From: Nitrospira sp.
GTDB taxonomy: Bacteria; Nitrospirota; Nitrospiria; Nitrospirales; Nitrospiraceae
Length of the DNA stretch: 64,000 nt
Assembly: GCA_036984305.1 (NCBI GenBank)
Contig: BQWY01000001.1
Location: 2,005,501-2,069,500 of the forward strand
Reading direction: 5' to 3'
A model generated the notes under the pieces. That model searched no databases. It saw only the letters and a list, made by a program, of their open reading frames with translations, and had not been told where the DNA came from. The stretch's first letter is position 1. Each line of letters begins with the position of its first letter. The position numbers and the translations under genes are program-made. Shown here piece by piece: positions 1 to 64,000 of this stretch.

Positions 1-1
1 C

Positions 2-376
2 GCCGGGTCTCGTGTGCGCCTCGTTCTGGTCGTCTGCGTGACGGCGCTGCTCGTCGGCCTCTGGGCGAGCAACCCCTCCGCCGAGCACTATCAACGGTAC
101 CTGGAACAGCAACTGGCGGCGCGTGCGTCCACGATCGACCCAAGCATCGGCGGTGAGGAGCGGCGGCGGCTCGAGATGATGATTGCGGTCAAGGGACGGC
201 GATTGATGACGGCCGTGGTTCATGATCACACACGACGCTATACAGTGGGTATGGCCAGTCTCTACGTGTCAGATCTTCCCGACGTTCATCTCACCACGCT
301 CGGATTCGCCACGATCTTTGTTCCCGTGAGCGGTCACGAACGTGGAATTCTGGTTCTCGGCCGCCTGCTCTTTTAG
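2..376 (+). CDS. Small secreted or membrane-anchored protein, DUF4359-like (5' end may be cut)
   Basis: The first possible start is GTG at 14, giving 120 aa, but the frame is open back to the window edge, so the true start may lie upstream. Residues 2-17 form a hydrophobic segment (LVLVVCVTALLVGLWA) that looks like a signal peptide or anchor. It is followed by the N-P-S-x-E-x-Y stretch and a C-terminal part containing YTVGMASLYVSD and LGFATIFVPV. This order resembles small DUF4359-type proteins (a hydrophobic start, then NPS-x-E-x-Y, then a Y-x-x-GLFS-like strand). The assignment is from memory of the family pattern, and no biochemical role is known. The gene stands alone before the nrdJ promoter region. 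Confidence 0.55.
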   Translation, partial: AGSRVRLVLVVCVTALLVGLWASNPSAEHYQRYLEQQLAARASTIDPSIGGEERRRLEMMIAVKGRRLMTAVVHDHTRRYTVGMASLYVSDLPDVHLTTLGFATIFVPVSGHERGILVLGRLLF

Positions 377-436
377 GCCTACCGACACGATTCCGTAGAG
401 ACGCAAGACTTCGATGGATATTTCTATGGGCATTTC

Positions 437-445
437 TGTGGATAA
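437..445 (-). promoter_or_regulatory. Perfect DnaA box upstream of nrdJ
   Basis: The plus strand reads TGTGGATAA, the reverse complement of the consensus DnaA box TTATCCACA. It lies about 100 bp upstream of the putative nrdJ -35 element. Two weaker look-alikes (ending in TCCACA and TTCACA) follow at about 490-520. DnaA boxes are known upstream of E. coli nrdAB; a similar role here is inference. Confidence 0.5.
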
Positions 446-526
446 ATGGCGCCTCTTTTCGCGCTAGATCGCTCAGTACGGCCCTTTGGCAGAATCCACA
501 GCCTATCCCTCCTCTTCACAGGTAAA

Positions 527-542
527 ACACAATATTTAGTGT
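527..542 (+). promoter_or_regulatory. NrdR box 1
   Basis: ACACAATATTTAGTGT matches the NrdR consensus (ACACWATATATWGTGT) at all but one position. It overlaps the start of the -35 hexamer of the putative nrdJ promoter. NrdR is the ATP/dATP-sensing repressor of bacterial ribonucleotide reductase genes. A second box follows after a 16-bp gap. Confidence 0.85.
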
Positions 543-570
543 TGACAAAAAATCATGATACCTATATGTA
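542..570 (+). promoter_or_regulatory. Putative sigma70 promoter of nrdJ
   Basis: A perfect -35 TTGACA (542-547) is followed by a 17-bp spacer and a -10-like TATGTA (565-570). The -35 touches NrdR box 1 and the -10 lies inside NrdR box 2, so NrdR bound to both boxes would cover the promoter. The predicted leader to the GTG start is about 115 nt. Confidence 0.7.
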
Positions 571-574
571 GGTG
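559..574 (+). promoter_or_regulatory. NrdR box 2 (degenerate)
   Basis: The 16-mer with core CTATATGTAG is a weaker version of the NrdR box. Its centre lies 32 bp, about three helical turns, from that of box 1. This is the spacing normally seen for paired NrdR boxes, which supports both. Confidence 0.7.
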
Positions 575-693
575 CCAACAAACTTTGTGGCCCGGAACCC
601 ACAAAGCCACGTTTCGAACCTGGGCGCCCTTTTTCTACCCTTCATTACAATCCAACCTTCACCGCAACGGGTGACCTCGAAGGAGGAGAGACC

Positions 694-3600
694 GTGAGAA
701 TTGAACGTCGATTCACCAGGCGAGGAGAGGGTCCTTACAGCCGCATTCAGTTCGTGAAACGCTCATCCGAGATTCGTAATCCGGATGGATCGGTCGTGTT
801 CAAGGTCGAGGACCTCCAAGTCCCTGACACGTGGACGCAGCTCGCCATCGACATTCTGGCGCAGAAGTATTTTCGGAAGGCCGGCGTGCCCCAGATTGAT
901 GCCGAGGGCCAGGCGCAGACGGATAAGGACGGTAAGCCTCTATTCGGTCCGGAGCGAGACGCCCGTCAGGTCTTTGAACGACTGGCCGGATGTTGGGCGT
1001 CGTGGGGCAAGCGGTATGGGTACTTCAAGGGCGACGATGATGCTACGGCGTTCCACGACGAGCTGTGTTACATGCTGGCCAAACAGATGGCGGCGCCGAA
1101 TTCCCCTCAATGGTTCAATACCGGTCTTCACTACGCTTATGGCCTCTCCGGGCCCGCGCAGGGCCACTATTATGTCGATCCGGACAGCCGAGAGGTCGTC
1201 AAAGCCACCAATGCCTTCGAGCACCCGCAACCCCATGCGTGTCAACCTTATGAGGCGCTGATATCTACGCCCAATGGACCGATTGCCATTGGCGACATTG
1301 TGACGCAACGGCTAATCGGTCTCACCGTGTTCGATGGCACCCGAGATGGGGCGGGTATCACACAAGTAGAAGCGGTTCAGGACAACGGCGTGAAGCCCGT
1401 CTTCCGGATTATGCTCAAGAACGGCGCCAGTGTCGATGCGACGGGCGATCACCTCGTGTGGGCCAAAGCGCAGCGACGAACCCGCGGGGCGTGGGCCCGC
1501 GTGGATTCGCTAGCGCCGGGGATGCGACTCGAGCTCTCGACGGTTACCCATGTCGAGAGTCGCCGCGACGAACGGGCCGAAGATGAGGCGGCGCTCGTGG
1601 GATGGCTACATGGTGATGGGTTTGTCGGCCAATATCAGCAGGGCACGAATCAAAGCCTTACCATGGAGTTCATGACGATCGACAAGGAGGAATTCCAGTT
1701 CGTGCTCGATCGGGTGCAGCGGGTGTTCCCAGAGGCGCACTTCCACGTCCGGACAGTCGAGACGCAGAATGCTGAGCTGGATGTGCGGCGCATCCGCCTC
1801 TATGGCGAACCCCTTCGTGCCTTCGTCGAAAAGTACGATCTGCTCCGCGGTCCGAAGCAAGAATTGGCAATCGGCGCCGCACTCTCTCGGTCCGGCCGTG
1901 AAGTGTGGGCGGCTTACTTGCGCGCCCTGTTTCAGGCCGACGGGACCGTGAGGCTGCGCTCGCGGCAATCCCGAACGTCCGACATTGTGCTCACGACAGT
2001 GTCGGGGCAACTGGCTCGCGAGGTCCAGGCTCTCTTGCTCAACGTGGGTATTTACTCCCGCGTTCAACGTGGTGTGGAGACCCGTGAGAACCGGCGAGTG
2101 CCGTACGTTGTTTCCATCGGCTATGCCCAGGCACGAGACCGTTTCCGCGAGATAATCGGCTTCGTGTCCGGCGACAAGCGTCGCAAACTCGATCAAGCCT
2201 GTTCAGACCGCTTCCCCGGAAAGGAATTGCCTGCTTTACGGGAAGAGACGATCGTTCGCATCGAGGCATTGGGTCCCATGCCCGTGTATGACATTCAAAC
2301 CTCCAGCGGTCAGTACCTGTCGAACAACGTCGTTGTGCACAATTGCTTTATCCAATCCGTCGACGACGACCTCGTGAACGGCAACGGCATCATGGATTTG
2401 TGGATTCGTGAAGCGCGGCTGTTCAAGTATGGATCCGGGACAGGGACAAATTTTTCTCGCCTGCGTGGCGACGCCGAGCCCCTGTCGGGGGGGGGGAAGT
2501 CGTCCGGGCTCATGTCATTTCTCAAAATCGGAGACCGTGCGGCCGGAGCCATCAAGTCCGGTGGAACGACACGGCGCGCCGCGAAGATGGTCTGTCTCGA
2601 TTTGGACCACCCCGACATCGAGGAATTCATCGACTGGAAGGTGGTGGAAGAGCAAAAAGTGGCCGCCATGGTCACAGGGTCCAAGATCTGCGCCGATCGG
2701 CTCAATGCCGTCTTGAGGGCCTGCCACGTCACGGATAACGCCGGGCAAACCCGTGTGGATCTCGATGCGGCCACGAACACCGGATTACGGGATGCCGTCA
2801 AGGCGGCACGGCGTGCGTGCGTTCCCGAGGCCTACATTCAACGCATGTTTGCCTATGCACGTGAAGGGTTCACCCACTTTGCCTTTCATGAGTACGACAC
2901 GAATTGGGATGGCAAAGCCTATCAGACCGTATCGGGTCAGAACTCCAATAACAGCATCCGCATTCCCAATCGCTTTTTCGACGCGCTGGCGCAAGACGGA
3001 GACTGGCACTTAACGCGGCGCACCGATGGGAAGGTGGTGAAGACGGTCAAGGCCCGCAAATTGTGGGACCAGATCGCGTGGGCGGCCTGGATCTGCGCGG
3101 ATCCCGGGACCCAATACGACACCACGATTAACGAGTGGCATACCTGTCCGGCTGACGGACGCATCAACGCCTCGAATCCCTGCTCGGAATACATGTTCCT
3201 GGACGATACGGCCTGCAACCTGGCGTCTCTCAATCTCGGGACATTCTTTACGGGCGCCGGGGAGTTCGAACTTGACGATTTTCGGCATGCCGTTCGTCTG
3301 TGGACCGTTGTGCTTGAAATCAGTGTGCTCATGGCGTCGTTCCCCAGCCGCGCGATCGCCGAAAAGAGCTACGAGTTTCGAACGCTGGGTTTGGGCTATG
3401 CCAATCTCGGCAGCGTGCTCATGCGGCAGGGGATCCCGTACGATTCGCCGAAGGCCTTGGCCATTTGCGGGGCGATCACGGCGATCATGACGGGAGAATC
3501 GTATGCGACCAGCGCCGAAATGGCCGCCTCGCTGGGTGCCTTCCCCGGTTATGCGAAAAACCGGGACCACATGCTACGGGTCATCCGCAACCATCGACGT

Positions 3601-5352
3601 GCAGCGTATGGATCGCCTGAAGCCGAATACGAAGACCTCACGGTTACGCCGATGGGGATTCACGCGGAACATTGTCCACCCGATTTACTTCTGGCGGCCC
3701 GGCGTGCGTGGGATCGCGCGCTGGAATTGGGTATGGCCTATGGCTACCGGAATGCCCAGGTGTCTGTGATCGCACCCACCGGCACGATCGGGTTGGTCAT
3801 GGATTGCGATACGACCGGGATCGAGCCTGATTTTGCGCTGGTCAAGTTCAAGAAGCTGGCCGGCGGTGGGTACTTCAAAATTATCAATCAAAGCGTCCCG
3901 CAAGCCTTGCGGACACTCGGGTATACGGAGCAGCAGATTCAAGACATCTCGGTCTATTGCACCGGACACAAGACGTTGGACGGAGCGCCGTTCATCAATC
4001 ACCAGACTTTGACCGCCAAGGGGTTCGACGCCCTCGCCCTGGAACGATTGGAAAACTCGCTCGGTCAAGCGTTCGACATTCAATTTGCCTTCAACAAATG
4101 GACGTTGGGCGAGGAATTTTGTCGCGAACGGCTTGGCCTGTCCGAGGAACAGTTGGCGGATTCGAAATTGAATCTCCTGAAAACCCTTGGATTCCGACAG
4201 GAGGAGATCGTCTCTGCGAATGACTATTGCTGCGGCACCATGACCGTGGAAGGGGCGCCGCACCTCAAGTCGGAACACCTGCCTGTGTTCGACTGCGCCA
4301 ACCGGTGCGGGCGAATCGGTCAACGCTATATCCCGGTCGATGCCCATATTCGTATGATGGCGGCAGCCCAACCGTTCATCAGCGGCGCCATCAGCAAGAC
4401 GATCAACATGCCGGGCGATGCCACCGTCGAAGACGTGAAAGATGCCTATCTGATGGCCTGGAAGCTCATGATCAAGGCGGTGGCCTTGTACCGCGACGGG
4501 TCGAAGCTCAGTCAGCCGTTGAATGCCTCGCATGATTTGGATGCGGTGGCCGAGACCAAGGCCGATGTGCTGGCGGCGGCAGAGAAGGCGGCGGAGCGCG
4601 TGCTGGTTCGTTACCGGTACCTTGGAAAGCGTCGGCCGCTCCCGACGAGGCGAAGCGGGTATACGCAGAAAGCGATCGTCGGTGGGCACAAACTGTATCT
4701 GCGAACCGGCGAGTATTCGGACGGCACGCTCGGGGAGATCTTTCTCGACATGCACAAGGAGGGCGCCGCGTTTCGAAGCCTCATGAATTGCTTTGCCATC
4801 GCGATCTCGCTGGGACTTCAGCACGGCGTGCCGCTGGAAGAATACGTCGAGGCCTTCGTCTTTACCCGATTCGAGCCGAATGGGCCGGTCAAACTGAACG
4901 ACCGCATCAAGATGTCCACGTCGATCATCGACTACATCTTCCGCGAACTGGCGGTCACATATCTCGAACGCTACGATCTCGCGCAGGTGGTGTCGGACGA
5001 TCTGCGTATGGATTCGATGAAGAAAGACGAACAGGATCCGGAATGCATGGCGGAGGAGGCGGACCCGGAGTTCCTCGCGTCCTCCACCTCGGTGCGGCCG
5101 GAATATTTCCCAGAGCGGCACGGGGTGATCGGACGAGCCAAGTCGAATGGGAATGGAAACGGCAACGGAAACGGCAGCGTGACCCACAAGGTCGAGGTGA
5201 CGCGCGAGACGCTGACCATGACGGCGGTGCAGGTTGCTCGGCAGCAGGGGTACGAAGGCGACCCGTGCCAGGAGTGCAAGCAGTTCAAGATGGTCAGAAA
5301 CGGCACCTGTTTAAAGTGCGAGAATTGCGGCGCCACGAGCGGGTGTTCCTAA
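694..5352 (+). CDS. nrdJ: Adenosylcobalamin-dependent (class II) ribonucleoside-diphosphate reductase, intein-containing
   Basis: It reduces ribonucleotides to deoxyribonucleotides using B12 as radical source. The precursor is 1552 aa; removing the 368-aa intein leaves 1184 aa. After the intein come the reductase barrel motifs [17 protein letters not shown] and NPCSE (N828, C830, E832 of the precursor), which carry the active-site Asn, Cys and Glu. A TSCPD-type domain follows at about 1330-1430, then an Asn/Gly-repeat linker (about 1484-1495) and a Cys-rich tail (CQEC, CLKCENC) likely to pass electrons from thioredoxin. The GTG start at 694 is preceded by a strong AAGGAGGAG ribosome site. Regulation by NrdR is indicated by the two upstream boxes. 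The class II assignment rests on sequence similarity and the lack of a neighbouring small subunit. Confidence 0.95.
1240..2343 (+). mobile_element. LAGLIDADG intein within nrdJ
   Basis: This in-frame 368-residue insertion interrupts the reductase between HPQPHA and CFIQSVDDD. It begins with Cys183 (CQPYEALIS) and ends with VVVHN at 549-550, followed by extein Cys551. These are the Cys1, His-Asn and Cys+1 residues needed for protein splicing. Two LAGLIDADG-type homing endonuclease motifs are visible ([13 protein letters not shown], 300-312; [13 protein letters not shown], 406-418). Both keep an acidic residue before the Gly, so the endonuclease may be active. The +1 Cys belongs to the conserved HACFI stretch and is probably one of the redox-active cysteines, so the enzyme needs splicing to work. 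Confidence 0.95.
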
Positions 5353-5393
5353 CGGTAAACCTGAATCTCATTATACTGAGTGAGGAATTTATA

Positions 5394-5588
5394 ATGGGAA
5401 TCAGAGAAAGTGTGTACCCCGGCTCAGGGTGTGGCAGGCCAATTTTGAAATGGGACAACGTTGCAAATAAGATTACGGAGACGGCAGGCTCTGTCACGAT
5501 GAAATCCGGCCACACTGCGGTCTTTTGTCCACATTGCAAGAGCTGGAAGGTTTTCGGGCAACTTAATCCTTTAAGTCTCGGTTGCTAG
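5394..5588 (+). CDS. 64-aa cysteine-containing protein, possible small zinc ribbon
   Basis: ATG at 5394 follows a GAGGA ribosome site and lies 41 nt after the nrdJ stop. The product has PGSGCGRP near the N-terminus, FCPHCKSW further on and a C-terminal Cys, a possible incomplete zinc-ribbon arrangement. Its stop is one base before the GTG of the cupin gene, so the two are probably translated together. No family is recognised. Coding status is supported by spacing and ribosome site, not by a confident homolog. Confidence 0.6.
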   Translation: MGIRESVYPGSGCGRPILKWDNVANKITETAGSVTMKSGHTAVFCPHCKSWKVFGQLNPLSLGC

Positions 5589-5589
5589 C

Positions 5590-5877
5590 GTGGCCTTTGT
5601 CACAATAAACCGTCTAGTCGTTGAGGGCAGTTGGCATAGCCGCGGCTTCTCGTGTGCCGTTTGGGTTGATCCTCCGGGGCAAGTGTGGGAGGATTACGTC
5701 CACTCGACCGATGAACTGGTGATGCTCATTGAAGGAACGCTTGAGTTCGCAATCGAGGGGCGCGTTTCTAGACCCGAGATCGGTCAGGAAGTATGCATTC
5801 CGGCTGGGATTCGTCATTCGGTCCGTAACGTCGGGGGAACCACCGCTCGGTGGCTCTACGGCTATAAATATACATAA
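5590..5877 (+). CDS. Small single-domain cupin protein
   Basis: The 95-aa product is one cupin fold: WEDYVHSTDELVMLIEGTLEFAIEG carries the first motif with H, E and a Gly turn, and PEIGQEVCIPAGIRHSVRN carries the second motif with PAG-x-x-H. The His and Glu residues typical of metal-binding cupins are present. The GTG start is one base after the stop of the 64-aa gene, which suggests translational coupling. The substrate cannot be told; small cupins of this type bind metal or small ligands. Confidence 0.85.
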   Translation: MAFVTINRLVVEGSWHSRGFSCAVWVDPPGQVWEDYVHSTDELVMLIEGTLEFAIEGRVSRPEIGQEVCIPAGIRHSVRNVGGTTARWLYGYKYT

Positions 5878-5891
5878 GTGGAGCATATTCG

Positions 5892-6302
5892 ATGCCGACA
5901 GCGAGACAATTGGTTGTGGCCGGTCAGAGCAAGCCTGGATTCCTGGCTCAGGTCGTGGCCGTTCTGGCCGAAGCCAAAGTAAATATCAAAGCCTTTTCTG
6001 CTCCTGAGGTGATCGGGAAAGGACATCTGCGGATACTGGTTTCCGATCTCGACAAGGCCAAAGCGGCCCTGCGTAGCGCCAAGATCAAGTTTAGAGATGA
6101 GACCGCACTGGTCCTGAGTTTGGAAAACCGGCCCGGCGCCCTTTCCGACGTGGCGGGGGTACTGAGAAAGGCCAGGATCAACATTAAATGCGGCTATTGC
6201 ACTCCCTCCCGGGAAGGCAGTCGTGCGATCGTCGTGCTGACCGTATCGAATACGGTAAAGGCCCTGACACTCCTCCGAGGGCAGTCTTTGGACGAATTCT
6301 AA
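5892..6302 (+). CDS. Tandem ACT-domain protein
   Basis: The 136-aa protein consists of two ACT folds, at about 5-65 (QLVVAGQSKPGFLAQVVAVLAEAKVNIKAF) and 70-130 (LVLSLENRPGALSDVAGVLRKARINIKCGY). The second shows the classic N-R-P-G-x-L turn. ACT domains bind amino acids or similar ligands and usually regulate enzymes or transcription. With no enzyme domain attached, this is a stand-alone sensor of unknown partner. It starts 14 nt after the cupin stop. Confidence 0.85.
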   Translation: MPTARQLVVAGQSKPGFLAQVVAVLAEAKVNIKAFSAPEVIGKGHLRILVSDLDKAKAALRSAKIKFRDETALVLSLENRPGALSDVAGVLRKARINIKCGYCTPSREGSRAIVVLTVSNTVKALTLLRGQSLDEF

Positions 6303-6327
6303 ACGGTTTCCTCAGTAAGCCCCATCC

Positions 6328-7026
6328 GTGGTGCCGAAACTACCCGGTACGCCATCCTTTCTGTGTGAAGCATTCTCATCACGGCCGGTCACAGTATGCC
6401 TCATACTCGGCCTTCTAGTCCTGGACGGGTGTGGAACCTCTCGCCCGCAGAAAGTCACTCACCCGCCGGGCTATCCGATTGGTTTTGTCGAGCAGGGTAT
6501 GGCCTCTTGGTACGGGCCAGGATTCCATGGAAATCAGACCGCCAGCGGAGAGATCTACGACATGAACCAACTGACTGCGGCGCACCAGACGCTTCCGCTT
6601 GGGTCGATCGCAGTCGTGCGTTCCCTGACCAATGGTCGTACGGTCACGGTTCGGATCAACGATCGGGGGCCTTTTGCCAGGGGCAGGGTGCTGGACCTAT
6701 CCTTTGCTGGAGCTAGAGCATTGGAGATGGTGGGGGTGGGAACGGATAAGGTCGAATTGCGTGTTGTAGCCTTTCGCGGGAGGGAAGGGGCTCTTCGGGT
6801 CCAGGTCGGGTCCTTTTCAGAACTCGATCGGGCGAGGGCCATGCTCGTCCAGCTCGAAATCTCCCATTACAATGCCCGAATCGTCCGCTCGAACGGAGCA
6901 GGCGGCGCACTGTATCGAGTACAAGTGGGCTATTATCAGACCGAAGAGCAGGCCCAAGCAGCCGCTCGGAGCCTGGGCAAGCTGTTTCGAATCGATCCCT
7001 TAATTGTCAGGGAGGACGGTCTATAA
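6328..7026 (+). CDS. rlpA: RlpA-family septal ring lytic transglycosylase lipoprotein
   Basis: Of 232 aa, residues about 18-36 are a signal sequence ending in LLVLDGC, an imperfect lipobox with Asp at -2. A double-psi beta-barrel follows at about 55-140: GMASWYGPGFHG, TAAHQTLPLGS and RINDRGPF. The His and Asp in the last two motifs correspond to RlpA catalytic residues. A SPOR domain occupies about 152-230 (ALRVQVGSFSELDRARAML, YRVQVGYY), which in this family targets glycan strands without stem peptides at the septum. The GTG at 6328 is the first start in frame; a later start nearer the signal sequence is possible. Confidence 0.88.
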   Translation: MVPKLPGTPSFLCEAFSSRPVTVCLILGLLVLDGCGTSRPQKVTHPPGYPIGFVEQGMASWYGPGFHGNQTASGEIYDMNQLTAAHQTLPLGSIAVVRSLTNGRTVTVRINDRGPFARGRVLDLSFAGARALEMVGVGTDKVELRVVAFRGREGALRVQVGSFSELDRARAMLVQLEISHYNARIVRSNGAGGALYRVQVGYYQTEEQAQAAARSLGKLFRIDPLIVREDGL

Positions 7027-7331
7027 CCGCGGAATGTCATGTCATTTGGCCGTACAACAGGCCGATAGACTGAGCCTAAGCTATTGAAAATAATAGTAGA
7101 TATTCATCTACAGGGAAAGGCTTATTATCTTGATGCAGACGACCCGCTATGGTAGAAATTTAGCTGTCTAAACACCTATGGGCCCAGAACCCGACCCAGG
7201 CACTCCTCTCTTCGGATCAACCCGCATACGGGCGGTAGCGACTCTAGCCGGCTCCTCATACCAAACGACTTGCAGCACAAAGGTGGCAGACTGAGGCTAC
7301 CCCTCTATCCCTGGAGGCAGGGAGAATCCCG
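7027..7331. other. Intergenic, 305 bp, no gene seen
   Basis: It holds a small perfect inverted repeat GTAGAT-ATTC-ATCTAC at 7096-7111. It also holds an 18-bp AT-rich string at 7078-7095 that recurs with one mismatch at 49924-49941. A GGAGGCAGGGAG ribosome site serves the next gene. No convincing promoter or RNA gene was seen. Confidence 0.6.
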
Positions 7332-8630
7332 ATGACGGACATTCTGGTCCTTTTGTTCCTCATTTTTCTGTCTGCCGTTATTTCTGCGGCGGAAATCGGC
7401 TTCTTCGCGGTCAGCGAAACGCGACTTCGAGCCCTGGCCGAGGGAGGCAGCAAGCGCGCGGCCATGGCCCATCGGCTTCGGCAGAATCCCCAGCGGCTTC
7501 TCTCTACCATCATGATCGGGGATAACCTGGTTACGGCCCTCGTGCCCTCGTATACCACCCTCTTAATCCTGCAATTAATCGAGTCCCAGGCCCTCGGGGG
7601 CTGGATTCAGGGTGTCGCCGAGGCCCTGGCCGTCGGCCTGGGCGCCTTGACGTTTGTGCTGATGATCTTTGGGGACGTTGTCCCAAAGACCTTGGCGGCG
7701 AAATACGCCGAACATGTCGCGCTGACCATGTCGTATCCGGTGCACTGGATTCAGCAAGCGCTCAAACCCTTGTTGTTCGTGCTCGAACCGATTATCGATC
7801 GGGCGACCGGGGGGAAGGGCTTGACCGTTCCCTTCGTCACGGAGGAAGAACTCAAGATCATGCTGGACGTCGGCAGCAAGTCGGGCATGATCGAGAGCCA
7901 TGAAGCTCGAATGATCAATCGCGTGTTTCAGCTCAACGACCTGACGGCCGAGCATGCCATGACGCCCCGGCAATTCGTCTTCTCGCTCGATGCCAATTTA
8001 CGGCTCGCAGAGGCACAAGAGCATCTGTTCCGCTCGAAGTATTCGCGTATTCCGGTAGTAGACGGTTCCCTCGATAACGTCATCGGTATCCTCTATAAGA
8101 ACCGTGCGTTAACTGAGCTGTCGAAAAGGAATTCGCAGATCCGGCTCCGGGATATCGCGCAGCCTCCACTGTTCGTTCCGACAAGAAAAACCGCCGACGA
8201 ACTGATGAAGCAATTCCAGCAGGAAAAGCGGCATATGGCGGTGGTGGTCAACGAGTTTGGGGGGGTCGTCGGGCTCGTCACCCTCGAGGATATTCTGGAG
8301 GAGGTCGTAGGAGATATTTTAGACGAGACCGATCAGAGCGAAGAGCTCATCAAACGCCTCGGAAAGAACCAACTGATCGTGCATGGCCGCACCGAGGTTC
8401 GGCGCATCAACGAGTTTTTGAAATTGGACCTGGATGAAGAAGCTAATACGATCAGCGGGTTGATCCAAGAGGAGTTGGGCCGTATCCCGGCCGTCGGCGA
8501 GGAGATCCTCTTGAAGGATTGTCGACTGATCGTGCAGGAAGCCGACCAACGCTCCATCAAGCGCGTCCAGATTCTGAAGGAAGAAAAAAGTACTCCGGCC
8601 GCTGAGCCCGTCAATGTGCAGGCGAGCTAG
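7332..8630 (+). CDS. CNNM/CorC-family membrane protein (DUF21, CBS pair, CorC_HlyC)
   Basis: The 432-aa protein has an N-terminal DUF21 transmembrane domain (about 1-185, starting ILVLLFLIFLSAVISAAEIGFFAVSETRL). A pair of CBS domains follows at about 195-315 (AMTPRQFVFSLDANLRLAEA; VVVNEFGGVVGLVTLEDILEEVVGDI), and then a CorC_HlyC domain at about 335-415. Members of this family (CorB/CorC, YfjD, CNNM) are linked to Mg2+ or Co2+ transport, with the CBS pair sensing Mg-ATP. The old name hemolysin C is misleading. It is monocistronic and convergent with ligA. Confidence 0.93.
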   Translation: MTDILVLLFLIFLSAVISAAEIGFFAVSETRLRALAEGGSKRAAMAHRLRQNPQRLLSTIMIGDNLVTALVPSYTTLLILQLIESQALGGWIQGVAEALAVGLGALTFVLMIFGDVVPKTLAAKYAEHVALTMSYPVHWIQQALKPLLFVLEPIIDRATGGKGLTVPFVTEEELKIMLDVGSKSGMIESHEARMINRVFQLNDLTAEHAMTPRQFVFSLDANLRLAEAQEHLFRSKYSRIPVVDGSLDNVIGILYKNRALTELSKRNSQIRLRDIAQPPLFVPTRKTADELMKQFQQEKRHMAVVVNEFGGVVGLVTLEDILEEVVGDILDETDQSEELIKRLGKNQLIVHGRTEVRRINEFLKLDLDEEANTISGLIQEELGRIPAVGEEILLKDCRLIVQEADQRSIKRVQILKEEKSTPAAEPVNVQAS

Positions 8631-8683
8631 AGTCGAGTTGAGGTGCGAATCTCCTATGCGCAGGCTGGAAGTCTGGGCAGGAG

Positions 8684-12629
<3,946 letters not shown>

Positions 12630-12633
<4 letters not shown>

Positions 12634-13586
12634 TGATGTGACGGGCGATCGGGATGCAGTGGGTCGTCGCTATCGAAGAAAAAATCGCCGAGCCCGCGCG
12701 GCAAGGTTTGGCCGCCCAACGCACGTTGGCGCCGCCGTGCCTGCGCCTCTAGGTCCAAGGCTTCCTCGCCCAAAACCTTGACCAAGGCCTCTCGCCATGC
12801 GTCATCTTTGGCAAGGGGGTGGGCCGGGTCCTGAGCCAGCCGTTTCAGTGCGTACTGTAACAGATGAATGCCGTCCCGAACTGAGTACTCGAGATTCAGT
12901 TGGTGGGCTTGCTGGAGGAACTCGACCGTGAGCGCCAAAAGGTCCTCCGAGCCGAATGGAAGATGGTACCGAAGGATCGCGAGTTCGTCGTCACGGCGTG
13001 GGAACCCGACACTCAGTGTCGGTTGCAACCGTGAGAGAATGTAGTCCGGTACTTCGTACGTCGAGGCGTCCTCGTTCATCGTCACACAGCAACGAAAGTC
13101 CGCGTGGGCCTCGACCATGATCCCGGCTACGATCGATTCGATGCAGCGGCGATGGTCGAGCAGCGACGCCAGGGACGCCCAGCTCTTCTCGTTCATGCGG
13201 TTTCCCTCGTCCAAGACGCAGACGCCGCCGACCAGCATTGCGGTCACGAGCGGGGAGGCGTGATAGGCGATTGTGCCCGACTCGGCCAACACCGGGGTCA
13301 CCAGAAGGTCTTCCGGTCGCGTATCAGCCGTACATTGGAACACATAGACCGGCTGTTTACGATCGCGCGCGGCGCTCATGGCGAGGGTCGTCTTTCCGAT
13401 CCCCGGCGGTCCTGTGACGCGGGGAGAGAGAGGCAGATCTTGGGGATCGACGACCAGCCAGCAAGCCAGGAGCTGTTTCAGAATTTCTCGATTGCCGATC
13501 CAGTCCTGCGTGCGCGCCATCGGTTGGGCCAGGTGGAGGACTACGCCATCGATTTGGTGAGTTCTGTGGCTTGAGGGGGCGGTCAT
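12630..13586 (-). CDS. MoxR-family AAA+ ATPase
   Basis: The 318-aa product has Walker [10 protein letters not shown] (about 59-67), Walker [12 protein letters not shown] (about 121-131), and the sensor-1 stretch [10 protein letters not shown] followed by [13 protein letters not shown]. The DEGNRM form of Walker B and the overall order place it in the MoxR/CbbQ/NorQ/GvpN group. These are hexameric chaperone-like ATPases that remodel or insert cofactors into a partner coded next door. It is first in a three-gene minus-strand unit with the 640-aa protein and ligA, and diverges from the LysM-trpE unit. Confidence 0.9.
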
Positions 13587-13801
13587 GGATCGAAAAAAGG
13601 ACGATAATCAATGGACCGTAACATAGGCCCTGGCGGCGGTCAAACGACGCCTAACTGTCCGGCCGACTTTGACTTTTTAGCGATGGCTCCCTATTCTATT
13701 CAGCTTATCGACCGGCGGGTTGCCACACACTCTTCGCGGACAGTGGCTTTGATATCTCGGTCCCGCGTGAGAAACGCCCGCCAGAAAGGATAGGACTCGG
13801 C

Positions 13802-14464
13802 ATGAAAGAACTTCAGATCGGTGCGGCCCTGGTCGTGGCGTTCGGTTTGCTGTCGACGACGGGGTGCGTCTTTAAGGAAACCTATGAGGCGGAGAAAGCC
13901 AGGAGTCTCAATTTTCAGCGCCTGCTGGCTCAGGAAGAGAAGCGTACGGCTGAACTCGACAACGAATTGAAGCGAGTGAAGCGGGATTCCGCGGACTACG
14001 AAGCCAGAAATCGAGAATTGACCGCCCAGGTCCAGAGTGCGCGCGAGCAGATGGGGCGCGTGCAAGAAGAAGCCGATGCCTTGCGCGAGGCGGTCGCGCT
14101 CCAGCAAAAGGCGCAGGAGCAAATGAAGAAGATGCCGTCATCCAAACCGAAAGTGTCGCAAGCGCCGACGATGCCGAGCTTTAACACGCGCCCGGGAGAG
14201 GGCTTGTCGTTTCAAGACACCATGGCTGATTCGAAACCCGAGGTACTCGTGGACGCCGCTTCGCTGGGTCAATCTCAGCTCAAGGCGGATGCCGATGCGA
14301 TGAGCGGCGGGAAAAAGGCCATCCGGCACGAGGTGAAGCCGGGAGAAACGGTCTATCGTTTGAGCCGTCGATACGGGACGACCGTTGAAAAAATTCGCGA
14401 ATGGAACAATCGAAAGGATGATCTGATAGAGGTGGGCGAGAAGATCATCGTCGGATTCGAATAA
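13802..14464 (+). CDS. LysM-domain lipoprotein with coiled coil
   Basis: The 220-aa protein starts with a lipoprotein signal ending in LLSTTGC (Cys22). Residues about 28-105 are highly charged and helical with heptad-like spacing (RLLAQEEKRTAELDNELKRV), so a coiled coil is likely. A Pro/Ser-rich linker precedes a C-terminal LysM domain at about 174-219 (HEVKPGETVYRLSRRYGTTV), which binds peptidoglycan. It should tether the outer or inner membrane to the wall. The trpE start is 10 nt downstream, so the two may share a transcript despite unrelated roles. Confidence 0.88.
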   Translation: MKELQIGAALVVAFGLLSTTGCVFKETYEAEKARSLNFQRLLAQEEKRTAELDNELKRVKRDSADYEARNRELTAQVQSAREQMGRVQEEADALREAVALQQKAQEQMKKMPSSKPKVSQAPTMPSFNTRPGEGLSFQDTMADSKPEVLVDAASLGQSQLKADADAMSGGKKAIRHEVKPGETVYRLSRRYGTTVEKIREWNNRKDDLIEVGEKIIVGFE

Positions 14465-14474
14465 TGGGTCGACC

Positions 14475-15971
14475 ATGACCAACCGTCGCTACTCACTCTC
14501 GATCGACGAATTTCGTGCGTTGGCCGGAGAGGGTAACCTGATCCCGTTGTACCGCGAAATACTGGCGGACTACGAAACGCCCGTGTCGGCGTTTGCAAAG
14601 ATCGACCACGGACCGGCCGCGTTTCTCCTGGAAAGTGTCGAGGGGCGAGAGAATTGGGCGCGGTATTCGTTTCTTGGGAGCGGATCGCCCCTGACGATTC
14701 GCGAAGACCGTGGCGACATCGTGGTGGCGGAAGGGAAGCGCCGGCGGCGGGTGCCGGGAAAGAACGATCCCTTGGGCGTGCTTCGCGAGATCATGGAACG
14801 CTATCGGCCGGTCGCCGTCCCGGGACTGCCACGTTTCGTCGGCGGCGCCGTTGGATACGCCGGGTACGACGTCGTCCGTGCATTCGAAGAGATTGGCTAC
14901 CGTCGCAAGGAGGGACTCGACGTACCCGAATTTGCCTTCTTGATAACCGACACCATTGTCATCTTCGATCGGGTCACCCAAACGATCAAAGTCGTTGCCT
15001 GTGCCAGGGTGTCATCGGATCGGCCGAGGTCGATCACACGTGCCTATAAAGAGGCCACGGGCCGGATCGAGCGCATCATTGCGCGCCTCCGGCGCCCGCT
15101 CAAGCGCGCGCGTCCGAAGAGCCGACGCACTCCGGGCTCGTTTACCTCGAATATGAGCAAGGCCGACTTCGAAAAGATGGTCGTCCGGACGAAGGAATAC
15201 ATTCGTGCCGGCGATATCGTCCAGGCCGTCGTCTCCCAGCGGTGGGAGACCAATATGCAGGCCGAGCCGTTCGAGCTGTACCGAGCTCTCCGTGTCATCA
15301 ATCCGTCCCCCTATCTCTACTATCTGAGAATCGGAGGCGTGGAGTTGGTCGGCTCGTCTCCGGAAATCCTCGTCCGCTGTGAGGACGGGCAGATCGCCGT
15401 GCGACCGATTGCAGGCACCCGACCGCGGGGTAAAACGCCCGACGAAGACCGAGTGCTGGCACAGGAACTGCTGGCCGACGAAAAGGAGCGCGCCGAGCAT
15501 GTCATGCTGGTCGATCTGGGGCGAAACGACGTCGGACGTGTCGCGCGCGTGGGGTCGGTGCGGGTCGATTCCCTGATGCAGATCGAACGCTACTCGCATG
15601 TCATGCACATCGTCTCTCACGTTCGGGGGGAGTTGGCCCAAGGACGGGATGCGTACGACGTGTTTCATGCATGTTTTCCCGCCGGCACCGTCTCGGGTGC
15701 GCCCAAGATCCGGGCCATGCAGATCATTGAGGAGCTCGAACCTACCCGGAGAGGTCCGTACGCGGGGGCCGTCGGGTACTTCAGTTTCAGCGGCAACATG
15801 GACGTCTGCATCAATATCCGCACGGTCGTCATCAAGGGGCGACGGGCCTACATCCAGGCGGGTGCCGGCATCGTGGCCGACTCGAATCCCGACCACGAGT
15901 ACAGGGAAACGTGCAACAAGGCTCGCGCGATGATGAAGGCGATCGAGATGGCCGAGCGCGGGTTGGAGTAA
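14475..15971 (+). CDS. trpE: Anthranilate synthase component I
   Basis: The 498-aa enzyme makes anthranilate from chorismate with ammonia supplied by TrpG. The N-terminal half has the tryptophan feedback-site motif AFLLESVEG. The C-terminal chorismate-binding half has [30 protein letters not shown], the [12 protein letters not shown] stretch with the catalytic-region His, and [14 protein letters not shown]. Length and motifs are typical, so feedback inhibition by Trp is expected. It is separated from trpG by 1.36 kb. Confidence 0.97.
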
Positions 15972-16480
15972 GGACAAGTCCGTCGGTACCGTATCGTTCC
16001 TATCCTCCAGAGTATTCTCGCACGAAATTCCAGTGCGTGTGCACTAGAGCCGATCTCACAATTGCTACATCAACAGTGATGGGATAGTGTTCGTGAAACT
16101 CGTCGGCTGGCGAGTGGTGAGCCGCGCCAGCCTCGCCCTGAGCGTTGATGTTGGGCACGCCAGCTGACGTGCTCGGATTGGCTGATCGCCTCCAGGAGCA
16201 GATCGGATCGGCGACCCGCAGCGGGTCTGGCCTGCAGGCCCCAGCCTCCGCCATGGCGAAAGCTGGCGGACTCATCCCCTCCTGCCTAGAGGAGGGGAGA
16301 GTGGGGCGGGGACACACCGAAAACTTGTCCCCGCTCGGAGTTTTCCGCCACGGTGTCAGGCTCTCAACACAATGTTGAGATAGGTTCTCGAAAGTGATGG
16401 AACGTTTGAGCATCCTGTGCATGCGATCTTCACGAGTAGGCGAAGCACCGTTCCCCGGCATAGTTTTGACTGATCAATAA
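15972..16480. repeat. Gene-free repeat-like stretch between trpE and arsR
   Basis: There is no credible ORF. The stretch holds several inverted repeats: CCCCTCCT...AGGAGGGG near 16278-16299, GGGGACA...TGTCCCC near 16307-16331, and a 17-bp palindrome CTCAACA-CAA-TGTTGAG near 16358-16374 preceded by GGTGTCAGG. From memory, such strings resemble the flanks of REP-associated (Y1) transposase elements, so this may be the remnant of a mobile repeat that split the trp cluster. This is inference. Confidence 0.45.
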
Positions 16481-16498
16481 TCATTTATGTAGAAATGA
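16481..16498. promoter_or_regulatory. Inverted repeat, possible ArsR operator
   Basis: TCATTT-ATGTAG-AAATGA is a perfect 6-6-6 inverted repeat ending three bases before the ATG of the ArsR-family gene. A TTGACT -35-like hexamer lies at 16466-16471. The position fits autorepression. There is almost no room for a ribosome site, so the transcript may be nearly leaderless. Confidence 0.5.
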
Positions 16499-16501
16499 AC
16501 C

Positions 16502-16822
16502 ATGCAGAAATCCGATGCATCGCGCGAGAGGCTTGCTCAGATTTTTCATGCACTGTCTGACGAGACGCGTTTGGAGGTTCTGGAACGCCTTCAGGACGGT
16601 GAGCAGTGCGTCTGCGAGCTCATGGAGACGATGAAAGCGGCGCAGTCACGACTGTCCTTCCACTTGACGGTGTTGAAGGATGCGGGCCTTCTGGTTGATC
16701 GACGGGAGGGGCGATGGATGTATTACTCGCTCGATACAGCAGTGTTTGATGAGGTAGACGAGCTCATCACGCACCTGAGGCGCGGCGTGAGGAACGTCCG
16801 TTCGACAACTCGGTGCTGGTGA
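16502..16822 (+). CDS. ArsR/SmtB-family transcriptional repressor
   Basis: The 106-aa winged-helix protein shows HALSDETRLEVLERL, then EQCVCELMETMKAAQSRLSFHLTVLKDAGLLVDRREGRWMYYSL, the standard ArsR fold. The C-V-C pair at the start of the recognition region matches the ELCVCDL motif that binds As(III) or Sb(III) in classical ArsR. A further Cys sits near the C-terminus. No arsenic gene is adjacent; the gene lies between trpE and trpG. Confidence 0.88.
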   Translation: MQKSDASRERLAQIFHALSDETRLEVLERLQDGEQCVCELMETMKAAQSRLSFHLTVLKDAGLLVDRREGRWMYYSLDTAVFDEVDELITHLRRGVRNVRSTTRCW

Positions 16823-17330
16823 TTGTTTTTGCCCACTCATTTCAGATTACGTTGTTCGGTTGTCGCACTGTCATGATGCACGCACCGATCGTTCCGTCCG
16901 ACCGCTGATCCCCAACGCCACCTGGCACCAACTGCCGCATTGTGCGTACCACCGGTGAGACCGACTATGGATGCTGTGATTTCGGTCCCACTGAACGTAC
17001 AAACCAAACGCCTCAGTCCATTCGAACGGCACCTGCTGTGTGGGTCACGGTGTGCATCCTCCTCGACATCCTTGTCGGTCACACTTTTCCTGGACTCATC
17101 ACTACATTACATTGTGAAGCACCGAGCTTGACGCGGGCAGCCACATCGATCCGATGGCGGTGTCGATCTGGCTGATGATCACGCGGCCTTCCGACGTCGC
17201 CAGCGTGCCGTGCCTGAGCACTGGAGCGGGCCCGACAATTCTGCTATCGTGTCGGTCCGTGAAAAGCACCCGAGGGCCGTTCAAGCAACTCGCCTCGTAA
17301 TTCGGGCGACCGCGAAACAAGAGTGTCACG
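16823..17330. other. Intergenic, 508 bp, no gene seen
   Basis: Only short overlapping ORFs with no family likeness occur here. No Trp-rich leader peptide, T-box or clear terminator was found, so the origin of trpG transcription is unclear. Confidence 0.55.
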
Positions 17331-17894
17331 ATGCTGCTGATGATCGATAACTACGATTCCTTCACTTACAATCTCGTGCAATATTTTGGCGAGTTGGGCG
17401 AAGATGTGCGCGTCTATCGAAACGACAGAATTTCGGTTGATGAGATTGAATCGCTGCGCCCCGATCGAATCGTGGTCTCACCCGGTCCCTGTACGCCAAG
17501 CGAAGCCGGGGTATCGGTTGATACGATCATGCAGTTCGCGGGAAAGATTCCGCTGCTGGGCGTATGCCTCGGCCACCAGTCGTTGGCGGCTGCATTCGGG
17601 GGGGAGGTCGTTCGGGCACCTCGGTTGATGCACGGGAAGACGTCCATGATACGACATGATGGCAAGACGCTCTACAGAGGCTTGCCGAATCCGTTCGAAG
17701 CGACGAGGTATCATTCTTTGATCGTCAACCGAGATACGCTCCCCTCCTGTTTCGAGGTGACGGCAGAAACGGCAGAGGGGGAAATCATGGGGATACGGCA
17801 CAAGACGTTGGGCGTCGAAGGCGTACAGTTTCACCCCGAGTCGATCCTGACCATGGCCGGCAAGGACCTCTTGCGAAACTTCCTGACGCTCTAA
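17331..17894 (+). CDS. trpG: Anthranilate synthase component II (glutamine amidotransferase)
   Basis: The 187-aa class I amidotransferase has [19 protein letters not shown] at the start, the nucleophile Cys in [17 protein letters not shown], and the His-Glu of the triad in [13 protein letters not shown]. It hydrolyses glutamine to feed ammonia to TrpE. It may also serve folate synthesis as PabA, since no separate copy is visible here. trpD begins 93 nt downstream. Confidence 0.95.
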
Positions 17895-17987
17895 CCTCCT
17901 CCTCGGACCTCGCGAGCGGTTTCGATCGATGTCATCGAGTGAACCAGGTCGTGAGGGGCAGCAAAGGACGAGATTGCGGGTAATCGG

Positions 17988-19007
17988 ATGATCAAGGATG
18001 CGATCGCCAGGCTGGCTGAGGGGGCTCCGCTGTCCGAGAAGGAGGCGGAAGGGTGCATGCTGCAAATCATGGGCGGGGAGGCGACCGCAGCGCAGATCGC
18101 GGCCTTCCTCATGGGCCTTCGGGTCAAAGGTGAAACGATGGAGGAAATCGCCGGGGCTGTGCGAGCCATGCGCTCGAAGGGCTTGCGCATTCGCGTTGGT
18201 GCCGGCAACGTCGTGGACACCTGCGGGACCGGAGGGGATGGGGCCCATACCTTCAATATCTCGACCACGAGCGCGTTCGTTGTAGCTGGAGCCGGATTGA
18301 CCGTCGCCAAACACGGGAATCGGTCCGTCTCCTCAAAGTCCGGTAGTGCCGACGTGCTGACGGCATTGGGCGTGAAAATCGACCTGCCTGCGGAGTGCGT
18401 GGCCGACTGTATCGACGAGGTCGGTGTGGGGTTTCTGTTCGCACCGCTGTATCACAGCGCGATGAAATACTGCGCGGGGCCCCGACAGGAAATGGGCATC
18501 CGGACCCTTTTCAATATCCTTGGCCCGATGTCGAATCCGGCGGGCGCCGGCCTGCAGATCATGGGCGTGTTCGAGGAACGTCTAACCGAATTGCTGGCAC
18601 GTGTGCTGGTCCATCTCGGAACGCAACACTGTTTTGTCGTGCACGGCATGGACGGCTTGGATGAGATTACGCTTACCACCAAGACCAAAGTCGCTGAGGG
18701 AAAATCCGGCGTCGTTTCATCCTATGCCGTGGGCCCGGAGGACTTTGGTGTCGAACGGACGTCGATCAAGGACTTGCTCGGGGGGTCGGCCCAGGACAAT
18801 GCCCGGATTACACGCGAAATTCTGCAAGGGCGCAAGGGGCCAAAGCGCGACATAGTGTGTATGAATGCCGCCCCGGCGCTCGTCGCCGGCGGATTGGCTA
18901 AAACGTTGCGCGACGGTTTTCGGCTTGCCGGAGACGCCATCGACAGTGGGAAGGCAATGGACAAACTCGACCGCCTGATCGCATTTACCACCAAGGCATC
19001 GTCGTGA
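17988..19007 (+). CDS. trpD: Anthranilate phosphoribosyltransferase
   Basis: The 339-aa enzyme joins anthranilate to PRPP. Diagnostic motifs are DTCGTGGDGAHTFNISTTSAFV (PRPP and Mg binding), KHGNRSVSSKSGSADVLTALG, and the magnesium-site D-E in GMDGLDEITL. The start is ATG at 17988. Its TGA overlaps the trpC GTG start by 4 nt, showing translational coupling. Confidence 0.96.
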   Translation: MIKDAIARLAEGAPLSEKEAEGCMLQIMGGEATAAQIAAFLMGLRVKGETMEEIAGAVRAMRSKGLRIRVGAGNVVDTCGTGGDGAHTFNISTTSAFVVAGAGLTVAKHGNRSVSSKSGSADVLTALGVKIDLPAECVADCIDEVGVGFLFAPLYHSAMKYCAGPRQEMGIRTLFNILGPMSNPAGAGLQIMGVFEERLTELLARVLVHLGTQHCFVVHGMDGLDEITLTTKTKVAEGKSGVVSSYAVGPEDFGVERTSIKDLLGGSAQDNARITREILQGRKGPKRDIVCMNAAPALVAGGLAKTLRDGFRLAGDAIDSGKAMDKLDRLIAFTTKASS

Positions 19008-19825
19008 TTCTCGATCGCATTCTCGAGCACAAACGCGCCGAACTGCGGCACAAGCAGAGCCGAGGGTATCTCAAGGACCTCAAGGCCAAGATCCGGGATG
19101 TGGGAAGTCCCCTCGGATTTGCCGATACGTTGGACGCCACGCGCACCGTCGAGGCTCCGGCACTGATCGCGGAGATTAAAAAGGCGTCCCCGAGCTTGGG
19201 CTTGCTCCGTCCCGAGTTCGAAGAACAGTTCGACCCCGTGGCGATCGCCCAGACGTACAGCGAACACGGTGCATCGGCCCTGTCCGTGCTCACGGATGAG
19301 GAGTTTTTTAAGGGCAGCCTCGAATATCTTCAACAGGTAAAGAGCAAGATCAGCCTCCCGGCGCTCAATAAGGAATTCATGGTCGGGGAGATCCAGTTCT
19401 ATGAGGCCCGCGCGAACGGGGCCGATGCGGTCCTGTTGATCGTCGCGGGCTTGGAACGGCGGCAACTGGTCGATTTTTATGCCCTGGCCCGTGAGTTGGG
19501 TCTCGACGTGTTGGTCGAGACGCACCACGAACGCGAGCTGGATACCGTGCTTGAATGGCTACCTGAGGCTCGTCTGCTCGGCATCAATAATCGGGACCTC
19601 AAGACGTTTTCAACGGATCTCGGCGTCACCTTCCGCTTGGCGAAACGGATCCCGGCAGGGAAGTTGATCGTCAGTGAAAGCGGGATTCACACACGCGCGC
19701 ACGTGGAACAACTGGTTGAGGCGGGCATCCACGCCATGCTGATTGGCGAGTCGCTCATCAGGGCGCAGGATCGCGCCGCCACGATGAGCGAGTTGTTGGG
19801 ACGCAGGCCTGTACGTGGAGCGTGA
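19004..19825 (+). CDS. trpC: Indole-3-glycerol phosphate synthase
   Basis: The 273-aa TIM barrel has the catalytic Lys in LIAEIKKASPSLGLLRP, a second in LPALNKEFMV, and E-x-N-N-R-D-L-like LLGINNRDLKTFSTDL plus VSESGIHTRAHV near the C-terminus. It closes the indole ring in the pathway. The GTG start overlaps the trpD stop by 4 nt. Confidence 0.96.
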   Translation: MILDRILEHKRAELRHKQSRGYLKDLKAKIRDVGSPLGFADTLDATRTVEAPALIAEIKKASPSLGLLRPEFEEQFDPVAIAQTYSEHGASALSVLTDEEFFKGSLEYLQQVKSKISLPALNKEFMVGEIQFYEARANGADAVLLIVAGLERRQLVDFYALARELGLDVLVETHHERELDTVLEWLPEARLLGINNRDLKTFSTDLGVTFRLAKRIPAGKLIVSESGIHTRAHVEQLVEAGIHAMLIGESLIRAQDRAATMSELLGRRPVRGA

Positions 19826-19853
19826 TCCACGTCGTGGCGTTGTGGGGAATGGA

Positions 19854-20483
19854 ATGGTTAGCATCAAGATTTGCGGCATGACGAACGAGGCGGATGCGAA
19901 AGCCGCTGTGGAGGCCGGGGCCGATGCCGTGGGCTTCGTTATGTATCGCAAAAGTCCGCGCTTCGTCGAGCTAAAAGTCGTGAAGGCCATCGTCGCTATA
20001 CTCCCGCCGTTCGTTGTACCGGTCGGAGTGTTCGTCAACGAAGAGGCCAAGGTCGTTCGCGATACCATGGACGAATGCGGGCTCATGGTCGCTCAATTGC
20101 ACGGCAATGAAAGCGCCGTCTATTGCGAGCGGCTCGGCCGTCCCATGCTCAAGGCTCTTCGGGTAAAGGACTCGCTTTCGTTGCTTGCCTTGGCCGAATA
20201 TCAAGGTCGGGCGGGGGTCCGGGGGTTCGTGCTGGATGCCTATACCGAAGACGCGTATGGGGGAACCGGAAAGGTCGCAGACTGGACTCTCGCCGCGCAG
20301 ATCGCCAAGGCAGCACGGATTCTGCTCGCCGGCGGTCTCACGCCTGATAATGTAGCGGATGCAATCAGAGCCGTCCAACCTTATGGCGTGGACGTCAGTA
20401 GCGGGGTCGAGACCAGCCCTGGTCGCAAGGACCACGACAAAGTCCGTGCGTTCGTCCAGGCTGCGCGCCTTGTTTCTCACTAA
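19854..20483 (+). CDS. trpF: Phosphoribosylanthranilate isomerase
   Basis: Reading from ATG 19854 gives 209 aa, the usual TrpF length, beginning [14 protein letters not shown] with the catalytic Cys. A GGGGA ribosome site lies just upstream, so this start is preferred over the in-frame GTG at 19815 that overlaps trpC. Other motifs are [18 protein letters not shown], and the catalytic Asp and phosphate site [16 protein letters not shown] with [19 protein letters not shown]. Confidence 0.94.
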
Positions 20484-20505
20484 GCCACTCACTATACTGA
20501 ACAGG

Positions 20506-21699
20506 ATGACACAACTTCCGGACGAGAAAGGCCGGTTTGGACCGTACGGTGGGCGCTACGTTCCAGAGACACTTATGCCTGCCTTGCTCGAGCTTGGCCA
20601 TGAATATGAAAAAGCAAAGAAAGACAAGTCCTTTCAACGTCAATTTCAACTATACCTACAGGAATATGTCGGCCGTCCCACGTCCCTCTATTTTGCGTCA
20701 CGCCTGACGAAGAAACTCGGTGGCGCGAAGATCTATCTCAAGCGGGAGGACCTCTGTCATACCGGTGCGCACAAGATCAATAACGCGATCGGGCAGGCGC
20801 TTCTTGCCAAGCGAATGAAAAAGCCGCGGGTTATCGCGGAGACCGGCGCAGGACAACATGGGGTGGCTACCGCGACGGTTGCGGCCATGTTCGGGCTCCA
20901 ATGTGAGATCTACATGGGGACGGAAGACATGCAGCGCCAGGCGCTCAATGTTTTTCGGATGCGCCTCCTTGGGTCCAAAGTCACCGGAGTGGATGCCGGC
21001 AGCCGGACGCTCAAGGACGCCATCAGCGAGGCCATGCGCGACTGGACGACGAACGTACGGACGACGCACTACATTCTCGGCTCCGTACTAGGGGCACATC
21101 CGTATCCCATGATGATTCGAGATTTTCAGGCCATCATCGGCCAAGAGGCTCGGCGCCAAATCCGTGCCGCCGAAGGCCGACTACCCGATCATCTGGTGGC
21201 CTGTGTCGGAGGTGGTAGCAATTCCATCGGCCTGTTTTATGCGTTTCTCAAGGATGCAAAGGTCAAGATGACGGGTGTCGAAGCGGGCGGTTTGGGGATA
21301 CCCAGCGGAAAGCATGCTGCGCGTTTCTCAGGAGGCCGACCAGGCGTCTTACAGGGCACCATGACCTATCTGCTGCAGGACGAGAATGGACAAATCAACC
21401 TGACCCATTCGGTGTCGGCCGGATTGGACTATGCCGCCGTGGGCCCCGAGCACGCACTCTATCACGACCGTGGCCGGATCCGATATACCTCCGCCACGGA
21501 CGACGAGGCCCTCGCTGCATTCGACCTGCTGGCGCGCGAAGAAGGTATCATCCCGGCACTCGAAAGTGCCCATGCCATCGCCGAAGTGGTGAAGCTCGCG
21601 CCGACAATGAAGAAGAGTCACATCATCCTTGTGAACTTGTCCGGTCGTGGAGACAAGGACGTGCAGCACGTGGCGCGCCTACGTGGAGTGACACTCTAA
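20506..21699 (+). CDS. trpB: Tryptophan synthase beta chain
   Basis: The 397-aa PLP enzyme joins indole and serine. The PLP lysine is in [21 protein letters not shown], with the phosphate-binding [14 protein letters not shown] and [20 protein letters not shown] 20506 ([16 protein letters not shown]) is preferred over the longer frame starting at 20359, which would overlap trpF for 125 nt and adds 49 residues foreign to the family. Its TAA overlaps the trpA ATG by one base. Confidence 0.97.
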
Positions 21700-22526
21700 T
21701 GAGCCGGTTGGCCTCGACCTTCAGCGCCTTGGCCGCCAAAGGCGAAAAAGCGTTGATCACCTACATTATGGCTGGCGATCCGTGCTTGGCCGATACGGAA
21801 CGTCTCGTGCTGAGTTTGGACCAGGCCGGCGCGGACATCATCGAATTGGGCGTGCCGTTTTCCGACCCCATCGCGGATGGCCCTGTCATTCAACAGGCCG
21901 CCGATCGAGCCCTCAAGAGCGGGACGTCCATGCTGAAGATTCTCGCGATGGTGGCGAGCCTTCGCGCACGAACCCAGATTCCCCTGGTCCTCATGGCCTA
22001 CTACAACACCATCCATGCGGTGGGAGAAGCGGCGTTCTGCCAACAAGCTGCAGCGGCTGGGATCGATGGGGTCATCGTACCTGACATGCCTGTCGAGGAA
22101 GCCGGGCCGCTCAAGTCTGCGGCCACGCCGGCAGGGCTGGATGTGATTTTCCTGCTTGCTCCGACCAGCACGGCTGCCCGGCGGACGATGGTGGCGAGGG
22201 AGTCACATGGCTTCGTGTACTACGTCTCACTGACCGGCATCACCGGAGCCAAACTTGGTGACCTGGGCGACGTGGAAACCAACGTGGCGCGCATCAAGCG
22301 CGTCGGCAGGGTACCAGTCTCGGTCGGCTTCGGTGTGGCTACGCCGGAAGACGCCAAGCGGATTGCGCGCATGGCCGATGGAGTGATCGTCGGAAGCGCC
22401 CTTGTGAAGCGCGTCGCCGAACTGCCACAGGATCCCGGTGCGCTGGATCGGATCTTGGATTTCGTTCGCTCGCTCAAATCCGCCCTGGTTCCTGCCGCGT
22501 CCCAGCACGAACCTGCCCTCCTATAG
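21699..22526 (+). CDS. trpA: Tryptophan synthase alpha chain
   Basis: The 275-aa TIM barrel cleaves indole-3-glycerol phosphate and channels indole to TrpB. The catalytic Glu is in IIELGVPFSDPIADGPVIQQA and the Asp in GVIVPDMPVEEAGPL. GFVYYVSLTGITGAK and VGFGVATPEDAKRIA complete the phosphate site. It is the last trp gene and converges on lolD. Confidence 0.96.
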   Translation: MSRLASTFSALAAKGEKALITYIMAGDPCLADTERLVLSLDQAGADIIELGVPFSDPIADGPVIQQAADRALKSGTSMLKILAMVASLRARTQIPLVLMAYYNTIHAVGEAAFCQQAAAAGIDGVIVPDMPVEEAGPLKSAATPAGLDVIFLLAPTSTAARRTMVARESHGFVYYVSLTGITGAKLGDLGDVETNVARIKRVGRVPVSVGFGVATPEDAKRIARMADGVIVGSALVKRVAELPQDPGALDRILDFVRSLKSALVPAASQHEPALL

Positions 22527-22682
22527 GACTTCGCGTTAGAACCGCAGCGACGGCGAGCCGAAAACCCAGCGTTGGTTGTGGAGTGGATAGCCTCGCGTAC
22601 GTCGCTTGCGAGTGTCGCGCTGCCCGATCCAAGTCTCCCGGTGAAACAAGGCGAAGCAGGAGTGCGGCGTCTGCGCAACTGC

Positions 22683-23345
22683 CTACACGATTTGGCCGTC
22701 TTCCATCTGGAGAATGCGGTCGGCCTGTGCGGAGAGCTTGGGATTGTGTGTGACGATGATAAAAGTGGTGCCGCGGCTGCGATTGAGTTGCCGCATTAGA
22801 TTGAACACCTCATCGCCGGTGTGCGTGTCGAGGTTCCCGGTTGGTTCGTCGGCCAGCACAAGCTCAGGCCGTTGCATGAGCGCGCGGGCCACGGCAACCC
22901 GCTGCTGCTCACCGCCGGACAACTCGCCCGGCTTATGGTGCAGGCGTTCCGCGAGGCCCACTTCTTTCAGTAGCGCGGTAGCCTCGACTTCGATCTGATC
23001 CGCAGGGCGGCCTTGAATAATGGCTGGGAGGCACGCATTCTCGTAAGCGGTGAATTCGGGAAGCAGGTGGTGAAATTGGAATACGAAGCCGATTTTGCGA
23101 TTCCGGAATTCAGCCTGCTCTTGTTCGGCCATCCGAAACACGTCGCGGCCATCGAAGGTGACGGTTCCTCGGGTTGGCTTTTCCAGCGTCCCCAGGATGT
23201 GCATGAGCGTGCTTTTCCCGGCACCGGACGCCCCCACGATAGCGATGAACTCACCGCGGCCGATTTCGAGATTCAGCCCGCGTAGGACAACAAGGTCCCG
23301 CCCGTTCATCGGAAAGGACTTGGTGAGATCGACGACTTTAATCAC
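22683..23345 (-). CDS. lolD: Lipoprotein-releasing ABC transporter ATP-binding protein
   Basis: The 220-aa ATPase has Walker A GASGAGKST (37-45), Q-loop FVFQFHHLLPEFTAYEN, signature LSGGEQQRVAVARAL, Walker B LVLADEPTGNLD and a switch His in VTHNPKL. The FQFHHLLPEFTA stretch is typical of LolD rather than generic MacB-type ATPases. It powers release of outer-membrane lipoproteins from the inner membrane. GTG start; it lies 30 nt after lolC. Confidence 0.92.
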   Translation of the reverse strand: MIKVVDLTKSFPMNGRDLVVLRGLNLEIGRGEFIAIVGASGAGKSTLMHILGTLEKPTRGTVTFDGRDVFRMAEQEQAEFRNRKIGFVFQFHHLLPEFTAYENACLPAIIQGRPADQIEVEATALLKEVGLAERLHHKPGELSGGEQQRVAVARALMQRPELVLADEPTGNLDTHTGDEVFNLMRQLNRSRGTTFIIVTHNPKLSAQADRILQMEDGQIV

Positions 23346-23375
23346 GCGACTCCTCGCTGCCTCGTTCGGACGCCA

Positions 23376-24647
23376 TCACTCATACCGCAACGCTGCGGCC
23401 GGGTCGAGCTTCGACGCCTGCAGCGAGGGAAAAACGGTGGCGGCAAAACTGATGAGGATCGCCGTCATGGACACCAGGACCACGTCCACCGCCTGAACGT
23501 GTACTGGAATGCGGCTGATGTAATACACCGTGGGATCGAAGGTCCAATAGTGTTGTATGAACCATAGAAAGGCGTAGCCCAAGGGGATGCCGAGAAGCGT
23601 GCCGGACAGGCCAATGATCAGGCCGTTCAGCATGAAAATCCGCATGATGGCTTTTCGCGTGGCTCCCATCGCCTTGAGAATCGCGATTTCCTTTTGCTTT
23701 TCCGTAACGATCATTGTGAGGGTACTCACGATGTTGAAGGAGGCCACAATCGTGATCAGGACGAGCAGCAGATACATCATGGTTTTTTCAAGCTTAAGTG
23801 CCGAGAATAAATTGCGGTTCAATTGCATCCAATCCCGTGCGGAGTAGGGAAAGCCCAGGGAATGCTCGATTTCACGCGCGACGTCCCCGGCTTTGAAGAT
23901 GTCGGTAACTTTGATCTCGATGCCCGTCACGGTCGTGCCGAGATTGAAAAATCTCTGGGCGTCGTCGATTGAGATGTAGGCGAGGGAGGAATCGTATTCG
24001 TACATGCCCGATTCGAACAGCCCGACCACGGCGTAGGTTCTGATTTTCGGTGTGATGCTGACGGCGCTGACCGGTCCCACCGGCGAGACGACGTTGATCG
24101 CGTCGCCTACAAATGCGCCAAGTCGAAGCGCCAATTCCTTGCCGAGAATGATGCCGGGTTTGGGCGTTGGTTCGGTTTCTCCGTCCGACCCGGTGGGCAG
24201 ATTGAGCATGGTCTGTTTGGAGAGGTCTTCGAGCTTACCCACCTTCAGGTTCCGCCCCAACTCTGTCACCGTCCCTTCGCGTTTGGGGTCGATTCCCCGC
24301 AGGACGATGCCTTGGACTCCGGATTGGCTGCTCAGGAGCACCTGTTTATAAATAAACGGCGTCGCGGCCACCACGTTCGGCACGTGCAGGATGTTCTGGA
24401 CGAGCGAATCGTAGTCACTCATGGCGTCTTTCGTGCGATCTTGCACGATAATGTGGGACGTGGTGCCGATAATCTTAGCCTGTACGTCCTCCTTGAAGCC
24501 CGTCATGATCCCAAGCGTCCCGATGAGCGCGGCCACCCCCAGTGTGATGCCGGTGACCGAGACGAAGGTATTGAGTGAAATCGTGCGCTGGCGGCGCTTA
24601 GCCCGGAGATAGCGCAATCCGATGAAGACCTCGTAGGGAACTGGCAC
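23376..24647 (-). CDS. lolC: Lipoprotein-releasing ABC transporter permease (LolC/LolE family)
   Basis: The 423-aa protein has one N-terminal membrane segment (about 22-45, ISLNTFVSVTGITLGVAALIGTLG), a large periplasmic domain (about 50-270) and three C-terminal segments (about 275-405). It begins PYEVFIGLRYLRAKRR, as LolC/E proteins do. Only one permease gene is present here, so the transporter may use it as a homodimer or as a LolF-like form. GTG start one base after the lysS stop. Confidence 0.92.
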   Translation of the reverse strand: MPVPYEVFIGLRYLRAKRRQRTISLNTFVSVTGITLGVAALIGTLGIMTGFKEDVQAKIIGTTSHIIVQDRTKDAMSDYDSLVQNILHVPNVVAATPFIYKQVLLSSQSGVQGIVLRGIDPKREGTVTELGRNLKVGKLEDLSKQTMLNLPTGSDGETEPTPKPGIILGKELALRLGAFVGDAINVVSPVGPVSAVSITPKIRTYAVVGLFESGMYEYDSSLAYISIDDAQRFFNLGTTVTGIEIKVTDIFKAGDVAREIEHSLGFPYSARDWMQLNRNLFSALKLEKTMMYLLLVLITIVASFNIVSTLTMIVTEKQKEIAILKAMGATRKAIMRIFMLNGLIIGLSGTLLGIPLGYAFLWFIQHYWTFDPTVYYISRIPVHVQAVDVVLVSMTAILISFAATVFPSLQASKLDPAAALRYE

Positions 24648-24648
24648 G

Positions 24649-26130
24649 CTATTTCTCCGGCCGCAACTGCGGAAAGAGGATCACGTCGCGAATCGACGCT
24701 TGATTGGTAAAGAGCATGACCAATCGGTCAATGCCGATTCCCTCGCCGGCGGTCGGGGGCATGCCGTACTCCAAGGCGCGCACGAAGTCCTCGTCGAGAT
24801 AGTGCGCTTCCACGTCCCCGGCAGCCCGCTTGGCGTCCTGCGCTTCGAATCGCTCGCGCTGATCGATGGGATCGTTCAACTCGGAAAAGGCATTCGCGAT
24901 TTCACGACCAGCGATGTACAGCTCGAAGCGATCGGTCAACGACGGGTCCGTGTCTTTGCGACGCGCGAGGGGAGACAGCTCAATCGGATAGTCCGTGATA
25001 AAGGTTGGTTGGATGAGCGTTGGCTCGACCGTCTCCTCGAAGATCTCGTTGACGATGTCGTACAGCGGAGCCGTCGGATCCACCGTCACACCCAGCCCCG
25101 AGGCTGTCTCACGCGCGGTCTTGGCGTCGGCGATCGCACCTGGGTCGAGACGATTCACCTCCAGGACGGCCTCCCGATACGACCAGCGGCGCCACGGCGA
25201 GGCGAGGCTAATCGGCCGACCTTGATACTCGAGGTCCGTCGATCCGAGGACGTCGCTGGCGAGGGAGGACAGCATGTCTTCGGTCAACCGGATCAGGTCC
25301 TGGTAGTCGGCGTAGGCCGTGTAGAACTCAAGCATCGTGAATTCAGGGTTATGGATGGTCGAAATGCCCTCGTTGCGAAAGTTTCGGTTGATCTCGAAAA
25401 CTCGCGGGAAGCCTCCAACGATCAGGCGCTTGAGGTACAGTTCCGGAGCGATTCTCAAGTAAAGGTCCGTCCCAAGCGCATTATGGTGCGTCACGAACGG
25501 ACGGGCCGTGGCTCCGCCCGGGATGGGCTGCATCATGGGAGTTTCGACCTCAAGGTACCCTCGTGAGGTCAGATAGTGACGAATCCCGGCGATGATCTTG
25601 CTCCGAGTGACGAAGATATTGTGAACGCTCGGATTGGCGATCAAGTCCACGTATCGCTGCCGGTATCGAGTTTCGACGTCAGTGAGTCCGTGCCATTTCT
25701 CCGGAAGAGGACGAAGCGCCTTGCTTAAAAAGGTCAGGTTCTGTGCTTCAACGGTGAACTCATTCGTCTTTGTGCGGAACAGCTTACCGCTCACTCCAAT
25801 CCAATCGCCAAGATCGAGTTCCTCGGCCACCCGATGACCGTTATCCCCCAGAATGTCCTTTTTCAAATAGATCTGAAGACGATCGGACCCATCTTGCAAT
25901 ACAGCAAAGGCAGCTTTACCGAATCGGCGCATGCCTACGATACGGCCGGCGAGCGTGCAGCCGATCGACTCCTGATCGAGCTGTTCCTTGCTCTTCTCGC
26001 CATGGTCCCGCAGCAGCGTCCCGGCCCGATCCTTCCAGGTGAAGCGAGTGCCGTACGGCGCGACCTGTATGCTCCGTAAGGTCTCCAGCTTCCTCATGCG
26101 TTGCTGACGTTGATCGTTCAATTCGTCCAT
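24649..26130 (-). CDS. lysS: Lysyl-tRNA synthetase, class II
   Basis: It charges tRNA-Lys. The 493-aa product has the OB-fold anticodon domain (about 50-150, AGRIVGMRRFGKAAFAVLQDGSDRLQIY). Class II motif 1 (RSKIIAGIRHYLTSRGYLEVETPMM), motif 2 (FPRVFEINRNFRNEGISTIHNPEFTMLE) and motif 3 (GEGIGIDRLVMLFTNQASIRDVILFP) follow. ATG 26130 (MDELNDQRQQR) is chosen 16 nt after the prfB stop; an earlier in-frame start at 26166 would overlap prfB. It lies between prfB and lolC, as prfB-lysS often pair in bacteria. Confidence 0.96.
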   Translation of the reverse strand: MDELNDQRQQRMRKLETLRSIQVAPYGTRFTWKDRAGTLLRDHGEKSKEQLDQESIGCTLAGRIVGMRRFGKAAFAVLQDGSDRLQIYLKKDILGDNGHRVAEELDLGDWIGVSGKLFRTKTNEFTVEAQNLTFLSKALRPLPEKWHGLTDVETRYRQRYVDLIANPSVHNIFVTRSKIIAGIRHYLTSRGYLEVETPMMQPIPGGATARPFVTHHNALGTDLYLRIAPELYLKRLIVGGFPRVFEINRNFRNEGISTIHNPEFTMLEFYTAYADYQDLIRLTEDMLSSLASDVLGSTDLEYQGRPISLASPWRRWSYREAVLEVNRLDPGAIADAKTARETASGLGVTVDPTAPLYDIVNEIFEETVEPTLIQPTFITDYPIELSPLARRKDTDPSLTDRFELYIAGREIANAFSELNDPIDQRERFEAQDAKRAAGDVEAHYLDEDFVRALEYGMPPTAGEGIGIDRLVMLFTNQASIRDVILFPQLRPEK

Positions 26131-26146
26131 TCTTCGTATCCTGAGT

Positions 26147-27281
26147 TTAGGCCGGAATGTCGGCATCCACGGGTGACGACCCCCCGTCCAGCTTTTTCTT
26201 CAGGTAGGCCTCGATGAAGTCCTGCACGTCGCCGTCCATGACAGCGTGAACGGCTCCGACTTCATGGCCGGTCCGGTGATCCTTTACCATTTGATAGGGC
26301 TGGAACACATAGGAACGGATCTGGCTGCCCCATGCAATGTCTTTTTTTTCTCCGACGATGGCGTTGAATTCGTCTTCCTTCTTCTGCCGTTCCAGCTCGT
26401 AGAGGCGTGCTTTCAGGATCTTCATCGCGCCCATGCGGTTCTGTAATTGAGACCGCTCGTTTTGGCACTGCACGACGATCCCTGTGGGCAAGTGCGTAAT
26501 GCGGATCGCCGTCTCGACCTTGTTGACATTCTGTCCGCCCGCGCCGCCAGCCCGAAAGGTATCGATTCGGAGATCCTTGTCTTCAATCGCGACATCGACG
26601 TCGTCGTTCAATTCCGGATACACGAACACCGACGAGAAGGACGTGTGCCGCCGCTTGTTCGCGTCGAAGGGAGAGATGCGTACCAGCCGGTGGACGCCGG
26701 CCTCGGCTTTCAGATACCCGTAGGCATACGGTCCGGTCACTGAAATCGTGGCACTTTTGATCCCGGCCTCGTCCCCGGCTTGAAAGTCCAAGGTTTCCAC
26801 CTTGTATCCGGCGCGTTCGGCCCACCGCACGTACATACGCAACAGCATCTGCGCCCAATCCTGCGATTCCGTTCCGCCCGCGCCTGGATGAATCGCGAGA
26901 ATCGCATTATTCATATCCAGCTCGCCGGACAGCAGCAACTCGATGTGCAGTTGGCGCGCGGCCTTTTCAAAACGGTCCAACTCTGCGGCGAGCTCGGTTT
27001 CCAGGTCGGCATCGCCCGACTCGTCCGCCAATTCCGCCATGGCGTGGAGATCGGCCTGCTTTCGTTCCAGTTCTTCCCAGCGGAGCAGTTCGCGCTCCAC
27101 GGTCGCCTTTTTGCGCGTCACACGCGCGGCGGCGCGGGGGTCCTTCCAAAAGTCCGGCTGTTCGATCTGTCGATCGAGAAATTGAAGATCGGAGGTCAAT
27201 CGAGGCAGGTCAAAGATGCCCCCGTAGCTCAGTTACCTGGTCCGCAACGCGCTTCAAACGACCGCGACTTTCTTCCAGCAT
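26147..27281 (-). CDS. prfB: Peptide chain release factor 2, programmed +1 frameshift
   Basis: RF2 ends translation at UGA and UAA. The reading begins at ATG 27281 and codes 23 residues to an in-frame TGA at 27212-27210. A +1 shift at CTT-TGA-C continues into the 354-codon main frame, giving 377 aa. The main frame has the GGQ motif ([18 protein letters not shown]) that triggers peptide release. A Ser-Pro-Phe-like anticodon loop is read as [18 protein letters not shown]. The upstream Shine-Dalgarno-like CGGGGG and CATCTTTGAC nearly copy the E. coli prfB site. The gene follows lnt by 26 nt. Confidence 0.97.
27209..27224 (-). promoter_or_regulatory. RF2 autoregulatory +1 frameshift site
   Basis: On the minus strand it reads GGGGGCATCTTTGAC with a G-rich internal Shine-Dalgarno just upstream of CTT-TGA-C. 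When RF2 is scarce, termination at UGA is slow and the ribosome slips from CUU to UUU, making more RF2. Spacing and sequence match the E. coli signal. Confidence 0.95.
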
Positions 27282-27307
27282 AAGGGGTTCCTTTTATATC
27301 GTGGGAC

Positions 27308-28945
27308 TTATGGAGCGCCTCGCCTGCGCGAGGACCGCGCGCGCTCCCGGCTCGGCACCAAGCAGAGCCCGGCAATTATAACACAGGCGTAGGCGAAGAC
27401 ATCACCGAAGCGCGTGTAAATGGTTTGATCGCGTCGAAGGGGAAGTGTCCCCGTCAACGCCTGTACAGAGAAAATGGGGCTTGCCTGCAGGACGCGCCCG
27501 TAGGGGTCAATGAAGCCCGAGATTCCAGTGTTGGCGGCACGCGCGAAGGCGCGCCGATTTTCCACGGCCCGAAATTGCACCATGCCGAAGTGTTGGTACG
27601 GTGCTGAGGAGGCGCCGAACCAGGCGTCGTTCGTAATCGTCGTCATGAAATCGGCCCCCCCCGCTGCGAACTGCCGCACCAAGTCCGGAAAAATGACTTC
27701 GTAGCAGATGACGATACCGAACTGTCCGCGATCCCCAGGCTCCGGGCGCCCAGGACGTTCCGAAGGGCGTGGAATACGCTGCGGGACGGGGAGCACGGTG
27801 GCTGTCCGACCAGCCTCGAAATCGCCGATTCCTTCAACCAGCTTGTCCAGAAACCAGAGCAGCGAGTGGTGAAACGGAATGTACTCACCGAACGGAACCA
27901 GGTGTTGCTTGTCATACCGACCGGCAATTGTGCCCGCTGGCGAAAGTAAATAGCCGCTGTTGAGGAGATACGGGCGGCCATCCGGGTACCGCCGAACGGC
28001 GGGGCTTCCGAAGAAGAGCGGCGTGTCCAGTTCGCGGACGAGCGAGCCGATGATCCGCTGATAACCTGGTTCAAGCTCGTAGACGAAGGGGGTGGCGGCT
28101 TCAGGCCAGAGCAGGAGATCGGCATCATGTGCCGCCTTGCGAGTCAGGTTCGTGTAGCGGTCGATGGTTTCCTGTCGGAAGGCTTCATCCCACTTGCGGG
28201 CCTGGTCAATGTTGGCCTGGACCAGACCAATCGTGACCGATTGGCTCCTTGCGCTGCTGTGATCAGCCAATGCCTCTGCGGAATGGTTCAACGCGCTATT
28301 CCCATACAGCCATGCCAACGTGATCGCGAGGGAGCCGGCGATCACTGGAAGCCACGGGGCGGGAACCATTGGCGCCCGCAGAGCCGGCACGCCTGCACGA
28401 ATGAGTCCCAGTACACCGAGATTCCCGAGCACAATAAGCCACGACACGCCATAGACGCCGGTAAATTCCGAGATCTGAATGATCGAGAGCCAGCTCCCTT
28501 GGCTGTAGCCGAGCAATGCCCACGGGATGCCGGTCAAGACGTAGGTACGAGCCAGTTCTAGGGCCACCCACCAACTGGGTACCGCCAACCACAACCATTG
28601 TGGGCATGTCTGTGCCAAGCGAGCGACACCCCAGGCGTAGAAGGCAAAATAGGCGCCAAGGTACAGCGCGAAGAGCAACAGGACACCGTAACTGAGGAGG
28701 AGAGGGACCTTCCCGTAGAGGTGCATCGCCGTCACTACCCAACCCATGATTCCCCAAAACGCGATCGTGCCTGCGACCCAGCCGAACCAAAATGCCCGTT
28801 TGGGGGATGTTGACTCCACGACGAGGTGCAGCGGAATCAGCGCGAACCAGGCGAGGAAAAAGAAGTTGGTGTCCGGGAAGCAGAAGGGGAGTAACAGCCC
28901 GCTCGCGCCGGCACAGAGCAGTTGGAGCGCGAGCCCATTGATCAT
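27308..28945 (-). CDS. lnt: Apolipoprotein N-acyltransferase
   Basis: The 545-aa integral membrane enzyme adds the third acyl chain to lipoproteins. The N-terminal half (to about 215) is made of membrane helices. The nitrilase-like domain carries the Glu of LLWPEAATPF, the Lys of RYDKQHLVPFGEYIPF and the Cys of VICYEVIFPDL, the catalytic triad. ATG 28945 (INGLALQLLCAGASGLLLPF) is preferred to an upstream TTG at 28987. With lolC and lolD in the same run, it forms a lipoprotein-processing group. Confidence 0.94.
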   Translation of the reverse strand: MINGLALQLLCAGASGLLLPFCFPDTNFFFLAWFALIPLHLVVESTSPKRAFWFGWVAGTIAFWGIMGWVVTAMHLYGKVPLLLSYGVLLLFALYLGAYFAFYAWGVARLAQTCPQWLWLAVPSWWVALELARTYVLTGIPWALLGYSQGSWLSIIQISEFTGVYGVSWLIVLGNLGVLGLIRAGVPALRAPMVPAPWLPVIAGSLAITLAWLYGNSALNHSAEALADHSSARSQSVTIGLVQANIDQARKWDEAFRQETIDRYTNLTRKAAHDADLLLWPEAATPFVYELEPGYQRIIGSLVRELDTPLFFGSPAVRRYPDGRPYLLNSGYLLSPAGTIAGRYDKQHLVPFGEYIPFHHSLLWFLDKLVEGIGDFEAGRTATVLPVPQRIPRPSERPGRPEPGDRGQFGIVICYEVIFPDLVRQFAAGGADFMTTITNDAWFGASSAPYQHFGMVQFRAVENRRAFARAANTGISGFIDPYGRVLQASPIFSVQALTGTLPLRRDQTIYTRFGDVFAYACVIIAGLCLVPSRERARSSRRRGAP

Positions 28946-29476
28946 CGGAACCTGAGCATAACGAAAGCCATCTCCTGAAGCAAGCAATGTATCCGGAAGA
29001 GGTGCAACGTCCGGGATACCGTCCCATCGACATCTGTCGGTGATCGGTACATCTTTTTCAGCGTGTGCATCAGGCGCTGGTTCGTTCCCGCGCCATCTGG
29101 TAATGGCAATAATTGACGCCTGTGCTCTCGGATCATGGATTGGTTGGTACCTTTCAATTATTCGGCTCGAGAGGTCTTACGAACGACAAGCACACAAAAT
29201 AAGGCTTCGCCTCGGGCGAGCGTGTCGGGTACGCCCCCGATCGCAGTGTGCCGATTCTCGCTTGATTACTGAACATCGAGTATGGTCGATTGTCCATCGG
29301 CGGACCGCCGCACGCACGATGCGCCACAATCAATGGCATGTCGCCACTGGCCCGATTGGGCATGGGGTTGTGATGGAATCAACCGCTGCAGAGGGTGGAT
29401 GCCCAAGAAAGGCCGGCGTGGCCGGGAGACAATCGACACGAGTTGCCGGATCGGCTGCAGGTTGAACCGTAGGATA
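28946..29476. other. Intergenic, 531 bp, no gene seen
   Basis: Several short overlapping ORFs have no family likeness. The segment should hold the promoter of the lnt-prfB-lysS-lolCD run on the minus strand, but no good hexamer pair was identified. Confidence 0.55.
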
Positions 29477-29917
29477 TTAGGCGGCCGCGGAGGCGGCACT
29501 GCTCAGTAGTTGTTTGACCTGCGAGTGAGCAAGGACGACGTCGGGAGCTCGTTGCAAGGCTTCATAGTAGCTTCGCGCCCATCCATCGCCTTCTTGCGAA
29601 GGACGAAGCAATTCTTTGGTTTCATGCAGCAATGCATGGGCTTCCGCCAGGGCTTCCGGGGTCTCCTGGTCGAGAAGCTCGTCGATTCGGACGACGAGTT
29701 GCGAGAGGGGGTGAAGCCAGGTAAACCATGGATCGTCCATCACCAACTGCAATAACTGGCCGTTGGAGGATACGCGCCCGAAGATGCGCTCATACGTGAG
29801 GCGTTCCGCCTCGATGAGAGCACGATGCAGCTCCAACAGACCTCGACGGAGTTCTTGTAAGCCGTGCCGAGACCGGTCCTGCGGGGACGGACGTCTTGCG
29901 GTTCGTGGGGTCGCCAT
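29477..29917 (-). CDS. Conserved-looking hypothetical protein, helical, 146 aa
   Basis: No known domain is recognised. The protein has a basic N-terminus (ATPRTARRPSPQDRSRHG) followed by a long helical stretch (LQELRRGLLELHRALIEAERLTYERIFG), then the motif DDPWFTWLHPLSQLVVRIDELLD, and a C-terminal Ala/Ser tail. The D-P-W-F-x-W-L-H-P-L-S stretch suggests a conserved family of unknown function. No signal peptide or membrane segment is seen. Good codon use and a sensible start support a real gene. Confidence 0.7.
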   Translation of the reverse strand: MATPRTARRPSPQDRSRHGLQELRRGLLELHRALIEAERLTYERIFGRVSSNGQLLQLVMDDPWFTWLHPLSQLVVRIDELLDQETPEALAEAHALLHETKELLRPSQEGDGWARSYYEALQRAPDVVLAHSQVKQLLSSAASAAA

Positions 29918-30090
29918 GAGTTTATTCTACCACCGAATCGGGATCTCGTCAGTGGCTGTCTGTCGTCCTGTTCAGAGGTCGGCTGATTGGCGCTCGGACT
30001 TGAGCGTCAGGCGAGGGATTGAAACAGAATTAACGCCGGCTCTCCCCCGGGCGATGCTCAGGGTCACGACTGACAAGATCGGCGAAACGG

Positions 30091-30435
30091 TCAATTCGAA
30101 CTGGCAAATAGTTCACATCGTTCCTTCATCATCAACTGCGACAGGCGCATTTGACTATGCAGAGACAGTTCCTCGATTTCGATACCAAAGGCGGCGCCGG
30201 TGGACCAGCGGACCGAGGCGTCACGCACCACGATCGCACCATCATGCCTGAGCGGCACGAGCAAGAGACGGAGCCGCATGCCGGGACAGACTGGTTCAGT
30301 ACCCTGTACGCATCCACCGGATGCTGAGAGATTATCGAGAACGCCGCTGGCGTGAAATCGACCGTTGGTGTAATACACCGCACAGTCAAGTGGAACGCGA
30401 CGATCTTTGCGAGACAAGTGATGCGAAGTCATCAA
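30091..30435 (-). CDS. PilZ-domain protein
   Basis: The 114-aa protein is one PilZ domain: RKDRR near residues 9-13 supplies the R-x-x-x-R motif and DNLSASGGCV the (D/N)-x-S-x-x-G motif that bind cyclic di-GMP. A VRWSTGAAFGIEI strand closes the barrel. It is likely a stand-alone c-di-GMP receptor. It overlaps the end of the upstream membrane-protein gene by 4 nt. Confidence 0.85.
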   Translation of the reverse strand: MMTSHHLSRKDRRVPLDCAVYYTNGRFHASGVLDNLSASGGCVQGTEPVCPGMRLRLLLVPLRHDGAIVVRDASVRWSTGAAFGIEIEELSLHSQMRLSQLMMKERCELFASSN

Positions 30436-30977
30436 AGCGATCCTTTCCGGGCTCGGCCCACCGCGCGGAACGGTATGACCGATGCCGACCGAGCCATTCG
30501 GCGTGAGTCAAGCCAAACGAGAAACCATGTGAACAGAATACCGAAGGCGGCCCACGCAAGATGGGACCAAATCGGACCTCGTTCCCCCTGCCAGGCATGG
30601 GCCCATTCCAGTGTTCCAACGAACAGTAGGGAGAGAACCCCGCTCAACGCAAACCTCCCGCCTGGTACCCACTCGCGCGCGGGCAAGCATTGCAACAGTA
30701 ACCAGGTAAGGAGCCCTGCGGCGGGAGCATAGGACCACGCGTATACCTGCGGGGGAAGAACAGCCAGTGCCATACCGAGGAATCCTTCATCCGGCGCCGC
30801 AGTTGCGCACAGCGCCAACACGATCATGTACCAGACCGTCATTCCCAGCCAGAGTGCGTCGTCGCCCTTCATGATATCACGCGTCATGCGGGGAAAAGCG
30901 TAAGCGGACTCTACTGAAGCTGCGCAATCTAATCCAGTGGGCAATGGTAGCGGCGGCCCTGCTTTGGAGGGGACCAC
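30432..30977 (-). CDS. Membrane protein, VanZ-like
   Basis: Up to 181 aa; the likely start is ATG 30887, giving about 151 aa and removing a Pro-rich leader without a family match. Four hydrophobic segments are visible (LGMTVWYMIVLALCATA, LGMALAVLPPQVYAWSY, GLLTWLLLQCLP, LSGVLSLLFVGTLEWAHA with IWSHLAWAAFGILFTWFLVW). The T-L-E-W-x-H-x-W-x-x-x-R stretch followed by a last helix resembles the end of VanZ-like proteins. The function is unknown; in glycopeptide-resistance clusters VanZ confers teicoplanin resistance. It overlaps the PilZ gene. Confidence 0.6.
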   Translation of the reverse strand: MVPSKAGPPLPLPTGLDCAASVESAYAFPRMTRDIMKGDDALWLGMTVWYMIVLALCATAAPDEGFLGMALAVLPPQVYAWSYAPAAGLLTWLLLQCLPAREWVPGGRFALSGVLSLLFVGTLEWAHAWQGERGPIWSHLAWAAFGILFTWFLVWLDSRRMARSASVIPFRAVGRARKGSL

Positions 30978-31266
30978 TAGGCGCTGCGCGGTGCAAGCTT
31001 GAATCGCCGACGCTCGTTGTGCGTATGTAGTGTAGGAGATAATATGACGAAACCGTGGTCTCGCCTTCGTCGTCCCTCAACCGGGGAATGGAGTCTGCAC
31101 TTCATGCGACAGCATTAGCTCCCGCCTCGTACTTCCGGCCAAACACCGGTGTGCCAGAGGACAATCGGAGACGCGAAGTGTTCGGAGACGCGAAGTGTTT
31201 TTGCGTCGTTCGGGAAAAGCGGGTAACATGACCACGCAGCGGTCGTTTCACGAAGGGAGAAGGGTT
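30978..31266. repeat. Intergenic with a 17-bp perfect tandem duplication
   Basis: TCGGAGACGCGAAGTGT occurs twice head to tail at 31165-31181 and 31182-31198, just upstream of the BamE-like gene. The rest of the stretch shows no gene. The duplication may alter the promoter or leader of that gene. Confidence 0.7.
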
Positions 31267-31668
31267 ATGACACGAGTACGGCAAGGGCTGTTGGTGCTAG
31301 GGATATGCAGCATGTTCGCAGCAGTCGGCTGTGGAAGTGAGCGTGCGGAGATCAAGGAAGATCGATTGACCGTTGGGAAGGTCCAAGGCGAAATCAAGGT
31401 AGGCATGTCGGCCGCACACGTGGCGGAACTCCTCGGTTCCCCGAACATTGTGACCACGGATGACAAGCGGCGCGAGGTCTGGATCTACGACAAAGTCTCC
31501 ACCGACCGTGTCGACACGGCGAGTTCGACCTATGCAGGATTGATCATTCTGGGTGGCAGCAGCAGCGACCGGAGCAGTTCGCAACGTCAGCGTACGCTCA
31601 CGATCATCATCAAGTACGACGAAGAAAAGAAGGTGCGCGATTTCGCCTACAACTCGACTCAATTCTAG
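31267..31668 (+). CDS. BamE/SmpA-like small lipoprotein
   Basis: From ATG 31267 the product is 133 aa, with GAAGGGAGAAGGG upstream as ribosome site. A lipoprotein signal ends in MFAAVGC. The fold signature KVQGEIKVGMSAAHVAELLGSPNIVTTDDKRREVWIYD matches the SmpA/OmlA (BamE-like) pattern of helix, L-G-x-P turn and a W-x-Y strand. A Ser-rich insertion (GGSSSDRSSSQRQR) precedes the last strands. It may belong to the outer-membrane assembly machinery or be a general periplasmic binding module. It heads a run of lipoprotein genes. Confidence 0.75.
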   Translation: MTRVRQGLLVLGICSMFAAVGCGSERAEIKEDRLTVGKVQGEIKVGMSAAHVAELLGSPNIVTTDDKRREVWIYDKVSTDRVDTASSTYAGLIILGGSSSDRSSSQRQRTLTIIIKYDEEKKVRDFAYNSTQF

Positions 31669-31714
31669 CCGGGGACGCCGAGTGCTCGACCGATGGCTCC
31701 GGTGGGGTACCGGA

Positions 31715-32269
31715 ATGAGATGGGTTATTCCATTGGCACTGATGCTCGCTGGATGCGTCACCCATTCGGAGCCGGCGGAATTGTTTCAACTCACTCCCGA
31801 GTCCAATCGGAACCGAGCGATGCAAATCCGTACGTTCGAAACCAAGGACCAGAGAGAATTGCTTTCCGCCTCGGCGTCTGTGCTGCAAGATCTGGGGTTT
31901 CAGGTCGAGGAAAGCGTACGCGAGGTCGGATTCCTCCGTGCGGCCAAAGAACGCAGCGCACGGGAGTACGGCCAGTATATTCAACGCACCTTCGTCCTGA
32001 TCCTCTCTTTGGGGAAGGCCCTCATGCCGGTCGATCTGCATCAGAAGATCGCCGCCTCGCTCGTCACCAGGCCACTGAATCCCGAGGGTACGCGGCAGGA
32101 AGTGCGCATCCTCTTCTATCGGGTCGTTTGGAAAGGGGAGGGACAGGTGGATCGGCAGTACATTCCCCCCGGCGAGCAGCATATGGAAATGATTCGCGAC
32201 CCAGAAATTTATCAGCAGTTTTTCGCCAAGCTCTCGAAGGCCGTATTCTTAGAGGCGCATGCGATTTAG
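31715..32269 (+). CDS. Lipoprotein paralog 1 of 3
   Basis: The 184-aa lipoprotein (signal WVIPLALMLAGC) shares a fold with the next two genes. It has a strand RAMQIRTFETKDQRELLSA, a helix ASVLQDLGFQVEES, a strand V-G-F-L-R-A-A-K-E and a C-terminal DPEIYQQFFAKLSKAVFLE. A hydrophobic middle segment (TFVLILSLGKALMP) is unique to this copy. ATG 31715 is preferred; a GTG at 31682 is possible. No function is known. It starts 46 nt after the BamE-like gene. Confidence 0.8.
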   Translation: MRWVIPLALMLAGCVTHSEPAELFQLTPESNRNRAMQIRTFETKDQRELLSASASVLQDLGFQVEESVREVGFLRAAKERSAREYGQYIQRTFVLILSLGKALMPVDLHQKIAASLVTRPLNPEGTRQEVRILFYRVVWKGEGQVDRQYIPPGEQHMEMIRDPEIYQQFFAKLSKAVFLEAHAI

Positions 32270-32744
32270 CACACGCAGGAGACTACACTTCGAAGCGCGC
32301 AGATCCGTTGTCTTTCGAGCGTTCGCCGGGGCGGTCGGGGTGATATTGTTGGGCACCTTGCTCACCGCTTGCACGACGCCGGAACCGGCCAAGGAACTCT
32401 TGGCCCCGACGGACGCCCAGATGAAGATCCGCAGCCTGCAAACCAGAAAATTCGACCTGAAGGACCGGACAGTCGCCATGCGTGGTGTCATCGCGGCCTT
32501 GCAAGACCTCGGTTTCATCATCGAACGGGCCAACGAACCTTTGGGATTGGTGACGGCGGCGCGTTTCGCCGAGCCGAACTACTATGATGTGGTCACCGTG
32601 ACCGTGATCGTTCGGCCGGAGACGGCTGACCAGATGACGATTCGAGCGAATGCGATTTATAACAACCGGCCCATCGAAGATCCAAAAGTGTATCAGAACT
32701 TCTTTGCGGCGCTGCAGCGATCGCTCTTCTTGACGAACGAATGA
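32259..32744 (+). CDS. Lipoprotein paralog 2 of 3
   Basis: The 161-aa lipoprotein has a long N-region then GVILLGTLLTAC as lipobox. It repeats the pattern of its neighbours: MKIRSLQTRKFDLKDRTV, AALQDLGFIIERANEPLGLV, a strand YYDVVTVTVIVRP, and DPKVYQNFFAALQRSLFL. The ATG overlaps paralog 1 by 11 nt and the next gene starts 7 nt after its stop, so the three are one transcription unit. This is the shortest form of the shared domain. Confidence 0.8.
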   Translation: MRFSTRRRLHFEARRSVVFRAFAGAVGVILLGTLLTACTTPEPAKELLAPTDAQMKIRSLQTRKFDLKDRTVAMRGVIAALQDLGFIIERANEPLGLVTAARFAEPNYYDVVTVTVIVRPETADQMTIRANAIYNNRPIEDPKVYQNFFAALQRSLFLTNE

Positions 32745-32751
32745 GTGCGCT

Positions 32752-33348
32752 ATGACGCGCGGGCGGTTCGGCGGGAAGGGTGAGGGAATGTGCGGGATGA
32801 GGATTGCCGTTATGCTACTCTGGAGCGTGGTCGTGTGTTCGGGATGTTCTCCGTATGACATGCGACATGCGAATCAATGGAACTCTCGCGATCAAATCTG
32901 GCTCTCTGAAGCGAGCCAGGTCAAGGTACGGGCGGCTCAAACGCGGGTCTTCGATACAACGGACCGCCGCAAGCTGCTCGAGGGGGTGATCGCGACCATG
33001 CAGGACGTGGATTTCCGGATTGACGTGCTGGACGAGGAGTTGGGGATTGTATCTGGCAAAAAGTACATCGATCTGGAGGGGCCGCAGGGGGCGGGCACAT
33101 CTTATCTTCTCTACCGGTCCGACCAACTGCTATTCATGACTCGGAATTACCGGTCGTGGGGGCCGTTCTGGAATCGTGATGACCTGGTGCGCTTCACCGT
33201 GACCATTCGCCGGCGGGGGGAAACACAATCGATGGTCCGAGCCAGCGTACAGCACTATCTTCGTGCGGTGGAAACGCCTGAAATCTACCAACCTTTCTTC
33301 CGAGCACTTGAGCAGGCGCTTTTTCTTCAAGCGCAAACCGCGCCGTAA
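32752..33348 (+). CDS. Lipoprotein paralog 3 of 3
   Basis: The 198-aa frame from ATG 32752; a start at 32788 would give a more usual signal peptide (MCGMRIAVMLLWSVVVCSGC). The shared pattern is VKVRAAQTRVFDTTDRRKLLEGVIATMQDVDFRIDVLDEELGIVSG, a strand DLVRFTVTIRRRG, and TPEIYQPFFRALEQALFL. This copy has an insertion with several aromatic residues (YRSWGPFWNRDD). Function unknown. It converges on the flavin-type protein gene at 33375. Confidence 0.8.
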   Translation: MTRGRFGGKGEGMCGMRIAVMLLWSVVVCSGCSPYDMRHANQWNSRDQIWLSEASQVKVRAAQTRVFDTTDRRKLLEGVIATMQDVDFRIDVLDEELGIVSGKKYIDLEGPQGAGTSYLLYRSDQLLFMTRNYRSWGPFWNRDDLVRFTVTIRRRGETQSMVRASVQHYLRAVETPEIYQPFFRALEQALFLQAQTAP

Positions 33349-33374
33349 ATCATCTTGCTCTATTGACTCATCTC

Positions 33375-33914
33375 CTAGTCACGACTGCTGGGCCGTTGTA
33401 CGTCACCGTTCTTCTTCGATTCGGGCCTCTGATGTATCCAATGGGACGGAGCCGAAGCAGTGGCTTGATAAGCATGACCAAACCCCAAAACCAGATGGGC
33501 GTCATCAAGGCTCAACTCCCATAGATCGAAGTCTCCGAAGCCGAACATCATTGACGACTGTGGAAATCGATCGAGATAGTGCTGCTTTACGTTCGGATAA
33601 TTGGATTGATCCTCGGATAGAATGGCGGCCACCCCCTGTAGATTCATGCGTTTGAGCGCGAGCGGATTTTTTTCAGGCGAGTCCGATTCCGATACGAACA
33701 AGCTCACCCGCGGATCCTGCAACAGGTGCTGCGTATGAAGGGCAAGACGACTGAGGTGGAGATAGGCGCGCGTCCAATTTTCTCCGAACACATACGGTAC
33801 GTGCGAGCCAAACGGCCGTCCGTTGCGCATGGTCAAAAGAACTCCGGTGCGCGTCTTCCGTGCCAATCTTATCCAGGTAGATTGCACATCCTCTGGTGGT
33901 GCGTTCTCCGGCAT
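33375..33914 (-). CDS. Pyridoxamine 5'-phosphate oxidase / HugZ-like split-barrel protein
   Basis: From ATG 33914 the product is 179 aa; the open frame reaches 33965 (196 aa). The split-barrel pattern is clear: TGVLLTMRNGRPFGSHVPYVFG, AYLHLSRLALHTQHLLQDPRVSLFV, LALKRMNLQGVAAIL and MMFGFGDFDLWELSLDDAHLVLGFGHAY. The H-x-x-x-L, D-P-R-V-S-L and F-G-x-A-Y order matches HugZ-type heme-degrading or flavin-binding proteins. The HugZ C-terminal heme extension is short, so the substrate is uncertain. Confidence 0.8.
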   Translation of the reverse strand: MPENAPPEDVQSTWIRLARKTRTGVLLTMRNGRPFGSHVPYVFGENWTRAYLHLSRLALHTQHLLQDPRVSLFVSESDSPEKNPLALKRMNLQGVAAILSEDQSNYPNVKQHYLDRFPQSSMMFGFGDFDLWELSLDDAHLVLGFGHAYQATASAPSHWIHQRPESKKNGDVQRPSSRD

Positions 33915-33965
33915 CCGGATCGTCCATCCCCTCCCGAAACCGCATCGTACGTCATTGCATCGCAC

Positions 33966-34296
33966 GTGTCACCTTCGTTCTGTGGGGATGTGCCATGCAG
34001 GCGTGCATGTCTCTTGGACTCAGTCCTCGCATCCTCGTAAGATCGCTTGAAGTCGCGCAGTGAGCGAGAGGCGTGGCGTGAACGTACTCATGCCGATTTC
34101 GCTAGTCGAGCGATCACGACCCATCGCGTGCTCGAGTCTAGGACAGCGACCGCGGCACATTCGGGGAATGGAACATTTCCAATTGAACCCCGATGCACCA
34201 CCGCGTCATTGTGACTCCGGAGTTTGACTAGTTGTGTACCGCAGTCACCTCTCGGTACTCTTAAGAGGATTACAGCGACTCAGAAAGAGCAATGTC
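33966..34296. other. Intergenic, about 330 bp, no gene seen
   Basis: No ORF, terminator or structured RNA was recognised. It separates two divergent genes and should hold both promoters. Confidence 0.55.
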
Positions 34297-34662
34297 ATGG
34301 TGAGAGAACCTAAAACGAGTCTGGGAGTGGTACTGCTGGCGCTCTTGTTTGCTCTCGCGGTGGCGGCAGTCGACTATGCTGCGGTGTTGCCCGATGGGCG
34401 ATGGGTGATCCTATTTGTCCTCCCCATCATATGGTTGGCCCTATGGTCCGCGGAAGACGACCGGCTTCCATTGATCTTCTTGGCGTTAATCGTGACCGGG
34501 TTAGTTCTGTTCGGCGGAATCTCGGCCGCAACTCGCATGGTCGACTCCTGCTTTCCGGGGCGGGTCCAAGTTATTGGTGTGTTATGGATTACGGTCGGGC
34601 TGGCGTTGCTGCGCAAACGCACTCGGAGTACCTACAAATGGATCAACCTCATTGGGCGCTGA
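34297..34662 (+). CDS. Small inner-membrane protein, 121 aa
   Basis: From ATG 34297 (MVREPKTSLG) the product has four hydrophobic stretches: VVLLALLFALAVAAVDYAAV, WVILFVLPIIWLALW, LIFLALIVTGLVLFGGI and VIGVLWITVGLALL, ending in a basic tail (RKRTRSTYKW). An upstream in-frame GTG at 34234 would add 21 residues. No family is recognised. The even hydrophobic spacing supports a real membrane protein. Confidence 0.65.
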   Translation: MVREPKTSLGVVLLALLFALAVAAVDYAAVLPDGRWVILFVLPIIWLALWSAEDDRLPLIFLALIVTGLVLFGGISAATRMVDSCFPGRVQVIGVLWITVGLALLRKRTRSTYKWINLIGR

Positions 34663-35383
34663 TCTGTCGACCCAAAACTCAGGCGTGCCACGCGTCTTGT
34701 TGGACCGCCTAGAATCGCAGAGTTCTGCAGCTCCGGAGCGACATTTGACTCAAACCGACAAAGGGCGCATACTCCACTCCTCTGCACTCCCGTTTCGACA
34801 CCAGCAACCGCGTTGTCCTGCGCGAAAGGGGCTCTGCGTTGCCTCTTGTCCAAACTGAGTCGGTAGCCCACCCGTCGATCCACGTCCGGAAGACGGATTG
34901 CGCGCACAGTCGGATCATCGAAGATCTGGTAACCCCCAAGGGGGAAAAGACTGGACAGATTATCTGCGTTGAGTGTCTGGCCGTGTTTCCCGACCCGGCT
35001 TACGTACCGACAATGCGCTAGCTGAGTGCCCACACCCCGCAACGCTGGCATACGTCATACCACCCTCGCTCTCGTTGCGATTCGGTCTATGTCCGTTCCA
35101 GGACGTTGCCCCTTCCAGCAGAGGATACTGCGCTCGAAAACACCGGCCTGGTTTGGCGGCAACCTCGTGTGAGCCGGCAGTACGTTGTGAATGAGTCAGA
35201 GCCGCCTGACCAAGAAGGGCCGCACTTTAGCAACAAGATGGCTCGGGCCAACTTGAATCACCGTCCACGAACTGAGATCATGAGGGGACTTCTATGAACG
35301 AGTGCGGAAAGGTCCCGGAGTGTCATCCCGCGAGACCTGCAAGAGAGACATGAGGGGGCGGGGAGCAGAGCAGACAACACACA
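34663..35383. other. Gene-poor 720-bp stretch
   Basis: One weak candidate lies at 34839-35021, listed separately. Nothing else was recognised apart from short overlapping ORFs. Confidence 0.5.
34839..35021 (+). CDS. Possible 60-aa Cys-containing protein
   Basis: The TTG start at 34839 lacks a strong ribosome site. The product has D-C-A-H and later IICVECLAVFPDP, a Cys-His ... Cys-x-x-Cys arrangement that could bind zinc. The K-G-E-K-T-G-Q-I-I-C-V-E-C stretch looks like a zinc ribbon strand. Support is limited to this pattern. Confidence 0.35.
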   Translation: MPLVQTESVAHPSIHVRKTDCAHSRIIEDLVTPKGEKTGQIICVECLAVFPDPAYVPTMR

Positions 35384-36274
35384 ATGACATACCACGCTTT
35401 CCGGACAGCGCTGTGGAAGACCATTCAAGGAAGTCCTCGCTGGTTCACTTCATGGGCGTCGATGGTGCTGCTGCTGGCGTGCTCTGGATGCTCGTTCACG
35501 TTTGCATATCGGCATGCCGACTGGCTGATCCTTTGGAAAGTGGATCACTACTTCGATATCACGACCTCACAACGTCGTGAGCTTTCCGCGCGCCTGGCCC
35601 CGTTGCTCACTCGACACCGAAGGGAGGCGCTCCCTCAATATGAAGCCGCGCTGGTCGAAGTTCGACAGCGCTTGGACCGCGGACTGACGAGCGAGGATAT
35701 CGACTGGGCCTATGGTACCTACGACCGGCTGCGCGCCGACCTCTTCGAGCGCATCGTACCGGACGGCGGAGCCTTTCTTGCCTCCATTGATTCCCGTCAG
35801 GTTCGTAAGCTCGAACGAGCCTTGAGTCGGGACAATCGCAAGTCAATCCGACTCATTGAGGCTCCCGTTTCCGAGCGGCTCGAGAAGCGAGCCGAGAAGA
35901 TGCTGGACTGGTTGAATGACTGGCTCGGTTCGATGTCGGCCGATCAGCAGACGGTGGTACGTAGGTGGAGTCTGGCCCTTCCCGATACGCAGCCGGTATG
36001 GATGGCATACCAGCAGCACCGGCAAGAGGAACTGCTGACCCTGCTCCACCAACCTCGTACGCCGGAGTCGGCCTCGCGGGAATTGCGCGCCATGCTGGTC
36101 TATCATGATCAAACGGCGCCGCCAGCCTATCAACAGTCCGCAGCCCGTCTGCGGGACGCGGTCAGGGACATGGCACTCGCCATCGATCATCAACTGACAC
36201 TCGATCAACGCCGGTTTGCGCTCACCAAATTGCAGACGTTGATTGACCAACTTCGCAAACTACAAACCGACTGA
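35384..36274 (+). CDS. DUF6279-like lipoprotein
   Basis: The 296-aa protein has a signal sequence ending in LLLACSGC, then FAYRHADWLILWKVDHYFDITTSQRRELSARL. The aromatic D-W-x-x-x-W-x-x-D-x-Y-x-D-x-x-x-x-Q pattern is typical of DUF6279 lipoproteins. The rest is helical and rich in Arg, Glu and Gln. The family is common in Gram-negative bacteria and its role is not known. It is monocistronic. Confidence 0.78.
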   Translation: MTYHAFRTALWKTIQGSPRWFTSWASMVLLLACSGCSFTFAYRHADWLILWKVDHYFDITTSQRRELSARLAPLLTRHRREALPQYEAALVEVRQRLDRGLTSEDIDWAYGTYDRLRADLFERIVPDGGAFLASIDSRQVRKLERALSRDNRKSIRLIEAPVSERLEKRAEKMLDWLNDWLGSMSADQQTVVRRWSLALPDTQPVWMAYQQHRQEELLTLLHQPRTPESASRELRAMLVYHDQTAPPAYQQSAARLRDAVRDMALAIDHQLTLDQRRFALTKLQTLIDQLRKLQTD

Positions 36275-36515
36275 GCCCACGGTAGCCCAACTTGCAACGG
36301 ATCACCTCCGGCGATCCGATCGCCCCTTACACGAACGAATGTTTGTGATATGAGATAGGTGGGTAGCCTCGGGGGGCATACCCCATGACTCCGCAGAACC
36401 CAACAGACTCCAGACCTGACGCCCTGGAATTCGGCGGTTATCTAGCGGTCTGTGCCGAGCGCGTGAGCGCGTGATATTGACACGGTTGCGCTCCGTACCG
36501 AGAATTTGTCTTTCC

Positions 36516-37763
36516 ATGTCGTCCAAGCCCATTGACATTCCTATCAGCCAGCCTCGCTCGGCTTCGATCCCATCCGACGACGAGCCGACGTTTCCACGGT
36601 ACGGCGGTCCACCGGTCCTTTCGTATGGATTTCGTCCCTTCTTCCTCGGGGCGGCGCTGTTCGCCGGCTGTGCTATACCTCTTTGGGTCTTGATGTTTGC
36701 CGGCACCATCGACTCGAAGTTGCTCTACCCCCCGCGCGAATGGCATGTCCATGAGATGCTGTTTGGCTTTCTCCCGGCCGTGATGACCGGATTTCTTCTC
36801 ACCGCAGTCCCGAATTGGACGGGGCGGGTACCGTTCCGAGGCATCCCTCTCCTGTGTTTGTTCATGCTGTGGGTTGCGGGCAGGTTTCTCATGTACTGGC
36901 CCTGGCCGACGCCTTTCGTGGCCGCCGTCGTCGATGGCTCGTTTTTCTTCGCGGTGGCGGTGCTGCTCTGGCGTGAATTGATCAGCTGTAACACGTGGGG
37001 GCAGGCACCAATCGCCGTGCTCATCAGTCTCTATGCCGTCTCGAACTCGCTATTCCATGCGATGGCGCTGTTACACCGGTCCACCGCGCTTCCGGAGCGG
37101 GTAGCAGTGACACTGCTGATCCTGTTGCTGGCCGCGATCGGTGGACGGCTCACGCCCAATTTCACACGAGAGTTTCTACAACGGCACGGACGCAGAAGAC
37201 TACCCGCTGCATTCTCGCGGATCGATAGTTTGGCAATCGCAGTGGCTGCAGTGGCTTGCGTGACCTGGATCGTGCTGCCCGCACATCCCCTTACCGGCAC
37301 GTTGTTCATCACCGCAGGGCTCCTGCATGTGGTACGGCTCGGTCGTTGGTACGGATGGCAGGCGTGGCGTGAACCGTTAGTACTCGTACTCCACGTGGGC
37401 TATGGATGGGTGGCGCTGTCGATGCTGGTGCTAGGCACTGCGCTACTCAAAAATGATGGGCTGCCGGCGACCGCGGCCCACGTGCTGACGACCGGTGCGG
37501 TGGGAACCATGACGCTGGCCGTCATGACACGTGCAAGCCTAGGTCATACGGGACGAGCGCGACACGCCGGACCTGCTACGGTGGGTATCTATTTGCTGGT
37601 CAATGTCGGGGCTCTGCTCCGGATCCTTGCGCCATCCACCGAGGCGCCGACGCATGTCACGCACCTGTGGCTCGTCCTGTCCGCCATCTGCTGGAGCGGA
37701 GCCTATCTTCTTTTTGCTCTGAGCTACGGGCGCTGTCTTCTCGCTCCCAGCCGTGACGAGTGA
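36516..37763 (+). CDS. nnrS: NnrS family heme/copper membrane protein
   Basis: From ATG 36516 the product is 415 aa (an upstream start at 36471 adds 15). About 12 membrane helices are expected. The family signature FRPFFLGAALFAGCAIPLW with REWHVHEMLFGFLPAVMTGFLLTAVPNWTG is clear, and NFTREFLQRHG comes later. NnrS is found with denitrification genes and protects against nitric oxide damage in Vibrio. In a nitrite-oxidising or denitrifying organism it would relieve nitrosative stress. It is convergent with the glycosyltransferase gene. Confidence 0.92.
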   Translation: MSSKPIDIPISQPRSASIPSDDEPTFPRYGGPPVLSYGFRPFFLGAALFAGCAIPLWVLMFAGTIDSKLLYPPREWHVHEMLFGFLPAVMTGFLLTAVPNWTGRVPFRGIPLLCLFMLWVAGRFLMYWPWPTPFVAAVVDGSFFFAVAVLLWRELISCNTWGQAPIAVLISLYAVSNSLFHAMALLHRSTALPERVAVTLLILLLAAIGGRLTPNFTREFLQRHGRRRLPAAFSRIDSLAIAVAAVACVTWIVLPAHPLTGTLFITAGLLHVVRLGRWYGWQAWREPLVLVLHVGYGWVALSMLVLGTALLKNDGLPATAAHVLTTGAVGTMTLAVMTRASLGHTGRARHAGPATVGIYLLVNVGALLRILAPSTEAPTHVTHLWLVLSAICWSGAYLLFALSYGRCLLAPSRDE

Positions 37764-37840
37764 ACCCTCCAGACGAATTGCCGATTTTCTTCCGTCCCGA
37801 CGTGCTCGTGAGGCTTCCAGTGGGAATTGCCGGAAGCTGC

Positions 37841-39478
37841 TTAGCGGCGGATTTCGTAGAGGATCGTCTCGCTCGGGGCATGTCGATAGAGCACGGTAAA
37901 TTGGGGAGGGAGGCGGTCCGGATCGCTCAGTGCGGCAAGTCCGGGCCAGTAGGCTTGTTCGTGTTTGCTGTACACCACAAACCGGACATGCTCCTTATCG
38001 ATTTTCGACACGTATTGTTCGATTTGGTCACCGGCTTCCCCACGTACCTGCTTCAAGCCAGTGAGATAGACCAAGTGTGGTTCGATCGTGAGGAGGGCGT
38101 CCCCCGGAGCGGCACGGCGCTCGAGGATCTGCGCCATCTCGAGCAGCTCCGTCGGCGCGGCATCGAAGAAGTTCCGAGTCTTGACCACTGCGCCGTAGAC
38201 CGACCCGACGAGCAGGATTGTCACAACCGCTCCCCCGAGCCCCCAACGCAACCGCCGGCCTTCGAATGTCATCGGAAGTCGATTGACCTCGTGCACGGCC
38301 AGAACGAGACAGATAAAGAGTAGTGGAAAAAGAAAAAGATAAAATCGTGGAGCGTATCCGGCCAGCCCGTGCAGGAAGTATCCCATGAGGCAGATGAGCA
38401 GCAAGCTGGCCCGTCTTTTGGTCAAGTCTCGAAGGTAGACCAATAGGCCGGCGCCGATGAGCAAGAATCCCGGAAAGGGCGTCACCCCAAGGGACAGGGC
38501 AAAGATCCGATCGTGGGCGACATCCTTGACGAACTTCTTTATGACTTTGAGGGGATCACTGGCCAAGACGCCCACGGTGGAGTGACTCGCGCCAGCCACC
38601 TCCGAAAAATTTCTGGGAAACGCATCTCCACGAGGATGATGAAAATGAGCGGCGATCTGCAAATACAGATCCGTTGCGAAGGGATTTCCATGCCGCTGCC
38701 AATTGGTGATCAACCATGGTGAAGTCACAAGTAAAGCGGCGAGCAGAAAGGAGGCGACGTGACTGACGCGCCGCCCCCACGGATGGTCTTGCGGCGAGAA
38801 CAGCATCAAGGCCAGCGGTATGCCTCCCAGTACGAAGACCGCATTGTAACGCAGGAGATAGGCCGCTCCGGCCGCTAGGCCCGAGACGGCACACCTGAGC
38901 GCGGTTGGACTCCGTCTGAATGCGAGCCATACCGGGATCAGGAGAAACAAGTTGGCGACCACGTCCGTCGAGGCGGTAAATGCGTAGGGTGCCAGCGCCG
39001 GAAGCAACATCAGCGTGGCCATGAGCGCATTGGGCTGGCCAAACAGTGACTTCAAAAGCCCATAGGCCGCCAATCCTAACAGCGCGCTGCTGACGGCAGA
39101 AATGATCAGGCCGGCGGCGAAGAAATCGCCAGTGAGCTGCTCCACAGCTGCCAGAAGGTATACGTATCCCGGCGGATAGTGCATGTTGAGGTAGGGTTGG
39201 CCCGCGAGGACATCGTGTGCCCCCCTCACATCGCGCTCGAAGAAATCCGATTCCACACCCCAGTTGCCGACCACTCGAGCGAAACCGATGGTGAGTGCCA
39301 CCGTCATCCATGCGGTGCAAGCGAGCACGGCAATAACATCCCAGGCGCGCGTGGCAGCTGATTCGTGTGTGGCGTCCTGCAAAATTCCAGCCCCGGCGCG
39401 CGAGCTCCAGTTCGAGCCGGATGGCTCGTCCACACGGCCACTCGGTTCTCGATCCCCTAATTGCGTTCGAGTCCACAT
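37841..39478 (-). CDS. GT-C type membrane glycosyltransferase (family 39/ArnT-like)
   Basis: The 545-aa protein has a soluble N-terminus, then about 10-12 membrane helices. The first periplasmic loop has VESDFFERDVRGAHDVLAGQPYLNMHYPPGYVY, an acidic motif with a Y-P-P-G as in dolichyl- or undecaprenyl-phosphate-sugar-dependent mannosyltransferases (PMT_2). It likely adds a sugar to a lipid or protein at the outer face of the inner membrane. It starts 9 nt after the flippase gene stop. Confidence 0.83.
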   Translation of the reverse strand: MWTRTQLGDREPSGRVDEPSGSNWSSRAGAGILQDATHESAATRAWDVIAVLACTAWMTVALTIGFARVVGNWGVESDFFERDVRGAHDVLAGQPYLNMHYPPGYVYLLAAVEQLTGDFFAAGLIISAVSSALLGLAAYGLLKSLFGQPNALMATLMLLPALAPYAFTASTDVVANLFLLIPVWLAFRRSPTALRCAVSGLAAGAAYLLRYNAVFVLGGIPLALMLFSPQDHPWGRRVSHVASFLLAALLVTSPWLITNWQRHGNPFATDLYLQIAAHFHHPRGDAFPRNFSEVAGASHSTVGVLASDPLKVIKKFVKDVAHDRIFALSLGVTPFPGFLLIGAGLLVYLRDLTKRRASLLLICLMGYFLHGLAGYAPRFYLFLFPLLFICLVLAVHEVNRLPMTFEGRRLRWGLGGAVVTILLVGSVYGAVVKTRNFFDAAPTELLEMAQILERRAAPGDALLTIEPHLVYLTGLKQVRGEAGDQIEQYVSKIDKEHVRFVVYSKHEQAYWPGLAALSDPDRLPPQFTVLYRHAPSETILYEIRR

Positions 39479-39487
39479 GATGGATCT

Positions 39488-41020
39488 CTATCGCACGGAA
39501 GTTCGACCCAGCGTGGATCCGGCTGCTGGAGCCCCCAGGATTCGTTCGGACATTACGTCCTTCAATACTCCGATTTCATAACGTGACAGTTCGCGAAGCA
39601 TCCAATACCCCAGGGTAATCAGGCCGCTCACGACTGCGAGCTTCACCAACAGGTGGATACCAGGTGCGGGCCACCAACGACCCAATGCGAAAGCCATCAG
39701 CGCAAGACCCACGCTGCGCGCAATGGTCCCCCATGGAATAAGCGCATGTCCCGCGCGAACTGCCCATGCCGCTCCGATCATCGCTGCGAGGATTGCCGTC
39801 CCGGCCGTGACCCAGGCGGCTCCCTCCATGCCATAGCGCGGAATCGCAAAGAGATGTCCAGCGGCGGCCACGATCACCATTGGAGTGCTGAGCAACACCG
39901 TACCGGTGGGATGGCCTTCGGCAATGAGGATGGTCATGGCCACCGCAAGAAGCATCATCGCGGTTCCTCCGAGCATGAGGGGGGGTAGTACCGTTCCCGC
40001 CTGCGCGAATGGCGTTCCAAACAAGAAAACGACCAGTTCGATGGCACATCCTCCTATCAGTGTCATGAACGGGAGGAGCCCCCATACCACACGAATGGCA
40101 TTGATCGTAATGACTCGAGCCTGTTCGATGTCACCTTGTGTACGGAGGCGACTGAGTGATGACAACAGGATGGGCACCATGGTCATACCCAGGAGTCCGG
40201 GCAGCATGGACAAATTCTGAGCCGCTCCATACCAGCCGATTTCGTCACCTGCCTCCGGCCGGAGGGCACTCAAAAAAAATAGGTCTACGCGGGCCATGGT
40301 CGCGACACTCAAGGCGGAGACAAACAGGGGAATGGAGTAATTCCACAAGGGCCAATCACGGATTTTGGTCCGAGGGAGGAGCGAGGGACGTATGACTCGC
40401 CGGAGCAGCCAGAGTTCCAGGGTCGTCGAGCCGAGAATGCCGAGCAGGACCCCATAGATGGACAGACCGAGCGCAACCAACAGGAGGATCAATACCAGTC
40501 GAACGACCCACCGGATCGCACTGGTATTTGCGATTGCGGCAAAGTGACCGGTGCCAATCAAGACGTGCCGATGGGCCTGCGCGATCACGAACAGGGGGGT
40601 ATCTATGGCAAGGATCAGCAAAAACCCCGCGAGAGACGGTTCATGGAGTAGCGAGGATAAGGGATACGCTAACCCCCACAAGGCTACCATGGCGCCGAGG
40701 CCGAAGCGGAGCTGGAGTTGAATCGCCGCCGTCCCGAGTGGCCGCCAATCATCCACTTCACCGATGTGCTTCACGACGGCGCGTGAAAAGAACGAATTGA
40801 TGGCCCATTCCACCCATGCAATCAGTGCAACCACCAAGCTAAGACGGCCGTAACTCTCCGGTCCCAGCTGCCGCGTCAGGTAGGCTGCCGTGATCAGCCC
40901 CGTGATGGGAAACAGGGCTTCGGCCATGAGATTCCGCACAGTTCCGTCGATGACCGAACGACCGATTGCACCGGTCACGCCCTTCCCCGGGGGCCGTCTC
41001 ACTACGCACTCTTCAGCCAT
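39488..41020 (-). CDS. Polysaccharide flippase (Wzx/MATE-like, oligosaccharide exporter)
   Basis: The 510-aa protein has about 14 hydrophobic helices. The start GTVRNLMAEALFPITGLITAAYLTRQLGPESYGRLSLVVALIAW is the usual first part of the polysaccharide_synt family. It would flip undecaprenyl-linked oligosaccharides across the inner membrane. It precedes the GT-C gene by 9 nt and belongs to the surface-polysaccharide region. Wzx proteins are too diverse to name the substrate. Confidence 0.85.
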   Translation of the reverse strand: MAEECVVRRPPGKGVTGAIGRSVIDGTVRNLMAEALFPITGLITAAYLTRQLGPESYGRLSLVVALIAWVEWAINSFFSRAVVKHIGEVDDWRPLGTAAIQLQLRFGLGAMVALWGLAYPLSSLLHEPSLAGFLLILAIDTPLFVIAQAHRHVLIGTGHFAAIANTSAIRWVVRLVLILLLVALGLSIYGVLLGILGSTTLELWLLRRVIRPSLLPRTKIRDWPLWNYSIPLFVSALSVATMARVDLFFLSALRPEAGDEIGWYGAAQNLSMLPGLLGMTMVPILLSSLSRLRTQGDIEQARVITINAIRVVWGLLPFMTLIGGCAIELVVFLFGTPFAQAGTVLPPLMLGGTAMMLLAVAMTILIAEGHPTGTVLLSTPMVIVAAAGHLFAIPRYGMEGAAWVTAGTAILAAMIGAAWAVRAGHALIPWGTIARSVGLALMAFALGRWWPAPGIHLLVKLAVVSGLITLGYWMLRELSRYEIGVLKDVMSERILGAPAAGSTLGRTSVR

Positions 41021-41316
41021 CGCCAGGAACCCCTTGTCGAGCGTGGTGATACACCTGTGTAATCATCCGCATCGATACGGATGCCTTGCACGTCGGTTCC
41101 GGTTCAAATCACTACGAGGCTCCTGCAAACAGGAGGCTCTAGATCGAGGTTATACGGCCTAACCACATTCTGCATTGATGGAGACTGGTCGAACGGCGTG
41201 ACGTTGGCCCCTCGCTTACCGTGCTGAATGGACTGGCGATGCTTCAACTGGCATCTGCCGGATACGTTTTCTGCCATTCCTGCTGCGCCGGTAATCCGAA
41301 TGAAATCCGCCTGTGA

Positions 41317-41625
41317 TCAAAACCCACGGAATGCCACCACTTTGTTGTAAATGGCCCCGACAAGCCATCCCGCAACACCGCCGGCCAGCGCCCCGTAAAG
41401 CAGACCGAGGAGACTGCCCGGCCAGGACACAGCATACCCAGGAAAGTAGTTGCTCAGGAGTTGGAGGTGACTCCCCACGTTTTGACCTCCCTTGATGAGG
41501 AGCACAGCCGTCAAGAGGAACAATCCAATTCCACCGAGCATCGCGCAGACAACGGCCAGCACCTCGGTTTGAATGCGGGCTACTGATCGGCTAATCTCCT
41601 CTCGTTCCATTCGACTCAGTGTCAT
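41317..41625 (-). CDS. Two-helix membrane protein, similar to the fused C-terminal domain of its neighbour
   Basis: The 102-aa protein has a charged N-terminus (RMEREEISRSVARIQ), a helix AVVCAMLGGIGLFLLTAVLLI, a loop LLSNYFPGYAVSWPGSLLG and a second helix YGALAGGVAGWLVGAIYN. The same layout and several identical positions (L-L, then L-x-x-x-x-P-G-Y-x-V-S, then G-x-x-G-W/A-L) occur in the last 110 residues of the FAD protein at 41652-43487. A good AGGGAGAG ribosome site precedes the ATG. No named family is recognised. Confidence 0.7.
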   Translation of the reverse strand: MTLSRMEREEISRSVARIQTEVLAVVCAMLGGIGLFLLTAVLLIKGGQNVGSHLQLLSNYFPGYAVSWPGSLLGLLYGALAGGVAGWLVGAIYNKVVAFRGF

Positions 41626-41651
41626 TCCACTCTCCCTAAACGTTCATTCCA

Positions 41652-43487
41652 TTACTCGAGGAGACCGCGCTGTTCCCCCCGGTCGCTCTTCCATCGCTGT
41701 AGGGAGGCATATAAATGGAGGCCTTGGTTTCGTAGCCAGGCTCCCACGGCTCCAAGTCCCAGTCCAAGGAGCGCAAATTCTAACGTCCCAACCGCTGCAC
41801 CGACCAATGAAACTTGATAACCGGGCAGGACATTGTCGAGCGACATCAGCGTTTCCGTGAGGGGCGGATGATTGGTTACCACTGCTCCCATTGTGACGAG
41901 CAGCATGCTGCCGGCACTGATCGTACCGATGGCCGTTCCCATTGCGAGAGGATCAAGGTGGGCGAAGCCCTTTTCGATGGCCCGGTCCAACGCCGCGTCG
42001 AGATCCGCCTCCACCGGCACGGCCACCCGCTCGGGCACCAGGCGATCACCGGGATTGAGATGCGCGACGTGTCCTTGCTCGTGATACTCCTTCTCCGTAT
42101 TGACTGACCACACGTCCCACGCCTCACCCAGGACGTTCCGTGCGGCATAAAGTCCCGTGAGCATGGAGTGGTCCTGGTTGTTGTAGCGATGCAGTCCGTT
42201 GCGGCCGATGGTCTGCAAATTCCTCATCGTACTCAAGTACTCTTGGATAAGCGCCACATTGCGCTGATACTCCTGGTCGTAGACCGGATAGGCTTTTTCC
42301 ATACGTACGACGGTCCCATCCACTACTTCACGTGGATCAATCAGTCCCAGCCGGCTGCATTCTCGGGTGCCCAGCTCGATGAGTTGTTGGTCCGGCCAGG
42401 ACCATTCGTCGTCTTTATCCCATAGGAAGTACTCCAACCCAAGTGACGTTTTCGATCCGTCCGGAACCATATAGGGGCTCCAATTCTTATAATTCTGGAT
42501 TCGGCCGACCTTCACGTCGGGCGAATGAATGTAGATCCAGTTATCGGGAAACACCGTGTCCCGATCGACGACGAGCACCACGGTCAAGTAGTCGCGGTAG
42601 CGGAGACGCGCTGCGGCATCACAAACGGGCGACGGCGGCAATGGATCCAGTGCGAAGATCAATTCTCGAAGCGGCATGGTTGAAATCACCTGCTCCCCGG
42701 TGAACTCGACGACCTCATCCTCTGCGCGCACGCCGGTGATACGACGGACTCGACCCCCTTCATGATGGATCTGCCGCGCCTTGACCCTGCAGAGGGTCGG
42801 CACTCCTCGTTCGGCCACACGCTCCTGGCAGCGCTCCCACATCATGCCGGGACCGAACCGCGGATAATGAAACTCCTCGATCAGTGAGGTGATGGTCTGG
42901 CCGTCGATTCCCCTCCGCGCGCTCAACAACGCGTTTCGGAGCGCCTGCTTGAGCGAGAGATTCTTAATCCGTTGCGCCGCCCAATCCGCGGATAATTCCG
43001 TGCAGGGTATGCCCCAGACTTTCTCGGTATAGGTCTTGAAAAAAATGTTGTACAGGCGGTAGCCGAATCGATTCGACACCCAATCCTCAAACGTTCGCTC
43101 GTCATGGATGTGTGAGAATCTGGCTTTGATATAGCTCAGGGCGACCAGGAGCGATTCGAGAGGACCGAGGCCGATAAGCGCATTGAGAGGTTTGAGCGGG
43201 TATTCGAAGAAGTGGCGATTGTAGTAAATGCGAGAGCTCCGTGGACGGAGTAGAAACTCATCGCCGAGGATCTCCTTCCAGAGTTGATTGATGACCGGAA
43301 CCTTAGAAAAGAACCGATGCCCACCGATATCGAAGCGGTATCCGCGATAATTGACCGTCTTCGAGATCCCCCCGACCTGGTTGCTCCCTTCAAGAATGGT
43401 CGCGGCCACCCCATGCTTGCTGAGCTCGTATGCGGCGGTCAGCCCCGCCGGGCCCGCTCCTATGATAAGGCTGGTCTGTCGGCTCAT
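41652..43487 (-). CDS. FAD-dependent amine-oxidase-like protein with fused C-terminal membrane domain
   Basis: From ATG 43487 (overlapping the GT2 stop by 4 nt) the product is 611 aa. Residues 5-24 are the FAD-binding Rossmann fold (LIIGAGPAGLTAAYELSKHG). GGHRFFSKVPVINQLW and GLHRYNNQDHSMLTGLYAARN complete the flavin domain, as in UDP-galactopyranose mutase-like or protoporphyrinogen-oxidase-like proteins found with sugar-export genes. The last 110-120 residues hold two membrane helices not usual in the family. An upstream open frame to 43754 is not used because it overlaps GT2 by 271 nt. The substrate is probably a nucleotide- or lipid-linked sugar, but this is inference. Confidence 0.82.
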   Translation of the reverse strand: MSRQTSLIIGAGPAGLTAAYELSKHGVAATILEGSNQVGGISKTVNYRGYRFDIGGHRFFSKVPVINQLWKEILGDEFLLRPRSSRIYYNRHFFEYPLKPLNALIGLGPLESLLVALSYIKARFSHIHDERTFEDWVSNRFGYRLYNIFFKTYTEKVWGIPCTELSADWAAQRIKNLSLKQALRNALLSARRGIDGQTITSLIEEFHYPRFGPGMMWERCQERVAERGVPTLCRVKARQIHHEGGRVRRITGVRAEDEVVEFTGEQVISTMPLRELIFALDPLPPSPVCDAAARLRYRDYLTVVLVVDRDTVFPDNWIYIHSPDVKVGRIQNYKNWSPYMVPDGSKTSLGLEYFLWDKDDEWSWPDQQLIELGTRECSRLGLIDPREVVDGTVVRMEKAYPVYDQEYQRNVALIQEYLSTMRNLQTIGRNGLHRYNNQDHSMLTGLYAARNVLGEAWDVWSVNTEKEYHEQGHVAHLNPGDRLVPERVAVPVEADLDAALDRAIEKGFAHLDPLAMGTAIGTISAGSMLLVTMGAVVTNHPPLTETLMSLDNVLPGYQVSLVGAAVGTLEFALLGLGLGAVGAWLRNQGLHLYASLQRWKSDRGEQRGLLE

Positions 43488-44581
43488 TCGTGACCCTCCG
43501 GCTGAAAGCCGTTCGAAGGGTCGGACTCGGGCCATGTGGAAGTACGGTGGCCCGTGCGTCGGCACAATCCGTAGCGTGCGGTGCCAGCGGCAAATGCGAG
43601 GCTGCTGTAGGCATAGTACAAGCCGTGCAGCAGGACAGCTCGAAGCGCGAACGTGATGCCGCGTTGCTTCCAGAAGAACCGGTAGAGATCGGCGTTCAAC
43701 CCCACGAGCCCCAACACGCTGAGCATTGAGAGGGTGCCTAGGCTGGGCACCCACGGGAACAACGACATGGACGTGCCGAAGACCATGACCAGCACTCCAC
43801 TCCAGCGCGCCGAGACGCTGAGATTGAGATCGTTGGGTAAGTCACGATGGGTAAGAATGAGTTCCGTCCAGGGCAGAGCCCGGTCAAACACATCCGTGCG
43901 AATCATGCCGGGAAGGGTCCAGCGTTTAAGGTGTTTCACAATCAATGACTTGCACAACCGAATGGAATAGCCGGCACGTCGCAGCCGATAGCCCAGCTCG
44001 ATGTCTTCAATGCAGGGCCGCCCATAGCGTTCGTCGAAGCCGCCGACAGCGTGGAACACTGTGGCTCTGATGACCCCGCAGGCTCCCCAGAAGGTCCATG
44101 CCTGTTCGCTCGCCTGTTGGTGGACGTAGTGATGGAGGAGATTTCGATACTGCGAGACGAACCGTAAATCGGCTGGCGTGTCATCATAGGAACCGATCAC
44201 CGCCGACGGATACGCCTCTTCTTTGAACAGTTCTTGGATTCGCGCGATCGAATCAGCTGGAACTGTGACATCAGCGTCGACGAAGAAGAGGAGCGTTCCG
44301 TGTGCATGCCGTGCCCCTGCGTTTCTCGCTTTCGCCGGGCCACTCGGACCATTCAATCTCACGAGTCGAACACCGCAGGCCTCGGCATAGTCCCCGGAAC
44401 CGTCGGGGTCTCCATCAGCGACGATGACAACTTCGAGCGGTGGAGGGGACAGCTCGCACAAGCTGGCGAGACAGCGCTTGAATTGCTCACCACCTCTGTA
44501 TACAGGGACGATAACCGTCACGGTCGAGGGGGAGGACGACTGCCCCTGAAGGCCCGCACGTATGTTCTTCATGGTGGACAT
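43484..44581 (-). CDS. Glycosyltransferase family 2
   Basis: The 365-aa enzyme begins its GT-A fold at TVTVIVPVYRGGEQFKRCLASL, has VVIVADGDPDGSG and the metal-binding D-x-D in LLFFVDADVTVPAD, then FDERYGRPCIEDIELGYRLRRAG for the acceptor side. The C-terminus has two or three hydrophobic stretches, so it is membrane-attached. It overlaps the FAD protein gene by 4 nt and is first in that run. Confidence 0.88.
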   Translation of the reverse strand: MSTMKNIRAGLQGQSSSPSTVTVIVPVYRGGEQFKRCLASLCELSPPPLEVVIVADGDPDGSGDYAEACGVRLVRLNGPSGPAKARNAGARHAHGTLLFFVDADVTVPADSIARIQELFKEEAYPSAVIGSYDDTPADLRFVSQYRNLLHHYVHQQASEQAWTFWGACGVIRATVFHAVGGFDERYGRPCIEDIELGYRLRRAGYSIRLCKSLIVKHLKRWTLPGMIRTDVFDRALPWTELILTHRDLPNDLNLSVSARWSGVLVMVFGTSMSLFPWVPSLGTLSMLSVLGLVGLNADLYRFFWKQRGITFALRAVLLHGLYYAYSSLAFAAGTARYGLCRRTGHRTSTWPESDPSNGFQPEGHE

Positions 44582-45376
44582 GGAAAGCAGAAGGACACGA
44601 CGAAATCGCCGGCCATGACCGGATGGCGATGGGCACGTCCTAGTACGAACCTGCTACACGACCCGTCACACCGCAGCCCGTTTGGGGCGGGAGAAATACA
44701 GCGCGCCTGCCGGCCGAGGTCATGATCTATGCACTATGCAACGATCGCGCCTCAATACATGAAGGGTTAAAGTTATGCCGATCATAAGCAGGTCTTGTCA
44801 AGCATGGCTTGGAACGGGGCCCAGGGGCGCTCGTATGTTCGCACGGTGGGTTCGACAGGGGACTCAAGGTCATGATGCAGGATCTCTTATTGGCCAAATC
44901 TCTGCATCCCGGGGCTTGGTTGGTGGCGGTCGTGCCTCGTTAATTTCGAAATGCCTCAGCACACAGTATCGTGAGACATGGATCTCTTGGGATCTAGGGA
45001 TACTACTAGTGCTGAAATATCTTCGCTTCAGGCACCCTCTGACCGGACGCTAGTCGAGGAGGGATAACGCTTCAGTCGGTATAGTTCAATCCCTACACCC
45101 ACTGCAATCCGGTAAGACAAAGCGTGTAGAGTTCCCTCTACGAACCTTCCAAGAAAGGTACGACTTTTCGCCGGATTGCTCATTCTGCAGTCGTGGTCCG
45201 ACTCTTGCGATGTCAGAAGAAGATTGTGGCTGCTGCGGATCGATCGCCACTGGAGCCTTGTTCATACGGTGATCACCACCGTGTGCAGTGCGGGGGAAAA
45301 TCAGTATGAACTTTGGGTTGGAATTGATGAGACCCGAACGGGTCCGCAGGGCGATCCGCGCTGGAGTCGATGCAGG
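44582..45376. other. Gene-free 795-bp divergent intergenic region
   Basis: It lies between the minus-strand GT2 unit and the plus-strand ABC ATPase. It holds a perfect hairpin GTAGAG-TTCC-CTCTAC at 45126-45141. No ORF with family likeness, no permease gene, and no JUMPstart element was found. GC content looks lower than around it. Confidence 0.6.
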
Positions 45377-46705
45377 ATGATCGCGACGTCTTTTGCAGGG
45401 CAGCAGACCAGTGATCGAACTGCCGTTCGTGTCGAAGCCTTATCGAAGCGCTTCCTGATCAGAACGGGGAAATCAATGGCACCGACTCTCGCAGAGCGGT
45501 TTTCCATTGGATTGTCGCGCCGTATCGAACGTCTATCCGGGAGACGGTCGTACGGCGACGAATTGGAAGTTTGGCCGGTACGAGACGTCTCCTTCAACTT
45601 GCAGGCAGGGGAGATCGTCGGAATCATTGGGCGCAACGGGGCCGGAAAGAGCACGTTGTTGAAGATTCTGTCCCGCATCATCGACCCGACCGAGGGACGC
45701 GCCGAATTGCATGGCCGGGTCGGAACGCTCTTGGAAGTGGGGACGGGATTTCACCCGGAACTGAGCGGTCGCGATAACGTGTTTTTGAATGGCATCCTGT
45801 TGGGTATGTCGCGGCAAGAGATCCAAGTGCAGTTCGACGAGATCGTGGCGTTCTCGGGAATCGGACCCTATCTCGACACTCCGGTCAAGCGATACTCCAG
45901 CGGGATGTATGTACGGTTAGCCTTCGCTGTAGGAGCACATCTCAGTCCTGAGATTCTGATCGTTGACGAGGTGTTGGCGGTGGGTGATTTCGAGTTTCAA
46001 CATCGATGTTTGAATAAGATGCGTGAGATCGGGGATTGCGGGCGCACGGTGCTGTTCGTCTCACATGACATGGCAGCTGTGACCAGGCTGTGTCCGCGCT
46101 CCATTCTTCTCGAGAAAGGACGTCTGGTTGCGGATGGTCCCACGACAGAAGTGGTCGAGCACTATTTTCACTCCGGCGTCCACCCACCGGGTTCCGTCGA
46201 ATGGCACGAGCGCGCGACGGCCCCAGGGAATGAGTACGTGCGGCTGCGAGCCGTCCGCGTCCGCGATCAGTTCGGGAAAGTCGCACCGGTGGTGGAGATT
46301 CGGGAGTCATTTACGATCGAGTTGGAGTATGAGGTACTCCAGTCCGGATTGATCCTCGCCCCTCATTTCGGGCTCAGCTCCGGGCGGGATGAGCAATTGT
46401 TCCTTGCCTACGAAGTCAACCAACCGTGGGACGGCCAGCCTAGGCCGGTAGGACGCTATGTCAGTCGGGCCATCATTCCCGGGAATCTGTTGTCCGATGG
46501 AACCTATTTCGTGGGCGCATTTTGTCGGACATGCGGGAGCCGGGAGGTCGACATCGAACTGTACGAGACCATGGTGTTCCAGATCGTTGATACCATGCAG
46601 CCGGGTGGCGCACGCGGCTACGTGCAGGGCCGCATTCCGGGCTCGATCCGACCGCTTCTAGAATGGACCACTGAACGCGAACCGTTATTCATTGAGGATC
46701 TGTAG
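45377..46705 (+). CDS. wzt: Wzt-type polysaccharide ABC transporter ATPase
   Basis: From ATG 45377 the product is 442 aa. The ATPase has Walker A IIGRNGAGKSTLLK, signature YSSGMYVRLAFAVGAHL and Walker B ILIVDEVLAVGD, the last typical of O-antigen exporters. The final about 180 residues form a separate beta-rich domain (RESFTIELEYEVLQSG, FGLSSGRDEQLFLAYEVNQPW, LLSDGTYFVGAF), as in Wzt proteins that recognise the glycan end. No Wzm permease gene lies next to it in this window. The deacetylase GTG overlaps its stop by one base. Confidence 0.88.
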   Translation: MIATSFAGQQTSDRTAVRVEALSKRFLIRTGKSMAPTLAERFSIGLSRRIERLSGRRSYGDELEVWPVRDVSFNLQAGEIVGIIGRNGAGKSTLLKILSRIIDPTEGRAELHGRVGTLLEVGTGFHPELSGRDNVFLNGILLGMSRQEIQVQFDEIVAFSGIGPYLDTPVKRYSSGMYVRLAFAVGAHLSPEILIVDEVLAVGDFEFQHRCLNKMREIGDCGRTVLFVSHDMAAVTRLCPRSILLEKGRLVADGPTTEVVEHYFHSGVHPPGSVEWHERATAPGNEYVRLRAVRVRDQFGKVAPVVEIRESFTIELEYEVLQSGLILAPHFGLSSGRDEQLFLAYEVNQPWDGQPRPVGRYVSRAIIPGNLLSDGTYFVGAFCRTCGSREVDIELYETMVFQIVDTMQPGGARGYVQGRIPGSIRPLLEWTTEREPLFIEDL

Positions 46706-47775
46706 TGCAGACCGAGCCGGCCAATATGGTTCACGCGTCGGCGTCGGGGTCCATCACAGCGCGCGCGATCGACTGGCTCCGCCGTAAACTGATTCCCACT
46801 GGCATCATCTTGCTGTATCACCGTATTGCGGAAGGTGGGCATGACCCATGGGGAATGGCGGTATCTCCGGTTCAGTTCGATGAGCATCTACAGGTTTTGC
46901 GCCGGTTCGGGACCGCGATGACATTAAATGAATTTCTGTCGAGGCGGTTCGAGGGTCAACTCCGAGAGCGAGCCATCATGGTCACCTTCGACGGCACATA
47001 TGCGAGCACGCTCACTCAGGCGGTGCCTTCGTTGACGCGGTTCGAAACACCGGCAACGGTGTTCGTGCGGTCGGGGATGGTCGGTTGTGCTGGTGAGCAT
47101 TGGCGTGATGAGTTGGAAAGGTTGCTCCTGGAATCCGGCCCGCTACCCCAGCAACTTATCTTGACCATTTCTGAAACGAAGCATCGCTGGTCCCTTGAGG
47201 ATTCGGGCTGCCCTCAGATTCCTCAGGCTCACCATTCATGGCGGGTATGGGATGCAGGCTGCCCGACGGCCCGGCATGCCCTGTACCGAGAGCTGTGCGA
47301 GCGACTCGCGTCAATGGATGACGAATCCCGCGAGGATGTGCTTGGCGACCTCCGCAGGTGGGCCGGCAACGTGTCCCGCACGGCGCGTGAATCGCATCGG
47401 CTGTTGACATGGGGCGAGGTATCTCAGTTGGGGCACACCGCGGGTATTGATATAGGAGGGCAGGGATTAACACATTCCTCACTCGCGGCGTTGACACCAC
47501 GGGAGCAGTGGCAGGAGATCCTCCAGGGCAAGGCTTTGCTTGAGACGGCTCTGTCTGTCCCTGCCAAGCATTTCGCCTTCCCACAGGGCAGGCGTGATTC
47601 CTATACGCGGGAAACCATCGCATTCGTCCGCGCGGCTGGATATGTCAGTGCTTCCACGACGGAAGCTAACCGCATCGAGCGGTGGACGGACCCGTTCGAA
47701 CTGCCTCGTTTCAGCGTCCATGCCCAAGGAGGAGAAGAGTTTGCGACGTGGCTTTCGGCCATTCTGGCAGCCTAG
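46705..47775 (+). CDS. Polysaccharide deacetylase family protein with degenerate metal site
   Basis: The 356-aa protein has the NodB-type fold: LLYHRIAEGG, then IMVTFDGTYASTLTQAVPSLTRFETPATVFV, then DIGGQGLTHSSLAALTPREQWQEI and HFAFPQGRRDSYTRETI. The normal TFDDGY motif is TFDGTY, lacking the metal Asp. The H-x-x-x-H motif keeps only the second His (Gln replaces the first). It may be inactive or use a different mechanism. It starts at a GTG overlapping the wzt stop. Confidence 0.8.
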   Translation: MQTEPANMVHASASGSITARAIDWLRRKLIPTGIILLYHRIAEGGHDPWGMAVSPVQFDEHLQVLRRFGTAMTLNEFLSRRFEGQLRERAIMVTFDGTYASTLTQAVPSLTRFETPATVFVRSGMVGCAGEHWRDELERLLLESGPLPQQLILTISETKHRWSLEDSGCPQIPQAHHSWRVWDAGCPTARHALYRELCERLASMDDESREDVLGDLRRWAGNVSRTARESHRLLTWGEVSQLGHTAGIDIGGQGLTHSSLAALTPREQWQEILQGKALLETALSVPAKHFAFPQGRRDSYTRETIAFVRAAGYVSASTTEANRIERWTDPFELPRFSVHAQGGEEFATWLSAILAA

Positions 47776-47944
47776 CCACGATACCGGGAGCACTGTTTCC
47801 AACTCAGTCAAACGGGGAGCCACCGAGTCGGACGATTACCCATCCGCTGACGGGGATGTTCCTGAGACTCGAATAAAGGTCACTAGGGCGTGTGGAGCCT
47901 GCCCACACCGCCAGTTACATCCGGATACATAAAAGGATAGCCGC

Positions 47945-48967
47945 ATGCGTGCCTCACTGGAATCTTCCATCGGATCGTCTGATCGGAAGCCGCGCTTCGC
48001 CGGCACTCAGCCGGTCTGTCAGGTCACCGTGATCATCATTTTCCTGAATGAGGCGGACTTTTTGGCAGAAGCCATCGAGAGCGTCCGGGCACAGAGCTTT
48101 GCATATTGGGAGCTTTTGTTGGTAGACGATGGATCGACTGATGGCAGCAGTGAAATCGCCCGCCGGTTTGCAACGAGAGAGCCCGACAGGATTCGCTATC
48201 TCGATCATCAGAGTCATACGACGCATGGAATGAGTGCTTCACGCAATCTGGGAATTGCTCATGCCATGGGTGAGTTGCTCCTATTTGTCGATGCTGACGA
48301 TATCATTGTCCCACGGACGCTCGAAGACCAAGTCACATTTATGGAAGCCCATCCCCAAGTCGACACCGTCTACGGCCCCATGTGTGAGTGGCGAAGCTGG
48401 GACGAAGGCCGTGGCGAAAGCGATTCCACCTTGGATCTTCACCTTGAGTTGGACCGTGTACACTCTCCACAGACCATACTCAGCACCTTTCTCTTGCATG
48501 AGGACGCCGTGCCATCGGGGAATCTGCTCCGGACCGAAGTCGTGCGGAAAGTTGGCGGGTTCGAAGAGGAGTTCACCGGAGCCTATGAAGACCAGGTCTT
48601 TCGTGTAAAATTCTGTCGTATCGCCTCTGCCTACGTCTCCAGTCGTGTCTGGTATTACTACAGGAAACATCCGAAATCCTGCTGCGCGCAAATCATCAGT
48701 CAAGGACGGATGGCCGCTGCTCGTCAGCGTTTTCTTCATTGGGTGGAATCTTACTGCCGCGTTCGAGGGATGCAGGATCGTATGTTGTGGCGGGTTATCA
48801 AACGGGCGTTACGGCCCTTTCGCTATCCTCGAGTATCAGAGGTTCAGACCCGGCTGGAGCGACATATTGACCGTTGGAAGGCTGGAGTATCGGACGGCAT
48901 CAAAGACCTCCTTCGTCCCTTTGTCCCGACGGTGGTGTGGGCATACCTGCGAGATCGCCTGCGTTAG
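47945..48967 (+). CDS. Glycosyltransferase family 2
   Basis: The 340-aa enzyme has the GT-A fold from VTVIIIFLNEADFLAEAIESVRAQSF, LLLVDDGSTDGSSEIARRF, ASRNLGIAHAMGELLLFVDADDIIVP (the D-x-D metal site) and GGFEEEFTGAYEDQVFRVKF for the base region. The tail is basic and helical without a membrane segment. It lies 169 nt after the deacetylase, likely in the same polysaccharide unit. Confidence 0.88.
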   Translation: MRASLESSIGSSDRKPRFAGTQPVCQVTVIIIFLNEADFLAEAIESVRAQSFAYWELLLVDDGSTDGSSEIARRFATREPDRIRYLDHQSHTTHGMSASRNLGIAHAMGELLLFVDADDIIVPRTLEDQVTFMEAHPQVDTVYGPMCEWRSWDEGRGESDSTLDLHLELDRVHSPQTILSTFLLHEDAVPSGNLLRTEVVRKVGGFEEEFTGAYEDQVFRVKFCRIASAYVSSRVWYYYRKHPKSCCAQIISQGRMAAARQRFLHWVESYCRVRGMQDRMLWRVIKRALRPFRYPRVSEVQTRLERHIDRWKAGVSDGIKDLLRPFVPTVVWAYLRDRLR

Positions 48968-49961
48968 TACAGTAGCTCCGTGAAATCCAGCCCAGGAATG
49001 GACCGGTATCGATATCCTCAATCCGTCGGCGCGACGATCTGTCCAGGAAAAAACTCGGGATTCTCGTGTTGCCGTACCCGAATGGAGCGCTGGCTCAGGA
49101 TAATCGCACAGTGCGAGCAGCCGTGAGGAATACTGTAATGTCGGCAGACCGGCGGGATCTGCATGGGTCAAGGAGGTTCAACGTGCGTGTGTGTGTCCTA
49201 GTGATCCAACCACACACGATCAGGCAGCTTCCAGTTTCCGTGAGGCTGCAACGTCGTCTCTTGGTTCATGCCGCCAGGCAGGCACCGTACATGCTGACAG
49301 ACGGGTATGCCGCTGCCGAGGTCCGAATCAGATGAACTGGAGATATCTCTGTGCACAGGGAGGCCCAAGATGTACGCGCAATACAGGCACATATGACTGT
49401 TCGTGAAGGTTTCTCATGGCCATTCTCAGCAAGACTGAATTCAGGCCAGTGTCGTTCTGAAGTCTTGTCTCATATCCACTCTCCGCGTTTCAAGCCTGTG
49501 CCGCCGTGGCCACGTAAAAGGAGTAGGGAGAAGGCACCTCGATAGCCTGTCTATATGCGTGCTGCCCTCATACGTGCCGTACGAATTGTCGGAGTCTTGG
49601 TTCTGGCGGGATACGTACGCACCCGGTCGTCTGCGAGCACGCAGAACCCGGGCCGGTGAATCTGGCTCCATCGATCCCAAAGAACAGGTATGAAGATGCA
49701 GCCGACCTTACCCTTCAAGCGAACCTGACAGCAGCCCTCGTGACGGGTGCCAGATGTTTGGGGCCAGAAACCGCGGTCGTGGATTTCACCACGACTCTGT
49801 GCCAGTGCCATTCTGGAATAATGTCCTCATCGTGTCAGTGGCACGAGAATGTTGTCCCCGTACCTAAAAGACCCTGAGTCATTCTTGTTCCGTTCAATTG
49901 GTCGCCGTGCGATAAAATCTCTCAAGCTATTGAATATAATAACAAAATCATTTCTTTTGTA
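48968..49961. other. Gene-free region, about 1 kb
   Basis: No ORF resembles a known family and overlapping short frames are inconsistent. It leads into the putative small RNA at about 49988-50083. An 18-bp AT-rich string at 49924-49941 matches one at 7078-7095 with one mismatch. Confidence 0.55.
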
Positions 49962-49977
49962 TGGCCTGCTTTCGGCA
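49962..49977 (+). promoter_or_regulatory. Weak sigma54-like -24/-12 element
   Basis: TGGCCTGCTTTCGGCA keeps GG and GC with the required 10-bp gap and a TGGC -24 core, but the -12 side is CGGC instead of TTGC. An AT-rich stretch lies just upstream. If real it would start a transcript at about 49988. Confidence 0.3.
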
Positions 49978-49987
49978 CTCGGTTCAT

Positions 49988-50083
49988 GCTAAGATCGAGC
50001 CGCTGCTTTCTTCTGGCCAATGGGACTTCCCCTGGGCAGAAGAAGACGGGGAGGTGATGTGGCCGTCACCTCCCCGTTTTTTT
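49988..50083 (+). ncRNA. Candidate small RNA with intrinsic terminator
   Basis: About 95 nt without an ORF contain a hairpin TTCTTCTG...CAGAAGAA (50008-50015 with 50037-50044), followed at once by a perfect terminator. No gene lies within 1 kb upstream, so the terminator must serve something else, most simply a small RNA. The 5' end is a guess from the sigma54-like element. No known RNA family is recognised. Confidence 0.45.
50046..50083 (+). terminator. Strong intrinsic terminator
   Basis: The 12-bp perfect stem ACGGGGAGGTGA / TCACCTCCCCGT (50046-50057 with 50066-50077) has an 8-nt loop and a T tract through 50083. Confidence 0.92.
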
Positions 50084-50398
50084 ATGGCTCTTGAAGTCGA
50101 ACCAGCCGGCGCACCGCCCAGTGATCCTACCGTAGTATCTCGGTCGATCTGGTCAGCATTCGAGCCGTCGCGGCGAGCCCACTGTTGGGGCGAAAGCTTG
50201 CGCATTTCGGATTATCACAAGCCAGGCAGTCGGGGGGTTCCTGGCCACCGCGCCTGATTAAGATTTGAGGCGAGCACGTTGTCCGGGAAGAGCGCCGGTT
50301 CACTTCAAGGGGTAAAGGCTCTCAAGCAATGAGGACGCTAAAGGGAGGATTGCAATGGTGTGAGAGGGGGCGACGTGGCCGCCGCCCCCCCGGATCTC

Positions 50399-50461
50399 TT
50401 ACTTCTTCTTGGCGGCCTTCTTCTTCGCCGGTTTCTTGGCCGCTGCTTTCTTCTTCGCCAT
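50399..50461 (-). CDS. 20-aa Lys/Ala-rich microprotein
   Basis: ATG at 50461 on the minus strand is followed by 20 codons to a TAA at 50399. The peptide has 11 Lys, 7 Ala and 1 Pro after Met, in K-K-K-A-A-A-K-K-P-A-K-K-K pattern, like histone H1 tails or the C-terminal tails of some bacterial nucleoid proteins. A strong AGGGGGTGGAG ribosome site lies just upstream. A GC-rich hairpin follows the stop. It may bind nucleic acid. Short length means coding status needs proof. Confidence 0.55.
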   Translation of the reverse strand: MAKKKAAAKKPAKKKAAKKK

Positions 50462-51032
50462 GAGGACTCCACCCCCTTTCAAGGTAAGGTTAGGACTGTG
50501 TCCATGTGTATATCAGAGTTTGTGCACTGAGTGAAAGTTTTTGTCTGGGACACACTTCGCTTTGGATCCCCTCAATTCGATGAATTCAAACTTTGACGTT
50601 GTCGATGAATAACGCGTCCGGTCTCCAATTCCCTTCAGTGACCTTGCCTCCGGAATGTCACATCGTAGGGACAACCGATCCCTCACGTCTCCCTTAAACG
50701 CGAATGGTAGCGAGACAGGACGCGTCTGTCCGGCCGCACCCTTTTTGTGCGCGTGTACAGCCTATCATCTGACCATAGCAGATGTCGTCTTGTTGGCAAG
50801 TCGCGCGGATGTTCCTCGCCTCTGCGAGGCGCGCTCCTTACCGGCAGGTAGTCATGTCGGTACTTCGCGCACACCTCAGATTGAATACAGCGCCCATCCG
50901 GTGTGGCTCAGGCATAGCTGCACAGATGATCGTGTTGCTCCGCCATTGACATCGCGCACCTACAAGCGTAGAGCCTGCATGGAAGGTGGCATCTATTGAC
51001 CCCTGAAACGTTCCCAACGAGAGGTTTGGGCC
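50462..51032. other. Intergenic, 571 bp, no gene seen
   Basis: It should carry the minus-strand promoter of the microprotein (a TATACA-like -10 near 50507-50512) and the promoter of the 58-aa gene. Short ORFs here have no family likeness. Confidence 0.5.
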
Positions 51033-51209
51033 ATGAAGAACGTGGAAATGACTGTCCAAGGAACGGTGCTCACGATCACGGTCGATCTGTCAAAGGAGTT
51101 CGGGCCATCGTCGTCGGGGAAGACAATTATTATCGCCTCGACAGAGGGCAATGTGTCGATTCCAAATCGTGAAGAAAAGGTCGGCTTGAACGTCTACCGA
51201 AAGAAATGA
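51033..51209 (+). CDS. 58-aa conserved-looking small protein
   Basis: ATG 51033 follows a GAGAGG ribosome site. The product MKNVEMTVQGTVLTITVDLSKE... contains KEFGPSSSGKTIIIASTEGN and ends KVGLNVYRKK. From memory it matches a small conserved bacterial family of unknown function with the same V-D-L-S-x-x-F-G-x-S-S-S-G-K core. It is likely a small beta-rich cytoplasmic protein. It stands alone between the microprotein and the DnaA-box cluster. Confidence 0.75.
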   Translation: MKNVEMTVQGTVLTITVDLSKEFGPSSSGKTIIIASTEGNVSIPNREEKVGLNVYRKK

Positions 51210-51305
51210 TCCCGGCAATATCGCAGTTGGTGAAAGACTGTATTGATTGCGCAACCACTCCAGAAGAGAGCGAGAAGCATTTTTATCAGGTAATCCGGCA
51301 TGTTG

Positions 51306-51578
51306 TTATCCACAGATTAAGGCCGTTGCTGTGAATAAGCAGTTGCGACCCTCGTGAAAGCCACAGGGTCCATCGACACTATTGCAGTTGCCCGGTGATT
51401 CTGCCTTCGAGTTTCCCCACTCCTTGTGGAAAAGACAAAAACCGATTCGTCAAGCCACAAAATATGGGGTGTAGGTTATGTGACACACAATGCCTAATTT
51501 TTAGGCAATTCGCTCGGAACAGCGTCCATATGGGTCATTTGTGCCCTCAAAGTCGCTCCACTCACAGAGTTATCCACA
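51306..51578. promoter_or_regulatory. Cluster of four DnaA boxes
   Basis: Boxes matching TTWTNCACA lie at 51306-51314 (TTATCCACA), 51330-51338 (TGTGAATAA, reverse of TTATTCACA), 51425-51433 (TGTGGAAAA, reverse of TTTTCCACA) and 51570-51578 (TTATCCACA). A weaker TGTGGATGT is at 51645-51653. The region has no gene and includes a TGCCTAA-TTT-TTAGGCA palindrome at 51491-51507. Such clusters mark replication origins or DnaA-titration sites. No replication gene is adjacent, so its role is open. Confidence 0.6.
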
Positions 51579-51712
51579 GATCCTGGGGAGTGCAATGGCG
51601 TGCGGGAGACCATGCGGTGAGGATATCCCAACGATTCGTAGGTCTGTGGATGTTATGATGCCACTTGTGTGCGCGTAAATCTCACTGTTGTCTATGAAAG
51701 GACGGGATCGCA

Positions 51713-52114
51713 ATGCGCGTTGCAGGATTATTCGGCGGGACGATTTTAGCGGTACTTTTGGCATCGAATCAGGGATGGACGGCGGATTCGGCGGAGATCG
51801 GACGATTCGTGAACGCACGGATTGAAATCGGTGAGATGATGACGAACTACTTCCAAGGTGGCGAGCGGTTCGGCGAAGGAGAGCGCCCGTCGCCGGAACG
51901 CATGCAGGAGATGCGCACGGATATCAATTCGAAGGTGAGTGCAGTATTGTCCAAATACGGACTCACCATCGAAGAATACCGGGGGCGAAGCAAGGAGATC
52001 TTTGGTGATGAGGCAGCGGTGAAGAGTTATCTGGATCAACATCCTGATCTGAAATCCAGATACGAGGCGCTGCCGCTGGATCGGATGGGGAGCGGGGGCG
52101 GTCGCCGATATTAA
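51713..52114 (+). CDS. Small secreted protein, 133 aa
   Basis: A signal peptide (AGLFGGTILAVLLASNQGWTA) is followed by a helical acidic domain (IGRFVNARIEIGEMMTNYF, PERMQEMRTDINSKVSAVLSKYGLTIEEYRG) and a Gly/Arg tail. It has no Cys in the mature part. The pattern is loosely like DUF4168-type helical periplasmic proteins, without confidence. A GAAAGGACGGG ribosome site precedes the start. Confidence 0.7.
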   Translation: MRVAGLFGGTILAVLLASNQGWTADSAEIGRFVNARIEIGEMMTNYFQGGERFGEGERPSPERMQEMRTDINSKVSAVLSKYGLTIEEYRGRSKEIFGDEAAVKSYLDQHPDLKSRYEALPLDRMGSGGGRRY

Positions 52115-52247
52115 GCGATTGCTAAGAAACGCGCGCGCGGCGGGAGGTTACTCGTCCTGCAGCTACCCAGAACGACCGACCTATCAAGGACTTGCATTGT
52201 GAAATCTCGTTCTGTAGTGTGTGCACTATGCAATCAGGTGATCTGGG

Positions 52248-52700
52248 ATGACGCCCTTGCAGCTTCGTACGGCGGGCTTCAGTGTCGTGATGGTGTTGTT
52301 CTGCTCGGGGATTTCCTTCGCTCAAGGCCGTGAAGACGATGCAACACGATCCGAGCAGCTTGCGACCGCTGACTTTCTGCACGCCGTAAATCCTGCCGAC
52401 TCCCCTCACTCGCTCCTCCCTTTGTCCGATTCCATCCCGTCGGCTTCTCCGCGTTCGTCGCTCTCATTAAGCGACTCGAGCCTGTATAGGGATTTACCTT
52501 CGATCAGCGGCGAATTGTCCGTCAACGGAACGAAGCTCATGCCTTATGTGGGGGCCGGGTTTGGAAACGGCTATGCCTCGGATCTGGACCGTGCCCTGAA
52601 TCAGGGTACAGCGGTACAGCCGGATACAAGCAATGGAAATCCGTTGGGGCCGAACATGACCCCTAACGAAGTGCGCATGGGCATCCGGATTCCCTTTTGA
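52248..52700 (+). CDS. Secreted protein with Ser-rich part and porin-like C-terminus, 150 aa
   Basis: Signal peptide (SVVMVLFCSGISFAQ) and a Ser/Pro/Asp-rich part (SPHSLLPLSDSIPSASPRSS) precede LMPYVGAGFGNGY and a final VRMGIRIPF. A C-terminal Phe after alternating hydrophobic residues is typical of outer-membrane beta-barrels, but the protein is too short for a full barrel, so it may be a fragment or an incomplete domain. No homolog is named. Confidence 0.6.
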   Translation: MTPLQLRTAGFSVVMVLFCSGISFAQGREDDATRSEQLATADFLHAVNPADSPHSLLPLSDSIPSASPRSSLSLSDSSLYRDLPSISGELSVNGTKLMPYVGAGFGNGYASDLDRALNQGTAVQPDTSNGNPLGPNMTPNEVRMGIRIPF

Positions 52701-52733
52701 ACGCTACTGGCGTTCCCTGCCACCTCTCATCGA

Positions 52734-53066
52734 TCAGCTCTCTGCAGTCCCGAGCCGTCTGAAGTCTCGTCGGGCTCGCTTCTCACTGAAAGCAAGCTGC
52801 TTCTCCAGATCCGACGGCTTCTGCACGAACTTCTGCGTATCCTTTTCCCCTTTGCGCTTCATAAAGGAGGGGGTGGTTTCCGTCTCTGTCTCGCCTTGCT
52901 CCTGCCGCTTGCGCTCTATCGAAGCCGACTGGGCCGCAAGGATGGCTTCGTCAGATACGGTCATCCAAAAGAACCGGTAGCCCGGCCGCCGGAGTGCGTG
53001 GTCATCATAGACCACCACGAACCATGTCGGGTAGGTGCGTGCGCCGATCCGCCGCCCTTCCAACAC
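52734..53066 (-). CDS. Hypothetical 110-aa basic protein
   Basis: The N-terminus has TYPTWFVVVYDDHALRRPGYRFFWMTVSD, then a charged, helical and Gln/Glu-rich segment (SIERKRQEQGETETET). No signal peptide, membrane segment or family is recognised. It may be a truncated gene, since it begins directly inside what looks like a domain. Moderate coding support only. Confidence 0.5.
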   Translation of the reverse strand: MLEGRRIGARTYPTWFVVVYDDHALRRPGYRFFWMTVSDEAILAAQSASIERKRQEQGETETETTPSFMKRKGEKDTQKFVQKPSDLEKQLAFSEKRARRDFRRLGTAES

Positions 53067-53231
53067 GTAAACATCGGTGAACCAAAGAGATCAGGACAAA
53101 TGCGGCGCGCCTACACGCGCCAGCCTCTGTCGTCTGCTGTGGTGGTGTAACGGTTCTTTGCATCGAGCGAAGGGCGCGACCGTAGACGACTTCGTTTACC
53201 AACGACCACATACCTGACTGTGAGGCAGCGG

Positions 53232-54059
53232 TCACCCCAATTGCCTCACCGACGCCTTCTTAATGACCATCTGAATCCCCCTCGCATGGCTTGCTTCAAT
53301 CCACTCGCCTGGCGCAAGGGTGCCCAACTCAAACGGCCCAAAGCAGATCCGACGAAGACGTGTGACCTCATGTCCCAGCGCTCTGCATAACCGCCGAATC
53401 TCTCTGTTTTTGCCTTCGATCAGCGTGACTTTCAGATGCGATTCACGCTTGGAACGCTTTTGGACCTCAATCCGTTTGCAGGACAGGTGCTCTTGGTCGT
53501 CGACAATACCGTCGATCGCCCGCTGCACCGTTTCGTTGGAGACGTGACCGCGCACCGTGACGAGGTAGATACGGGGTATGGCATTCGTCGGGTCGGCAAG
53601 AAAGGCGGAAAGAGCCGTGTCGTTCGTGAGCAGGAGGAGCCCACTACTGGCCTGATCGAGGCGTCCGACGGCGTGCAGAGTCCGTAGGTCGGGGGGGAGA
53701 ACATCAAAAATCGTTTGGCGACCCTGTTCATCATGGTGCGTGGTGATGAGCCCTTTGGGTTTGTGATACAGAATAAGACGGCGGGTTGCCGCTTCCAGGG
53801 CCACACCATCAAGTGTCACCCGGTCTCTAGGCCATGCCACCCACAAACTGGGATTGCGGACGATCCGGCCGCCAACCGCAATTCGTCCGGCACGAATCCA
53901 CTCATGGGCCTTGGTTCGGCTGGCGATCCCAACCTTCGAGAGCAAGCGACCGAGGGTCACTCGAAACGCCTCGCCGATTTTGATCTGCGGGGGTGGCGGT
54001 TTGGAAAGACGCGCGGCCTTCTGATTTGAAAAGGAGACCACTGCACGTTTCGAGCGCAT
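53232..54059 (-). CDS. rRNA pseudouridine synthase (RsuA/RluB family)
   Basis: From ATG 54059 the product is 275 aa (the open frame reaches 54191). An S4 RNA-binding domain (VTLGRLLSKVGIASRTKAHEWIRAGRIAVGG, about 34-64) leads the catalytic domain. The catalytic Asp is in HAVGRLDQASSGLLLLTND. VTLIEGKNREIRRLCRALGHEVTRLRR is the usual C-terminal RNA-contact motif. It modifies uridine in 23S or 16S rRNA; RluB and RsuA cannot be told apart here. Confidence 0.92.
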   Translation of the reverse strand: MRSKRAVVSFSNQKAARLSKPPPPQIKIGEAFRVTLGRLLSKVGIASRTKAHEWIRAGRIAVGGRIVRNPSLWVAWPRDRVTLDGVALEAATRRLILYHKPKGLITTHHDEQGRQTIFDVLPPDLRTLHAVGRLDQASSGLLLLTNDTALSAFLADPTNAIPRIYLVTVRGHVSNETVQRAIDGIVDDQEHLSCKRIEVQKRSKRESHLKVTLIEGKNREIRRLCRALGHEVTRLRRICFGPFELGTLAPGEWIEASHARGIQMVIKKASVRQLG

Positions 54060-54709
54060 GCTTGAACGACACCTGGGAATGGACTTGATACCATCACATG
54101 CCTGGCATGGTCGATGCAAATATACCTTGGAGGACTTTGGCAGGGAAATACGATATGCCTTGCTCGGTAAGCACATTAGATTTCTTGACACCTTTTTAGT
54201 CGAGGCCTATCGTAATCTCGTGGGAGGAGTTAACGCCCCGAGGGAATAAGGTTCATATGGAGGTCAAGCGCTGAGGATGGTGTGCATGCCCAGCTTGCAC
54301 TGGGAAGCCTAAAGTCCTCCCAAGACCACCGCCGTACCTAGCTGTCCTCGGTTAGGTGCGTGCTCCTCCCACCTAAACTCATGTTCCTGCCATTCGCTGC
54401 CGTGACCGTTTCCTCATACAGAGATACTGACCTTAGAGGCTGATGGTGGTCGTTCTCCGAACCACAGATGGCTCACGACTCACCGTTTAGTCTGCGTGGT
54501 AATTGATGGGAAAGATCTCTGATCAAGGTCAGACACTTCCGGGGACTGATCGAGAGAGTTGCCTATTTGGCCAGTTTGTGTAGAATGCAGGCAACGACCG
54601 ACACACCTGCGTAGCTTCAAACCGTAACCAAAATACCGCACCTAATTCCACACAGCCTGCAGACCGCCCAGATCCGCAGTGTTCTGTGTGGCCAACCATG
54701 AGAGGTTGA
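54060..54709. other. Intergenic, 650 bp, no gene seen
   Basis: It separates the pseudouridine synthase from topoisomerase VI and should hold the promoter of top6B. An imperfect repeat around TTAGGTG...CACCTAA near 54352-54376 was seen. No ORF with family likeness was found. Confidence 0.55.
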
Positions 54710-56896
54710 ATGGCCACGAAGAAAGCGTCCGCTTCATCGGTGAAAGTAGTTCGCGCAACCACTCCGATCATGACCGACCATCCTGACGCCCGCCTTGCCG
54801 GTGCCGAGGATAAGCCGAAGAAATCCAACGGGAAAACCACAGCTCCCGTCACGGCGGCGGAGATGGGCTCACGGCAGCGTGAGATCTCCGTGTCGGAATT
54901 TTTCACCAAGAACCGGCATCTCTTGGGGTTTGACAACCCGCGCAAGGCCCTTCTCACATGCGTCAAAGAGGCGGTCGACAATGCCTTGGATGCCTGTGAA
55001 GAAGCAGGCATTCTGCCAGAGGTCACAGTCAAGCTCGACGTCGTGTCCGAGGGCGGGACGGTCGCGCCGAGCCAGGCGACCCGTTTTCGGATCACCGTGA
55101 CGGACAACGGGCCTGGAATCGTGCGACAGCATATTCCGCGGATCTTCGCGAAATTGCTATATGGCTCGAAATTTCACCGCATGCGGATGAGTCGCGGGCA
55201 GCAGGGGATCGGTATTTCAGCAGCCGGAATGTACGGACAGCTCACCACCGGGAAGCCGGTAAAAATCATTTCCAGGACCGGACCGAGAGCTACCGCGCAT
55301 TTTTTTGAAGTACAAATCGACACGAAGAAAAATGAGCCGTTAGTCCACGAAAACAAGCAGATTGAATGGAACCGCCCCCAGGGCACGGAGGTGGTGCTGG
55401 AAGTCGAGGGGAAGTACCAGAAGGGGCGAGCATCGGTGGACGAATGGCTTGAACAAACCTCGATCGCCAATCCGCACGTTCGGCTCGTCTATCATGCGCC
55501 TGAAGGAGAAACCAAGGAGTACCCGCGGACCTATCATGAATTGCCCCCCTCGCCGCGCGAGATCAAACCGCATCCCTATGGCATTGAGTTCGGCATGTTC
55601 CTCAAAATGCTCCAGGACACGAAGAGCCATTCGATTTCCGGTTTTCTCGCCAGCGACTTCTGTCGGGTTTCGTCGCAGTTGGCGGACGACATATGCAAAG
55701 CGGCCAAGCTTTCCGCAAACCTCAAGCCGCGTGAATTGAAGGGCGCCGCCGCGGAAACTCTGTATAAAACGATCCAAACCATGAAGATAATGGCGCCTCC
55801 CACCAATTGCATTTCGCCCATCGGAGAAAAGGCCATCCTCTCCGGATTGTACAAGCAGATCAAAGGCGTGTTTTATACGGCCGTGACGCGGCCTCCAGCC
55901 GTCTACCGAGGCAATCCCTTCGTCATCGAGGCAGGACTGGCGTTTGGTTCGCGCCCCCAGCAACAGATCAAGCCGGCCCAGCCCCTAATGGCCAAGGCCG
56001 AAGGCGAGGAGGAGGACGAGGACTCGGAGTTGGCCCGCGTCATCCGCTACGCCAACCGTGTCCCGCTGCTCTATCAGCAGTCGGCTTGTTCCACGTTCAA
56101 GGCCGTCTTGAGTACCACCTGGAAAAACTACGGCGTCTCGCAATCTCGGGGGGCGCTGCCTTCGGGCCCGATGGTTATTTTCGTGCATATGGCGTCGGTC
56201 TGGGTCCCGTTTACGAGCGAATCGAAAGAGGCCATCGCCGATTACGACGAAATTCAAAAGGAGATTACGCTGGCGCTTCGCGAGTGCGGGCGCCGGTTGG
56301 GCCTCTTCATACGGCGGCGCGAACGTGCGGTCAGCGAGTTTCGTCGGCGCAATATCTTCGAGCTGTACATCGAGGAAGTGGCCGAGGCATGCCATCGCCT
56401 CAAGGGCGGGAAGATCCCCACGGACAGGTTGAAGCAGCAGCTCCAACAGATCGCCTCTACCCGAACTGGCGGCGAGAAGACCGAAGAGGCACTGGGGAAG
56501 CGAGGAGGCGGTCCGGAAGGCTTGCCCCATTCGATCATCGTCACGGAGGAGGGGGTTGAAGGCGAAGTTGATCTGGCTTCGCAGATCGAGGCGGACGCAG
56601 GGGCTCCCGGTCGGTCAGACGACTCGAGACGACCCTCTGTCGAGTCGACCGCCGACAAGACGTTGAAGGCCGGATCGACACAGGCGAGCGGACGTGTATC
56701 TGCCGCACGGAGACACGTGGCGCAGACGTCAAAATCGAGAAGGGAAAAGGCGAGCCAGATGGCCTTGTTCGCGGACGGGTCCGCGGCGACCACAACAAAC
56801 GGGAAAAGGGGCGGGAAAACCAATAAGTCGGCTGTCCCGACGAGGAAGGAAATAGCGCTCCATGGCGACAAAAGAAAAAAAGCAAACCGTCGTTGA
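54710..56896 (+). CDS. top6B: DNA topoisomerase VI subunit B
   Basis: The 728-aa ATPase subunit has the GHKL fold: KEAVDNALDACEEAG (86-100, with the metal Asn-Glu), VTDNGPGI and KLLYGSKFHRMRMSRGQQGIGISAAGMYGQL. The transducer domain follows, with ISPIGEKAILSGLYKQI and RYANRVPLLYQQSACS. There is a Lys/Thr-rich N-terminal extension of about 55 residues and a low-complexity C-terminus (about 600-728) beyond the usual family length. With subunit A it passes one DNA duplex through another using ATP. It overlaps top6A by 35 nt. Confidence 0.95.
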   Translation: MATKKASASSVKVVRATTPIMTDHPDARLAGAEDKPKKSNGKTTAPVTAAEMGSRQREISVSEFFTKNRHLLGFDNPRKALLTCVKEAVDNALDACEEAGILPEVTVKLDVVSEGGTVAPSQATRFRITVTDNGPGIVRQHIPRIFAKLLYGSKFHRMRMSRGQQGIGISAAGMYGQLTTGKPVKIISRTGPRATAHFFEVQIDTKKNEPLVHENKQIEWNRPQGTEVVLEVEGKYQKGRASVDEWLEQTSIANPHVRLVYHAPEGETKEYPRTYHELPPSPREIKPHPYGIEFGMFLKMLQDTKSHSISGFLASDFCRVSSQLADDICKAAKLSANLKPRELKGAAAETLYKTIQTMKIMAPPTNCISPIGEKAILSGLYKQIKGVFYTAVTRPPAVYRGNPFVIEAGLAFGSRPQQQIKPAQPLMAKAEGEEEDEDSELARVIRYANRVPLLYQQSACSTFKAVLSTTWKNYGVSQSRGALPSGPMVIFVHMASVWVPFTSESKEAIADYDEIQKEITLALRECGRRLGLFIRRRERAVSEFRRRNIFELYIEEVAEACHRLKGGKIPTDRLKQQLQQIASTRTGGEKTEEALGKRGGGPEGLPHSIIVTEEGVEGEVDLASQIEADAGAPGRSDDSRRPSVESTADKTLKAGSTQASGRVSAARRHVAQTSKSRREKASQMALFADGSAATTTNGKRGGKTNKSAVPTRKEIALHGDKRKKANRR

Positions 56897-57965
56897 GAAG
56901 AAACTCATTGGGCTCGCCGACGTCGTCATCACAGCAGCGGACCGGTCCAAGGATCCTACGTTTGCCATCCCCATCCGAGCCCTGTCGAACGTGTCGTTTA
57001 ATCCCCGGAAGGGCATGATCGAAATGGGAGGTAAAAAGCAGGCCCGCTCATTCTTCAACATGGGTATGGCGAAGAAATTCATGCAAACAATGTTGGTCGC
57101 CGATGCTCTCTCCGAGCTGCAGCGCGCCGATCTGACCACCTCGCTCCGCGAAATTTATTATCGCACGAAGCACACCATCAAGAACTCACACGAGAATACG
57201 TTCGACACTCAGGACGAGTCGGATCCGGTCATCGAGGATCTCGAAGTCACATTGGCTGCTCTACGGGAGGAACTCCATGTGCGCGCCGAGAACGCCGGCA
57301 GTATCGTCGGACCGGTGGTATTCGGAGATGACGGCGATCGGGTCGACTGCGCGCGTTTAGGCAAGGGTGGGTACTCAGTGCCCTCGATCGTCGAACCCGA
57401 GTATCTGGAGATTCGTCGGTGTACCGCGGACTTTCTCTTGCTTGTGGAAAAAGGCACGCAGTGGAACCGGTTGTCCGAGGACAAGTTCTGGCGCCGCTAC
57501 AATTGTGTTCTGTTGACAGGGAACGGCCAGCCTCCGCGCGGCGTTCGTCGCCTTGCCCGCCGTTTGCATGAGGAATACCGCCTGCCGGTCTATGTGCTCG
57601 TCGACAACGATCCATGGGGATATTACATCTACTCCGTGGTCAAGCAGGGTTCAATCAACCTCGCGTTCGAAAGCCAGCGGATGGCCATCCCGAAGGCCAA
57701 GTTCATCGGTCTTTCGAGCGCAGACCCGGAACGGTACGAGTTGCCGCGGAACGTGGGCATTAAGCTGAATGAAAAGGACATCGCGCGCGCGAAGGAGTTG
57801 ATGAATTACCAGTGGTTTCAGAAGCCGGCGTGGCAGGCGGAGATTAAACGCATGTTGGCGATCGGTCTGAAGTACGAACTTGACGCTCTCGCCAACAAGG
57901 ATTTTCAGTATCTGACCAAAAAGTATCTGCCCAGAAAGTTGAAGGAAAAGGATTGGTTGGACTGA
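56862..57965 (+). CDS. top6A: DNA topoisomerase VI subunit A (Spo11-like)
   Basis: The 367-aa subunit carries the catalytic tyrosine in SLREIYYRTKHTIKNS (Tyr100 by alignment to the family) and the Toprim acid pair in LPVYVLVDNDPWGYYIYSVVKQGS. The family pattern PRGVRRLARRLHEEY also occurs. It cuts both DNA strands with two-base overhangs. The ATG lies inside the end of top6B, so the subunits are translationally coupled. Confidence 0.96.
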   Translation: MATKEKKQTVVEKKLIGLADVVITAADRSKDPTFAIPIRALSNVSFNPRKGMIEMGGKKQARSFFNMGMAKKFMQTMLVADALSELQRADLTTSLREIYYRTKHTIKNSHENTFDTQDESDPVIEDLEVTLAALREELHVRAENAGSIVGPVVFGDDGDRVDCARLGKGGYSVPSIVEPEYLEIRRCTADFLLLVEKGTQWNRLSEDKFWRRYNCVLLTGNGQPPRGVRRLARRLHEEYRLPVYVLVDNDPWGYYIYSVVKQGSINLAFESQRMAIPKAKFIGLSSADPERYELPRNVGIKLNEKDIARAKELMNYQWFQKPAWQAEIKRMLAIGLKYELDALANKDFQYLTKKYLPRKLKEKDWLD

Positions 57966-58293
57966 TACGCCCGGCTATCTCGACTCTACGAACCGCAACC
58001 GGCGATTTACTGCTGCATGTATCTTGCCGGTCATTATGGCTTCTGCTCCTGGCGGCACTGCCTCCGCTTGACTACGTGTATTGCCTGCCCTCGCTCGAAA
58101 CCCTCCTGCTTGACGCGCATAGAGAGTCTCAGGGGTTGTCCCAGTACGAATGAATACAATGGATGCTAGGATGCCACAATGGTAGATGGATGCGGTGGTC
58201 TCGCGTCGTCATTCGGATAGGCTGGAACTGTGACTGAATACCACCGCTATAACCGCTTTGATAGAAATGGGCACTGTAAGGAATAGACCTAGC
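57966..58293. other. Intergenic, 328 bp, no gene seen
   Basis: It holds short ORFs only. An AGGA ribosome site for the next gene starts at about 58279. Confidence 0.5.
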
Positions 58294-58587
58294 ATGAACG
58301 GTGCCCCTTCCGATATCAGGATTGTCATGATCGCAGGGTCCGAGGTCACCCTACGTTTCTCTCGGCATGACAAGGCAGGATGGAATGCAGAGGTTTCCAT
58401 TCTTAGCGGAAAAGCGGATCATGCCCGGATTAAGTCATTTCAGACACATGCCGCAACACGTGAAGAGGCCGAACGGAAAGCTCTCGACGAGGCGGGACAC
58501 CTCCTTGGAAATAATGCCGGCGCTGTGGAACCCACGCCGGATCCGCCTGACCAAGACTCCCCCTCGACTGTCATCACCGACGGTTGA
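58294..58587 (+). CDS. Hypothetical 97-aa protein
   Basis: From ATG 58294 (an in-frame upstream start at 58258 adds 12) the product has IRIVMIAGSEVTLRFSRHDKAGWNAEVSIL, a helical part ATREEAERKALDEAGHLL and a Pro/Asp/Thr-rich tail. The strand and helix order resembles a small alpha-beta domain. No family is recognised. A GC-rich hairpin follows the stop. Confidence 0.65.
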   Translation: MNGAPSDIRIVMIAGSEVTLRFSRHDKAGWNAEVSILSGKADHARIKSFQTHAATREEAERKALDEAGHLLGNNAGAVEPTPDPPDQDSPSTVITDG

Positions 58588-58594
58588 TCACGCG

Positions 58595-58627
58595 GACGGC
58601 CGCCGCGCAATATCGGCGGCGGCCGTC
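58595..58627. terminator. GC-rich inverted repeat, possible bidirectional terminator
   Basis: GACGGCCGCCGC (58595-58606) pairs with GCGGCGGCCGTC (58616-58627) around a 9-nt loop. It sits between convergent genes ending at 58587 and 58635. There is no T tract, so termination may be weak or factor-dependent. Confidence 0.6.
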
Positions 58628-58634
58628 TGATGGT

Positions 58635-60251
58635 TTATCGACTCACTCCGGAATTCTCCCCCATTGATTCCAAACTCGTGCCGACCTGTCTTGGCGTCGT
58701 GGCACCTACGCTCTGCGATGACGCTGCTCCGTTCTCCGTGTCCACCTTGTCATCCATGCCCTTGCGTCCGATCTGTTGTTCCAAAGGCAATTTGCCGGAC
58801 ACGCGGGCTGTACCCTCAAGGAGGTAATACGCAATCAGGCCCTCAGGGGTCGTTCGCGTCTGGCGCGGCTGCTGTTCAGAGACCAGCATGTCGATTGTCA
58901 TGTTGCCCGCTTTATGCTCGGTTGTGAGTGCTCGTTTCATGGCATCGATCTGCGGACCCAAATCGATTGCGGATGCCGCCTGCAGGCGCGGCTGCAGCTG
59001 TTGATCCACCTTTTGCCAATAGCCTAGCTTGAACGTATCCAATGCCCGTTTTGATTCTTGGGCCATTTGCAGGTCGGGAATACGGAGCATTCGCCCATCG
59101 TTCTGTAGTTGAGGCGTCCCCCAATAATAAATGGTGCCCTCGAGCCCGCCGCCTAATTCAATCGGTATCAAGACGCGTCCCTTGGCATCGGTGGCGGTTA
59201 CGCTCTCAACGACAACCGGCTCCTCGCGGTCTAAGGAGATTTGCTGATGAAATAATTGTTTCTGTAAGGTCTGGGTTAGCGCCGTATAGGGGACCGCGAT
59301 AGACCCCAATATGCGATGGGGTCTGTCGGCGGACTGCATGGCTTCGCCGCCGGCTTTGATCGAGATGGGATGCCGAGTTGGTTGCCGACATTCCTTTTCG
59401 AACGCCGCGATGGGTGTACTCTTCACGACACCTCCAAGCAGGGTTTCATCCACGGTGCCTTGAGGCTGACCAATGATCAACCCTGTCGGTTCTGTGTAGA
59501 GGCAGAGCACCCCGTTGTTCATATTCGGGGTTGCGACTGTGATCGGCTTGTTCAGGTCTTGCCAAACCTTGCCAATAGGCAATGCAATGGCATTCGTCTG
59601 TGCAGTTCGACTCAATCGCTCCTTGAGCGGGGTAGGCTGGAACCAACGTTCGGCTACATCCCGGGCACTCTCATCGCCCAGGGTGCAGGTCCCGTCAGCG
59701 TCACCAGACACCATCGACGGTTGCCCCACGTTGACGGTCTTGGGCACATAGTGCGTCAACAGCTGCTCGCCCTGCTGCTCAAAACGAATCTCTCCCGTGG
59801 AGTCAAGACTGACCGTCACCGGATTGGCCCGGCAGATATCCGGAGCGTTGGGGGATGTTGGTTCCCCTGAGTAGGTCGCATGAACGACGACGAAGCCGTC
59901 CTGCATCTTGATTCGAGGTTCGCCTTCTCGCACGAAGGTCCAACCCGGAGACGGGTTCGCTGCGGAATCTCCCAGGCGACCATTATCCGATTCTCCGGAG
60001 ATCCGATCGGGAATGGCCGCTTTGACGGCTCGCTGGATGGGTGTCAGATCGGTTTTCACCACAAAGGGCATCTCCGATTCTTCCGGCGCCACCTTTCCCT
60101 GGTCGAGGTCGTTAAAGGACGGCTTTTCGCTGACTAGCGGTGGTACGGCTGGCTTGACGTGAGAATCTGGGATGCGCGTCTTCTGACAACCGACAAGGAA
60201 CGCTGTACCAATACAGGCGACCGCGAGAATTGTTCTGAACTCGTGCTGCAT
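58635..60251 (-). CDS. DUF4403-like lipoprotein
   Basis: The 538-aa protein has a lipoprotein signal (TILAVACIGTAFLVGC). It shows two repeated-looking units, each with LTPIQRAVKAAIP or VPYTALTQTLQKQL and a helix-strand pattern, and an Ala/Gln-rich segment LGYWQKVDQQLQPRLQAASAIDL. Length and layout match the DUF4403 family of outer-membrane-associated lipoproteins of unknown role. A very strong GGGGAGGAATTC ribosome site precedes the ATG. A small GGGAGGA...TCCTCCC hairpin lies at 60283-60302 in the leader. Confidence 0.7.
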   Translation of the reverse strand: MQHEFRTILAVACIGTAFLVGCQKTRIPDSHVKPAVPPLVSEKPSFNDLDQGKVAPEESEMPFVVKTDLTPIQRAVKAAIPDRISGESDNGRLGDSAANPSPGWTFVREGEPRIKMQDGFVVVHATYSGEPTSPNAPDICRANPVTVSLDSTGEIRFEQQGEQLLTHYVPKTVNVGQPSMVSGDADGTCTLGDESARDVAERWFQPTPLKERLSRTAQTNAIALPIGKVWQDLNKPITVATPNMNNGVLCLYTEPTGLIIGQPQGTVDETLLGGVVKSTPIAAFEKECRQPTRHPISIKAGGEAMQSADRPHRILGSIAVPYTALTQTLQKQLFHQQISLDREEPVVVESVTATDAKGRVLIPIELGGGLEGTIYYWGTPQLQNDGRMLRIPDLQMAQESKRALDTFKLGYWQKVDQQLQPRLQAASAIDLGPQIDAMKRALTTEHKAGNMTIDMLVSEQQPRQTRTTPEGLIAYYLLEGTARVSGKLPLEQQIGRKGMDDKVDTENGAASSQSVGATTPRQVGTSLESMGENSGVSR

Positions 60252-60494
60252 GAATTCCTCCCCGCGGCTGGTGTGGAGTTCAGGGAGGAGTTTGTTCCTC
60301 CCGTGTAGACAGTGAAGCCGCGTGTGGCAAGCTTGACCGCGAATCGGTTGGGCCCATACTAGGGCATCTCCCAGAGGACGCTGTCGAAATTACCGGTTTT
60401 AATTGCTCGCCTTCCAAAGGCTTTGTAGCCTTGAGGGTAGGGTGTCGGATTTCACCGCACCGGCAAGAGGTGTCCCAGTACGGAGTGTCGGTGA

Positions 60495-60821
60495 ATGGAT
60501 CTGTCGGAACAACGAGAGCATCCTCGATTTTGGGTCGATCTGCCAGTCCTCTTCGCCACGCCCGAGAGTTGGGGGGTGGGGCTGAAGCCGGGCAGCATGT
60601 TCAACCTCTCCCAAGGAGGTTGTGCCGTTGCGAGTCTCGCCCCCGTACCCATAGGGTCCATGCTGACCCTTTTTGTGCAAACGTCCCAAGGAAAGTTGCT
60701 GCTGAAAGTGGATCAGGCCCATGTGCGCTGGGCCACCGTGGGTGAATTCGGTCTTCAATTCCAGCAGCTGCGGCCGGATGCACGGGAACGGCTACAACTG
60801 TTTCTGGCATATCCTCGTTAA
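60495..60821 (+). CDS. PilZ-domain protein
   Basis: The 108-aa protein is a single PilZ domain: EQREHPRFWVDLPV near the N-terminus gives the R-x-x-x-R motif, FNLSQGGCAV gives (D/N)-x-S-x-x-G, and VRWATVGEFGLQFQ closes the barrel. It likely binds cyclic di-GMP. It is the second PilZ protein in this window. ATG 60495 diverges from the DUF4403 gene. Confidence 0.87.
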   Translation: MDLSEQREHPRFWVDLPVLFATPESWGVGLKPGSMFNLSQGGCAVASLAPVPIGSMLTLFVQTSQGKLLLKVDQAHVRWATVGEFGLQFQQLRPDARERLQLFLAYPR

Positions 60822-61039
60822 GGCATTGGCGAAATCCTACTTGCACGCTCATACCCGCTTGTCTTTCTCTCTAGTCAGACCCCTCGAATAGTTGGGCATT
60901 GCGTCTCCCTCAATGGTCGTATCGGTATGCTCCAAGTTCGAGGAGCATCATGGCCCATGTGACACGCGCTACTGGTTGACGCCTTGCGGGCAATTCCAAT
61001 CGGGTGTTAACATGCCATCATCTTTCGGAGACAGGAACA

Positions 61040-61306
61040 ATGCCCAATATTACACTGCTTGTTTCGCCCTCGTGCGGCGCGTGTCCCTCAGCCAAGACGT
61101 TATGGAAAGGGTTGCGCGTGAAATACAGCTTTAACTATCGCGAAGTCGATATCACGACCCGGGATGGACAGGAGCTGGCCGATCGCCATGCCGTGCGCGC
61201 CGTGCCAGCCACTATCATAGACGGACGATTGACCTTCGTCGGAGTACCGAGTCGCCAAAGCGCCGAGAAGGCCTTGCAACAGAAACTCCAACAACGGCAA
61301 GGATAA
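61040..61306 (+). CDS. Glutaredoxin/thioredoxin-fold protein
   Basis: From ATG 61040 the 88-aa product has the redox motif SPSCGACPSAKTLW (C-G-A-C), the fold DITTRDGQELADRHAVRAVPATIIDG with the cis-proline, and FVGVPSRQSAEKAL. A GGAGACAGG ribosome site precedes it. It likely reduces disulfides or serves in a thiol relay. A 52-aa zinc-ribbon gene starts 12 nt downstream. Confidence 0.86.
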   Translation: MPNITLLVSPSCGACPSAKTLWKGLRVKYSFNYREVDITTRDGQELADRHAVRAVPATIIDGRLTFVGVPSRQSAEKALQQKLQQRQG

Positions 61307-61318
61307 GGGCAGATCTCT

Positions 61319-61477
61319 ATGGAGTCCGACGAGGACTTTGAACTTCCGCCGTTACCGATCTTGGACAAGGGGGCTCCGCCCGATTGCCCGATCTGTGGCG
61401 AGCCGATGGGCTTCATTGACGGCGACTGGGCCTGTATCGATTGCAACGGGGAATTGCTGGGACCGGAAACGGGGTAG
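61319..61477 (+). CDS. 52-aa zinc-ribbon protein
   Basis: The acidic small protein has CPICGEPMGF and CIDCNGE, a CxxC...CxxC pair typical of a zinc ribbon. It starts 12 nt after the glutaredoxin-like stop. It is too short for standard length filters. The function is unknown; the close spacing suggests co-expression with the redox protein. Confidence 0.65.
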   Translation: MESDEDFELPPLPILDKGAPPDCPICGEPMGFIDGDWACIDCNGELLGPETG

Positions 61478-61584
61478 GTACTTCGCGATTGTAATCGAAC
61501 GCCTACGGCCTCCGCGCTTGATGTGTGGACCGAGGTCTTCGACCAACGTCTCACGGCCCGTAAGGTAGCTCCACTCAGCCTCGC

Positions 61585-64000
61585 ATGCTTCGTGTCGTCA
61601 CCGGTCCATTCCATCCACATCTGGAATCACGCCTAGTCGACTGTATCCGTGTTCTGAAAGCGACGGATCCCCTCAACGGCATTGCACTGATCGTCCCATC
61701 TTCTTCGCTCGCGGATCATTTACGCCAGGTGCTGGTCCGGACGCACGGGCTTTCGTTCCTTAACCTCCATTTGTTGACCTTTCATCAACTCGCCTTGCGC
61801 CTAGCCAGCGAACGAGTCGGCAATCCCTCGGCTGGGATCCCTGTGATGCCCATCGATTCGCTCTTCTATGAGCAGCTGATCAGGCAGGTGCTGAGACGAG
61901 GTTCATCGAGCCTGCGGGCCTTCGACCATGTGCCGCATTCCAGCGGGACATGGGGGGCCTTGTGGGCAACGGTCCGTGATCTTAAAGATGGAGCCGTCGA
62001 TCCCGAGGTGGCCTTGCGCGGTCTGGACGAAGGATATTTTGATGAGGACGATTCCGTCTGGCTGCGTGCGTTGTTTTCTCTCCACGCTGCGATCGATACG
62101 ATATGTCGTACGCTCGCAGTCGGCACACCAGACGACCTGGCCAACGCAGTGCGTAGTCTCGTGCCGGAGTCCAACTTCTTAGGATCGCTCCAGCAGGTTT
62201 TATACTATGGCTTTTACGATCTCACGCAGGTGCAACTCTCCCTGTTCGAAGCCGTCGTGAAGCGCACCCCCACGACTCTCTTTTTTCCCTCGGAAGGCGG
62301 GACGACCGGTACGTTCGCACGCCGATTTTTTGAGCGATACATCGTGCCCCTAGCAAGCGGCCCCAACGCGATCGCAAACTGTTCGCCGAAACATGAGGAA
62401 CGAGACGCGCGGCTATTTTGTCCCCTCCTGACGGTACATTCCGTAATTGGAGCCGAAGAGGAACTGTCGTCTGTCTGCCGGCAAATTCTCGATCTCGTGG
62501 AGACACACGGCTACCAGTTCGACGAGATTGGAATGGTTGGACGCACCTTGGAACCGTATCAGCCGTATCTGGCTTCCATTTTCGATCGGTACCGTGTGCC
62601 CTTCACCTCGACTAGTGGTCGGCCGTTGATACACGAGCCGCTCGCCAAGCTTGTGCTGCAGTTGGCTACAGTACCCTTGCATGACGGATATCGTGGCACG
62701 GTACTGGATGCGATTACTTCGCCTCTCTACCGATCAGAAAGGCATGCACGTGCGCCGGAGCACGTGCGGCCAGACCTCTGGAAGGTCATCGCCCAGGCAT
62801 TGTCCATTGCGCACGGTCGCGACGAGTGGGCACGCCTTGAGCGGGGTGCTCCGCAGGCGTGGTCCATCGGCGGCAGAAGAGACGAGGACGCCACCGAACC
62901 TACTCTGAAAGTTTCCACCGGTGTGACAAGGATGTTGTGGGAAACCGTCTCGGAATTGCTTGATGAATGCGATGAAATTCCGACCGATGGTACCCCGGGC
63001 GAGCTGGTGTCCGCGTTGCTTCGTGTCGTGGCTCGCCATGTCACTGCTGAGAATCCTGAGAAAGAAAAGGGCGATGCTTCGCACCGGACTGACGCGGCGG
63101 TGTGGGAATCGCTCGACGCAGTCCTTGCCTCCGTGAGCGATTTAGACCGAATTGGTGAGCGCTTCACCTGGACTGAATTCACAGAGGTACTTACACATGC
63201 GATGGAACGGGCCACGATGCCGTTCGCATCGACTTTTCAGAGCGGCGTGGCCGTCCTCGATGCCATGGAAGCGCGCGGGCGCTCGTTCCGAGCCCTGTTC
63301 GTCGTGGGGATGAACGAACAAGTGTTTCCGCGGTACGTTCGGGAGGATCCATTCTTGCGGGACCGGCATCGCCGGGTCCTGGCCGACACGCTAGGTTTTA
63401 AAGTCGACGAGAAGCTATCTGCGTACGACGAAGAGGCCCTTTTATTCACACTGTTGTGCCGCTCGGCGAAGAACCATCTCGTCCTCTCCGTCCAGCGGGC
63501 GGACGGACAGGGGCGTCCGCTCGTTGAGTCGCCTTACGTCAGTGACGTGGAGAGGATTCTCGAAACTGGAGCTCCACCGCGAATCGTCGTGCCCCGGACA
63601 TTGGGCGACCGAGTCTCCGCGTGTCCGGAGCAGTGGAAGGTGTTCGCGCGCGAAGACCTGGCCGTCTGGCTCGTCTTACGCGGCCAGGATCCTAGCTTCT
63701 TGCTCGATGCGGTTGGACGGGACAGCGAGCTGTACCGAAAAGGGGTCGAGGCCCTCGCCCAGATCGAGTCCTCGGTATTACATGTGTCTGACTTCGACGG
63801 TATGACCGGGCCACTTCAATCGGTGGAGCAGCGGGTTGAAGCGGTCGGGCTATCTCCGACGGCGCTTGAGCGCTACGGCCGCTGTCCCTTTCAATACTAC
63901 TGTGCGGACGTACTCGATCTTAAACCGATCCTCTCCGCACCGTCTCACGATCTGGATCCGCGCATGCTGGGAACGCTCTGTCACACCGCCCTGCGCGAGA
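61585..64000 (+). CDS. AddB/RecB-family nuclease-helicase-like protein, cut by window end
   Basis: The frame is open from ATG 61585 to the window edge with no stop (805 codons). The protein resembles AddB-type proteins of exonuclease V: VLYYGFYDLTQVQLSLFEAV, EALFVVGMNEQVFP-like RALFVVGMNEQVFPRYVREDPFLRD, AYDEEALLFTLLCRSAKNHLVLS. Near the end is LSPTALERYGRCPFQYYCADVL, the start of the PD-(D/E)XK nuclease domain with the first iron-sulphur Cys, followed by LGTLCHTALRE with the catalytic-region His. The rest lies outside. Confidence 0.85.
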   Translation, partial: MLRVVTGPFHPHLESRLVDCIRVLKATDPLNGIALIVPSSSLADHLRQVLVRTHGLSFLNLHLLTFHQLALRLASERVGNPSAGIPVMPIDSLFYEQLIRQVLRRGSSSLRAFDHVPHSSGTWGALWATVRDLKDGAVDPEVALRGLDEGYFDEDDSVWLRALFSLHAAIDTICRTLAVGTPDDLANAVRSLVPESNFLGSLQQVLYYGFYDLTQVQLSLFEAVVKRTPTTLFFPSEGGTTGTFARRFFERYIVPLASGPNAIANCSPKHEERDARLFCPLLTVHSVIGAEEELSSVCRQILDLVETHGYQFDEIGMVGRTLEPYQPYLASIFDRYRVPFTSTSGRPLIHEPLAKLVLQLATVPLHDGYRGTVLDAITSPLYRSERHARAPEHVRPDLWKVIAQALSIAHGRDEWARLERGAPQAWSIGGRRDEDATEPTLKVSTGVTRMLWETVSELLDECDEIPTDGTPGELVSALLRVVARHVTAENPEKEKGDASHRTDAAVWESLDAVLASVSDLDRIGERFTWTEFTEVLTHAMERATMPFASTFQSGVAVLDAMEARGRSFRALFVVGMNEQVFPRYVREDPFLRDRHRRVLADTLGFKVDEKLSAYDEEALLFTLLCRSAKNHLVLSVQRADGQGRPLVESPYVSDVERILETGAPPRIVVPRTLGDRVSACPEQWKVFAREDLAVWLVLRGQDPSFLLDAVGRDSELYRKGVEALAQIESSVLHVSDFDGMTGPLQSVEQRVEAVGLSPTALERYGRCPFQYYCADVLDLKPILSAPSHDLDPRMLGTLCHTALRE

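Follow-up and report, generated by a model that had tools for sequence, protein, structure and literature searches.

The closest described relatives of the locus analysed here are the DnaA-reactivating sites of Escherichia coli, DARS1 and DARS2. For E. coli it is established that DnaA boxes I and II of these sites stand face to face and that ADP is released there (PMC8682772), and the mechanism of the core has been described (PMC8682772, PMC4245941). In both, boxes III and II stand in tandem 12 bp apart and box I is inverted 14 bp from box II; read on its other strand, DARS1 has the sequence TAATACACATGGTTATCCACAGGAATAGTGGATAA, namely box III, 12 bp, box II, 14 bp and inverted box I. DARS1 lies in the bioD-uvrB intergenic region and overlaps the uvrBp3 promoter, and DnaA represses uvrB (PMC6015884). 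Gammaproteobacteria related to E. coli conserve the DARS2 core together with Fis (PMC4245941), and many proteobacteria have DARS-like sequences (PMC10380432).

The window, a 64,000-nucleotide stretch of a Nitrospira chromosome (C1:2005501-2069500 of a 4,199,816-bp contig, C1), contains a cluster of four exact TTWTNCACA sites within 273 bp, just as the initial annotation had it. Seven exact sites occur in the whole window, against 1.45 +/- 1.18 in shuffled sequence. The genome holds 109 in 4.35 Mb, or one per 40 kb, a lower density than the one per 16 kb first assumed at 50% GC, and at this density some 5e-6 clusters of four sites in 273 bp are expected per genome. The palindrome reported nearby is TGCCTAATTTTTAGGCA, and the fifth, weaker box most probably corresponds to CCACTCACA, which precedes the last of the strong boxes by 12 bp. 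The segment is gene-free, as had been noted: between a 58-aa ORF (51033-51209) and a 133-aa ORF (51713-52114), neither of which has a Pfam match, only short ORFs without signs of a gene are present. The G+C content of the element is 49%, versus 58% for the window. The DNA of the 58-aa ORF is about 72-82% identical in many relatives despite its lack of a Pfam match. Further along the window, at 54710-57965, genes for the B and A subunits of topoisomerase VI stand side by side, in a bacterium, and the element precedes the B gene by about 0.8 kb in many relatives. Together with the Nitrospira names of public records that carry the same element, the topoisomerase VI genes fit a Nitrospira-type bacterium.

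Table 1. Features of the element copy in the window (positions are those of the window).
Feature	Position	Strand	Basis
Whole element, copy 1 of the genome	51306-51592 (C1:2056806-2057092)	+	BLAST and profile matches in the family; boxes at fixed offsets from the palindrome in 34 copies
Outer DnaA box TTATCCACA	51306-51314	+	Exact consensus; B-dyad 185 bp to the right; many copies have a box-like site at -182 to -185
Outer DnaA box TTATTCACA	51330-51338	-	Exact consensus; B-dyad 161 bp to the right; most close copies have a box at -158 to -161
DnaA box TTTTCCACA	51425-51433	-	Exact consensus; 66 bp left of the B-dyad; present there in about half of the close copies
A-dyad CCACAAAATATGGGGT	51455-51470		Alignments; consensus in diverse copies CCACTAGATATAGTGG
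B-dyad TGCCTA-N5-TAGGCA	51491-51507		Nearly invariant in Nitrospirales; accompanies the core in many Proteobacteria
Box III of DARS-type core, CCACTCACA	51558-51566	+	Weak (TTWTNCACA with 3 mismatches); precedes box II by 12 bp, compare E. coli DARS1 and DARS2
Box II of DARS-type core, TTATCCACA	51570-51578	+	Exact consensus
Box I of DARS-type core, inverted, weak	51584-51592	-	Only the TCCCCA half kept (TGGGGAGTG on the + strand); TGKGGA conserved in Nitrospirales

By BLAST, the stretch has non-coding relatives in other genomes, and the present genome carries it a second time, at C1:905972-906131. In 34 copies the boxes keep set offsets and orientations relative to the palindrome (-185>, -160<, -66<, +67> and +79>), with not every box present in every copy. 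A profile of the element matches 171 of 175 genomes of the family, in 1-9 copies each, including all 114 that are at least 90% complete and at most 5% contaminated. It also matches those further genomes of the order to which it was applied, and across the phylum it matches 194 of 379 genomes, those of distant classes mostly by weak, single matches. The B-dyad, allowing 2 mismatches, occurs in this genome at the two elements only, and about 55 of 61 Nitrospirales copies have the A-dyad at -36 to -39 (at least 13 of 16 positions). From left to right, the Nitrospirales layout reads outer boxes, A-dyad, B-dyad, about 50 bp, and then TNATNCACA-3-TTATCCACA-5-TGKGGA.

Like a DARS, the element is a non-coding, intergenic and conserved chromosomal locus. 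The Nitrospirales copies lie between genes, and the neighbours differ in both identity and direction, convergent pairs at two loci included. A structured RNA was ruled out, as the element has no Rfam match and the palindrome arms are kept in sequence, as for a protein site. A promoter of the 133-aa gene was likewise ruled out, since element and gene do not occur together in two other genomes. Among neighbours named by eye, this genome's second copy shares its location with the copy of one other genome, both being flanked by a radical-SAM gene and an IspG-like gene; four Nitrospirales copies adjoin a LexA-like repressor gene and another adjoins a DinB/ImuB-like gene.

The right end of the element is a box module of the form III> (12 bp) II> (14 bp) I<, with spacing and orientation identical to those of DARS1 and DARS2. 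The three-box core of a DARS, with III and II as a tandem pair and I inverted, is present in the element family as a whole. In the window copy the boxes occupy the right places, with boxes I and III weak; box I has 4 mismatches to TTATCCACA. Since these two boxes are weak, and the core of the copy near 906 kb is far better, the window copy may be the weaker or decayed one of the pair.

Core models were used to scan 62.5 kb of E. coli sequence. A Nitrospirales-only core matrix scores DARS1 at 31.7 bits, DARS2 at 23.5 and datA at 18.9, compared with a highest score of 7.5 across the 50 kb surrounding E. coli oriC. When a core model is applied locally, datA and DARS1 both reach 19.5 bits, because they have the tandem pair III-II in common. 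These scores bear on a first alternative, that the element is a datA-like or titration site whose boxes hold DnaA or promote ATP hydrolysis and so leave DnaA less active. The shared tandem pair speaks for such a site, as do the up to three further boxes of Nitrospira copies and the presence of multiple copies. However, datA has no inverted box at +14 and its IHF site is on the opposite side, at about +76, while the element conserves an inverted half-box together with an IHF site or A-dyad on the DARS side. Judged by these sequences, the inverted box I is what separates DARS from datA, and we regard a datA-like role as unlikely, though it is the alternative that survives best.

The arrangement extends beyond Nitrospirota. 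We scanned 84,980 species genomes for the B-dyad followed by the box pair, allowing 79-99 bp, and obtained at least 119 matching stretches; among the matches listed, all have 86-89 bp and 83 have 88 bp. The matches listed include Alpha-, Beta-, Gamma- and Zetaproteobacteria and Geobacter relatives (Desulfuromonadota), and 105 of them are not visibly Nitrospira, some of which may still be Nitrospira. The scan pattern did not require box I. Among these 105 matches listed, 55 carry an inverted box I (at most 2 mismatches) at +14 and 5 carry one at +13, with none at offsets 9-12 or 15-21; the strong inverted box at +14 in Proteobacteria thus occupies the place of the weak box I of the element. An IHF consensus lies 19-21 bp left of the B-dyad start in 40 of the 105 matches listed, compared with 0.13 per position elsewhere. 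This position is about 87 bp before box III, and IBS1 of E. coli DARS2 likewise lies at -87. Fujimitsu et al. 2009 is reportedly a source for DARS-like sequences in many proteobacteria, and the proteobacterial copies may in part be known already. In the DARS2 region of E. coli itself (L211), a second III-12-II-14-I stretch is found at 2450-2488 (CTTACACCA, TTATCCACA, TTATCCCAG); the other stretch of that geometry has IHF sites at -87 and -71.

The proteobacterial surroundings raise a second alternative, an operator or promoter region at which DnaA and dyad-binding proteins control a neighbouring gene such as uvrC or priA. By protein sequences named by eye, uvrC is near 57 of the 119 matches listed, mostly directly downstream and in the same direction, with uvrB also present in 10 of those 57, and priA is near 15 of the 119; the overlap of E. 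coli DARS1 with a promoter at which DnaA acts as a repressor (PMC6015884) is in keeping with this. Yet none of the sampled Nitrospirales copies adjoins uvrB, uvrC or priA, and a promoter role is disfavoured because the placing of the element in Nitrospirales varies so widely, extending to positions between convergent genes. We consider an operator or promoter region an improbable explanation of the element. Operator and DARS roles are not mutually exclusive, since both coincide in E. coli.

The position of the cluster on the chromosome bears on the two remaining alternatives. The dnaA gene is at C1:440, where the GC skew changes sign; up to about 2.07 Mb positive skew prevails, and negative skew over the rest. 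Near the cluster the cumulative skew has its maximum at 2,076,040, 19 kb from the cluster, which itself lies at 49% of the chromosome. With dnaA and the skew minimum at the contig start and the maximum 19 kb off, the cluster is near the terminus, not the origin. A function bound to the terminus, in which the cluster would mark the end of replication, agrees with this position and with one copy near mid-chromosome in each of two other genomes. Against it, copies occupy many positions on the circle in 17 genomes, most often 0.2-0.3 from dnaA, and the second copy of this genome lies at 0.216; a terminus function is therefore very improbable. A matrix made from a few dif sequences found no convincing dif-like site near the cluster. 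Although 15 of 40 copies fall at 0.2-0.3 of the circle from dnaA, the genomes are related and so not independent, and we make no claim for a preferred chromosome position. The suggestion that the cluster is the chromosome origin, or a second one, draws on several DnaA boxes in DNA of lower G+C than the window and is scarcely credible, given that skew minimum and dnaA are elsewhere and that a genome may hold up to 9 copies rather than one.

Two dyads accompany the boxes. The A-dyad of Nitrospirales stands where Proteobacteria carry IHF sites, and no IHF consensus is found at the expected place in Nitrospirales copies; IHF sites at the distance of IBS1-2 of DARS2, about 60-87 bp from the core, are thus missing there, and many of the proteobacterial relatives have one at -87. 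The sequence of the B-dyad agrees with the Fis consensus GnnYAnnnnnTRnnC (PMC8682772), at a position different from that of FBS2-3. A stand-alone HTH_8 protein of Fis size was not found in this genome, all 23 HTH_8 matches lying in frames of at least 310 aa. More generally, the B-dyad has the form that is usual for binding sites of Fis-type HTH domains. The A-dyad is similar to the NrdR-box consensus, a resemblance and nothing further. Elsewhere in the window, two NrdR-box-like palindromes (ACACAATATTTAGTGT at 527-542 and TACCTATATGTAGGTG at 559-574, 32 bp apart) precede a ribonucleotide reductase gene, accompanied by a DnaA box at 437-445. That gene, at 694-5352, encodes a class II (B12-dependent) enzyme split by an insertion of the LAGLIDADG type, which is probably an intein.

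The conservation of the element, its fixed spacing and the agreement of its geometry with the DARS core argue for a site that controls replication, most probably a reactivating one of the DARS type and not a passive reservoir. In its general kind, the suggestion of a DnaA reservoir or a replication control site made in the initial annotation is supported. More specifically, our analysis favours the cluster as one copy of a DARS2-type DnaA-reactivating element that, with accessory proteins, probably recharges ADP-DnaA. In such an element ADP-DnaA would bind the three core boxes, with boxes I and II face to face. A protein on the B-dyad, together with a DNA-bending or sensing protein on the A-dyad (IHF in Proteobacteria), would shape the complex, from which ADP would leave DnaA. 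The apo-DnaA so freed would then take up ATP for the next initiation. Counted against a DARS-type element are the mismatches in boxes III and I of the window copy, the presence of the tandem pair III-II in datA as well, the lack of an IHF consensus in Nitrospirales, and the dependence of E. coli DARS2 on Fis, of which no stand-alone form was found here.

As far as the open-access literature searched shows, the Nitrospirota form and the dyads are new. If the DARS reading is true, a DARS-type core with two strict dyads is present in a second phylum, where nearly all genomes of one family carry it, and DnaA recharging would be a broad bacterial control. The conserved A- and B-dyads offer a direct handle for finding the accessory proteins, and the sequence pattern lets DARS-type sites be found in organisms with none known. 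A bolder, tentative proposal, which we hold to be possible but on balance doubtful, is that of an ancient general DnaA-recharging module, older than the split between Nitrospirota and Proteobacteria and gated by a conserved protein on TGCCTA-N5-TAGGCA, in which a protein on the NrdR-box-like dyad has replaced the IHF input in Nitrospirales. Were this so, initiation could be tied to the nucleotide pool.

Set beside the known systems, the element resembles oriC in its clustered DnaA boxes and differs in being multi-copy and away from both the skew minimum and dnaA. With datA it shares the tandem box pair at 12-bp spacing (TTGTAAACA-3-TTATCCACA in datA) and the involvement of IHF, and it departs from datA in the inverted box and the side of the IHF site. 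DARS1 is the closest in core sequence and spacing among the E. coli sites scanned, and it adjoins a nucleotide-excision-repair gene, as do many proteobacterial copies; in contrast to the element, DARS1 has no IHF or Fis consensus that we found within 220 bp and no B-dyad visible by eye. DARS2 differs in that Nitrospirales have the A-dyad in place of its IHF site, in that the B-dyad lies between the core and the IHF or A site whereas the E. coli Fis sites lie beyond IHF, and in that the element occurs in 1-9 copies with box I often reduced to TGKGGA. Element and DARS2 nonetheless share three core boxes in the same orientation and 12/14 spacing, a non-coding location, extra DnaA boxes and an accessory site on the same side of the core, which in the proteobacterial relatives is an IHF site at the very position of IBS1.
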